37,281 nucleotides of DNA, from positions 1 to 37,281 of IMG/VR virus record IMGVR_UViG_3300030522_000010. One strand, 5' to 3'. Positions 1 to 37,281 of the stretch are shown piece after piece. Position 1 is the stretch's first letter, and each line of letters opens with the position of its first letter. A model generated the notes under the pieces. It saw nothing but the letters and a program-made list of their open reading frames with translations, did no database searches and was not told the DNA's origin. The stretch is from a virus. The translations under genes were made by a program, and so were the position numbers.

Positions 1-23
1 CCGGAAGCGCCTCCCTGCTGAAT

Positions 24-46
24 CTTCGCGACCGATTTGATCCAAA
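24..46 (+). repeat. Left outer transposase end site (L1-like)
   Basis: The site contains the 11-bp core TTTGATCCAAA (36-46) preceded by CTTCGCG (24-30). The reverse complement of 37231-37253 has the same CTTCGCG-N3-GATTTGATCCAAA arrangement, with 20 of 23 positions identical. Paired inverted sites at the extreme ends of a Mu-like genome are where the transposase is expected to bind. The exact cleavage point outside the site is not obvious: no matching TG/CA termini are visible. Confidence 0.75.
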
Positions 47-73
47 GCGTTAAGAGCCGGTAAGAAACGTTAA

Positions 74-89
74 CTGCTTGAAAAAGCAG
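74..89. other. Small hairpin in the left end
   Basis: CTGCTT and AAGCAG form a 6-bp stem around a GAAA loop. It lies just past the end of the leftward early operon and could stop leftward transcripts before they leave the phage. There is no clean U-run on either strand, so a terminator role is only possible. The rest of 1-185 holds the end sites and no gene that I can support. Confidence 0.3.
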
Positions 90-131
90 AACTTACAGTG
101 GTGAATTCAGGGAATCCAGCGGGCGGGGAGA

Positions 132-142
132 AATGATCCAAA
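132..142 (+). repeat. Left second end site (L2-like)
   Basis: AATGATCCAAA is a near copy of the 11-bp end core, in the same orientation as the sites at 36-46 and 173-183. It lies 96 bp inside the outer site. Mu also has three unevenly spaced sites at its left end, so this fits a transposase-binding array. Identity to the core is 10 of 11. Confidence 0.6.
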
Positions 143-160
143 TACGAGCGGTTGAGTGGC

Positions 161-181
161 AATTCTCAAAGGTTTGATCCA
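161..181 (+). repeat. Left inner end site (L3-like), 21-bp perfect inverted repeat
   Basis: These 21 bases (AATTCTCAAAGGTTTGATCCA) are the exact reverse complement of 37212-37232 at the other end of the window. The core TTTGATCC is at 173-180. A perfect 21-bp match between the two ends is strong evidence that both belong to one transposable element. Confidence 0.8.
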
Positions 182-185
182 TTTT

Positions 186-647
186 TTAAGAATTATTAGC
201 AGCAATCCGGTATACTGCCCACTGGCCATTCTTCCAAACCACATCGCATGGCTCTGTCAGTATTAACCCTTTATCCCCAATAGTCCATTTGCAGCCATTG
301 GCAATTGCCAATGCGGTCGCTAGCTCGCCCGTTGCCAGGTCGCCTTGAGCATGGCAATAACGATCTGGACTGGCTTCATAGCGGTTTACAACCGCGAGTG
401 CCCATTTTGCTACACTATCTCTGGAGGCTTCCAAAATAGGATGAACTTCAAATGGCTTTTCCGCAACATTCTCAGCAGGAGAATCCTTAATTTCAACTTC
501 TTCAACGTACCAGGACACATACCGGCCAGCTTTATGGGATGCCGCATTTAACTCTGCACGGTCTTTGCTAAACCAAGCCCCGATAATCGACTCATTCAGG
601 CTATTATCCGCCATAGTTTCGCATTCTTTGACGAGGTAGATTTTCAT
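186..647 (-). CDS. Hypothetical protein, last gene of the leftward operon
   Basis: A 153-residue soluble protein without a recognised catalytic motif. The N-terminal ~55 residues (MKIYLVKE, then IGAWFSKDRAEL, then YVEEVEI) have the beta-strand, 'sets of keyed-in residues', beta-strand look of small phage proteins that begin with a YxV strand and end with VEEVE. The C-terminal half is mixed helix and strand with a WKNGQW turn. It overlaps the upstream gene by 4 bases (ATGA at 644-647), so it is probably translationally coupled. Function unknown; its place beside the phage end is typical of accessory genes. Confidence 0.75.
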   Translation of the reverse strand: MKIYLVKECETMADNSLNESIIGAWFSKDRAELNAASHKAGRYVSWYVEEVEIKDSPAENVAEKPFEVHPILEASRDSVAKWALAVVNRYEASPDRYCHAQGDLATGELATALAIANGCKWTIGDKGLILTEPCDVVWKNGQWAVYRIAANNS

Positions 648-1132
648 TTAAAGAGATTGGGCTGTTTATCAGTTTTTTTCGGGAAGCGCGAGCGGCGTTT
701 CCCTGCTTTCAGGAGGGCATTCAGTTCTGCCAGGCGTTCTACCGTGGAATCTTCCTTGGGAGTGGAACCCCGGCCTTTCTGGATGCCCAGCATAGTGTTT
801 TCCAGGGTGTTCCGGATCGAAAGGCCCTCCGTGTAGTACTTATGGCCATGGTGGGTGATGTGTTGCTGTACGGCATGGAGGAAGTACCCCCCGAAAAATT
901 GGATCTTGGCCGTGGCGCCATGGCGTTTGATCGTCTGGATGATTTCCATTAAAATGGCCTGATACCGGGCCTGGGGAAGGCTTACCCCACGGCTGAAAAG
1001 GAAACTGGCCAGCTCTGTCAGGGCCTTTTTAAGGAGGGTTTGCTGCTGAAAATACCCCTTGGCATTATCGGGGTAGAACTGCCCGCGCAGCATCCGCAGC
1101 ATCTCATCCAGGAAGTCGGCCGGCGCATTCAT
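644..1132 (-). CDS. Hypothetical helical protein
   Basis: A 162-residue, mostly helical, basic protein. It has a long helical core (residues ~25-110) with FFGGYFLHAVQQH and HHGHKYYTEGL segments, and a Lys/Arg-rich C-terminus (KAGKRRSRFPKK) ending in NLFK. The basic tail could bind nucleic acid, but no known DNA-binding fold is evident. It overlaps the next gene by ATGA at 644-647 and the ASCH-like gene upstream by 4 bases (1129-1132), which supports the start. I do not recognise the family. Confidence 0.75.
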   Translation of the reverse strand: MNAPADFLDEMLRMLRGQFYPDNAKGYFQQQTLLKKALTELASFLFSRGVSLPQARYQAILMEIIQTIKRHGATAKIQFFGGYFLHAVQQHITHHGHKYYTEGLSIRNTLENTMLGIQKGRGSTPKEDSTVERLAELNALLKAGKRRSRFPKKTDKQPNLFK

Positions 1133-1488
1133 TTGAGGTAACTAAATTCGATCCGGGTGATGATGCTGGAAGGTTTGCATCCTTTGTGAGACTGACAGAA
1201 AAAGGAGACGAATTGTTCGGGAGATAGATTGGGAAAACCTTCCCTTCGGCATTCCTCCCGGCCATAATCCGGTTCTGAAATCATCCGGTCCAGCCGTTCG
1301 CGCCGGGCTTGCACGACCTTGATTTTTTTTAGTCGAACGACCCTTTCGCCGCGCTTCAGGCCCATGCACTTCCGGCAAGCCTGCAGGACGTCACCCGCCT
1401 TTAACGTCAGCCAGCCATTGCGGCGAGTAACATCCTTGGATTCATCCAGGATCTGCGGTTCGGTCATTGTGCAGGAGATATTTTTCAT
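1129..1488 (-). CDS. ASCH-like phage protein
   Basis: A 119-residue protein matching, from memory, a small phage family with an ASCH-like fold. It has an N-terminal MTEPQILDESKDVTRR segment, a LKAGD strand, CRKCMGLKRGERVVRL, and a C-terminal EECRREGFPNLSPEQFVSFF / HKGCKP / TRIEFSYL pattern. ASCH domains are PUA-related beta-barrels thought to bind RNA or modified nucleotides. The start at 1488 (ATG) was preferred to an upstream TTG at 1515 because MKNISCTMTEPQ matches where this family normally begins. No strong Shine-Dalgarno sequence is seen. The substrate is unknown; a role in RNA metabolism or counter-defence is speculation. Confidence 0.7.
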   Translation of the reverse strand: MKNISCTMTEPQILDESKDVTRRNGWLTLKAGDVLQACRKCMGLKRGERVVRLKKIKVVQARRERLDRMISEPDYGREECRREGFPNLSPEQFVSFFCQSHKGCKPSSIITRIEFSYLK

Positions 1489-1522
1489 GGGAATATTTCG
1501 CTTTCTGTAGTGCAATTACCAA

Positions 1523-2212
1523 ATGGCTGCAATCCCGACTCCAACGCCGATTCCAATCCCGACTCCTGATTTAACTCCGATAGCACAAACAATTCCCACA
1601 AGTGATCACCAAGTCGCACTAGAAATCCTTGAAAAAATAGATCATTTTTATTTCTCGGCATGGTCAATATTAATAGGAGCTCTGGGTGTTCTGGTCCTAG
1701 TTGGAGGCGTAATTATCCCTTTGATTACGATATTCGTCCAAAAACGGATTTTTCAGGTTGAAGAGGCGCGCCTTCTCAAATCTATTACGGATAAAATTGC
1801 CGAGGAAAAACAGGGGCTGATTGAACAGGTGAAAAGCGAATTGGCCGCGATGAAATCCGAGCACGAAAAAAAATTGCAGAGCGAGACAGACGACATGAGA
1901 GTTGGGATTTTTATGCTGCAATCTTCTTTTAACAGGAATCATGGTCACCTCGCACATGCCCTCCTTGACACCGCTCGAGCCATTGGACACGCGATGCGTT
2001 GTGGGAACCATGCCCAGGCGCAAGCGAACATGGTTGACTATAAAGAACTTCTGGGAGTAATGCCAAAATCTTCTATCGAGCAGGCGCAAAAGATGGATCC
2101 GCGCTTGGTCGATCTTGTGAAGAGGCTGAAAGAAAGAGACAAAGATGGAATCTACTTCAGTTTCCTTGAAGATATGGAAAAGGCCGAAACGGATGCAATG
2201 AAACGACCTTAG
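1523..2212 (+). CDS. Membrane-anchored coiled-coil protein, opposed to the operon (moron candidate)
   Basis: A 229-residue protein. It opens with a Pro/Thr/Ile-rich stretch of repeated PTP triplets (residues 4-20), then one strong transmembrane helix (about 48-72: WSILIGALGVLVLVGGVIIP), then a long charged coiled coil (about 75-130) and a helical C-terminus. The topology suggests a cytoplasmic coiled coil tethered to the inner membrane. It reads rightward inside a leftward operon, starts 34 bp from the ASCH-like start and converges on 2236-2610. No good ribosome site precedes the ATG. The opposite-strand frame across it looks like a shadow. Possible roles are superinfection exclusion or another lysogenic trait, not shown here. 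Confidence 0.65.
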   Translation: MAAIPTPTPIPIPTPDLTPIAQTIPTSDHQVALEILEKIDHFYFSAWSILIGALGVLVLVGGVIIPLITIFVQKRIFQVEEARLLKSITDKIAEEKQGLIEQVKSELAAMKSEHEKKLQSETDDMRVGIFMLQSSFNRNHGHLAHALLDTARAIGHAMRCGNHAQAQANMVDYKELLGVMPKSSIEQAQKMDPRLVDLVKRLKERDKDGIYFSFLEDMEKAETDAMKRP

Positions 2213-2235
2213 CCTGACGCATTCACCTCGTTCGC

Positions 2236-2610
2236 TCATCGTTTGATCTCCTCGAATTTAACCTCCCAAATTCGAGGCCCATCCGCTTCGACTAAATGGA
2301 GCGGTGTCTTGTCTTCGCCTCTCGCGTGCTTGAACATGATATCAAAACATTTTTCCCGCGTGTCGCTCTCAATCCTTTGCGATATGACCCGAAACTTTTC
2401 CGCCTTCGTCAGTGCCTCGTCGCGCTGTTTTTTGAGAATGGCGATGGTCTCTTTTTGGATGCCTTTGATTTCGTCGTTGATCAGTTGGATCTCGTTGTCC
2501 TGGTTGATTCTTTTGACCTCGTCATGGATGGAGAGGAAAAGAAATATTCCGGATACGATGCCAGCCAAGGTCAGCGACAATCCTCTTGAATGTTGATTGA
2601 GAGTGCTCAT
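2236..2610 (-). CDS. Small membrane protein with coiled coil
   Basis: A 124-residue protein with an N-terminal transmembrane helix (about 10-28: LSLTLAGIVSGIFLFLS), followed by a charged coiled coil (about 30-85) and a short C-terminal part with three beta-like segments (TPLHLVEADG, RIWEVKFEEI). It overlaps the upstream gene by 4 bases (2607-2610). Its architecture parallels the convergent neighbour at 1523-2212, and the two might interact in the membrane. A spanin-like role is conceivable from topology alone, but it lies far from the lysis genes. Family not recognised. Confidence 0.7.
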   Translation of the reverse strand: MSTLNQHSRGLSLTLAGIVSGIFLFLSIHDEVKRINQDNEIQLINDEIKGIQKETIAILKKQRDEALTKAEKFRVISQRIESDTREKCFDIMFKHARGEDKTPLHLVEADGPRIWEVKFEEIKR

Positions 2611-2957
2611 AACAGCCTCCGTTCCAAAATTCGGACGCTGACAACCATGCCCTCAATCCAGTCGTCGCCCTCATTTTCTTCGTCTTCGCAAAGCAGGCTT
2701 CCCCCTTTGTTGTTTTTCAGTTTCATGAAGGTTACGCCGCGATTATCTACTGGGAGCATCTGATAGACGTATCCCGGAGCGGCCTCCAGAATCTTTAAGC
2801 CTTCCGTGTTGCCAACAATTTCGACTACAAATTTTCCAATATAATCCCACATTTGGACGATGACTTCCACGCGGTGTTTTGATTCGAAATTACTGGGTTT
2901 GTAATGCATCCAGGCGGTGCATTTTTTAGGTGTAATGTTTTTAATTTTCTTGGGCAT
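2607..2957 (-). CDS. Hypothetical protein
   Basis: A 116-residue, probably beta-rich soluble protein. Notable segments are HRVEVIVQMWDYIGKFVVEIVG in the middle, an acidic patch CEDEENEGDDW (residues ~91-101), and a basic MPKKIKNITPKK start. It sits in the leftward operon between the small membrane protein and the 62-residue protein. Nothing in it suggests an enzymatic site and I do not recognise the family. Confidence 0.65.
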   Translation of the reverse strand: MPKKIKNITPKKCTAWMHYKPSNFESKHRVEVIVQMWDYIGKFVVEIVGNTEGLKILEAAPGYVYQMLPVDNRGVTFMKLKNNKGGSLLCEDEENEGDDWIEGMVVSVRILERRLL

Positions 2958-2975
2958 TTTGGTTTCTTCTGAGGG

Positions 2976-3164
2976 TTAAAGTGGAAGGGAGAGCTGTCCT
3001 GGTTTTGTCTGAACCGGTAGAGACTTCATTTCCTGGCGAATCTTTTCGACGATGGGCGAGATGCGCCGGGGTTGGACCGGCTTTGCCACCTGGCGCCAGA
3101 ATTTCGGGCGGCTGGTGAACTTTGTTCCATCATCGCCTTTGAGGTCATAGATGCGCTGGGTCAT
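2976..3164 (-). CDS. Small hypothetical protein
   Basis: A 62-residue basic protein (YDLKGDDGTKFTSRPKFWRQVAKPVQ..., ending in GQLSLPL). It starts two bases beyond the stop of the DUF6745 gene, a spacing that supports a genuine operon member. No domain is recognised. The final LSLPL could be a short peptide motif, but I have no evidence for a partner. Confidence 0.6.
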   Translation of the reverse strand: MTQRIYDLKGDDGTKFTSRPKFWRQVAKPVQPRRISPIVEKIRQEMKSLPVQTKPGQLSLPL

Positions 3165-3166
3165 AT

Positions 3167-4354
3167 TCAGGTCTGATGGGTCAGCACGTAATCTTCACCG
3201 CGCTTTCCAGCGGTGGACGCCACGGCATTGCGGGCGGTCATGTCCTGAGGTTTTTGCTTGGCCATCCATTCCCGCTTTTTCTCCTGTGACCATTCGCCAG
3301 GAGGCAGAGGGCGCAGTTGCGGATCCACGCGCAGGAAATAATCCTTGAATGTGCCATCTGGTTCCGCTGTGGAATTAACCACCTCGACCATTACCAGCGG
3401 TTCATCGCCCGGCTGCTCTTTGAGCCAGAGCTTTCCGTAGTCGTCGGAATGGACGAGCTTTGCCCCAGATTCCTTGATGTAACGATCCATGCCGAACTTC
3501 TCAACCATGACCCGCCGCACCTCGGCATTGCGCTCCTTCTCGATCTGCGAAACCTTAATCGTTTCCGGTTCCTCGGCGATCTGCTGGGTGATCCGCACCC
3601 CGCGATGGAAGAAATATTTTTCCTCCGTGTTGGGCCAGTAAACGGCGGGCGCTCCAACAGCATGCAAGCGCGAGCGGTCGTCGATTCCTAATACCGGCCG
3701 CTCCACTGCAATAACGCTATCGGGGGTGATCCAGTAGAGCCACAAACCCGCTTCGAAAGCATCGAGCATCGGCCGCTCGATTTCTCCGAATTTGCGGACC
3801 GCAGCGGGCGCTCCCGGCAGCGACCCAACGGCGGCCCTGGCGGCGTCCCAGGCGGCGTCCCTGGCGGCGTCCCAGGCGGCGTCCCAGGCGGCGTCCCAGG
3901 CGGCGTCCCTGGCGGCGGCCCATGCGGCGTCCCTGGCGGCGGCCCTGGCGGCGTCCCAGGCGGCGTCCCTGGCGGCGTCCCAGGCGGCGTCCCTGGCGGC
4001 GGCCCAGGCGGCGTCCCTGGCGGCGGCCCTGGCGGCGTCCCAGGCGGCGTCCCTGGCGGCGTCCCTGGCGGCGTCCCAGGCGGCGTCCCTGGCGGCGGCC
4101 CAGGCGGCGTCCCAGGCGGCGGCCCTGGCGGCGGCCTGGCCGCGACTATGGCACAGCTCGATGACGTATTTAAAACCGTCACCAAAATTCGGGCGCCAGA
4201 TGAACTGGCGCCCGGGCTGACCCAGCAGCTCAAGGTGCGCGTTTACTGAATCCTCGATTCGTTTCCGATTCTTGGCCGGTACGGGCGTGGAATAATCCAG
4301 CGCTTTCAACCGATCAATGATCGCCTGCGTTGTTGGGGGGAACGCGGTAGCCAT
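3167..4354 (-). CDS. DUF6745-family protein with long alanine-rich tetrapeptide repeat
   Basis: A 395-residue protein. The N-terminal ~70 residues and the C-terminal ~215 residues match what I recall of DUF6745: conserved-looking parts are LELLGQPGRQFIW, LHAVGAPAVYWPN, FFHRGVRI, NAEVRRVMVEKFGMDRYI, and MVEVVNSTAEPDG followed by YFLRV. Between them, residues ~73-175 are about 25 four-residue units of the form [A/D]-A-A-[R/W], encoded by a 12-nt tandem repeat. The ATG at 4352-4354 was chosen because MATAFPPTTQAI lies directly after the stop of the upstream gene (4356-4358); a longer frame to 4444 would overlap that gene extensively. The function of DUF6745 is unknown to me. Its partner upstream (4356-4682) is also a conserved family of unknown role. 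Confidence 0.8.
   Translation of the reverse strand: MATAFPPTTQAIIDRLKALDYSTPVPAKNRKRIEDSVNAHLELLGQPGRQFIWRPNFGDGFKYVIELCHSRGQAAARAAAWDAAWAAARDAAWDAARDAARDAAWDAARAAARDAAWAAARDAAWDAARDAAWDAARAAARDAAWAAARDAAWDAAWDAAWDAARDAAWDAARAAVGSLPGAPAAVRKFGEIERPMLDAFEAGLWLYWITPDSVIAVERPVLGIDDRSRLHAVGAPAVYWPNTEEKYFFHRGVRITQQIAEEPETIKVSQIEKERNAEVRRVMVEKFGMDRYIKESGAKLVHSDDYGKLWLKEQPGDEPLVMVEVVNSTAEPDGTFKDYFLRVDPQLRPLPPGEWSQEKKREWMAKQKPQDMTARNAVASTAGKRGEDYVLTHQT
3830..4140. repeat. 12-nt GC-rich minisatellite (about 25 units)
   Basis: On the + strand this is a run of GGCGGCG[T/G]CCC[A/T]-type 12-mers. On the coding (-) strand each unit encodes four residues, with two variable positions: GAC or GCC (Asp/Ala) and TGG or AGG (Trp/Arg). 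A seven-unit (84-nt) block is duplicated almost exactly (units 9-15 and 16-22, differing in one unit), which points to expansion by slippage or unequal recombination. Nearly all six frames stay open across it, giving long low-complexity shadow ORFs. Confidence 0.95.
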
Positions 4355-4355
4355 A

Positions 4356-4682
4356 TCAATCTTGAACGTTGCGGATTTCCTCGGGGCTGTATTCGCGCTG
4401 GATGTCCACCTTGTAGAATCCGGGATCCAGCAGGATCGGGGCATGCTCTTCGTGCGTGAGCGCCGCGATCGCTTCCGCGACCTCGATGTAGGTGGCCTGA
4501 GTCTCGGGATGGCGAAACACTTTCACCTTCCCTTTGTGGATCGCGTGGTGATGGCCGGTGACTTCGCCGTAGGCGAGCACCACCTTACCTTTCACGCGCT
4601 GATTTTTGACGCCCTTCGGCAGCTTATCGATACGCTCCAAGAGCACATCACCTTGACGGAACAACTTTGGTTTATTTTGCAT
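4356..4682 (-). CDS. Conserved RQGDVLL-type small beta protein
   Basis: A 108-residue protein of a family I recognise by sequence but not by function: FRQGDVLLERIDKLPKG, VLAYGEVTGHHHAI, a strand-rich middle, LTHEEHAPILLDPGFY and finally REYSPEEIRNVQD. The His cluster in GHHH and the HEEH motif are typical of the family, and a metal or ligand role is conceivable. A strong ribosome site (AGAAGGAG, 6-7 bases before the ATG) precedes it, as expected for the first gene of a transcript or translational unit after the 4683-4995 gap. The DUF6745 gene follows at once. Confidence 0.75.
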   Translation of the reverse strand: MQNKPKLFRQGDVLLERIDKLPKGVKNQRVKGKVVLAYGEVTGHHHAIHKGKVKVFRHPETQATYIEVAEAIAALTHEEHAPILLDPGFYKVDIQREYSPEEIRNVQD

Positions 4683-4738
4683 GCTGACTCCTTCTTTTTT
4701 GGGTTTATTTCGAGTTTCTAACGGGGTAAGATGGCTCC

Positions 4739-4909
4739 ATGATCGATTCGATCCTGGTTGGTAAAATCCTGTTGGCCGTTTTGGCCGTTGTTATTGGGCT
4801 GCTCCTGCTGGAGCTGCTGATTAAGGTTATTTGTTTTGCGCTCGGAACCCTCATTTTGATCAAGGGAGTTAGGAGTTTTTACGGCCGGCAGCTTCGCAGC
4901 TGCCGTTAA
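4739..4909 (+). CDS. Possible 56-residue hydrophobic membrane protein
   Basis: A short + strand frame, MIDSILVGKILLAVLAVV followed by GLLLLELLIKVICFALGTLILIKGV and a basic tail (RSFYGRQLRSCR). It predicts one long or two short membrane helices with positive residues at the C-terminus. The only competing frame on the - strand is a Gln/Asn-rich string, which is what the complement of Leu codons produces, so that frame is probably the shadow. The ribosome site is weak. It reads against the operon, like 1523-2212. It fills most of the otherwise gene-free 4683-4995. Confidence 0.45.
   Translation: MIDSILVGKILLAVLAVVIGLLLLELLIKVICFALGTLILIKGVRSFYGRQLRSCR
4886..4905. other. Hairpin at the end of the small membrane ORF
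   Basis: CGGCAGCT and AGCTGCCG form a perfect 8-bp stem with a TCGC loop, overlapping the last codons of the 4739-4909 frame. The short TTAAAA that follows is a poor U-run. Together with the hairpin at 4915-4947 it may act as a transcription barrier in this gap. Confidence 0.45.
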
Positions 4910-4914
4910 AATTG

Positions 4915-4947
4915 AGCACTTCAGCTGTCCAAACCGGCTGAAGTGCT
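4915..4947. terminator. Long hairpin, possible terminator
   Basis: AGCACTTCAGC and GCTGAAGTGCT make a perfect 11-bp stem with an 11-base loop. On the - strand it is followed by CAATTTTAA, a weak U-stretch, placing it just downstream of the 4996-5265 gene. It may end or attenuate the leftward transcript before the accessory genes, or protect the 3' end of the + strand ORF. No other copy was noticed. Confidence 0.45.
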
Positions 4948-4995
4948 TGGCCCGCTGATGGACGTTCTTGAAGATGGAAAAGCAGCGGCGCATAA

Positions 4996-5265
4996 TCAGT
5001 CGATTGGGCCCCGTCCGATTTCTTCCCGCATTCTTAGGCCGAGATCGGTGATGGTCTTGCGAAGCGCGGCCACCAGGCGCTTGCGCGGCCGCTTCACATT
5101 CGTTTCCGCTATCCAGGCCGCGCGGATCTGCGGGAGATCGTTCCAAGTGGCTGCTTGCAGATTGCGTTTGCACCAGCTCACGTCGTAGCGACGATAGAAC
5201 CAACCCGCCTTGCGGCGACGCTGACAGTTTCGGACGTATTCCGTAGTAGATAGTTTTGAATTCAC
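4996..5265 (-). CDS. Small basic hypothetical protein
   Basis: An 89-residue, strongly basic protein (KLSTTEYVRNCQRRRKAGWF, then ANVKRPRKRLVAALRKTITDLG-type helix). The start is a GTG at 5263-5265 that overlaps the upstream stop as GTGA, with an AAGGAG ribosome site 10 bases upstream; the frame open to 5346 carries an implausible extra segment. The basic helical content suggests nucleic-acid binding, but no named domain is recognised. It is the last gene before the 4683-4995 gap. Confidence 0.6.
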   Translation of the reverse strand: MNSKLSTTEYVRNCQRRRKAGWFYRRYDVSWCKRNLQAATWNDLPQIRAAWIAETNVKRPRKRLVAALRKTITDLGLRMREEIGRGPID

Positions 5266-5603
5266 AGCGGCATGACTCCTTGTCCGTTGTGGCGCTCGAT
5301 CAGGAGCGGCTTTTTGGTGAGTTGTTTGTGCCGACCGGCATCCCATTTTTTGATCTTCCGGATCTGGCTCAAGGAATGCCGCAGCATCTTGTGCTTGTAA
5401 GGCAGATATTCTGCCGTCGTCAGAAGTGACGTGTGCTTGTGTCCCTTTTTGCTGCTGACTGCGAAGTCATCCAGTAACCCGGGCCGGCGGTGGCTGGCTC
5501 TAAGGCTTCTTTGCGAAATGTGGAACCGCAGACAGATCTCCAGTGCAGGAACCCAGCGGGCCTCCAGCAAAAGGAATGCTTCGATCTGTGCGGCGAGAGT
5601 CAT
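5262..5603 (-). CDS. Winged-helix/HTH-like phage protein
   Basis: A 113-residue basic protein. Residues ~5-50 (IEAFLLLEARWVPALEICLRF, then ISQRSLRASHRRPGLL, then FAVSSKKGHKHTSLL) have the spacing of a winged helix: helix 2, recognition helix, and a wing ending in SSxKGHKH. The second half is Lys/His/Arg-rich. It probably binds DNA. It overlaps the next gene by GTGA (5262-5265) and sits 3 bases after the GemA-like gene. Family membership is inferred from pattern only. Confidence 0.6.
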   Translation of the reverse strand: MTLAAQIEAFLLLEARWVPALEICLRFHISQRSLRASHRRPGLLDDFAVSSKKGHKHTSLLTTAEYLPYKHKMLRHSLSQIRKIKKWDAGRHKQLTKKPLLIERHNGQGVMPL

Positions 5604-5606
5604 GAT

Positions 5607-6080
5607 TTAAAAGGGCCGTTCTCCGGCCACCGCCGTGGCGGCTTGGCGTTTCTCCGCGCGCACGCGGGCGCGTTTGTTGTTGACGAGGGCATCTCGGAGC
5701 AGCTCCAGCTGATGGGTGTCCAAATCCTCGGGATTGGCCTTGCTGAACATATGCCGGCACACCCGCTCGGCCTCGCCGACCAGGGCGACTTGCTGGATCC
5801 GGAATAACAGCCGCTTGCGTTCGCCGCCGTCGCCATCGATCACTTCCTGGGCCTGGATCTGCGTGGCGAGATCGCCCGGGCTGGCCAGCTGAGTGAACGC
5901 CGCGAAAACTTTGTCGATCTCGCGGTTGGTAAATTCCTTGTGGCTTTTGTCGTAGCCCAGAGCGGCGACGTGGACGGCATGGCGCTTCTCATCCAGATCC
6001 ACGGTCTGGCGCGTCCAGCCCTGTTCCGCGCAGGCGGCGGACCAGCGGCGCCAATAGCTGGCATTTTGTTTCGGGCTCAT
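5607..6080 (-). CDS. GemA-like (Mu gp16/DUF1018 type) regulator candidate
   Basis: A 157-residue protein. The region LDEKRHAVHVAALGYDKSHKEFTNREIDKVFAAF (written here as its start LDEKRH, middle ALGYDKSHKEFT and end EIDKVFAAF) resembles the GemA/DUF1018 core, in which a GKxSSKDLT-like loop is followed by a helix of the form ELDxVLxxL. GemA in Mu modulates host gene expression; a similar role is inferred. The C-terminus is a helical RxxLRDALVNNKRARVR region. The ATG at 6080 overlaps the upstream stop (ATGA, 6077-6080). The much longer open frame to 6266 is not credible, as it covers the upstream gene. Confidence 0.5.
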   Translation of the reverse strand: MSPKQNASYWRRWSAACAEQGWTRQTVDLDEKRHAVHVAALGYDKSHKEFTNREIDKVFAAFTQLASPGDLATQIQAQEVIDGDGGERKRLLFRIQQVALVGEAERVCRHMFSKANPEDLDTHQLELLRDALVNNKRARVRAEKRQAATAVAGERPF

Positions 6081-6457
6081 CGCAGGGAAAAATGGTTGCG
6101 GTAATGGAGAATGGTTCCGTGATCTCTTTCCATCGCGTCCGCGATACGGATGGAAGACCAGCCCAGCTCGGTCAGCTTTCGAACGATTTGCGCCCGCTGT
6201 TTGCAGATCCCTTCGAACCGGCGGCGACCCCGGACCATGACATGGTCTGCGCCTACGCTGCCGCATGCGGTCCGAAAAATATATTCGTCCGACACGGAGG
6301 TGATTCCATTTTCTTCCGCGATCCGATCGATCTCCGAGGACAGCTGCGTCAGATTATCCTGCAGCGATTTCAGGCGGCTGATTTCCGCTAGCTTTTTCTC
6401 GATGACTGCCGACAGTTTTGTCTTGGCCATTCTGGAGATGCGTTCGATTTCGCTCAT
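6077..6457 (-). CDS. DnaA domain IV-like HTH protein
   Basis: A 126-residue protein with an N-terminal coiled coil (about 5-50) and a C-terminal helix-turn-helix. The C-terminal region (about 80-126: RRFEGICKQRAQIVRKLTEL, then GWSSIRIADAMERDHGTILHY) resembles the DnaA DNA-binding domain, where [R/K]DHTTVLH is the signature; here it is RDHGTILH. Such free-standing domains occur in phage early regions and may bind DnaA-box-like sites or influence host replication. The ATG at 6457 overlaps the stop of the upstream membrane protein gene (ATGA), which fixes the start. Confidence 0.65.
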   Translation of the reverse strand: MSEIERISRMAKTKLSAVIEKKLAEISRLKSLQDNLTQLSSEIDRIAEENGITSVSDEYIFRTACGSVGADHVMVRGRRRFEGICKQRAQIVRKLTELGWSSIRIADAMERDHGTILHYRNHFSLR

Positions 6458-6663
6458 GATGCAATTTTCAGCCAGCTGATGACGCCGGCGGCCATGGAAA
6501 CCCACAGGAGAACGGCCCAGAGCACTTCACTGGAAGCCGCTTCGTGTTTGATCTGCTGCCACAGGCTGACGCCAGGGTTGAGGAAACGGTTGAGCGCCAG
6601 CAAGAGGAGCCAGGCCCACCCCATCAGCGTCATCCCGTAGAAAGGCAGGAAGATCCATTTCAT
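6454..6663 (-). CDS. Two-helix small membrane protein
   Basis: A 69-residue hydrophobic protein with two predicted transmembrane helices (about 3-25 and 47-66) joined by a short polar loop (NPGVSLWQQIKHEAASSE). It overlaps both neighbours by ATGA (6454-6457 and 6660-6663). The topology is holin-like, but it lies in the early operon far from the endolysin, so a role in membrane defence or exclusion is equally possible. Family unknown. Confidence 0.65.
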   Translation of the reverse strand: MKWIFLPFYGMTLMGWAWLLLLALNRFLNPGVSLWQQIKHEAASSEVLWAVLLWVSMAAGVISWLKIAS

Positions 6664-7115
6664 TTTGGCTCCTCGGCGATTTCCTTCATGACCACCTTCG
6701 GATCGCTGTTCTTCGTGCAGAGGTTGATCAGACGATCTGCCAGTTTCTTTCCGAAGTGATCAGCGACGATTTTTCGGAAATCGGGTTTGGGAGCCCACGC
6801 CTGGACTTGATCAAACAAATAGCCGGGAGATTTTTCGCCCAGGATCTTGCGGATTTTTACCCAATCAGCCGAGCTCGCCAGGATCTGATCGCGCAGCGCA
6901 TCCGCCGGGAAAATGATTTCGAGCTCGGTTTTGGTTCCACGTTGCACCCACTTGGTGCCGTCGATGTCGCCGGCGGGAACGTGGCTTGTCGGTTTTGAGG
7001 CCGCTTCAAGGATGAGCTCTTTTTTAATCTTCTTCAGCTCGTCTTCGTCCTGTTTGATCTGGAGCTGGAGCGCACGCGCGCGATCGATCAGCTCTTTAAT
7101 CTTGGCCGGGATCAT
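6660..7115 (-). CDS. Hypothetical early protein (coiled coil plus globular domain)
   Basis: A 151-residue protein. Residues 1-38 form a coiled coil (IKELIDRARALQLQIKQDED...). A small globular domain follows (GTKWVQRGTKTELEIIFPADALRDQI) and then a C-terminal helical region (FDQVQAWAPKPDFRKIVADHFG, NLCTKNSDPKVVMKEI). The arrangement is shared by a phage early-protein family that I recall between the transposition genes and the regulators in other transposable phages, with no known function. It is in the position where Mu has gam, but I see no convincing Gam similarity. It overlaps the 46-residue gene upstream by ATGA. Confidence 0.65.
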   Translation of the reverse strand: MIPAKIKELIDRARALQLQIKQDEDELKKIKKELILEAASKPTSHVPAGDIDGTKWVQRGTKTELEIIFPADALRDQILASSADWVKIRKILGEKSPGYLFDQVQAWAPKPDFRKIVADHFGKKLADRLINLCTKNSDPKVVMKEIAEEPK

Positions 7116-7252
7116 TTACGGCCCTTCTTCTTTTTCGCCGCGACGGAATCGCGCGCGGACAATTGCCCGATCCGGATGTCCAGCTTCATGACCTGGCCCA
7201 TCAGGCGTTTGCGCTTGCCTTCGAGTTTGCGGATTTCTGCTTTGTTACTCAT
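7112..7252 (-). CDS. 46-residue basic peptide
   Basis: A short frame: MSNKAEIRKLEGKRKRLMGQ, a further helical stretch VMKLDIRIGQLSARDS, and a Lys-rich tail VAAKKKKGRK. It predicts a single basic amphipathic helix. It has a good ribosome site (AAAGGAT before the ATG) and its stop overlaps the next start as ATGA (7112-7115), so the reading frame is well supported despite its size. It may bind nucleic acid or pair with the coiled coil of the next protein. Confidence 0.65.
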   Translation of the reverse strand: MSNKAEIRKLEGKRKRLMGQVMKLDIRIGQLSARDSVAAKKKKGRK

Positions 7253-7273
7253 GGGATCCTTTCGGTTGTGGTT

Positions 7274-7588
7274 TTAGGCTTCGGTGAGAGGAGGGCGGAT
7301 GGATGCGCCCTCCGGAGCGGCGCCGGCATATTCCCCGGCGAGGTCGTCGGCCAGATTGGTAAGCCCGGGAGGTTTTTCCTCGGGTTCGGGAAGCATCTCG
7401 GGCGTGAGAATCAGCTTTTGGCGGTGGTTATTGATATCGTGAACGATGATCCCGAGGGCATCGCTTACGTGCTGGCGTTCAGCAGGGTCCTGGACCAGTT
7501 CCAGAAACGTTTTGAGGTGGGTGATGAGGTTGCCGCCGGCATTAATCACGCCGACGCGCAGCGCGCAGTCTGTGGGAATTTTGGACAT
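7274..7588 (-). CDS. Hypothetical protein
   Basis: A 104-residue protein. The first ~60 residues are helical (ALRVGVINAGGNLITHLKTFLELV, then RQHVSDALGIIVHDINNHRQKL), and the last ~40 are a Pro/Glu/Ala-rich, probably disordered tail. An AAGGAA ribosome site lies before the ATG. It follows the winged-helix gene by 3 bases. No family recognised. Confidence 0.65.
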   Translation of the reverse strand: MSKIPTDCALRVGVINAGGNLITHLKTFLELVQDPAERQHVSDALGIIVHDINNHRQKLILTPEMLPEPEEKPPGLTNLADDLAGEYAGAAPEGASIRPPLTEA

Positions 7589-7591
7589 GGG

Positions 7592-8185
7592 TTATTCCTT
7601 GTGGGTTTTGTTTTTGTTGATTTGGGAAAGTCCTGCTTGCAGTTTCGCGACCAAGTTGCGGCCGCCGCTGGATTGGTACTTGCCGGCCTTCAGCTGGGCC
7701 CAGGTGATGCGAGCGACGCCGATGCGCTTGGCGAATCTCTTATCGCTGGCCTCCGCGCGCGTGGCCTTGTCCTCGCGCAGCGCGGCCTGGGCGGCGATGA
7801 GCTGCGCCACCACGTCCTTTAATTGACCAGCGGCATCGGCTTTGCGCGCCGAGGGTCTTCCGCCTGGGATATAAAGCCCGTGCCGGGCGCAAGAAGCCCG
7901 GACATGATCGGCCTTGCGGACAGCTTTTTCCGCGTATTGATCGAACCATTTCACCATGGCTTCGCCCTCTTCGTAATCCGACAACCGGAAAAAACCGCCG
8001 CCACTGATCCGCCCCAGGAGGAAGGGAAAGGTTCCCTCTTGATCCATTCGGGAAATTGCCCGCCGGATCTCGCGTTCCGCACTGCGCTTGAGCTTCAGGG
8101 CGGCGGCGATCTCATGCGCATGGATTGCCTCCGCACGGCCGTGCGCGGCATTGATCAGGCGGATGATGTCCTCCTCGCGGATCAT
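7592..8185 (-). CDS. Two-HTH DNA-binding early protein
   Basis: A 197-residue protein. The N-terminal ~75 residues look like a winged helix (AHEIAAALKLKRSAEREIRRAI, then a SGGGFFRLSD wing). A second helix-turn-helix appears near the C-terminus (ASDKRFAKRIGVARITWAQL, residues ~147-167), of the Cro/repressor type. A helical linker with an RPSARKAD basic stretch lies between. It is coupled to the ATPase gene (ATGA overlap at 8182-8185). Its place directly after A and B suggests a role in replication or transposition control, but this is inferred. Confidence 0.6.
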   Translation of the reverse strand: MIREEDIIRLINAAHGRAEAIHAHEIAAALKLKRSAEREIRRAISRMDQEGTFPFLLGRISGGGFFRLSDYEEGEAMVKWFDQYAEKAVRKADHVRASCARHGLYIPGGRPSARKADAAGQLKDVVAQLIAAQAALREDKATRAEASDKRFAKRIGVARITWAQLKAGKYQSSGGRNLVAKLQAGLSQINKNKTHKE

Positions 8186-9276
8186 TTCGCTTTCGCCGCC
8201 TCCTGGATTGACTTGATGGCGCCGACGACATCGGCGCGGCGGATCGTCTTGCCTTCCGCATAAAATTCCCGGGCGCGTTCGATCGCTTTGACCATCGAGC
8301 CGATATAACCCTCGCTCGATTTTGCAAAATCCAGCAGAGGGCCCGTGGCGTTGTCCGCCAGATCCGGACCATGCCAGCGGGCGACGCCCTCCAGCTCCTC
8401 ATCGGTCATCGTTTCAGGGATGGCCCAGCCTTGGGCGCGGCCTTCCCACTGGCCCGGGGCCCATAATTCGTGCTTGGCCAGCGCCTTCGACATCATCTCC
8501 GAATGCTGGGGAGTGCAGAGATTGACGATCCCCACCTGGGCGGGAATAAACATATCGTAGATGTCCCGCTCAAATTCCAGCCGGCGCGGATAAGCCATGG
8601 TGCCGTTACGGGAATTTGTCGTCGGCCATAGCCGCTGCGCCTCGTCGGTGATCAACAGCTCAATGGCGTTCTTTCCGAAAAGGGAGAGAAGTTTCGGGCG
8701 CAACTGGCCCGGCTTGTAAATGGTGCCGACCCCGATACTGGCATGACGCGCGAATTCGGAAAAGAAGTCGCGGGTATCGTTCCCGCTCGGGCACAGGAAC
8801 CACAGGGCCCGGTGCATGTTGTCCAGGAACGCTTCCCAGGCAGGCCACGTTTTTCCCGAGCGCCATTTTCCGATGATCTCGCACGGATTGGATTTGTCGG
8901 CGGCGAAGCGAACCACTTTATGGATCAATTTGCAGCCCGTGGTGGGATAGAGCCGGCGGCGGGTCCTATCAAAATTGGTGCGGACATCCGTCACCGTCGC
9001 GACGAAGGGATCCAAATTATAATCCGGATTGGTCAGAGCATGCGTGATGTCGTTGCGGTCGATCTGGATTTCTTCACTCAGACCGTCCGCCGTCACCCCG
9101 CGCAAGCGCGCGTAGTTGTGCAGCCAGATCAGCGAGGCGCGTTCCTTTTCGTTTCGGGACCGGCCATTGCGGACCACGACGTTTAGTCCGATGTTGATCC
9201 CGCTGACTTTGGGATGAGACATGAACTTCTCCGGCCTGAAGATGTCGAGCTGATCGGTTTTGCGGGTGTTGCTCAT
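8182..9276 (-). CDS. B: MuB-like AAA+ ATPase, transposition target-DNA protein
   Basis: A 364-residue ATPase. Walker A is GKWRSGKT (residues 136-143) and Walker B is LLITDEAQ (207-214, Asp211/Glu212), as in MuB and the TniB/ExeA group. The N-terminal ~100 residues contain a helix-turn-helix-like region (YARLRGVTADGLSEEIQI, then DITHALTNPDY) corresponding to the DNA-binding N-terminal domain of MuB. The C-terminal helical part carries EGYIGSMVKAIERAREF, the lid region. In Mu, B binds target DNA, recruits the transposase complex and gives target immunity. It follows the transposase gene by 6 bases and is probably co-translated, although no clear ribosome site is seen. Confidence 0.88.
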   Translation of the reverse strand: MSNTRKTDQLDIFRPEKFMSHPKVSGINIGLNVVVRNGRSRNEKERASLIWLHNYARLRGVTADGLSEEIQIDRNDITHALTNPDYNLDPFVATVTDVRTNFDRTRRRLYPTTGCKLIHKVVRFAADKSNPCEIIGKWRSGKTWPAWEAFLDNMHRALWFLCPSGNDTRDFFSEFARHASIGVGTIYKPGQLRPKLLSLFGKNAIELLITDEAQRLWPTTNSRNGTMAYPRRLEFERDIYDMFIPAQVGIVNLCTPQHSEMMSKALAKHELWAPGQWEGRAQGWAIPETMTDEELEGVARWHGPDLADNATGPLLDFAKSSEGYIGSMVKAIERAREFYAEGKTIRRADVVGAIKSIQEAAKAK

Positions 9277-9282
9277 AAAGTT

Positions 9283-11085
9283 TTAGTCGTATTTCGGTTG
9301 GGAGACTTCCTCGGTCTCGATGATTTGGCTGAGGGCCCGCGCGGCTTTGCCCTTTTCCTTGGATCGCGTGACCTGCTCTTGCGGCACGGTGCGGCCTTCC
9401 GCGAATTCCTTGCGTTCATCGATCGCGCCGCGAACCATCCGGGCCACTGCGCCGCGCCCATCGACAGCTTGGTCGACGCTGGCGCCGGTGCCGTTTTGCA
9501 TTCCAGTCGCGCGGAAGGCAGTGCGCGAGGCCGCCAGATAGCGGCGCTTTTCGGTAGAGGTGCGAGTGCTGAAAGAAACTTGGGGCGCGTTTTCGGCAAA
9601 GGCCCAGGTGCCGTAATCCGCCCGCTTCTGCGCCTCATAGTCACGTCTGGTGTCGGTTTCCGCATCGAAGACGCGGGCGCCCAGGGAAGGTTCCGCAGGA
9701 TCGAAACAAACGAGCAAACGGTATTCGCTTCCCAGGTGCGCGCATTCCGGCGGGACGGCAAAGGAAAACGTGTAGTCGTAATGCGTGACGCGAAGCCGGA
9801 CGAATCCAGCGTCGATCGCGCGGATCTGTTTGACCGGAAGGAAAAGGTGCGCGTGAGAATCCGGCACCGTCTGCAGCGGTTCGATTCCAACCGACTGCTC
9901 CCATTTTTCGTTCGGAATTCCCTGCAGCAGCCGTCCGAGTTTCGGGCGGGCGTTGGCCTGTTCCATGGCTTTCCAAACGGTGTCCGCCATTTCGTTGATG
10001 TGACGGAAACCGCATTCCGCCGGATGCTTCCGGCCTGCGGAACAGGCGAGCATCATTTGCGTGGTGCGCTCATACTCGCCCCGCGTGCGGCCGATCTGGA
10101 TCCCAGAGAGGGAAAGAATGGTCTGCAGCATGTCGAAGCTGCCTTCGATCACGCCCTTGCTGTGCGGGGAATAGACGTAGTGCAGATCAACGAGCTCGCG
10201 CACCGAGGCGAGGGTTTCTTGTTCCTTCTCATCGTTGGCGCCGGTAACGCCGCGCACCGCCTTCGCTGCCCATGCCCCGCGCTCCAGCCGCTTACCCAAG
10301 CGCGGTATCCCGCCGGTGCGGCAGATCCGGCCCATAAACCGGATGATGTCCTCCGCGCGGTAAGCGTCGCGCACGCGGCCGATCAAATCGAATCCAAGCC
10401 AGCGGCCGGACGCCACATCGCAGGCGGCCAGCATCTGGCGGCCAAGACGGACACCGAATTTATCGGACAGCGGATCCCCGCCATAGGGCCAATCGAACCA
10501 GTAAGGCTGGTTCAGGCTCATGTCGTCGTATTCGAAGAGGTCGCCCGCCACCATCGGATGAAGAACGCCGGCGGCGTCCTGCCAGGTCATATCCCGCAGC
10601 TGGGTATAAGCTTTTAGCTTATACGCCTTGGCGCCGCGCGCCTGGGCCCGCTCGTCCGGTGTCACCCGCGCAGCGCGGCGCAGGATGGTTGGATAATTGC
10701 GGGAGGCGCGGAACGGATGAATGAACGCCCGCAGCTCAGGACGGCACTCCGCGCAGTCGGCAAAACATTCGATCGCGAATTGGACGGAATCCGTCTTGAG
10801 GGCGAACTGGCGCAACAGATGCCGGTCTTCTTGCGTCAGCTGGATGCGAGGTTCCCGGGTTGAATGCCGCTTCCAGGATTTCTTTTCCAGCGCGACATCC
10901 CCTTCTTTTTTCCAGCGATAAAAAAGCCGCTTGATTTGCACGTCAGAAAAGCCGCTGCGCGCGGCAGCCACATCGAGAACGGCGCTTAAATTCGGTTCTT
11001 CCAGGAGCCACAGCATGATGGCCTTTAGCCCGCGCACGCGTGACCGCTGACGGTCGTCGAAGAGGTGATTTTCGTTCATATGCAT
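9283..11085 (-). CDS. A: MuA-like DDE transposase
   Basis: A 600-residue integrase/transposase. An N-terminal helix-turn-helix (about 15-65: AIMLWLLEEPN, then AAARSGFSDVQIKRLFYRW) should bind the end sites. An RNase H-like core follows: strand and first acid in FEYDDMSLN (Asp187/Asp188), CDVASGRWLGF strands (223-232), GGIPRLGKRLERGAW (Glu268 where a second Asp is usual) and SPHSKGVIEGSF with the final Glu314. A C-terminal beta domain and a basic tail (RSKEKGKAARAL) complete it, much like MuA in size and order. The ATG at 11085 immediately follows the upstream stop; another ATG is at 11079. The long + strand frame across it is a shadow. Confidence 0.9.
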   Translation of the reverse strand: MHMNENHLFDDRQRSRVRGLKAIMLWLLEEPNLSAVLDVAAARSGFSDVQIKRLFYRWKKEGDVALEKKSWKRHSTREPRIQLTQEDRHLLRQFALKTDSVQFAIECFADCAECRPELRAFIHPFRASRNYPTILRRAARVTPDERAQARGAKAYKLKAYTQLRDMTWQDAAGVLHPMVAGDLFEYDDMSLNQPYWFDWPYGGDPLSDKFGVRLGRQMLAACDVASGRWLGFDLIGRVRDAYRAEDIIRFMGRICRTGGIPRLGKRLERGAWAAKAVRGVTGANDEKEQETLASVRELVDLHYVYSPHSKGVIEGSFDMLQTILSLSGIQIGRTRGEYERTTQMMLACSAGRKHPAECGFRHINEMADTVWKAMEQANARPKLGRLLQGIPNEKWEQSVGIEPLQTVPDSHAHLFLPVKQIRAIDAGFVRLRVTHYDYTFSFAVPPECAHLGSEYRLLVCFDPAEPSLGARVFDAETDTRRDYEAQKRADYGTWAFAENAPQVSFSTRTSTEKRRYLAASRTAFRATGMQNGTGASVDQAVDGRGAVARMVRGAIDERKEFAEGRTVPQEQVTRSKEKGKAARALSQIIETEEVSQPKYD

Positions 11086-11086
11086 T

Positions 11087-11809
11087 TTATTTGATGTCTT
11101 GGTCCCAGTCCGCCAGTTGCGCGGGTTTGATCCCGCGCGCCGTGGCGATCTGCTGCGCTTCATCCAAGATCCGCTTTGTGATGTTGATGAAATTGGAGAG
11201 AGGAACGTCGGTCAGGTGCGTGTAAAGCCGGTCGGCGAACCAGTCGTTGCGCAGCAGGGGGAATACGGCGTCGTAGGCGTCCTGCGCGTTTTCCTCCCGC
11301 TTTTCATCGGCGGTCTTATTCTTCTTGCCCTTCTTCTGGTGGTTGCTGCGGGGAATATCCGAACCCGACAGGGCGAAGCCGATTGGCGGTTTCAGGCCAT
11401 AGAGCTCGCGAATAAAATCGGTCTGGCTTTCCGCCTTGCTCGCCAGCTTTTGTAATTTGGCCGTGGCCGATTCGCGCTTGGAATCTGAGAGGAGCGTCCA
11501 ATCCGCTTCCTCGATTTCCAACTTTTGAAGACCGCCTTTTGCCATGTGCATCCAGCGGCGGGCGGTGTCGTCCGAAATGCCGACTTTTTCTTCGACGAGA
11601 GTTGCCCAGGTTTTCAAAACCGCAGCCTGCGGTTTTGATCGGCGATCGCCACCTTGACTCAATTCTGGATGCGCGGCTTTAATCCGGAGCAGCTCAAGGC
11701 CGCACTGCAGCGCGTGCCAGACGGCCTCACCAGCTTTCTGATTTACGGATTGGGCATGAGCCCGAGCAATCGTGAAGTCCGGAATGACAGTGAGATTTTT
11801 GTCTTTCAT
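11087..11809 (-). CDS. DUF3102-like early protein
   Basis: A 240-residue protein. Residues ~25-105 (AVWHALQCGLELLRIKAAHPEL, TWATLVEEKVGISDDTARRWM) resemble DUF3102, a phage and plasmid family with an N-terminal helical domain and a helix-turn-helix-like STxxRxM segment. Residues 150-170 are a Lys-rich linker (HQKKGKKNKTADEKREE), followed by a helical C-terminus. It overlaps the 101-residue gene upstream (ATGA at 11806-11809) and ends 1-2 bases before the transposase start. Function unknown; probably DNA-binding. Confidence 0.6.
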   Translation of the reverse strand: MKDKNLTVIPDFTIARAHAQSVNQKAGEAVWHALQCGLELLRIKAAHPELSQGGDRRSKPQAAVLKTWATLVEEKVGISDDTARRWMHMAKGGLQKLEIEEADWTLLSDSKRESATAKLQKLASKAESQTDFIRELYGLKPPIGFALSGSDIPRSNHQKKGKKNKTADEKREENAQDAYDAVFPLLRNDWFADRLYTHLTDVPLSNFINITKRILDEAQQIATARGIKPAQLADWDQDIK

Positions 11810-12111
11810 AAAATTGTTACGGGTTGAATCTCAGGCATTCGCATCCAGCCCTCGCCGATGCCTTCGATGAACCATTTGTCCAGCTGCTCCAAAGTTGGAG
11901 GCTGGCTCAGGTTGAAAAAAAAGTTGTAGTAGATGCGGCCGTCCTGACTGCGCAGCAGGCAAAGCCAGGCGGTGGTGGTGCCTTCTCCCACGTAATGTTT
12001 TTTTCCGTCTTTGTAGGCCGTGATGTTCACCGCTTGGGTGCGGCGCAGGACGGCGCATTCAACGGGCCGAAAGCTGGCGGCGGGGCTTTTGATCAGGTCC
12101 TGGAGGTTCAT
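11806..12111 (-). CDS. Hypothetical early protein
   Basis: A 101-residue protein, mostly beta (VNITAYKDGKKHYVGEG, TTAWLCLLRS, GRIYYNFFFNLSQP), then a helical end (LEQLDKWFIEGIGEGW). It shares ATGA overlaps with both neighbours. It and the 70-residue protein upstream both carry SxDGxxY/W-type short strands and might be distant relatives or partners. No known family. Confidence 0.65.
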   Translation of the reverse strand: MNLQDLIKSPAASFRPVECAVLRRTQAVNITAYKDGKKHYVGEGTTTAWLCLLRSQDGRIYYNFFFNLSQPPTLEQLDKWFIEGIGEGWMRMPEIQPVTIL

Positions 12112-12320
12112 GACGATTTCGGATCTCGGATTGCGGAATTTGGAGAGAGCAACCGATCCAGATCCGCCAGGGCTGCGTCCGGGCTTACGCCCATGCCGGG
12201 CTGGTATCTATCAGTGAGATCGGCCAACCAGTAGAGGATCCCGTCTTTGCTGCGTGGAGAGATCAACAGCGAGCAGCGCCGGTTCTGCAGGTGGTTTTGG
12301 ATGGAAGCGGGAAGGTTCAT
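12108..12320 (-). CDS. Small hypothetical early protein
   Basis: A 70-residue protein (SLLISPRSKDGILYWLADLTD, then a helical C-terminus AALADLDRLL). A good ribosome site (AAGGGAGGA) precedes its ATG. That site would lie within the last codons of the 12317-12937 - strand frame, or simply downstream of whatever lies there. The ATGA overlap at 12108-12111 ties it to the next gene. Function unknown. Confidence 0.65.
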   Translation of the reverse strand: MNLPASIQNHLQNRRCSLLISPRSKDGILYWLADLTDRYQPGMGVSPDAALADLDRLLSPNSAIRDPKSS

Positions 12321-12937
12321 GGCTTGTCCTCCCTTAGTGCCTCGTTAGACTCGCCCGATGAATCAGTGGGCGAATTATACGGGATGGTTTCAACGACAAA
12401 TCGTTCAGTTTGGGAAGCAGATCCCACCTTCGGCACAGTCTGAGGACGAGACGCTGTCCCAAAAGATTGAGCGGCTCTTAGCGCGAGAAAGGCAGCTCCG
12501 CGCAGCAGTTGACGGGCATGTGCGCGAATTCGTGCGAACCGAACGTTGGCCAGCCTTAACGCAAGAGGAGGCGTGGTATGTGGAGCACCGGCTTCGTTTT
12601 GCTCTGCTGAAATGCTACGAGCTTCATTTGTTGCAGGAACTAGCCGGAGAGCAGCTTTTTCCCAACCCTCCAGAGGACATGCGGCCAGGACAAGTAGCCG
12701 GGCTGTTTCTCCTGGATCTTTGGAATCGAGTAGACGGAGCTCCGATCCAGGTTGCGTTACGCCAAGATAAAGACATAGCCGCTGCAGCGCTCCAGGAGAT
12801 GTTTCAGCCAGGATCAGAAGATCTTGGCTGATAGTTTCTCCATTCTTAGCTAGGAGGCCGGAGACAGCGGATTGTACTTTTCGGAGATAATCCTGGTTCG
12901 CCGTCCGTGGGCTGAAAACAGAGTGACGAGTTTTCAT
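12317..12937 (-). CDS. Alternative operon frame across the same DNA
   Basis: A 206-residue frame whose start overlaps the upstream stop (ATGA, 12934-12937) and whose stop overlaps the downstream start (12317-12320), exactly like true genes of this operon. Its first ~75 residues (YLRKVQSAVSGLLAKNGETI, DLLILAETSPGALQRLCLYL) look protein-like. Its second half (LRLANVRFARIRAHARQLLR and what follows) looks like the antisense of the + frame. It may be real in whole, real only at its N-terminus and disrupted by the + gene, or a coincidence. Confidence 0.45.
   Translation of the reverse strand: MKTRHSVFSPRTANQDYLRKVQSAVSGLLAKNGETISQDLLILAETSPGALQRLCLYLGVTQPGSELRLLDSKDPGETARLLVLAACPLEGWEKAALRLVPATNEARSISAEQNEAGAPHTTPPLALRLANVRFARIRAHARQLLRGAAFLALRAAQSFGTASRPQTVPKVGSASQTERFVVETIPYNSPTDSSGESNEALREDKP
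12358..12831 (+). CDS. Possible + strand helical protein, opposed to the operon
   Basis: A 157-residue frame with convincing protein character: long amphipathic helices (SEDETLSQKIERLLARERQL, EEAWYVEHRLRFALLKCYEL), PNPPEDMRPGQVAGLFLLDL and a helical C-terminus. It reads against the surrounding operon and lacks a clear ribosome site. The - strand frame 12317-12937 covers the same DNA and fits the operon better by its overlaps. One of them is probably a shadow, or the + gene was inserted into an older - gene. I favour + by composition and - by context. Confidence 0.45.
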   Translation: MNQWANYTGWFQRQIVQFGKQIPPSAQSEDETLSQKIERLLARERQLRAAVDGHVREFVRTERWPALTQEEAWYVEHRLRFALLKCYELHLLQELAGEQLFPNPPEDMRPGQVAGLFLLDLWNRVDGAPIQVALRQDKDIAAAALQEMFQPGSEDLG

Positions 12938-13173
12938 TTCGGATTGTCCCTGGTATTACGGTTGGCGATGAAGGTCTCGACGGATTCCCGCGCGTAACGC
13001 CACGCCGGCCGACATCCTTCCCTCGCGATGTTGATGGCGATCAGAGATCCATCCTCCGCCAAGGCACGGAGCTGTTGGTCTGAAACAGATAGAATCTCCA
13101 TGACTTCCCAGGGATAAAACGTCTGCCGATTATCCGGTATCCGGATTGGGAGGGTGAGTTGCTCGGTCCTCAC
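12934..13173 (-). CDS. Excisionase/MerR-like HTH protein
   Basis: A 79-residue protein with a winged-helix of the HTH_17/excisionase type: FYPWEVMEILSVSDQQLRAL is the HTH, then DGSLIAINIAREGCRPAWRYARESVETFI, the wing and closing helix. Such proteins bend DNA or act as small regulators. In transposable phages this position, soon after ner, is typical for regulators of early transcription or end-complex assembly. It overlaps or abuts both neighbours. Confidence 0.75.
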   Translation of the reverse strand: MRTEQLTLPIRIPDNRQTFYPWEVMEILSVSDQQLRALAEDGSLIAINIAREGCRPAWRYARESVETFIANRNTRDNPK

Positions 13174-13385
13174 TTTGTGTCCTCCACTATTTTTTTAAGG
13201 AGCAGTTGAGCTGCTCCCGCTTCTCGAAGGGCCGCCGCTGACTTACGAGCGGCATCCGCAATCTCAGGAGCCACACGATCTAGAGCTATCGCGATTCCAT
13301 CCAAGACATCGGCACGGTTTGCGGGAGAAAGCTTTTCAGCGGTTTTCAGAGCTGCTTCCACCATCGCCACAAGCTGCTGTTTCAT
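13170..13385 (-). CDS. Small helical early protein
   Basis: A 71-residue, all-helical, Ala-rich protein (VAMVEAALKTAEKL, ADVLDGIAIALDRVAPEIADAARKSA). It lies between the Ner-like and excisionase-like genes, overlapping both by about 4 bases. It may be a small antirepressor or partner of a neighbour, but no evidence beyond position supports this. Confidence 0.65.
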   Translation of the reverse strand: MKQQLVAMVEAALKTAEKLSPANRADVLDGIAIALDRVAPEIADAARKSAAALREAGAAQLLLKKIVEDTK

Positions 13386-13594
13386 CTCAGCTCCTTTAAA
13401 CCCAATTCCAGGGCTACTTTATTTCTAGTTCCTTTAAAGAGGCCGTGGTTTATCGCGAGGGAAACGCCGTTCCGGCTGCAGCCGATTTTCTTTGCAAGAG
13501 CGGTGACTGATAGTCCGCGTTGGACCATTGCGATCTTGGCAGCGATCCTAAATTTGTGTTGTGAACCTTCTCTAACTCTGTTAGCAATTGCCAT
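13382..13594 (-). CDS. Ner/Cro-like repressor, first early gene
   Basis: A 70-residue protein with a lambda-type helix-turn-helix: IAAKIAMVQRGLSVTALAKK, then IGCSRNGVSLAINHG as recognition helix, then KVALELGL. Its size and first position in the early operon match Mu Ner, which turns down early transcription and the repressor promoter. ATG at 13592-13594 was chosen; a GTG two codons upstream (13598-13600) is possible and would put the start inside the palindrome at 13596-13605. No ribosome site is visible, so the mRNA may be nearly leaderless. Confidence 0.75.
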   Translation of the reverse strand: MAIANRVREGSQHKFRIAAKIAMVQRGLSVTALAKKIGCSRNGVSLAINHGLFKGTRNKVALELGLKELR

Positions 13595-13595
13595 A

Positions 13596-13653
13596 GTCAC
13601 GTGACAACAGTAATAATAACAAAGTTAGTGTTATGCAATAAAAAAGTTGGTGT
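13596..13653. promoter_or_regulatory. Divergent early/lysogeny control region with operators
   Basis: This AT-rich gap separates the Ner-like and repressor starts. It holds the palindrome GTCACGTGAC (13596-13605), an inverted repeat ATAACA-N7-TGTTAT (13616-13634) and a direct repeat AAAGTT[A/G]GTGT at 13621-13631 and 13643-13653, spaced 22 bp, that is about two helical turns. The second copy ends at the repressor start codon, a natural site for autorepression. A rightward promoter guess is TTGCCA (13588-13593), 17 bp, TAATAA (13611-13616). A leftward guess is TTGCAT, 17 bp, TATTAC on the - strand. Both promoter calls are weak. Confidence 0.65.
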
Positions 13654-14265
13654 ATGCCCAAACTATTTTGTGATCGCCTAAGAGAGTACCGCACTGCACG
13701 TGGATTAAGTCAGGCGGATATGGGCAAATTGTTAGGGGTCTCGGCCAACTATGTTGGGATGCTTGAGGGTGGTAGGGAGCCGGGAAATACCCTGACTATG
13801 TTGTTTGAGCGGCTCAGCAAGGACGAGTTAGATCTGGAAATGCCCTCACTTAGATTGAAAGAGGAGCCAGAAGAAAAACAAAGCATCCGTCGGGTCCCTA
13901 TGATCTCTTGGGCTCATGCCGGTGAAGCCGCCACTTATGAAGAATTGCCGTTGTCTTGGCAGTCCTTCGTTGCCACCACAAGCAAGGATGAAAAAGCGTT
14001 CGCAGTTAAAATCGATGGTGATTCGATGGAGCCAAAATTCTCCCATGGCGACATTGCTGTGGTCGAGCCAGGATCGCTGTTAAGAATTGGAAAGCCTGTC
14101 ATAGCGAAGCTAGCCAACGATGGAGTTGTTTTTCGGCTCTACTCTCTAGATCGTGAGGGGCATATCATTTTAACAGCCTATTCACCCGCGCATCCGCCGT
14201 TGGTGTTGACTAAAAAAGATGCTCAATGGATTTATTACGTGCCTCAGGTGATCAAAAACACATAG
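13654..14265 (+). CDS. LexA/CI-type S24 phage repressor
   Basis: A 203-residue repressor. The N-terminal HTH (residues ~6-60: LREYRTARGLSQADMGKLLG, then VSANYVGMLEGGREP) binds operators. The C-terminal S24 peptidase domain has the self-cleavage Ala89-Gly90 (WAHAGEA), nucleophile Ser124 in GDSMEPKF, and general base Lys152 in VIAKLAND. These three elements are complete, so RecA-stimulated autocleavage and SOS induction are expected from the family. It maintains lysogeny by repressing the divergent early operon and probably itself. The ATG directly follows an operator-like repeat, with no Shine-Dalgarno sequence. Confidence 0.92.
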   Translation: MPKLFCDRLREYRTARGLSQADMGKLLGVSANYVGMLEGGREPGNTLTMLFERLSKDELDLEMPSLRLKEEPEEKQSIRRVPMISWAHAGEAATYEELPLSWQSFVATTSKDEKAFAVKIDGDSMEPKFSHGDIAVVEPGSLLRIGKPVIAKLANDGVVFRLYSLDREGHIILTAYSPAHPPLVLTKKDAQWIYYVPQVIKNT

Positions 14266-14272
14266 GAGAAAA

Positions 14273-14968
14273 ATGAAAAAACTGCTGATGCTGGTTCTGA
14301 TTTTTTCGGCGGTGCTCGTTCGGGCCGAGGATAAAATTTCGTTCAAGACAAACGACGGGATTGAAATCAAAGATGGTACAGTTACAAAAGTTGAGCCGGA
14401 CGGTATTACCGTGATGCATTCCGCCGGCGCGGCGAAGTTTCTTTTTTCAAATCTTCCTTCAGACATTCAGTCGCGGTTTGGGTATAACTCGCAAAAGGAG
14501 GCTGAATATATCGCCCAGAGCGCGGTAAAAAAGAAGGCCCAGCAAGAGATGGAAGTAAAGGCTGCCACGCCTTCAATTGACCAACAGATTCAGGCATCGG
14601 CAATTAAAGCCGAAGTTAAGGTCTGGGTGCTCGCGGGAGATGGAGCGGTTTGTCGGGTTAGTAGAATTTATCGTGGCCAAATCAGAGTTTTGAAGGACAC
14701 GCTCGCAAATAAAATCCAAAACGATAAAGAATACGAAACCAAAACCGTTCTTTTGGTGGATGAAAACCGCGAATATCTTTTTGTTGTTGGACTCAAAGAT
14801 CCACAGGAGAACCAACTGTGGACTGGTGAACTTTACGCATGTGGAAAGGCGAAGTACGTGAACCCAAAATCTGGCGGTACATTTTCACGGGCGCGCTACG
14901 CAACCACTAAGGAGCTTGCGAAGAAATATTTGACCCAGGCAGAGACGACAACCTCGACTGCGAGGTAA
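14273..14968 (+). CDS. Secreted protein co-transcribed with the repressor
   Basis: A 231-residue protein with a signal peptide (MKKLLMLVLIFSAVLVRAED, cleavage near residue 18-19). Residues ~22-75 (ISFKTNDGIEIKDGTVTKVE, DGITVMHSAGAAKFLFSNLP, IQSRFGYN) match a short domain that I recall from many exported proteins of Verrucomicrobiota-like bacteria. The C-terminal half is a second domain with beta strands (AEVKVWVLAGDGAVCRV, KTVLLVDENREYLFVV). AGGAGA lies 5-6 bases before the ATG and only 7 bases separate it from the repressor, so it is probably expressed in lysogens: a lysogenic-conversion candidate. Confidence 0.75.
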   Translation: MKKLLMLVLIFSAVLVRAEDKISFKTNDGIEIKDGTVTKVEPDGITVMHSAGAAKFLFSNLPSDIQSRFGYNSQKEAEYIAQSAVKKKAQQEMEVKAATPSIDQQIQASAIKAEVKVWVLAGDGAVCRVSRIYRGQIRVLKDTLANKIQNDKEYETKTVLLVDENREYLFVVGLKDPQENQLWTGELYACGKAKYVNPKSGGTFSRARYATTKELAKKYLTQAETTTSTAR

Positions 14969-15027
14969 GGTCAAAGGGTCAATTTTTCTGCTTTTCGTTT
15001 CCCCGCCGGCAGTCTCCATTTAATTTC

Positions 15028-15059
15028 CCGCCAAAGATGGCTATAAAGCCAATGGGCGG
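15028..15059. terminator. Interrupted hairpin between lysogeny and lysis genes
   Basis: CCGCC (15028-15032) pairs with GGCGG (15055-15059) and inside it TGGCT (15038-15042) pairs with AGCCA (15047-15051). It lies in the 129-bp gap after the secreted-protein gene, where the lysogeny transcript should end and late transcription may begin. The T-rich stretch AATTTTTCTGCTTTT is upstream rather than downstream, so termination is only a guess. I see no convincing late promoter here. Confidence 0.3.
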
Positions 15060-15079
15060 CTAACGCTGTTTCCCATTTC

Positions 15080-15098
15080 TGGCGCACGCTGTGCGCCA
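15080..15098. promoter_or_regulatory. 8-bp hairpin abutting the lipoprotein start codon
   Basis: TGGCGCAC-GCT-GTGCGCCA is a perfect 8-bp stem whose last base is the A of the ATG at 15098. No ribosome site precedes the gene, so the structure would sit where the ribosome binds. It could be a translational control element, or a dyad binding site for a late regulator. Confidence 0.45.
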
Positions 15099-15415
15099 TG
15101 TTAACAAGAGTTTTCCTCGCTCTCGCGCTCTCCCTGCTTGTTGGCTGCGCGGCCAATACGACAACGAGCAAATACGACTTCACCGCCTCCGACGGAACGA
15201 AGGGATCGATTGAGATCCCGAAAGACATCCAGGCGGAGGGGCTCGATATCACCACGTCGACTGGCGCTCGGATCAAAGTCAGAAAACTGCGCGCGGTTGG
15301 GAACGTGGAGCAAACCAAAGCGGATTCCGAGAGGATCAAATCCAAAGGCGATGTCGCCGGGAAAATCTTTGAGGGCGCTGCGGAAGGTGCGGTCAAAGGA
15401 GCCAAGGGTTTCTGA
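15098..15415 (+). CDS. Small lipoprotein, first gene of the lysis cassette
   Basis: A 105-residue predicted lipoprotein. The signal peptide MLTRVFLALALSLLVGC has a lipobox LVGC (Cys17), then a polar region with beta strands (KYDFTASDGTKGSIEIPKDI) and a C-terminal Gly/Ala-rich helical stretch with repeats of the AEGAVKGAKG type. It could be an outer-membrane spanin subunit (Rz1-like) by position and lipidation, although Rz1 proteins are usually shorter and Pro-rich. The stop is followed 2 bases later by the hydrolase gene. Confidence 0.7.
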   Translation: MLTRVFLALALSLLVGCAANTTTSKYDFTASDGTKGSIEIPKDIQAEGLDITTSTGARIKVRKLRAVGNVEQTKADSERIKSKGDVAGKIFEGAAEGAVKGAKGF

Positions 15416-15417
15416 CG

Positions 15418-16038
15418 ATGGCCAAAACCCTTTACTTGTTCATCAACGGAATTCTGACCCGGCCGTCAGATCCGAAGGGATGGACCGATCGTGCCGTCAC
15501 CTACATCCAGGCGCGATGCGAATGCGGCAGCGCGGAAAAGTTTGAATATTTTTCCGGCGCGATGACCCGCCGCCTTTTCCAAAGCGGCCGGGTGGACATC
15601 GCCGCCGACATCGTCCGCAACTACATCGGGGATCATCGGATCGTATTGGTCGGCCACAGCAACGGCTGCGACATCATTTGCCGGCTGATTGAGCGATACG
15701 GCTTCATCATCAAGGAAGCACATCTTTTCGCGGCAGCGGCGGAAAAGGATTTTAACCGCAACGGCCTGAATGAAGCGCTCACCGATAACCGGCTTGGATT
15801 GGTTCACGTCTACACCAGCCGGGAAGATGACGTCCTCAAATACGGCGGCGGGTTGACCTGCGGCCTCTTCGGTTGGTGCGGCATGGGATATGGAACGCTC
15901 GGATACAGCGGACCGACCAATGTCCGGGATAAGACCCGCGTCTTTGTGCACCAAAACGACCGCATGAATCATGGGGATTGGTTCGCGGGAGAAAATTTTC
16001 TTTGGAGCATGCAATCCGTCACCCAGGGGAATTCCTGA
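15418..16038 (+). CDS. Alpha/beta hydrolase (esterase/lipase-like) in the lysis cassette
   Basis: A 206-residue alpha/beta-hydrolase. The nucleophile elbow is LVGHSNGCD (GxSxG, Ser81); the acid is probably Asp136 or Asp137 in SREDDVLKYG; the base is probably His185 in RMNHGDWF. An N-terminal strand YLFINGIL fits the fold. A Cys/Gly-rich loop (GGGLTCGLFGWCGMGYG) between acid and base could cap the active site. It has no signal peptide. It shares the stop-start TGATG with the holin candidate, so a role in lysis (membrane lipid or envelope ester cleavage, as LysB does in mycobacteriophages) is a reasonable inference, but the substrate is unknown. Confidence 0.75.
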   Translation: MAKTLYLFINGILTRPSDPKGWTDRAVTYIQARCECGSAEKFEYFSGAMTRRLFQSGRVDIAADIVRNYIGDHRIVLVGHSNGCDIICRLIERYGFIIKEAHLFAAAAEKDFNRNGLNEALTDNRLGLVHVYTSREDDVLKYGGGLTCGLFGWCGMGYGTLGYSGPTNVRDKTRVFVHQNDRMNHGDWFAGENFLWSMQSVTQGNS

Positions 16039-16226
16039 TGCGCCCCTCTGGAAATGCCGCGATCCTGGTCCTCGGCGCCTTGTTCTTAGTAGGCGTATTG
16101 ATCAGCCGTCTGTTCCTCAAGATGGGCTTGTGCCTTCCGGTCGCGCGGTGCGCGACGGTGGCGGTCCTTCTGCTCTTCATCGGTCTTTTACTGACCTGGT
16201 TGTTGAAACAGGGAGGCAAATCATGA
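16038..16226 (+). CDS. Holin candidate
   Basis: A 62-residue protein with two transmembrane helices (about 7-27 NAAILVLGALFLVGVLI and 37-57 CATVAVLLLFIGLLLTWLL) and a short basic C-terminus (KQGGKS). Start (TGATG at 16036-16040) and stop (ATGA at 16223-16226) overlap the hydrolase and endolysin genes. Size, topology and direct position upstream of an endolysin fit a class II holin. The longer open frame upstream, to 15978, was rejected because it overlaps the hydrolase. Confidence 0.75.
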   Translation: MRPSGNAAILVLGALFLVGVLISRLFLKMGLCLPVARCATVAVLLLFIGLLLTWLLKQGGKS

Positions 16227-16810
16227 GCGGCCGTGGATTGCGTCCTGGAGTCAATGGGGTCCGCTTCGCCCCCGGTGAAGAATTTCCATTACCGGCGAAA
16301 AATCCTTTGTCGGATCTGGCGCTTATTGCGGCACGGGATATTGGACTGGCGGAAAACCCCATTGGTTCCAATCGCGGCCGCGACATCCAGAAATATTTCG
16401 AGGCGGACAATCTGGTCATCGACGGAAAGACCGACGGATATCCCTGGTGTGCTGCGGCCGTCAGCTATTGGTTTCAGCTGTTTCTAAAAGGTCATCCGGA
16501 ATTTTCCATGACCAACGCGCCCCGAATTGCGCGTGCCTTTGACTTTGACGAAAAATGGGGCCCGGCCAACGGCTGCCTGATCTTCCGGCCCAATCAACAG
16601 CTCCATTTGATCCAGGCAGGGGACATCATCATTTGGGATTTTTCCCATGCGTCCATCGCGCAGAGCGCCAACCGCAGTTCGGTGACGACCACCGATGCCA
16701 ACTCCAACGATGAGGGCAAGCGGGAAGGCTTTGAAGTGTGCTGTTTAACCAGATCCCTGGAACGGGTTCGCAATGTGGTCCGACCTCTGCCGAACGCCGC
16801 CCGCGCTTAA
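16223..16810 (+). CDS. Endolysin (CHAP/NlpC-P60-type cysteine amidase/peptidase)
   Basis: A 195-residue papain-fold peptidoglycan hydrolase. Helix ALIAARDIGLAENPIGSNRG leads to GYPWCAAAVSYWF with nucleophile Cys76, and AGDIIIWDFSHASIAQS gives the base, His142, in the usual C-then-H order of CHAP domains. No signal peptide is present, as expected for a holin-released enzyme. GGGAGG lies 7 bases before the ATG at 16223, supporting this start; the frame open upstream to 15971 is a shadow of two other genes. Bond specificity cannot be read from the sequence. Confidence 0.82.
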   Translation: MSGRGLRPGVNGVRFAPGEEFPLPAKNPLSDLALIAARDIGLAENPIGSNRGRDIQKYFEADNLVIDGKTDGYPWCAAAVSYWFQLFLKGHPEFSMTNAPRIARAFDFDEKWGPANGCLIFRPNQQLHLIQAGDIIIWDFSHASIAQSANRSSVTTTDANSNDEGKREGFEVCCLTRSLERVRNVVRPLPNAARA

Positions 16811-16813
16811 TTT

Positions 16814-17200
16814 ATGTACCCAATTCTTTTCCAACTCCCCACAGCAGCGCCCACCGACATCGGGAAGTGGCTTGTCTGCGCGGCGGCTATTTTCCTGATC
16901 ATCAATCAGGTCATGCTTGTGATCGATCGGTTCCGTGGAAAAGAACCGATGCCCCCATATCATCAGCAGTTCGCCCCCAAGCGGGAAACGGACAAACGAT
17001 TCAAAGCCGTCCAGAAGCGGATTGAGGAGCTGAGCCGAAAGCAGCAGGAGAACTACGACAAGTTGATCGCGGCGGGTTCCCAACGGTCCAAGGACATTTT
17101 CGGACGGATCAACGACGTCAGCACATCGCTGGGCGATCGGATCGATCAGGTACCGAAGCAGGTCATCGATCTGCTTAGAAGCGCGAGGGATTTGAAATGA
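16814..17200 (+). CDS. Membrane/coiled-coil protein (DUF2730- or spanin-like)
   Basis: A 128-residue protein with an N-terminal transmembrane helix (about 17-38: GKWLVCAAAIFLIINQVMLV) and a long coiled coil (about 55-125: KRFKAVQKRIEELSRKQQEN and following). It occupies the place of Mu gp25 (DUF2730), between the endolysin and the small packaging genes. The topology (N-in, one helix, periplasmic coiled coil) is also that of an i-spanin (Rz). Paired with the lipoprotein at 15098 it might complete a spanin system. Confidence 0.65.
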   Translation: MYPILFQLPTAAPTDIGKWLVCAAAIFLIINQVMLVIDRFRGKEPMPPYHQQFAPKRETDKRFKAVQKRIEELSRKQQENYDKLIAAGSQRSKDIFGRINDVSTSLGDRIDQVPKQVIDLLRSARDLK

Positions 17201-17448
17201 GAGACCGCACCATCCGCCAAGGCATCTTGGAAATCCTCGAGCGCATCGAGCCCTACGCGCTTCCGGAAGCGCAACTGTATTTGGAAATCAATGGCCGCAT
17301 CCGCCCGCCCGTCGGCCAGGCGGAGTTTGATGACGCCATCAACTGGCTTTGCACCAACAAGCATATCGCGGTGATGGAGGACAACATCGATCCCCAGGTC
17401 AAGAAATGGCTGATCACGGAAACCGGAAAAACCCTGCTCCGGAAATGA
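17197..17448 (+). CDS. Small winged-helix-like protein
   Basis: An 83-residue protein (RDRTIRQGILEILERIEPYA, QAEFDDAINWLCTNKHIAVM, VKKWLITETGKTLL) with the look of a winged helix: helix, helix with FDDAINWL recognition and a K..WLITETG wing. Similar small HTH proteins precede the terminase genes of Mu-like phages (Mu gp26 region). It overlaps both neighbours by 4 bases. It may contribute to packaging recognition or regulation; unproven. Confidence 0.65.
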   Translation: MRDRTIRQGILEILERIEPYALPEAQLYLEINGRIRPPVGQAEFDDAINWLCTNKHIAVMEDNIDPQVKKWLITETGKTLLRK

Positions 17449-17603
17449 CCATGCCCAAAGCCTTTCAAAACCGGCCTTCCGCTGTGATGACTCGCCCGAG
17501 TTGTATACAAGAGATTGCAGCACCCCTGCAGGCCCGAATTTCCGCATCGGGCATTCCCGCCAAACCCCTGTTTTCAACCCTCCGGGGGCCCAAACATGAA
17601 TGA
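17445..17603 (+). CDS. 52-residue protein between overlapping starts
   Basis: A short frame (MTMPKAFQNRPSAVMTRPSC, then IQEIAAPLQARISASGIPA, ending in LRGPKHE). Its ATG overlaps the upstream stop (ATGA, 17445-17448) and its TGA overlaps the next ATG (17600-17603). That double coupling is the only strong support; the composition is neutral. No domain recognised. A second in-frame ATG is at 17451. Confidence 0.5.
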   Translation: MTMPKAFQNRPSAVMTRPSCIQEIAAPLQARISASGIPAKPLFSTLRGPKHE

Positions 17604-18097
17604 AAACACGCTCCGACTCCCTTTTTGCGAAGCTGAAACCGAAGGACCGGCGGCAGGTTTTGGATTGGCTGATCGTCGAATGCAAAGAACTGGAGTGGGT
17701 CCGTCAGCAGATCCAATCCAACCTCGGCATCCGCTGTTCCATTATGGCCGTTTCGCGGTTGTTGTCCTCGCATGCTGGGGAGTGGCGAATGGATCGTGCC
17801 AAGGAACGGGCGCAGGCCCGTCTGAATGCAGCGCCCCCGGATATGGATGCGCTGACCAGGCAGGGATTGGCGCAGCAGGAGTTCGAGTTGGCCTTTTCGG
17901 AACTCAGACCGAAGGAGCTGAATGCCATGATGCGCGTCCAGATCGCAAAGGACCGTCTGGCGCACGACAAGGAAAAGCTGTCGGCGGCGCTTCGCACCAA
18001 ACTGGAAGCCGGTTTGGAAGCTCTTTACCAGGAGATCAAGGACAATCCCGCCGCCCTCAAGCATTACGAGGATCTGAAGGCGACCATCAAAGCCTGA
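17600..18097 (+). CDS. DUF3486-like protein (Mu gp27), small terminase candidate
   Basis: A 165-residue protein. The N-terminal HTH-like part (LKPKDRRQVLDWLIVECKEL, then LGIRCSIMAVSRLLSSHAGEW) is followed by helices (DALTRQGLAQQEFELAF, LRTKLEAGLEALYQEIKDNP). DUF3486 proteins lie directly before the large terminase in Mu-like phages and behave as the small terminase, binding phage DNA to start packaging. The stop overlaps the TerL start (TGATG). Function by position and pattern. Confidence 0.75.
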   Translation: MKTRSDSLFAKLKPKDRRQVLDWLIVECKELEWVRQQIQSNLGIRCSIMAVSRLLSSHAGEWRMDRAKERAQARLNAAPPDMDALTRQGLAQQEFELAFSELRPKELNAMMRVQIAKDRLAHDKEKLSAALRTKLEAGLEALYQEIKDNPAALKHYEDLKATIKA

Positions 18098-20148
18098 TGA
18101 AACGCATTCCCCCTGACATACAAAACCGCCCCGCCGGAGGGCAGTCCAAAGCCGCTGCAGCGGCATCCGGCGCGCTTTCCATTCTGGACAAGAAACTCCA
18201 GGGCAAGGTCACGGTGGACCGTCCTTTTCGGAAATCCTTCGAGGATTTTCTAAATTCGGATGCCAGGGTCCCGATCGGCGGAGGTGAATACGGAAAATAT
18301 TCTTTCGAGGGTCGGGAAGCCATCCTGGAGATCGTCCGGATCATTGATCATGTCCTGGCCAACAAGGTGGAAGACGCCCAGTTGGCGATCGCCGGCGGCG
18401 CCCAATGGGGCAAGACCATCCTGGAACTCAACTTTGCGGCCTACGCGACGAGCCATCCCTTTTTCAATTTCGGGCTATTCCTCCCGGATAACGACCTGGT
18501 GGCGGGTGTCATCGATACCAAGTTCCGTCCGGATGTCATCGACCAGATTCCCTGGTTTTCGGAGATGGTGAAAGTCGGCAAGGCCGTCAACAAATCAGGC
18601 AAGGCCGTTGACCGAAAGGGAGCTTTTGTTGTCACGGATGGACATCGCCGAGCCAATGGCTTGGCCATCGGATTACAGAAGATTCCGACGACCTTCACCT
18701 TGGACATCGCGGCGATGGATGAGGTGGACGACATCCCGGAGAAAAACGCCAAGTTCGTCCGTGGTCGTCTGACATCATCCAAGCTGCGATTTATCCTGCG
18801 CATTGGCACTCAGCGTGTTCATGGGCGCGGGCAAGAGCAGGCGTGGAAGAACGGAAGCCAAGGCGTGCTGGAATTTCTGGGCGTCAATCCGGAGGAGGCA
18901 TTCCCGGGCATTGTTCGGTGCGCGGTTTCCAAAGTCCCGCGCCGCGATGATCCCAAGCTCACCTGGGCGGGAGACTTCCGCCGCGAAGGATCCGAGGAAG
19001 TCGTGGCCGTCCATCATCCGGACAATCTTTATTATCTGGCGCATCCGAAGACCGGCGAAGTGATGGATCGGAACCGGCCGGAATTGCGGCATCGCAGGCC
19101 GGAGAGGATCGAGGAAGATAATTATTCTGTCCGGGTATCCCAGCTTTCGATCGGCGCGATCGGGCTCCGGCAGATTATCGGGCAATTCCAGCTCGCGGTC
19201 AAAGATCCGGACGAAATGGTCGTCTTCCGTTGCGACGTGCTGGCGTTGCCTCAAAGCACGGCCCAGGCGCTGACTCCCGAGGTTATCGCACGGTCTCAGT
19301 CGGTTGATCCCTTTGAAATGAGGATGGCGCCGATCGAGGAGCGAACGGTCTTCGGAGGATTGGATACCGGCGATCGCTGCTATTTCTTTGCGCGGGAGCG
19401 TCAGACGGCGGCGCGTAAGCGGATGATCTATGCTGCCACGATTCCGGCAGGTGATCTGGTTCGCCGTGTGCCTGGTTTATTCGATCAGATGGGCATGCAG
19501 TGCCTCTTCATCGATCAGCGGCCACTTGTCAGCCAGGCGCGCACCATTGCGCTCATGGTCAATGGCCTGTCCGATCTTAAGGATTGGCCGCAGGATCCGG
19601 AAGAGAAGGATTTCATTTCGCTTCCAGGCGGCTTGGCCTGGACGGGTTCTCGCTGGACCGGGTTGCGCTGTGCCGTTGTTCGGTTCGACAAGAAAAATAT
19701 CGGCGCCGGCGTTGAACACGGGTTCGACCTTTTCGAGGAAGACGGGATCAAAAAGTTTGTCCCGCTGATCCGCTGCAATCGATATGAAACGATTGATCGC
19801 GCGGTTCGGGAATTTCTAACCCCGGCCGAAAGCATCGTGGATGTCGCGGATGGGAAAGTACGTGAGCTGCCCGCGATGTTACTTCCGCGCAAGAACAGCG
19901 GGAAGATCCTGGAAGAGGTCGAATCCCATCTGATCACCGGCAGCGAACGCGGAAAAGAGAAAGACGGCAATCTCGGGGATTACGTCGACCAGTGCGCGAA
20001 CCACTTTCTTTTGGCGGACGGCTACAGCGCCCTCGCCGAAAACGAAGGAAGCCGACCTTCCGTCGTCTCGGGTTTTTTCATGCCGAAATCTTTACCGCGT
20101 GGAGGCGGCCGTCAGGTGGACCGGCGTGACAGGAGCTGTGTGGCATGA
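18097..20148 (+). CDS. Terminase large subunit (Mu gp28-like)
   Basis: A 683-residue packaging motor. The N-terminal ATPase has Walker A GGAQWGKT (residues 100-107) and Walker B DIAAMDE (203-209, Asp208/Glu209). The C-terminal half should be the RNase H-like nuclease that cuts headful concatemers or, in transposable phages, integrated copies: candidate acidic positions lie in FGGLDTGDRCYFF and LFIDQRP. The ATG at 18097 overlaps the upstream stop. The same frame is open back to 17515, but that part overlays the DUF3486-like gene. Length is about 130 residues above Mu gp28. Confidence 0.88.
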   Translation: MKRIPPDIQNRPAGGQSKAAAAASGALSILDKKLQGKVTVDRPFRKSFEDFLNSDARVPIGGGEYGKYSFEGREAILEIVRIIDHVLANKVEDAQLAIAGGAQWGKTILELNFAAYATSHPFFNFGLFLPDNDLVAGVIDTKFRPDVIDQIPWFSEMVKVGKAVNKSGKAVDRKGAFVVTDGHRRANGLAIGLQKIPTTFTLDIAAMDEVDDIPEKNAKFVRGRLTSSKLRFILRIGTQRVHGRGQEQAWKNGSQGVLEFLGVNPEEAFPGIVRCAVSKVPRRDDPKLTWAGDFRREGSEEVVAVHHPDNLYYLAHPKTGEVMDRNRPELRHRRPERIEEDNYSVRVSQLSIGAIGLRQIIGQFQLAVKDPDEMVVFRCDVLALPQSTAQALTPEVIARSQSVDPFEMRMAPIEERTVFGGLDTGDRCYFFARERQTAARKRMIYAATIPAGDLVRRVPGLFDQMGMQCLFIDQRPLVSQARTIALMVNGLSDLKDWPQDPEEKDFISLPGGLAWTGSRWTGLRCAVVRFDKKNIGAGVEHGFDLFEEDGIKKFVPLIRCNRYETIDRAVREFLTPAESIVDVADGKVRELPAMLLPRKNSGKILEEVESHLITGSERGKEKDGNLGDYVDQCANHFLLADGYSALAENEGSRPSVVSGFFMPKSLPRGGGRQVDRRDRSCVA

Positions 20149-21746
20149 AGACGCGATCCAAAATCAAAGCCCATAAATCCCATGCCTTGCGTAATCGCAA
20201 GCCGCAGACCGGCCAATTTATCTCCGGTTCCGGAGCCACCATGGGGCAGCGCATCAATCGCGCAAACCGTTTTCGGGAAACTTATAATCCCCTGCGCAAC
20301 CTGACGATCTCTCGGGCCGTCAGCCTGATCGAATCATATCCACGCGGAGAGTTCGCGGATCTGATGTGGACTTTCGGCGCGCCATTCATGGGAATTGAGT
20401 GCGCGGATCCGGATCTCCTGGCGCTGATCGAGCGCCGCACCGGCGCGATCTGCGAGATGGACTGGAACATCAAGACAGTCGACGAAGACCGCGCGGACTT
20501 TGACCAGAAGCTGGCGGAGGAACAGCAGTCGGCTCTACGCGAACAGTATGACGGCATCGGAAATCTTTACGAGGCGTTTGATCACCTGGCCATGGCGACA
20601 TTCAGAGGATTCAGCCACAACGAGAAAATAGAAAACGCCGATGGGGACATCACCGAGCTGCGCGTTGTGGATCAGTGGAACGTGGTGAGGGATGGATCGA
20701 CCGGCGGTTGGAAATACAATCCCGATGCGCGGCAAACCAGCTACGAATCTTTGCCAGCATCGGCGATCCTAGATCCGTCTTTCTTCCTGATTCGTGAAGT
20801 TAAACGCCCGGTCAATCGATACGCACTGATCAAGGCCATCCGCAACAATTTAGCGGACAAGGACTGGGATGCTTTCATTGAAATCTATGGGATTCCCGGA
20901 TGGGTGATCATCGGGCCGCCGAATGTGCCGGCAGACAAAGAGAGTGAATACGAATCTTCCGCTGGAGATGTGGCGCGCGGGGGTAGCGGGTTCCTTCCCC
21001 ATGGCAGCGACGCAAAGCCCAGCGACAGCCCGCGCGGTGCTGAACCTTTTAGCGCTCGCTTAAATTATCTTTCTCAAAAGCTCATATTGGCAGGAACGGG
21101 CGGCCTTCTGACGATGCTCACACAAAGCGGGAGTGGCACGTTGGCCGGCAGCGCCCACATGGAAGCGTTCAAAACTCTGGGGCGCGCAGAAGCGCGGGAT
21201 ATTTCCGAGATCTTGCAGAAGCAGTTGGATGCGCCGTTCCTGGAGAAGAAATTCCCCGGCCGCTCGGCGCTGGCCTATTTCGAGCTCGCCTCCAACCAGG
21301 AGATCAAGGTCAGTGAGATTTTAGATCATGCGGCCAAGGCCAGTCAGGCCGGATTCCAGATCGATCCGGATGAATTGTCCGAAATGACCGGATACACGCT
21401 GACGGTGAAGCCGGCGGCGCCGGCGCCTCAGTTTGGAGTGTCTCCGATGGAAAACCGGCGGTTGATGAATCGCCGTGCTCCGTTGTCCACCCAGTTTGTG
21501 ATGCAGGCCCGGAAGCTTTTGGCTTCGGACACATCTTCGGATCTGAAACCGATCCGCGCCCGCATCGAGCAAATCCTTCAATTGAAGGATGAGGATCTCC
21601 AAAGGGCGATGGAAAAGCTGATGGCGGATTTGCCCGCAATTCTAAAGCAAATCAACGCGGATCCAAAAGCCGCCGAGGCATTGGAAAAGATTCTCGGGTC
21701 AGCTCTGGCGGAAGGAATGACCAAAAAACCGGAGGAAGTTGTATGA
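20145..21746 (+). CDS. Portal protein (DUF935, Mu gp29-like)
   Basis: A 533-residue portal protein. DUF935 hallmarks: RTGAICEMDWNIKTV, FEAFDHLAMATFRGFSHNEK-like segment, WNVVRD, LIREVKRPVNRYALIKAI, DWDAFIEIYGIPGWVI, and the helical SAHMEAFKTLGRAEARDISEIL-type core. It forms the dodecameric DNA channel at the head vertex. The N-terminal ~30 residues are basic. It overlaps TerL by ATGA (20145-20148) and the next gene by 4 bases. Confidence 0.9.
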   Translation: MKTRSKIKAHKSHALRNRKPQTGQFISGSGATMGQRINRANRFRETYNPLRNLTISRAVSLIESYPRGEFADLMWTFGAPFMGIECADPDLLALIERRTGAICEMDWNIKTVDEDRADFDQKLAEEQQSALREQYDGIGNLYEAFDHLAMATFRGFSHNEKIENADGDITELRVVDQWNVVRDGSTGGWKYNPDARQTSYESLPASAILDPSFFLIREVKRPVNRYALIKAIRNNLADKDWDAFIEIYGIPGWVIIGPPNVPADKESEYESSAGDVARGGSGFLPHGSDAKPSDSPRGAEPFSARLNYLSQKLILAGTGGLLTMLTQSGSGTLAGSAHMEAFKTLGRAEARDISEILQKQLDAPFLEKKFPGRSALAYFELASNQEIKVSEILDHAAKASQAGFQIDPDELSEMTGYTLTVKPAAPAPQFGVSPMENRRLMNRRAPLSTQFVMQARKLLASDTSSDLKPIRARIEQILQLKDEDLQRAMEKLMADLPAILKQINADPKAAEALEKILGSALAEGMTKKPEEVV

Positions 21747-21988
21747 ACGATACCCATGTGATGGTGCTTTTCCGCTGCAGCGATGGCGGATTTCGTCCTG
21801 CTCAATTGGATGCGAAACAGGCCAAGCGCGTGCGCGGCTTTGTCGCCCATGCCCAGGGCGGAACGCTTCGTCTACGCCGTGAGGTCCTCTCCCCGGAGGA
21901 AGTTCAAAAGATTTTTTCCCAGATCAATGAAGAAGAAGCCGCAGCGCCGGTGCCCAAGCCCGTGGCAGGAGTGACAATCGCCTCATGA
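21743..21988 (+). CDS. Small hypothetical head-operon protein
   Basis: An 81-residue protein (HVMVLFRCSDGGFRPAQLDA, FVAHAQGGTLRLRREVLSPE, helical KIFSQINEEEAA). In Mu the F (gp30) minor head gene follows the portal; here only this short protein does, and an F-like gene appears later (25964). It overlaps both neighbours. Family not recognised. Confidence 0.65.
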   Translation: MNDTHVMVLFRCSDGGFRPAQLDAKQAKRVRGFVAHAQGGTLRLRREVLSPEEVQKIFSQINEEEAAAPVPKPVAGVTIAS

Positions 21989-23064
21989 AAAAGCATCTGT
22001 GCATCACCAATCGGTTTAATGTCGGCGCCGACGGCTGGTTCATGCTGGTCCCCAAGGGCGAGCATCCTTGGATCAGCGATGACGGTAAAGAGCGCCTCAT
22101 CCAAGTCGTAGATGAAAAATCCGCCGACGCGATCGTAAATCGTTTCAAGGCGAAGAACTCCGAAGAGTTGATGATCGATGCCGATCACTTGAGTCACAAC
22201 CAGGACGAAAAAACGGAAGCATACGGTTGGATTGACGATCTTCAAAATCGTGGGGGCAACGTCTGGGCGCACAGCTCCTGGACGGACATCGGAGAGCCTG
22301 CCGTAAAAAGTCGTCGATACCGGTTTATCAGTCCGGTTTTTCCGCGCGATGGAATCGAGAAAATCGGCAATGGACGCGTTCGCGTCCTGGCGGTTAGCGA
22401 CGCAGGTCTCACCAATCAACCCAATCTCCCATTGCCGCCGCTGCTCAACCGTGAACAGCAGGACGCCTGGCTCACAAACAATTTGCCGGATGACCCGGCG
22501 AGCTCGCCCACCCGAGATCAGGTGGACATCCAAAACAAAAGGAACAAGACGATGAAACAAATCGCACAAAAGGTTGGCTTGTCCGCCGAAGCGTCGGAGG
22601 ACGGGATTCTCTACGAAATCGACAAGCTGCAGAACCGCGCCAAGCAGGCGGAAGACAAGGTCAAACCGCTGACGGAGGAAAACGCGGATTTGAAAAACCG
22701 CCTGAAAACGCAGGAAGACCAGGAGGTCGAATCGATTCTCACGGATCTCGGAATCAAGGACGAGACGGAAAGGGAAACCGTCGGCGACATGATCCGCAAC
22801 AGCAAAAACCGTCCCAAGACGGTGGAAATCCTGAAGAACCGAATGAAGCCGGCGGCGGTAATCCGGGCGCCTTTGACCAATCGCAGGGATGCCAAAAATC
22901 CCGGCGATGATAACAAGGCGCCGCTCAAGAACCGTTCGCAACTCCAGCGGGAAGCGATCGACAAACACCTGACCGGAACTCGCACCAATGAGCAGGCCTA
23001 TCAGGCTGCCAAGCGGTCGGACCCGGATCTTTTCAAACCCGAGACGGAAGAGGCTACGGCCTGA
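21985..23064 (+). CDS. Capsid protease/scaffold (Mu gpI-like)
   Basis: A 359-residue protein. Residues ~1-150 form a Mu-I-type serine protease: MIDADHLSH with His68, and KSRRYRFISPVF with Ser116, both as in I-family prohead proteases. Residues ~190-270 are a coiled coil (YEIDKLQNRAKQAEDKVKPL...) and the rest a charged scaffold tail. In Mu, I cleaves scaffold and the shorter in-frame product Z is the scaffold; an equivalent internal start is visible here (22552). The protease removes scaffolding from the prohead. Confidence 0.85.
   Translation: MKKHLCITNRFNVGADGWFMLVPKGEHPWISDDGKERLIQVVDEKSADAIVNRFKAKNSEELMIDADHLSHNQDEKTEAYGWIDDLQNRGGNVWAHSSWTDIGEPAVKSRRYRFISPVFPRDGIEKIGNGRVRVLAVSDAGLTNQPNLPLPPLLNREQQDAWLTNNLPDDPASSPTRDQVDIQNKRNKTMKQIAQKVGLSAEASEDGILYEIDKLQNRAKQAEDKVKPLTEENADLKNRLKTQEDQEVESILTDLGIKDETERETVGDMIRNSKNRPKTVEILKNRMKPAAVIRAPLTNRRDAKNPGDDNKAPLKNRSQLQREAIDKHLTGTRTNEQAYQAAKRSDPDLFKPETEEATA
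22552..23064 (+). CDS. Probable internal-start scaffold product (Mu gpZ-like)
   Basis: An ATG at 22552-22554, in frame with the protease (its Met190), is preceded by AAAAGGAA with 8-9 bases spacing. Translation from it gives a 170-residue scaffold lacking the protease domain. Mu uses the same strategy (I and Z). This is the strongest internal ribosome site I noticed within the gene. Confidence 0.65.
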   Translation: MKQIAQKVGLSAEASEDGILYEIDKLQNRAKQAEDKVKPLTEENADLKNRLKTQEDQEVESILTDLGIKDETERETVGDMIRNSKNRPKTVEILKNRMKPAAVIRAPLTNRRDAKNPGDDNKAPLKNRSQLQREAIDKHLTGTRTNEQAYQAAKRSDPDLFKPETEEATA

Positions 23065-23098
23065 ACCGGATCACCACCCAGAAAGGTAAATACACAGC

Positions 23099-23650
23099 AT
23101 GAGCAGTGGACAAATCAAAACGGTGACGGTCGAAGCCCTCGTACCGAACGCCGATCACAGGGAGAAGCGTGGCTTCTTCGTGAAACTCAGCAGCGGCTTG
23201 GCCGCACTTGTCAGCGCCGCGACGGATGTGCCTTACGGCGTCATCCTCGACGGTGAAAACACCGACGGAAACGACGCGATCGCGATCTCCGTTGGAAACG
23301 TCGGCAGCGTTCGGGTCAAAGTGGCCGGATCGGTCACCAAAGGCGGTCTCGGTCAATTGACCTCGACCGGCGAGGTGATTGCCGATGCAGGAACCGGGGC
23401 GCGTGTCCTGGTTTGCGTCTTCCTGGAAGCGGGAAGCGACGACGAACTGGTCGAGGCGATCCTCATCAAACCGGTTTCGATCGGAAATGCGGTCACCCTG
23501 GGAAACACGAACGGCGAAATCGGTGGCCTGACGATCAGCGGCTCCTATTCGCAGGCGGAGGTAACGGCACTGCGCGACAAGGTGGAAGAGCTGGCCGATG
23601 ACGTTCGCGCTCTCTACGTGGCCTTGCAGGCCCAAGGAGCGATCGCCTAA
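23099..23650 (+). CDS. Head decoration-like protein
   Basis: A 183-residue, beta-rich protein (GFFVKLSSGLAALVSAATDV, PYGVILDGENTDGNDAIAISV, GSVRVKVAGSVTKGG), the pattern of DUF2190-type capsid decoration/minor head proteins that lie just before the major capsid gene. A C-terminal helix (EVTALRDKVEELADDVRALY) is an added coiled coil. AAAGGTAA precedes the start at a loose spacing. It probably stabilises the mature head. Confidence 0.72.
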   Translation: MSSGQIKTVTVEALVPNADHREKRGFFVKLSSGLAALVSAATDVPYGVILDGENTDGNDAIAISVGNVGSVRVKVAGSVTKGGLGQLTSTGEVIADAGTGARVLVCVFLEAGSDDELVEAILIKPVSIGNAVTLGNTNGEIGGLTISGSYSQAEVTALRDKVEELADDVRALYVALQAQGAIA

Positions 23651-23684
23651 CGCAACCCTGAACCAAGAAAGAAATTAAGAAAAC

Positions 23685-24623
23685 ATGAGCAAACGCAAAC
23701 AAGCATCGGCTAATCCGACGCTGACAAATTACGCGACGGGAGTTGCCCAGGACCTGGAAAGCAGCCTGGCGGAATTCATCGCGCCGACGGTTGAAGTGCC
23801 CAGCACGCTGGGGCAGTTCAAGAAATTCGACGACAAAAACGCCTTCCAGGTCTATGAAACGGCGCGCGCGGTCGGCGGCTCGGCCAACCGCATCGAGTTC
23901 GAAACCACCGATCCCAGCTACAACTGCAAACCGCAGGCGCTGGAAATCACGGTGGACGATTCCGAACGCGACGCGGCCGACGCCGAAGACCCGATCCGTT
24001 TGGACGAGTCCAAGGTGAAGACGCTGGTGACGACTTCGTCGGTCAGCCACGAGTACAAGGTGATCAACAAGACGATCGGCGCGTTGACGCCGGTTGCCGA
24101 CCTTGGCAACTGGTACGATCCGAACGTCGACCCGATCGAGGAAATCGATTCGCAGATCCAGGTGATCGCGACCAACACCGGCATGATGCCCAATGGCTTG
24201 GCCATCGGTCTTCCGGCCTGGGCGGCCATCCGCAAACACCCCAAGGTGATTGCCCGGCAGCCGGGCGCAGCTCTGATCGGGCTGACGGTCGGTCAGTTCG
24301 CCGCGATGTTGCTGAACCCGGGCATCGAGGTGCGCGTGGGCATTCTTGCCCGCGACACCACGAAGATGGGCAAAGCGGCCGCGAAAGTGAATATCGTGGG
24401 CGCCAACGTCCTGATCTTCCTGCGGTCCAAGAATCCGACGCAGTATGACCCGAGCTTCGCCAAGTCCTTCACCGGACGGCGAGGCGGCGTCACCTCTGTC
24501 CGGACCTACCGCGAAGAACCCTTCAGCGATGTCCACTTGGTGGACTGGTCCGAGGACATCCAAATCACCAGCACGATCTGCGGAAAGCTGATCGCGGTGG
24601 TGACCGAAGATCCGGGTTCCTAA
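23685..24623 (+). CDS. Major capsid protein (HK97 fold, gpT-position)
   Basis: A 312-residue protein. The size and position, after protease and decoration genes, are those of Mu gpT-like capsids. Segments EVPSTLGQFKKFDDKNAF, ATDPSYNCKPQALEI-type strand, DSQIQVIATNTGMMPNGLAI, GLPAWAAIRKHPKVI and the closing CGKLIAVVTEDPGS resemble bacterial and phage E-type HK97-fold capsid proteins. A purine-rich leader (AAGAAAGAAATTAAGAAAAC) lies directly before the ATG. It should be the most abundant virion protein. Confidence 0.85.
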   Translation: MSKRKQASANPTLTNYATGVAQDLESSLAEFIAPTVEVPSTLGQFKKFDDKNAFQVYETARAVGGSANRIEFETTDPSYNCKPQALEITVDDSERDAADAEDPIRLDESKVKTLVTTSSVSHEYKVINKTIGALTPVADLGNWYDPNVDPIEEIDSQIQVIATNTGMMPNGLAIGLPAWAAIRKHPKVIARQPGAALIGLTVGQFAAMLLNPGIEVRVGILARDTTKMGKAAAKVNIVGANVLIFLRSKNPTQYDPSFAKSFTGRRGGVTSVRTYREEPFSDVHLVDWSEDIQITSTICGKLIAVVTEDPGS

Positions 24624-24644
24624 AGAACTCCTTGGTTTCATACC

Positions 24645-24668
24645 CGCGCCCTTCGAAAGAGGGGCGCG
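24645..24668. terminator. GC-rich hairpin after the capsid gene
   Basis: CGCGCCC (24645-24651) and GGGCGCG (24662-24668) make a 7-bp stem with a 10-base loop, 22 bases after the capsid stop. No T-run follows. Such hairpins after capsid genes often protect the mRNA or attenuate downstream expression; that fits the 61-bp gap here, one of the few in the late operon. Confidence 0.5.
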
Positions 24669-24684
24669 TCATGAGCCCACAAAC

Positions 24685-25131
24685 ATGAGCTGGATCACCA
24701 TCACATCCGACGACGTCCTGACCCGTCTGGCCGGCGCTGAAAAAGCCTCCTACCAAAACGCGGCCAGGGCTTCCGGCCAGAGCGACCCATTGCCGGAGAT
24801 CATCGCCCAGGTTACCGATGTCGTGCGCGGGTATGTTGCTGCCTGTGCCGCGAACGAACTGGACATCGGCGGTACGATTCCACCGCGTCTTCTCGCCGCT
24901 GCGGTGGATATCATCCGGTACCGGCTTACAACGCGACTACCGCTGACTCTCACGGCCGCTCGCGAACAGGAATACAAGGACGCGATCAGCTTATTAAAGG
25001 ACGTAGCGGCTTGTAAATTCTCGGTGGAAGATCCGAACAGCTCCGATCCGGAAACCAGCAGCCAGTCCAGCACACCGGCTATCTGCCCGAAAAATCTGCA
25101 TTTTGATCGGCGCGATCAGGAGGGTGCGTGA
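24685..25131 (+). CDS. DUF1320 head-completion protein (Mu gp36-like)
   Basis: A 148-residue protein. The DUF1320 pattern is clear: SDDVLTRLAGAEKASYQNAA, then an AQVTDVVRGYVAACAANELD stretch, PPRLLAAAVDIIRYRL and REQEYKDAISLLKDVA. These proteins, next to the capsid gene, form head-tail connector rings. The last ~35 residues are Ser/Pro-rich and variable. The stop overlaps the ribosome site and start of the next gene. Confidence 0.85.
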   Translation: MSWITITSDDVLTRLAGAEKASYQNAARASGQSDPLPEIIAQVTDVVRGYVAACAANELDIGGTIPPRLLAAAVDIIRYRLTTRLPLTLTAAREQEYKDAISLLKDVAACKFSVEDPNSSDPETSSQSSTPAICPKNLHFDRRDQEGA

Positions 25132-25967
25132 TGTTCACTGCACTTCGCATCGGGGATTACACGGAAAAGGCGCGTGTGAGCGCGTTGCAACGTGGGATTG
25201 AAGCCATTGGCGGAAAGGTGATCTGGCATCCGAAAAACGATCTTGATTCCATCCGGGATATTTTGGAATCGCGCAAGATCCGCTTTGCGTTCACCCATGG
25301 TGCCAAGGAGCGGGAATCCGCCGTACGGGGATTCTTGAAAGGCCATGGCATTCCGCTTTTGATCACCGAGCTGGGATATTTTCGCAGATCCGCAGACGGG
25401 AGTGATCCTCTGGGATATACCCAGCTCGGAATCGATCGGCTTTGCTGGACACCCGCGCGCGCGTGCGATTCATCCCGGTTTGATGCCCTAAAAATCGCGG
25501 TTGCCGCACGCAAGAAAGAAAATCCGAAAGGTGCGGTTCTGATTCTCGGACAGGTGCCAAACGACACGCAGCATTGGCTGTCTCATCAGGCATTGTCGGA
25601 ATGGCTCAGTGTGCGGGCTGGTTATTATCTGGGGCAACGCCGAAAAGTCTATTACCGGGCGCATCCAAAATTCTATTCACTCCAGCTAAAAGCTCCCGTG
25701 GATAAGCTGGATTCGTTGTCCGTTCCTCTGGGAGAACATCTCAAACTTGCTTCCCGAGTCATCACCTACAATTCCACGGGCGGGCTTGAAGCGCTCTGTC
25801 ATGGGCTTCCTGTTGAATGCCACACCTCGGCGCATTACGCGCAGGTTGCGCGAGGAACCCGAGACGAAATCTTAGCGCACTTTCACAAGCTCGCATGGTC
25901 GCAGTGGACCATCCAAGAACTTGAAGACGGAACCGCTTTGAAATTCATGGAGGAATTTTTACCGTGA
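25131..25967 (+). CDS. GT-B/capsule-type glycosyltransferase-like protein
   Basis: A 278-residue protein resembling capsule-polysaccharide/Kdo-type transferases (Pfam PF05159 group, from memory). Motifs: VLILGQVPNDTQH (residues 137-148), KVYYRAHPK (172-180), and SRVITYNSTGGLEALCHGLPVE (SRVITYNSTGGL at 208-219, then EALCHGLPVE), the nucleotide-sugar-binding end. The ATG at 25131 has AGGAGG 7 bases upstream; a GTG at 25128 would be too close. It lies in the head operon, overlapping DUF1320 and the next gene. It might glycosylate a virion protein or act on the cell surface. Confidence 0.72.
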   Translation: MFTALRIGDYTEKARVSALQRGIEAIGGKVIWHPKNDLDSIRDILESRKIRFAFTHGAKERESAVRGFLKGHGIPLLITELGYFRRSADGSDPLGYTQLGIDRLCWTPARACDSSRFDALKIAVAARKKENPKGAVLILGQVPNDTQHWLSHQALSEWLSVRAGYYLGQRRKVYYRAHPKFYSLQLKAPVDKLDSLSVPLGEHLKLASRVITYNSTGGLEALCHGLPVECHTSAHYAQVARGTRDEILAHFHKLAWSQWTIQELEDGTALKFMEEFLP

Positions 25968-26890
25968 ACTTCTCCACGCCTATCCAGTTCCTGGAAGCCA
26001 TCACTCAGGCCGAGGAGAGAGATCTTTTGCCTTTGCCCTTGTCTTCCGAGGAAATCCGCGAGCAGCTGAGTTCGGAGATCCGGACCCGGTCCATTTTTTC
26101 AGCCCGCACTACGAACGGCGCCTACGTCGATAAAATAGGCAAGGTTGTCGAACGGTTGCTTTCGCCTCAGACCGAAAGCGGGCAACGAGTTTCCTTCGCG
26201 CAGATGCGCGAGGATCTGCAGGGCATGCTGCAGGAGTTGGGGTATGATCCGGAGCGCGGCTTCCCAGGTGACGATGAATTGGGCATCCCGCCGGCTGCGC
26301 CCGGATCTCTCCGCGACCTGGGCAGCGATCAGCGCCTGAACCTCCTTTTGGAAACCCAGGTGCGGCAGATGCTCGGCGCCGGTTACCGGATTGCCGGTCA
26401 GGAACCGCTCCGCCTTGAAGCGTTTCCCTGCTGGGAGCTGGTCCGAATCTACGATCGAAACCTGGAACGAGATGACTGGTCCAAGCGTTGGCAGGAAGCG
26501 GGCGGCCAATTCTTTGACGGCGGCCGTATGATCGCTCGCAAAGATGATCCGGTATGGGACGAGCTCGGATCATCCGCGAATTTTGACGACGGCCTGGATA
26601 ATCCTTATCCGCCTTTCGCTTTCAACAGCGGAATGGGCGTCATCGAAGTGGACCGGGACGAGGCCATTGAACTGGGCGTCATAGCAGAAGACGAGCAAGT
26701 CGGAGAGATCCCGGTTGAACTCAACAAGGAGTTGAAGGCTCAGGCGGGAAAATTTGGCGATGACATTTTGGCCGAGCTCGAACGGGAGCTTGGAAATGAA
26801 GCCAGCCGCTTAATTACAAATCGTGGTGTGGATAAAAATGAAGGCTTACGCAACCGTCTGCGGGCTGTTTTGGAGGTGCTGCCGGCATGA
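25964..26890 (+). CDS. Minor head protein (head-morphogenesis type)
   Basis: A 308-residue protein. The middle (QVRQMLGAGYRIAGQEPLRL, CWELVRIYDRNLERDDWSKRW, ARKDDPVWDELG, then NPYPPFAFNSGMGV) fits the internal minor head proteins related to Mu F/SPP1 gp7, which carry a PPFxFNSG-like stretch. N- and C-terminal parts are helical. In Mu this gene directly follows the portal; here it lies after DUF1320. It probably enters the head and associates with the portal. Confidence 0.65.
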   Translation: MNFSTPIQFLEAITQAEERDLLPLPLSSEEIREQLSSEIRTRSIFSARTTNGAYVDKIGKVVERLLSPQTESGQRVSFAQMREDLQGMLQELGYDPERGFPGDDELGIPPAAPGSLRDLGSDQRLNLLLETQVRQMLGAGYRIAGQEPLRLEAFPCWELVRIYDRNLERDDWSKRWQEAGGQFFDGGRMIARKDDPVWDELGSSANFDDGLDNPYPPFAFNSGMGVIEVDRDEAIELGVIAEDEQVGEIPVELNKELKAQAGKFGDDILAELERELGNEASRLITNRGVDKNEGLRNRLRAVLEVLPA

Positions 26891-27504
26891 GCATCGGGAT
26901 TCAAATCACCCAAGACACGGCCTCGCCGGCGCTCAGGCGGCTGAGCGAGAGCTTGACCGATCGCACCGGGCTGCATGAGTCAATCGCCACCCGTGCGGAT
27001 GTTCTCACGCGCCGCCATTTGCTGCGGGAATCTCGGAGCAGGCACACCACAGCCCGGCGCCTAGGTGCACGTCCCACTGGTCATCTCGGACGCGCAGCAG
27101 AGAGCGTCACCGGATTGGGAACGGCGGAAGCGGCGACCGTTAGCGTGACAAGCCCGGGCATCTCCCGCGTAGGAGGAGATGTGGAAATCAAGCCGGTCAA
27201 CGGAAACTGGCTGACGATCCCCATCCACAAACTGAGCTACGGCCGTACAGTTCGCTATTTCGAGGCGCTCTCCGGCTTGCGTTTGTTCCGACCGGGCGCC
27301 CCAGGCGCAAAGAAGAAAGTGCTCTCCGCGATGGTAGGAAGAGGCAAGAGCAAGAAGCTGGTGAATTTCTTTGCGTTGAGCAAAGGCGTCACATTGCGCC
27401 AGGACCGGACGCTTCTGCCCAGCGACACGGAATACCTTCAATCGGGTTTATTGGGTGCTCGGGACTATGTGCGGGCTCTACGCCAAGCCGGGAGGCAGGA
27501 ATGA
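26887..27504 (+). CDS. Virion morphogenesis protein (Mu gpG-like)
   Basis: A 205-residue protein. The start (ASPALRRLSESLTDRTGLHE, then SIATRADVLTRRHLL) resembles the N-terminus of Mu gpG/phage virion morphogenesis proteins, in which LxxLxxxLxDRxxLH is followed by a helical segment. Then comes a beta-rich domain (VSVTSPGISRVGGDVEIKPV) and a basic C-terminus. It overlaps the minor head gene by ATGA and the 66-residue gene by 4 bases. It probably acts in head-tail joining. Confidence 0.65.
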   Translation: MSIGIQITQDTASPALRRLSESLTDRTGLHESIATRADVLTRRHLLRESRSRHTTARRLGARPTGHLGRAAESVTGLGTAEAATVSVTSPGISRVGGDVEIKPVNGNWLTIPIHKLSYGRTVRYFEALSGLRLFRPGAPGAKKKVLSAMVGRGKSKKLVNFFALSKGVTLRQDRTLLPSDTEYLQSGLLGARDYVRALRQAGRQE

Positions 27505-27701
27505 ACCGTCCTTGTTTCAAGGTGATCGATTTTAAGGTCGAGGTGCTTCCGGATAACCAAGTCGTTACGGCGGTGTTCCTGCACGAAGGCCAATCGTTTC
27601 ACTTCAATTTGGAAAAGAGCCTGGCTCTCTCGTTATCCGGCGCGTTGGAAGACGCCTATCGGAAGCTGCAGAACCCTCAAATGGAGGCCAGCCATGGATG
27701 A
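27501..27701 (+). CDS. Small hypothetical protein
   Basis: A 66-residue protein (CFKVIDFKVEVLPDNQVVTA, then VFLHEGQSFHFNLEKSLALS, then a short helix) that predicts a small beta sheet closed by a helix. It lies between the gpG-like and tail-terminator-like genes and overlaps the latter by 8 bases, so coupled expression is likely. No family recognised. Confidence 0.65.
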   Translation: MNRPCFKVIDFKVEVLPDNQVVTAVFLHEGQSFHFNLEKSLALSLSGALEDAYRKLQNPQMEASHG

Positions 27702-28392
27702 TTTTTTAACAAGGCTCCAGCTCGACATCGTGGGAAGACTCGATAGCCATCCGTTTTTTGCGGAGATTCCCGTGCTTGCCCAGGTCAAAGGCGACATCGA
27801 GAGCGACATTGAAACCGCGCTCAGTGTTTTTAACGAAAAATCGCCCGGTAAAATCGGCCTTGTGGTGATCGTCTTGCCGCCACTAGCCGATGTACCCGAT
27901 CCGAATGTTCCTGGCCCTGTTTTCAATGTGCTGAGTGCGGTTCGCGTTTTGGATCAACCCTCCATCCGCAACATTGAAGTAACCGGCCCGCAATGTTGTC
28001 TCTATGTGCACAGTGCGGTTCATCAAGTGCGCTTCTTCCCGCACGTAGGGCAGATATTCACGGACCGCCGCGCGATCGAGCCTTATGACACGGGTAAAGA
28101 TGGGGTCAATGGATATGACAATTTTTTCGCCAATCGGTTCGGTATCAAAGCGCCGGACAAGGTGAGGCGGCCGCAGATCTCCGGAACTGCGAGCGCGGTG
28201 ACAATCACCTCCGAAACCTCCGGAGCCCAGATCTACTACACCACCGACGGGAGTTATCCCTACGTGGGCAATGGGGAAGCAGAACTTTACACGGTGCCGT
28301 TCACCGTGGACGCCGGCACGGAAGTACGCGCCGGCGCGTACAAAGACAACATGACCCCGAGCGATATCGCATCGGAAACCATAGGAGCCTGA
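27694..28392 (+). CDS. Tail-terminator-like protein with a C-terminal adhesion-like domain
   Basis: A 232-residue protein. Residues ~1-150 (FLTRLQLDIVGRLDSHPFFA, GKIGLVVIVLPPLADVPDP, RFFPHVGQIFTDRRAIEPYD) fit a head-tail joining/tail terminator protein placed directly before the tail tube gene. Residues ~155-232 form a CHB_HEX_C-like beta domain (VTITSETSGAQIYYTTDGSY, YTVPFTVDAGTEVRAGAYKD), normally at the ends of secreted carbohydrate-active enzymes. The fused domain may decorate the neck or tail of the virion. Confidence 0.65.
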   Translation: MDDFLTRLQLDIVGRLDSHPFFAEIPVLAQVKGDIESDIETALSVFNEKSPGKIGLVVIVLPPLADVPDPNVPGPVFNVLSAVRVLDQPSIRNIEVTGPQCCLYVHSAVHQVRFFPHVGQIFTDRRAIEPYDTGKDGVNGYDNFFANRFGIKAPDKVRRPQISGTASAVTITSETSGAQIYYTTDGSYPYVGNGEAELYTVPFTVDAGTEVRAGAYKDNMTPSDIASETIGA

Positions 28393-28396
28393 CAAA

Positions 28397-29599
28397 ATGA
28401 AATTGGACTTATCCAAATTGGTGGGCGGCCCGGCGATCTTGAAGCTCGGCGGCGCTGCGATCTATACAAAAACCGGAATCAACCTCAAACCGAGTCTGAA
28501 AACGTTCGACGTCGATGTCGACGGATACGGCCGCGTGGACAAACGCGTCAGCGGTGTGCCGATTGATTTTGATGCCATCCCGGCCGGTGTGTTCGGGCAG
28601 ATCGACAAACTCTATCCGTATTTCAACTGGCCGCTGGGAAGTCTGATCACTCCGGTGATCCATTTCCGCGCAGCCAACGTGGATGCGACCGATGACGACA
28701 TCGACCTGACCGGAAAGTTCCTCTTCGGTCTGGAAACCGGAGAGAGCGTCTATGTGGGATCTCGGGGAACGATTCCCGGCGGTTTAGATGCGGACACGGT
28801 TTATTACGCCCGCGTCACCGGCTCCACCATCACGCTGCATGACACGGCGGCTCATGCGATCGCGAACACCAACAAGGTTGCGATCTCCAGCCAGGGAACC
28901 GGACGGCATGCCTTGGTAATCGAGCGTAACATCCAGATCCACACGTTTGACGGAAAGCTGATCACCTTCTTCAACGGTGCGATCACACAACCCGGAAATA
29001 TCAAAGCGGCGGCGGAACAAACCCTCTTTGAACAATTCAGCTTCAGCTCTTATCTGCGCAACAGGCATGAACCGACGGACAATGCCGCCCGGTTCCTGAT
29101 CGAAGACGTGGCCTTCAGCGACACGAGCTTTGATCCGGACGAAATCATCACCCAGGCGCATGAAGTCCGCTATGGCGGCGTTGCTCCCTGGGACATCATG
29201 GATACCAAAGAGGGCGTCTCGATCGAGGTTCCCCATACCTTTGAACCCGTGCCTTTGGATGGAAAAAGCAATGTGTCGGCCCGTCTTACGGGAATTGATG
29301 TTTCCGCGAGTTTCATGCCGGTGGGCATCGACGAAGAAGAAATCATGGCGCAACTGAGAATGCAGGGTGCCGGCGCCGAGCTGGGCCGCAGCATGAAGAC
29401 GGATGGCCAACCCTTGGACATCGTTGGAGATGGAACGTTCTTCCGTCTCTACGCCGCCGGCCTCCGCGAGGGCCCGGCTGTTTTCAACGAGCAGGCGGAG
29501 CGCGCCGGGGAATTGGTCTTCGACGCCAACCGGGCCTTTGTCGGGGGTGTAGCCCAACCTCTGGCCTTTTTCGGAACCGAAGATCCGGACGCGAGCTGA
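28397..29599 (+). CDS. Major tail (tube) protein
   Basis: A 400-residue, beta-rich protein. Its place after the terminator-like gene and before the tape measure, plus segments such as KPSLKTFDVDVDGYGRVDKR, FNGAITQPGNIKAAAEQTLF, RFLIEDVAFSDTSFDPDEII and KEGVSIEVPHTFEPVPLDGK, point to a tail-tube protein. A bacterial-Ig/sugar-binding-like insertion (LTGKFLFGLETGESVYVGSR) appears around 100-165. No contractile-sheath gene lies next to it, so a siphovirus tube is inferred. Confidence 0.7.
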   Translation: MKLDLSKLVGGPAILKLGGAAIYTKTGINLKPSLKTFDVDVDGYGRVDKRVSGVPIDFDAIPAGVFGQIDKLYPYFNWPLGSLITPVIHFRAANVDATDDDIDLTGKFLFGLETGESVYVGSRGTIPGGLDADTVYYARVTGSTITLHDTAAHAIANTNKVAISSQGTGRHALVIERNIQIHTFDGKLITFFNGAITQPGNIKAAAEQTLFEQFSFSSYLRNRHEPTDNAARFLIEDVAFSDTSFDPDEIITQAHEVRYGGVAPWDIMDTKEGVSIEVPHTFEPVPLDGKSNVSARLTGIDVSASFMPVGIDEEEIMAQLRMQGAGAELGRSMKTDGQPLDIVGDGTFFRLYAAGLREGPAVFNEQAERAGELVFDANRAFVGGVAQPLAFFGTEDPDAS

Positions 29600-29603
29600 T
29601 GCC

Positions 29604-30122
29604 ATGAAGATCCTTTGGAATGGAGAAATGATCGCGGACGACGCGGATCTCAATCGCCCTATCAGCAATAAGGCGGTGGATGGGTTCCAGATCGTTCAAG
29701 ATGCGCAGTTTGCTCGCGCTGCCCAGGCTGCTGTCTGGGCGCGCGGCAACCGCATGCGATCCTTTTCCTTCCGAGTGCCTCAGGGAGAGGAAAGTCTTCG
29801 CGCGGCACAGGTGGCTTTTTTCACTGGCTATAACGACGTCCCTGACGAAGGAACCTTGCAGATCATCTGCGGTGAAGGCGAAGAATTGAGCACCGTTCAG
29901 ATGGAGAATGCGGTGCTCACACAACAATCGGAAAGTGATAACCGGGGCGTTTCCTGGTTTACGACATATCAATTCAGGGGTCCTGCTTTTGAAGTCATCG
30001 AAGGCTTTGGACTCATCTTCGACGGCCGCGATTATGAATCTGAAATTATTCAGATCGCCGATGCTGGGCACTACATCGACAAGCGGCAGCTCTTAACCTT
30101 ACACGACGGCGGAGGCTACTAA
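29604..30122 (+). CDS. Tail-module protein
   Basis: A 172-residue protein. Segments: KILWNGEMIADDADLNRPIS, RMRSFSFRVPQGEESLRAAQ, FFTGYNDVPDEGTLQIICGE, VSWFTTYQFRGPAFEVIEGF. Its beta-rich character and place two genes before the fibre-like gene fit a distal-tail or baseplate-type protein, but no family is certain. It starts 4 bases after the tube gene. Confidence 0.6.
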   Translation: MKILWNGEMIADDADLNRPISNKAVDGFQIVQDAQFARAAQAAVWARGNRMRSFSFRVPQGEESLRAAQVAFFTGYNDVPDEGTLQIICGEGEELSTVQMENAVLTQQSESDNRGVSWFTTYQFRGPAFEVIEGFGLIFDGRDYESEIIQIADAGHYIDKRQLLTLHDGGGY

Positions 30123-30124
30123 TT

Positions 30125-30517
30125 ATGGCGGAAGTATTTTTGGTTCGTTCGGGAACGGAATCGGAACGGGTGGCATCCGAAAATGTTGAAACTCGGGAGG
30201 TTCACAAAACAACCGATAGAGGCGAAGCCTTTATCGGAGAGGATCCCATCATGCGCGCGATCCCAAACGGCACGGGCTTTAAATGCGGCGTTGTCAATCT
30301 GTCGCCGGGTGATGAGTCCAAGGCGGTTGCGTTTACGAACGCTTTCGGTGCAGCTCCGACTTTGATCGAGGTGCAGCTTTTGATTCCCAATGGCGGTGCG
30401 GTTTTTCACGTGGCTGTTGATCACTCGACGATCACGGCGAGCGGTTTCACAGCAATCTTCGGCGCGGCTGTCCCAGGCAGTGGGACTTACAAACTTCAAT
30501 GGAAGGCATACAAATGA
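30125..30517 (+). CDS. Tail-module protein
   Basis: A 130-residue protein. The C-terminal half (NLSPGDESKAVAFTNAFGAA, PTLIEVQLLIPNGGAVFHVA, ATGSGTYKLQWKAYK-like end) has the shape of a small fibre or appendage jelly-roll often fused to or next to tail fibres (H-type). The N-terminus is charged. The stop overlaps the next start (ATGA at 30514-30517). Confidence 0.6.
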   Translation: MAEVFLVRSGTESERVASENVETREVHKTTDRGEAFIGEDPIMRAIPNGTGFKCGVVNLSPGDESKAVAFTNAFGAAPTLIEVQLLIPNGGAVFHVAVDHSTITASGFTAIFGAAVPGSGTYKLQWKAYK

Positions 30518-31935
30518 ACAAAAAGCGACTTCTTCAATGGGAACGGACACGAGGTTCAACCACACGCTTCCAGCAGGGTGTGGTCCTGGGCATAGCGACA
30601 ATTCTTCTTATGGGTGCTGCGGCATCCAACCTGATCAACAATCCTTCCTGGCAGGGCAGTTGGCAAAACTCAGCGAACGCCGGCGCCAATCAGTTGACCA
30701 ACAGTGGAGGAATCGGGTTTACGAGTTTAGCGGCGGCTGCATTGACCCGAACAAATCTGGGGCTTGCTAACTTTGATGGACCGAACAGAACGATAAACGA
30801 CGGATTGATCATCTGGGCGGGCACTACCAACGTCGTTGTCAATCTTCCCAACACAAAACATTTCATCGTCCGAGACGATGAATCGCCTCTAACGCTGATG
30901 GATATCAGCGCAGGGGCTTCGAAATTCTATAACGGTAGTGGAGAAACGCTGGACGCCTATACCCGTGAAGGCAGGCAAGACTGGAGATTTTACGAAGACG
31001 TCGCCATCGGAAGCACCAATCGCCTTTTGACCCTATCGCCGGATACCTCGGGCCTGATGACCATTACGGCCAGTGGGAACGATTCGAACATTGGAATCAG
31101 AGCCACGCCGAAAGGGACCGGAGTTTTTTCCGTAGGTACCGCCGCCTCGAATGTGACGATCAAGGGAGATGGCACCATTACGCCGAGCGGATCGGATACT
31201 GACATCGGTATCCATATTTCACCGAAAGGAGTAGGAGAAGCGGATTTGCTGAACCCTAATGGAAAGGGGTTCAAGACCGTTACCGATGGTGGCGACTATT
31301 GGGGGCTTTTCGACGGAACCGGCTTTGTTGTTGATGGTGAGAATAAAATTCTTTACGACAGCTTTGGAGATACTTCCGCTAATTGGGAATCCCGAATTTT
31401 GTACGGTTATACGTTGAATAACGGTGCAAATATTAACATTGGCAGCATCGACGCCTTCAACATCTTCGACACGGAAAGTTCCACCTATTTAATGCGGTTT
31501 ACTGGCGGCTACGGTTTAGCTTTTCAAACCAGCGAAAGCGGCTCACCGGATGTCCTTCGGACATATACGCGGGAACTCATGGGGCCCTGGAAGAACGAAA
31601 ACGCGGCCCGCTATCTTGTCGGAGGTTATGCCACCAGTACGCCGACGACAGGATTTTCGATTGTCTTCGGTCCGCAGACCCTGAACTACCTCACGCCTGC
31701 TGGGACCTTGGCCACCGGAACCGGTTCTTTACCCGATCTCACCAACAGCGCGACTTTCAACAATAACACGGTCGGGCTTGTCTCCACTCAAAATGTGACC
31801 GCGTTCACGCTCAACGTCCAAAACGGCGGCACGATTCTCGGCACTTCGACCACCGCGATCACGGCGAACACTTATTACGAATGGAAATGCTTAAAAACCA
31901 CCCAGGCGGGCGCCGTCTGGATCCGCACCCATTAA
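30514..31935 (+). CDS. Fibre-like protein with an N-terminal hydrophobic segment
   Basis: A 473-residue protein. Residues ~20-40 are hydrophobic (GVVLGIATILLMGAAASN), then a fibre-like, Asn/Gly/Thr-rich region with two repeats, SGNDSNIGIRATPKGTG and SGSDTDIGIHISPKGVG, the short motif of many tail-fibre and spike shafts. The C-terminus (TNSATFNNNTVGLVSTQNVT, then a strand-rich end) resembles trimeric fibre tips. GGAAGG lies 7 bases before the ATG at 30514. A membrane segment is unusual for a virion fibre, so surface display is an alternative. Confidence 0.65.
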   Translation: MNKKRLLQWERTRGSTTRFQQGVVLGIATILLMGAAASNLINNPSWQGSWQNSANAGANQLTNSGGIGFTSLAAAALTRTNLGLANFDGPNRTINDGLIIWAGTTNVVVNLPNTKHFIVRDDESPLTLMDISAGASKFYNGSGETLDAYTREGRQDWRFYEDVAIGSTNRLLTLSPDTSGLMTITASGNDSNIGIRATPKGTGVFSVGTAASNVTIKGDGTITPSGSDTDIGIHISPKGVGEADLLNPNGKGFKTVTDGGDYWGLFDGTGFVVDGENKILYDSFGDTSANWESRILYGYTLNNGANINIGSIDAFNIFDTESSTYLMRFTGGYGLAFQTSESGSPDVLRTYTRELMGPWKNENAARYLVGGYATSTPTTGFSIVFGPQTLNYLTPAGTLATGTGSLPDLTNSATFNNNTVGLVSTQNVTAFTLNVQNGGTILGTSTTAITANTYYEWKCLKTTQAGAVWIRTH

Positions 31936-31942
31936 AAAATTT

Positions 31943-32296
31943 ATGAAATCAAAAATGCTAGCGTTGTGTGTCGGGCTCGTCGTCATGGCGGGCGTTGTGT
32001 TCGGTCAAGAGCAGGATCTGCCGTTGACCAAGGTTCCACCGATTGAGACGCACCGGGCTTACCGGATTCTCACGCCGGAACAATTCCAGGCGATGCTCGC
32101 GTCTGTGAAAATCCGCATGGTGGAGGGCCGCCAGTATTCCGAGATCAAACGGTTCGCCGCCATCCGACGCAAGGACGGGTCTTATCTGTTCCAGATCGAA
32201 ATGGATCCGGTTTCCGATCCTCAGGTCACGCCGACGCCAACGCCCGAAGGTGCGGAGGCCGCCGGCGTGGACGCCAAAAGTCTTCGACCCAAGTAG
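31943..32296 (+). CDS. Small exported protein inside the tail module
   Basis: A 117-residue protein with a signal peptide (MKSKMLALCVGLVVMAGVVF, cleavage near GQEQD) and a short mature part (HRAYRILTPEQFQAMLASVK, YSEIKRFAAIRRKDGSYLFQ) ending in a Pro/Thr-rich stretch (PQVTPTPTPEGAEAAG). It sits between fibre-like and tape-measure genes, an odd place for an exported protein. It may be a surface-exclusion factor or a fibre-maturation partner. Confidence 0.65.
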   Translation: MKSKMLALCVGLVVMAGVVFGQEQDLPLTKVPPIETHRAYRILTPEQFQAMLASVKIRMVEGRQYSEIKRFAAIRRKDGSYLFQIEMDPVSDPQVTPTPTPEGAEAAGVDAKSLRPK

Positions 32297-32303
32297 TGCG
32301 GCC

Positions 32304-32426
32304 ATGCCGATCCCTCCGCGCATCCGGCAACAGATGGCGCAGATCGAGCGCTCGCACCAGCTGGAACAAAGCCAGTCGGAGCGGGCGCGCTTTGGTCGTT
32401 TAAAGAAAAAAAAGAAAAAACGGTAG
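32304..32426 (+). CDS. 40-residue basic peptide ending before the tape measure gene
   Basis: A short frame (MPIPPRIRQQMAQIERSHQL, then EQSQSERARFGRLKKKKKKR) that ends in a TAG exactly in frame with the tape measure ATG at 32430; only TAG and TCC separate them. The end is coded by A-rich DNA containing an A AAA AAG heptamer (32408-32414), the type of slippery site used in bacterial dnaX. It occupies the place where tail-assembly chaperones, often made by frameshifting, normally lie. Confidence 0.5.
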   Translation: MPIPPRIRQQMAQIERSHQLEQSQSERARFGRLKKKKKKR

Positions 32427-32429
32427 TCC

Positions 32430-34370
32430 ATGGCAGACAACGAAAAATTCGAGATCCAGATCTCCACGCCGGCCGATACCCAAGGCATCGAGACGGCGAC
32501 GGAGAAACTCGGGGAGGCGAAAGTTGCCGCCGAGCAGCTGGACGCGACCACGAGCGAGCCCAAGGTGGACACCAAGTCCATCGAGGAAGCGACCGCGCTT
32601 TACGCGGAAGCGGTTGGCCGGGCCCAGTCTCTGGATGAATCTTTCGTTGCCCTCAACGTCAATGACGAGAAAGCCGCTGAAGCGATCTCCACGATCGCAC
32701 AGTTGAAGGAAGGACTCGACGAAGTTGAATCCAAGACGATTACCGTCGACATCCAAACCAACCTCCCGGAAGTCACCGAACAGGCCCAGGAGACGGGTGA
32801 ATCCCTTCGGACTACGGCTGCCGATTTTGGCACGATCGTCTCCGGAGGAAAAGACGCGGCCGGGATCCTGTCCACGCTTGTTTTTGGAACGGCCAATTTC
32901 AGAGTCCTGGGCAAGTTGATCAAAGGCGCCGGCGATGCGGCTCACGGAGGGGCAACCGGTTTAAAAGGGTTTATCTCCATGTTCGCGGTGGGAGCCAAGG
33001 TGGTTTCCAACTTGAGCCCCTGGCTGAAAGCCGCCGCCGTGATCGGTACCGTCACGGCCGCAGCGGTCGGCGTCTACGCGAAAAAATCCAAAGAAGCGGA
33101 GAAAAACGCCAAGGATCTCCAGGAGCAGATGGATGCGGCCGATTCGGAGAATTTCAAAAAGCAGCTCGAAGCCGCTGCCTCAACCAAGGCGGATTTTTCC
33201 CAGGTCACGGACAGCATCAAAAGCATCACCGATGAATTTGATAAAGCGGCGGAAGCGGCCGCACGGCTCCAGGCGGCGGAAGACAAGCTGGTGGATTCCC
33301 AGTTGGCCTTGGAATTGTCCAAGTTGGGCCTGGCCCGGCAGCAGGAAATCAATGCTGCCGGTGGGGATAAAAAGAAGGAAGCGGCCATCAACCTGGATTT
33401 TGATAACCGGGAGAATGACGCGCGCCGGCGGGCTGACGATCGCAAGACACAGGCGGAGGTGGATCGGGCAAATCAGAAGGCGAGCGTGGTCGCGCAAAAG
33501 ATCAGCAGTCTTTCCCTGGAACAAAATTCCCTGAACAACGTCAGGGAAGGCGCCAGCGATCGCCTGCAGGCGGCGCAAGAAGGAATCAAAAAATCGGGAG
33601 TACGGTCGGATCGGGCCCGTTTAGACCAGCAGCTCGCGCCATTCGAGAAAGAGATAAAGGAAACCGGCGGCATCACAGGTGTCGATCGCAACAAAGAATT
33701 TGAGCGGTTGAAGGCGCAGCGGGATCAAGCCAGCGATTCATCGTTCCAGAAAGAGCAGCAGGAACTGGAGCTGAAAAAATCCCTTTCCGAGGAGGACCGC
33801 AAACGGTTGGCGGCCATCAAAGAGCTGGAAGGGGCGCAAAAGGCCAATGTCCAGGCGGCCACGGACTGGGCAGAGAAATCCAAGGAATTGGCCGACACAT
33901 TGGCCAAGCTCCGGGTGGATGAAGGCGTTGCAAAAGCCGAGATAGAAATCGCCCGCACTAGCCGTCTCATTTCGGAAGCGGACGCCACTCGCAAAAACGC
34001 CGAGAATGTCGGGCGCGGAACGGATCTGGAAAAGCAAAGACAAGACGATATCCGTGGCCAGCGCGAGGCACGATTCCGTCTCGATTCCGGAGAGGAAACC
34101 GTCCGGATCTCCCAGGAAGCGAGATCGGGCCTCGTGCCGCAGCAGGGAACGGTTTCCGCCGGCGTGCTTGAAAAGATCAAAGAGATCGAAAATGGCCTGA
34201 AAAAAGACGGCGATCAGGGCGGTGAAATGGATGCGCTGGTCAAAGCTCTCCTGTCCCTGGCGGATAACGCAACGGCAAAGTCTCAGAGGCAGGACACGGT
34301 AATCCGCAATGCCACCTTGGAAATCAGGCGATTGGAGGGGCTGATCAAAAACAATCAGCCGGCCAATTAA
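32430..34370 (+). CDS. Tape measure protein
   Basis: A 646-residue protein with the expected make-up: charged N-terminus, coiled coils throughout, and a central hydrophobic segment (residues ~163-215: GLKGFISMFAVGAKVVSNLS, LKAAAVIGTVTAAAVGVYA) that would become the DNA-injection channel. The second half is a heptad-rich helix (QEINAAGGDKKKEAAINLDF, DSSFQKEQQELELKKSLSEE). From the family's rule of about 1.5 Å per residue, the tail would be roughly 90-100 nm. It directly precedes the tail-tip gene. Confidence 0.82.
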   Translation: MADNEKFEIQISTPADTQGIETATEKLGEAKVAAEQLDATTSEPKVDTKSIEEATALYAEAVGRAQSLDESFVALNVNDEKAAEAISTIAQLKEGLDEVESKTITVDIQTNLPEVTEQAQETGESLRTTAADFGTIVSGGKDAAGILSTLVFGTANFRVLGKLIKGAGDAAHGGATGLKGFISMFAVGAKVVSNLSPWLKAAAVIGTVTAAAVGVYAKKSKEAEKNAKDLQEQMDAADSENFKKQLEAAASTKADFSQVTDSIKSITDEFDKAAEAAARLQAAEDKLVDSQLALELSKLGLARQQEINAAGGDKKKEAAINLDFDNRENDARRRADDRKTQAEVDRANQKASVVAQKISSLSLEQNSLNNVREGASDRLQAAQEGIKKSGVRSDRARLDQQLAPFEKEIKETGGITGVDRNKEFERLKAQRDQASDSSFQKEQQELELKKSLSEEDRKRLAAIKELEGAQKANVQAATDWAEKSKELADTLAKLRVDEGVAKAEIEIARTSRLISEADATRKNAENVGRGTDLEKQRQDDIRGQREARFRLDSGEETVRISQEARSGLVPQQGTVSAGVLEKIKEIENGLKKDGDQGGEMDALVKALLSLADNATAKSQRQDTVIRNATLEIRRLEGLIKNNQPAN

Positions 34371-36431
34371 ATGATCTCCGAAATCTGGACAATCCTTTGC
34401 GATGGCGAGGAAAAAACGCTCTCCGCCTGGGGCATTGACGGTCCAGTTCTTACCCTGAATAACCAGGCGCCGGACGAGTTGACCTTTCGAATGCCCCGCA
34501 AGCTGTTCGACTCGGAAGCGCCCTTTCCGTTTGATCAAATTGTTACCTTGAAGCGGTCGGGGGCTCGTTTCTTTGAGGGCCGGGTTTCGACGACTCCCCG
34601 GATCTGCGAAGAAAATAAAGAGCAAATCCAATATTTAATTTCTGGTCCGTGGAAGGATCTGGAAACCACCCCTTTTCAGCAGGATTGGAACTTTGAGCAA
34701 GGCGCCTACGTTTCGCCTTTTGTCCGGGTGATTTTGGGCCAGAGCCTCGAAGGAACGAAAATGGATTCGGAGGTTGGAATCCAGGAAGTCATCGCGTTCG
34801 CAATCAGCGTTGGCTGCAACCTGCAGCTGGGGACCAATATGCCCCCTTTGGATGTGCCTTTCAACGAAATGGGCAACATCAGCTGCGCAGAGGCGCTACG
34901 CAAATATCTGGCCTGGAAACCGAGCTGCTGCACCTGGTTTGATTATTCCACCACGCCCCCGACGCTCAATGTGGCGGATCGTGCGGATGAGGAAGCGGTG
35001 CCTCTCGAGTTTACCCTCGGCGAACAACCCCTGTCCTCCCTCGAATTGATCCCAAGGGAAGACCTCCTTGTGGACGGGGTAGTCTTGAAATTCAATGTCC
35101 AGATCCAAATAGGAAGTACGACGGCGATTGCTCTGGAGGTCAAAAAATTTCCTCTGGATGCGCCCGAGGTAGGACGTCGGCTTTTTGTCGCCAGCTTGGA
35201 CTGGGACGGTGGATCGATCACCATCAACCGGCAATCCCAGGAAATTGAAACGGCGGCGCTTCCAGGAGAAAGCGCGGGCGCTTTCGACAACGCACTGGAT
35301 TCAGATGCCTCGCTCTGGTGGTGGAAAGAAAAACTTAAGTGGCTCTATGACGGATCGGTCAGCGATGTCGTCATCACCGATTCTGTCTTGAGCGAGGATA
35401 TAACCAATCTGGAAAGAGAGTTGATCAAAGGATCATTCCAACCCTGGATGCTGACCGGCTTTTCTCCGGCTCTGGAAGCAAAAAAATGCACGGTTCGCGC
35501 CAAGATAAAATTCACCCTAACGGAGGGGGATGTCGTCAAGGAGGTCAACACTACCATCACCGGAAATTTTGTCGCCACTAACGCGACGACTCGGGTCTAT
35601 CGGACCAGTGAAACAGTGAATGGTGCGGGAGAACCGCTTCCGATCGGATTGCAGGATTCGCTTTATGATGCCTTATCCGATCTGCAGTACGACGGACAAA
35701 TTTCATTGCTCGAAAGGGAATGCGCTGGAGGACGGCATCCGGGCCACCTGGTCAATGTGCTGGGTACGGAGCAAACAGCTTATGAGACGATGCGCGCGCA
35801 GGTGCAGGCCGTCACGATGGACATCACCAGCGGTAGCACCTCCCTGACGATCGGACCGGCCAAGCATTTGAGTCTGGATGAGTTGATCGGCTACTTAAAA
35901 CCGACCCGCACAAATAATCCCGGCCGCTCTGGCCGCAGCCGAAAAAATGGAACCAGTAAAGAGGACCAGGAGGCCGTCCAGGGAGACATCCAGGTTCCGA
36001 GCGAGATGGGTTCAGCGATGCCTGTTCCCGCGAATCTACCAAAATCTCCCTTTCAAATCTTCGTTCGAGAAAAAGAAGGTGGTGGGCTCGAAGCCATGGT
36101 CGGCACTGGCAACCTTTACAATGGTTGGGGCACCTACGGCACGACATCGATCACCGGTCTGGGATCATGGTTCGATGTCAGTGAGAATCATTACGTATAC
36201 TTGGAGGCAGACGTTTCTGATGGTGCTATTTCCTCCATTGAGGTCAATTCTGGAGGTTCTTTGCCAGGGCGGATCACGATTAGCTCGGGGGATGATCCTG
36301 AACAGACCGCTTTTGTTTATCGCTTAGGACGCATTGGCTCTGGAACCGTTCCGGAACAGAATCTCTTTCACGATCTCACCATTGATGACAAGTGCGTCGA
36401 CAGTATCCCCTGCCTCTATCCGCAAGCATGA
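34371..36431 (+). CDS. Tail tip/hub protein (Tal-like)
   Basis: A 686-residue protein right after the tape measure gene. The N-terminal ~200 residues (SEIWTILCDGEEKTLSAWGI, LTLNNQAPDELTFRMPRKLF, FFEGRVSTTPRICEENKEQI) resemble tail-hub/baseplate hub domains (Mu gp44/gpP-type). Helical and beta segments follow, and the C-terminus carries a beta-rich appendage (LEADVSDGAISSIEVNSGGS). It probably caps the tube and contacts the cell. No separate long fibre follows. Confidence 0.65.
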   Translation: MISEIWTILCDGEEKTLSAWGIDGPVLTLNNQAPDELTFRMPRKLFDSEAPFPFDQIVTLKRSGARFFEGRVSTTPRICEENKEQIQYLISGPWKDLETTPFQQDWNFEQGAYVSPFVRVILGQSLEGTKMDSEVGIQEVIAFAISVGCNLQLGTNMPPLDVPFNEMGNISCAEALRKYLAWKPSCCTWFDYSTTPPTLNVADRADEEAVPLEFTLGEQPLSSLELIPREDLLVDGVVLKFNVQIQIGSTTAIALEVKKFPLDAPEVGRRLFVASLDWDGGSITINRQSQEIETAALPGESAGAFDNALDSDASLWWWKEKLKWLYDGSVSDVVITDSVLSEDITNLERELIKGSFQPWMLTGFSPALEAKKCTVRAKIKFTLTEGDVVKEVNTTITGNFVATNATTRVYRTSETVNGAGEPLPIGLQDSLYDALSDLQYDGQISLLERECAGGRHPGHLVNVLGTEQTAYETMRAQVQAVTMDITSGSTSLTIGPAKHLSLDELIGYLKPTRTNNPGRSGRSRKNGTSKEDQEAVQGDIQVPSEMGSAMPVPANLPKSPFQIFVREKEGGGLEAMVGTGNLYNGWGTYGTTSITGLGSWFDVSENHYVYLEADVSDGAISSIEVNSGGSLPGRITISSGDDPEQTAFVYRLGRIGSGTVPEQNLFHDLTIDDKCVDSIPCLYPQA

Positions 36432-37180
36432 GCGGGCTAAATACAAAACTGTTTCCCACAGGTTGGCTCCTGGATCCGGACGGAGATTTTACCGGCCCCA
36501 ATACAGGTTGCCCCGTCGGTGTGTCCAAGAAGATCGCGGCAAAGTGGTCTTACCGGGTTAAAAAGTGGAAGGTCACGGGTGATTTTAGCGGCTGGAACGC
36601 GTCGGCATCCAACGACCATTGCAGCGCCAATGCTTCGGCGCCCGCTCTTGAATATTTCCTGGAAACGGAGGTGACCGATGAAAAGCAGTTCACATGCGAA
36701 ATTCCTCGGATCAGTAACGATGACTATGTAGAGGATGTGGATAATGACGAGGAGGACGGCGTTATACGCCGGGCCTTTGCCCGCGTCTTTGTTCGCGCGA
36801 ATATCACCATCACAGGTTCCGACACAGGTCCCATGGGCTATTTTAGGGATGGGCTTTATTGGCCTAAGCTCTTTTTCTCTTTTGAAGTGGATGCCTTAGC
36901 CCTCCAGGATGACTACGATCCAAGTTCACATGGATTAGTCGGACAGAGCATTGCAATCCACAATGACCCGTTCACTCCGGATGGGACGGTTACGATCAAC
37001 ATGGATGGGGTTCCTATCGAGCTGCCTTACGAGCATTTTGTGACCCCTTTGGTTGGTGAAGGTGTGTCGGTCGGCACGAACTTAAGCACCCTGGACATCC
37101 AGATTACGCCGGTTGAGTTCTGGCCCTACGATTCTGGATCCGGCCCTGTATACAACACCAGCACCGGGGCACGCTTATAA
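36428..37180 (+). CDS. Tail-tip protein, last gene before the right end
   Basis: A 250-residue, beta-rich protein (WSYRVKKWKVTGDFSGWNAS, VEDVDNDEEDGVIRRAFARV, ALQDDYDPSSHGLVGQSIAI, VPIELPYEHFVTPLVGEGVS) with several Cys and acidic residues. The start, ATG at 36428, overlaps the hub stop by ATGA, which is preferred to the ATG at 36392 in the hub gene. A beta sandwich or receptor-binding role fits its place at the end of the tail module. Confidence 0.6.
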   Translation: MSGLNTKLFPTGWLLDPDGDFTGPNTGCPVGVSKKIAAKWSYRVKKWKVTGDFSGWNASASNDHCSANASAPALEYFLETEVTDEKQFTCEIPRISNDDYVEDVDNDEEDGVIRRAFARVFVRANITITGSDTGPMGYFRDGLYWPKLFFSFEVDALALQDDYDPSSHGLVGQSIAIHNDPFTPDGTVTINMDGVPIELPYEHFVTPLVGEGVSVGTNLSTLDIQITPVEFWPYDSGSGPVYNTSTGARL

Positions 37181-37181
37181 T

Positions 37182-37207
37182 GGCCCTAATCTTGCCCAAA
37201 AAGGGCC
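37182..37207. terminator. Possible late-operon hairpin
   Basis: GGCCCT (37182-37187) pairs with AGGGCC (37202-37207); an alternative GCCC-AAAAA-GGGC (37194-37206) is nested. Only TATTT follows, so U-tract support is poor. It would end the long late operon just before the right end sites. Confidence 0.4.
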
Positions 37208-37211
37208 TATT

Positions 37212-37232
37212 TGGATCAAACCTTTGAGAATT
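37212..37232 (-). repeat. Right inner end site (R2-like), 21-bp perfect inverted repeat
   Basis: The exact reverse complement of 161-181 at the left end. The core TTTGGATCAAA begins at 37210. It overlaps the outer site at 37231, so the two right sites are 21 bp, about two helical turns, apart. Confidence 0.8.
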
Positions 37233-37253
37233 TGGATCAAATCTCACGCGAAG
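37231..37253 (-). repeat. Right outer end site (R1-like)
   Basis: TTTGGATCAAA (37231-37241) followed after N3 by CGCGAAG (37247-37253) is the inverted counterpart of 24-46, with 20 of 23 bases identical. The phage end should lie 0-20 bases outside. The remaining bases to 37281 are probably the terminal few bases plus flanking host DNA. Confidence 0.75.
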
Positions 37254-37281
37254 CTACTGCCCGGACCTTTTTGAGAGCGTA

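Follow-up and report, generated by a model that had tools for sequence, protein, structure and literature searches.

KpsC (GT107), WbbB (GT99) and KrkA (GT140) are capsule or O-antigen enzymes (PMC9587256, PMC12887879), and the elements QXXXD and (K/R)XHP are conserved across the GT99/107/140 families to which they belong (PMC12887879). The catalytic nucleophiles are D160 in KpsC and D232 in WbbB (PMC10148158, PMC9587256), while the general base of KrkA is supplied by another element (PMC12887879). Phage glycosyltransferase (GT) genes are known from the Corndog-type locus of mycobacteriophages, where an O-methyltransferase gene and three GT genes lie between the genes for the portal and the capsid protease (cf. 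PMC4351075). Proteins of infected cells included these enzymes, and those identified in the virion did not (PMC4351075). Glycans on the capsid and tail tube of mycobacteriophages have been reported, as cited in PMC12619734, and Maf-type flagellin glycosyltransferases place nonulosonic acids, Kdo included, onto Ser/Thr (PMC11339370). An earlier note on the DNA described here held that a virion-glycosylating enzyme would be unusual, but enzymes of such a kind are already known in the virion operons of mycobacteriophages.

The whole stretch of DNA that was analysed (the window) is an IMG/VR virus record of 37,281 bases with Mu-type structural genes, a PF10123 protease among them, as recognised by Pfam and PHROG matches. 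An S24-type repressor is encoded, and therefore the phage is suggested to be temperate. The genes with which this work is concerned are as follows.

20145..21746, + strand, Mu-type portal protein (PF06074, 7.2e-32)
23685..24623, + strand, major head protein (phrog_1005, 1.3e-42)
24685..25131, + strand, gp36 / DUF1320 head-tail adaptor, left border of the slot (PF07030, 5.7e-12; phrog_195, head-tail adaptor)
25131..25967, + strand, predicted GT-B glycosyltransferase, retaining beta-Kdo-transferase-like (PF05159 superfamily)
25964..26890, + strand, head-morphogenesis-like gene, right border of the slot (tblastn to Akkermansia phage proteins; kin alignment A5)

The "head morphogenesis" label of the gene 3' of the GT is the deposited annotation of its Akkermansia phage relatives. 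Elsewhere in the record, the tail-gene region (27694-28392) encodes a protein with a C-terminal Fn3_assoc / chitobiase C-terminal-like domain (PF13287, 3.8e-14), and the oppositely oriented left part encodes a DUF6745 protein (3167-4444, - strand; PF20530, 7.6e-38).

The GT reading frame (25128/25131-25967, + strand) is intact and encodes 278 amino acids. The gp36 stop at 25131 lies within TGATG, such that the GT ATG, with GGAGG just 5' of it, shares 1 nt with gp36; at the other end the GT stop and the GTG start of the head-morphogenesis-like gene have 4 nt in common. The frame, its quoted motifs and the overlaps with DUF1320 and the head gene, all given in the earlier note, are thus present in the sequence. 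No promoter or terminator stands out at these junctions (a scan for the sigma-70 consensus, which covers the sigma-70 type only, was at chance level), and a promoter and terminator of its own, by which a moron is recognised, were not found for the GT, both of its junctions being overlaps. Because of these overlaps the GT is probably co-expressed late with the virion proteins. Its codon usage resembles that of the neighbouring genes (scaled chi2 0.15) and its GC content of 53.5% is slightly below theirs; neither is distinctive, so a recent gain read from foreign codon usage or GC was rejected. Near the C-terminus of gp36 (24685-25131) there is a Ser/Thr-rich stretch (NSSDPETSSQSSTPA) which is a conceivable glycan site, but as a candidate acceptor it was uninformative, as the gp36 tail of the kin locus L006 is richer still and no GT-family match was found in the L006 record.

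Searches with the single GT sequence found no PHROG family, no PDB chain, no viral relative and no plasmid match, and the PF05159 (Capsule_synth) profile matched only residues 200-238 (22.3 bits against a gathering threshold of 20, E 1e-4). An alignment seeded with Caulobacter phage and podovirus proteins (25-26% identity to the GT) yielded 131 relatives in viral contigs, the one in L020 being 47% identical over nearly the full length, and the window GT falls in a well-supported clade with L020, L021 and L022. A profile search with this family also found KpsC (6.7e-8). The family appears rare in bacteria, mainly because only 3 of 369 gammaproteobacterial genomes, a single class, had a match (1 in a phage and 2 seemingly chromosomal, one of which adjoins a glycosyltransferase gene); a scan of genome contigs with a narrow pattern gave one GT-family locus, itself in a phage head module. 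Tandem GT-family paralogues were seen in L062 (1174-11383), L075 (2-2647), L093 and L099. Many of them have lost the aspartate of QXXXD or the histidine of HP, which suggests that the chemistry of these copies has diverged or changed.

An AlphaFold2 model of the GT built from 59 aligned sequences (pLDDT 94.7, pTM 0.89) had KpsC as its best PDB match (Z 16.1, rmsd 3.6 over 241 residues), followed by WbbB (Z 14.6) and KrkA (11.2). All top matches are retaining beta-Kdo transferases, with a clear gap to other GT-B enzymes at about 9; the polysialyltransferase 5wcn, with which the GT has the HP motif in common, was at background level (Z 8.6). The translation contains Q141-V-P-N-D145, Y174-Y-R-A-H-P-K180 and N214-S-T-G-G-L-E-A-L-C-H-G-L-P-V, and three elements could be placed against KpsC.

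25551..25565, + strand, QXXXD motif (Q141-D145), with D145 aligned with the KpsC nucleophile D160
25656..25667, + strand, RXHP CMP-binding motif (R176-P179), from the profile alignment with KpsC (PMC12887879)
25368..25370, + strand, E80, a candidate general base, opposite KpsC Glu66 in a weak stretch of the profile alignment

In the profile alignment GQVPND145 of the GT stands over DQTFND of KpsC, and the D160N and D160C mutant structures read N and C at this position. Both the Q and the D of QXXXD are kept in 33 of the 103 non-redundant family rows (all 33 of these keep the HP as well), and every one of the 103 has E or D at position 80. By its modelled fold and its motifs, the prediction that the GT is a CMP-ulosonic-acid-dependent glycosyltransferase is well supported. 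The proposal in the earlier note of a GT-B enzyme related to PF05159 and sialyltransferases, with profile and structure comparison as the check, was upheld by a PF05159 match above gathering and a predicted two-domain GT-B fold of KpsC/WbbB type, and could be narrowed by Pfam, model and profile to the retaining beta-Kdo transferase superfamily.

The GT gene is not part of the head operon by descent; it is optional cargo in a variable slot between gp36 and the head gene. The family was absent from the whole records of all 13 MCP kin (L004-L016; the positive control on known carriers gave 13/13). Further kin were gathered with profiles of the head-morphogenesis gene and the MCP, which led to 80 non-redundant kin loci where gp36 and the head gene were both present. 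The slot was empty (<120 nt from one gene to the other) in 48 of these loci and occupied in the remainder. The slot coordinates in the window and in four of the kin are as follows.

window 25128-25967
L014:7357-7572
L004:8643-9431
L012:9135-9635
L016:8537-8875

With these results, and with unrelated cargo in the slot elsewhere, the inference in the earlier note that the gene is not a moron is unsupported. The cargo includes the D12 DNA adenine methylase of L004 and four others in the set of occupants, and two Acb2/Tad1 hairpin proteins (E 1.7e-19 in L014, 5e-4 for the second). A formyltransferase (L158) and numerous small proteins of unknown kind also occupy the slot. In L158 (2167-4004) the occupants, by family tally and by eye, are an ABC/AAA-type and acetyltransferase protein and the formyltransferase (PF00551). 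Since recognised cargo is of the Acb2/Tad1 and DNA adenine methylase types, the small unknown reading frames in the slot are candidate counter-defence genes, and the gp36/head-gene slot of Mu-like phages is a place to look for new genes of this type.

Given that anti-restriction and Acb2/Tad1-type genes are among its cargo, position in the slot alone implies no virion modification, and the GT might instead serve in counter-defence, its sugar going onto phage DNA or a host factor so that a defence system is overcome. We consider this improbable, as the slot-mates of the GT relative in L174 are sugar enzymes and a methyltransferase of sugar/small-molecule type, and, as to glycosylation of DNA, no companion base-hydroxylating enzyme was seen among those window proteins that were scanned with Pfam. 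The L174 slot holds a GT relative (36% identity) with a Methyltransf_24-type methyltransferase, a DxD GT-A and a GT2, while that of L144 holds a relative (37% identity) with a GT-A and a GT2, and the GT-A proteins of both are 47-49% identical to a GT-A in L020. That phage is of another type, and its genes run (order partly by eye) from terminase through GT, methyltransferase, GT-A, portal and ClpP-like protease to capsid. As the window GT is nearer to that of L020 (47%) than to those of L174 and L144 (36-37%), we conclude that these genes pass from phage to phage at sites in structural operons. With larger cassettes in the same slot of these kin and the GT alone in the window, it might be asked if the GT is what remains of a glycan cassette, drifting or no longer functional, but this is very improbable for an open frame with all active-site motifs intact, ordinary codon usage and regular overlaps with both neighbours.

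Sixteen loci were PHROG-tested beside QXXXD-type relatives, and in nearly all of them a head, neck, portal or tail gene lies within about 3 genes.

L022, L023, L028 and L068: major head gene near the relative
L026, L076, L097 and L100: head-tail adaptor near the relative
L043, L051 and L080: head closure or neck gene near the relative
L021 and L030: tail gene near the relative
L063 and L087: virion structural gene near the relative
L020: portal about four genes off, terminase adjacent

A census of 138 family neighbours gave, as structural genes, major head proteins, head-tail adaptors and head closure proteins, and, as enzymes, methyltransferases, sialyltransferase-like proteins, GT8, GT9 and sugar aminotransferases; these neighbour counts, made without a random-position control, are descriptive only. 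Just 3' of the QXXXD-type GT in L027 (4311-4710) an O-methyltransferase is encoded which is 43% identical to Catdawg gp33 of the Corndog-type locus.

As relatives lie within the particle-building genes of many unrelated phages, decoration of the virion with sugar is the most likely role. Virion glycosylation by the GT is plausible and favoured by this genomic context, and the best explanation, to which we give about an even chance, is an accessory, late-expressed GT which decorates the virion with an acidic ulosonic sugar and is not itself packaged. Since capsule and O-antigen are what the characterised relatives act on, the main rival is modification of the host surface: during infection the GT would decorate LPS, O-antigen or capsule with Kdo or some other ulosonic acid and so block superinfection or keep progeny off debris. 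We regard both this activity and this benefit as rather unlikely: the two distant chromosomal-looking relatives, one of them beside a glycosyltransferase gene, and the temperate look of the window phage with its S24-type repressor would agree with it, but the GT has no promoter signal of its own and sits inside a virion-gene operon, where it is not placed for lysogenic expression, unrelated phages repeatedly have its relatives next to capsid and neck genes, and the cassettes resemble the Corndog-type virion locus. Against decoration of the virion stand the facts that the relatives studied biochemically have capsule lipid linkers, capsule or O-antigen and not proteins as their acceptors, that 2 of the 3 gammaproteobacterial matches are chromosomal-looking, that the window has a single GT and no companion enzymes, and that the Caulobacter phage relatives lie beside tail-fibre genes and, in the copies aligned, are without the nucleophile. 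Packaging of the enzyme in the head, also raised in the earlier note, was rejected as nothing supports it and the GTs of the nearest analogue were not identified among virion proteins (PMC4351075).

If the GT does decorate the virion, the accessory gene in the variable head-operon slot would yield a soluble GT-B enzyme made late, together with the virion proteins. From the fold and motifs it would take an acidic ulosonic-acid sugar, with CMP-Kdo from the host pool as the likeliest donor and a covalent sugar intermediate forming on D145 while H178-P179 hold the CMP. As acceptor, a structural protein of the capsid, neck or tail is likeliest, or else a sugar that such a protein already bears; as the window has one GT and no companions, the protein acceptor would be either glycosylated directly or pre-glycosylated by the host. 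Progeny would then be sugar-coated, presumably masking or stabilising the particle.

If this explanation is right, virion glycosylation would be no peculiarity of mycobacteriophages, and tailed phages would more widely achieve it by means of another enzyme superfamily. More tentatively, the GT may represent a mobile, largely phage-borne family with the retaining-Kdo-transferase fold, travelling between unrelated phages with a GT-A and often a methyltransferase, which coats capsids or necks with acidic ulosonic sugars. This would be a protein-directed, CMP-ulosonate-dependent branch of a superfamily for which all acceptors characterised to date are polysaccharides or lipid-linked. In the literature searched, which was not exhaustive, neither this exact class of enzyme nor its repeated presence in structural operons of phages appears to have been described. 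A simple test exists, as D-to-C mutants of KpsC and WbbB become Kdo-labelled on expression in E. coli.

Compared with known systems, the GT resembles KpsC, WbbB and KrkA in its predicted two-domain fold, QXXXD, (K/R)XHP and an acidic residue that aligns with KpsC Glu66, but is only 14-16% identical to them and differs in being a single short module of 278 amino acids, phage-borne and within a head operon, with Kdo as a putative donor. The Maf-type enzymes belong to a different fold family and no Maf gene was recognised in the window; PF01973 MptE-like genes, which we take to be tied to Maf-type glycosyltransferases, adjoin relatives of the GT in related cassettes. Hypothetical proteins of the Caulobacter phages CcrSC and CcrColossus (gp170/gp127) are of the same family at 25-26% identity and also lie beside other sugar enzymes, but near tail-fibre genes, and the D of QXXXD is missing in the copies aligned. 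The Corndog-type locus, like the window, has GT genes inside the virion structural operon, and its GT and methyltransferase cassette is like those of L020 and L174, whereas the window has one GT with no companion methyltransferase or further GTs in the slot. A profile search of Catdawg proteins gave no significant match to the GT family, and therefore the GT would work like the Corndog-type system without being a member of it.
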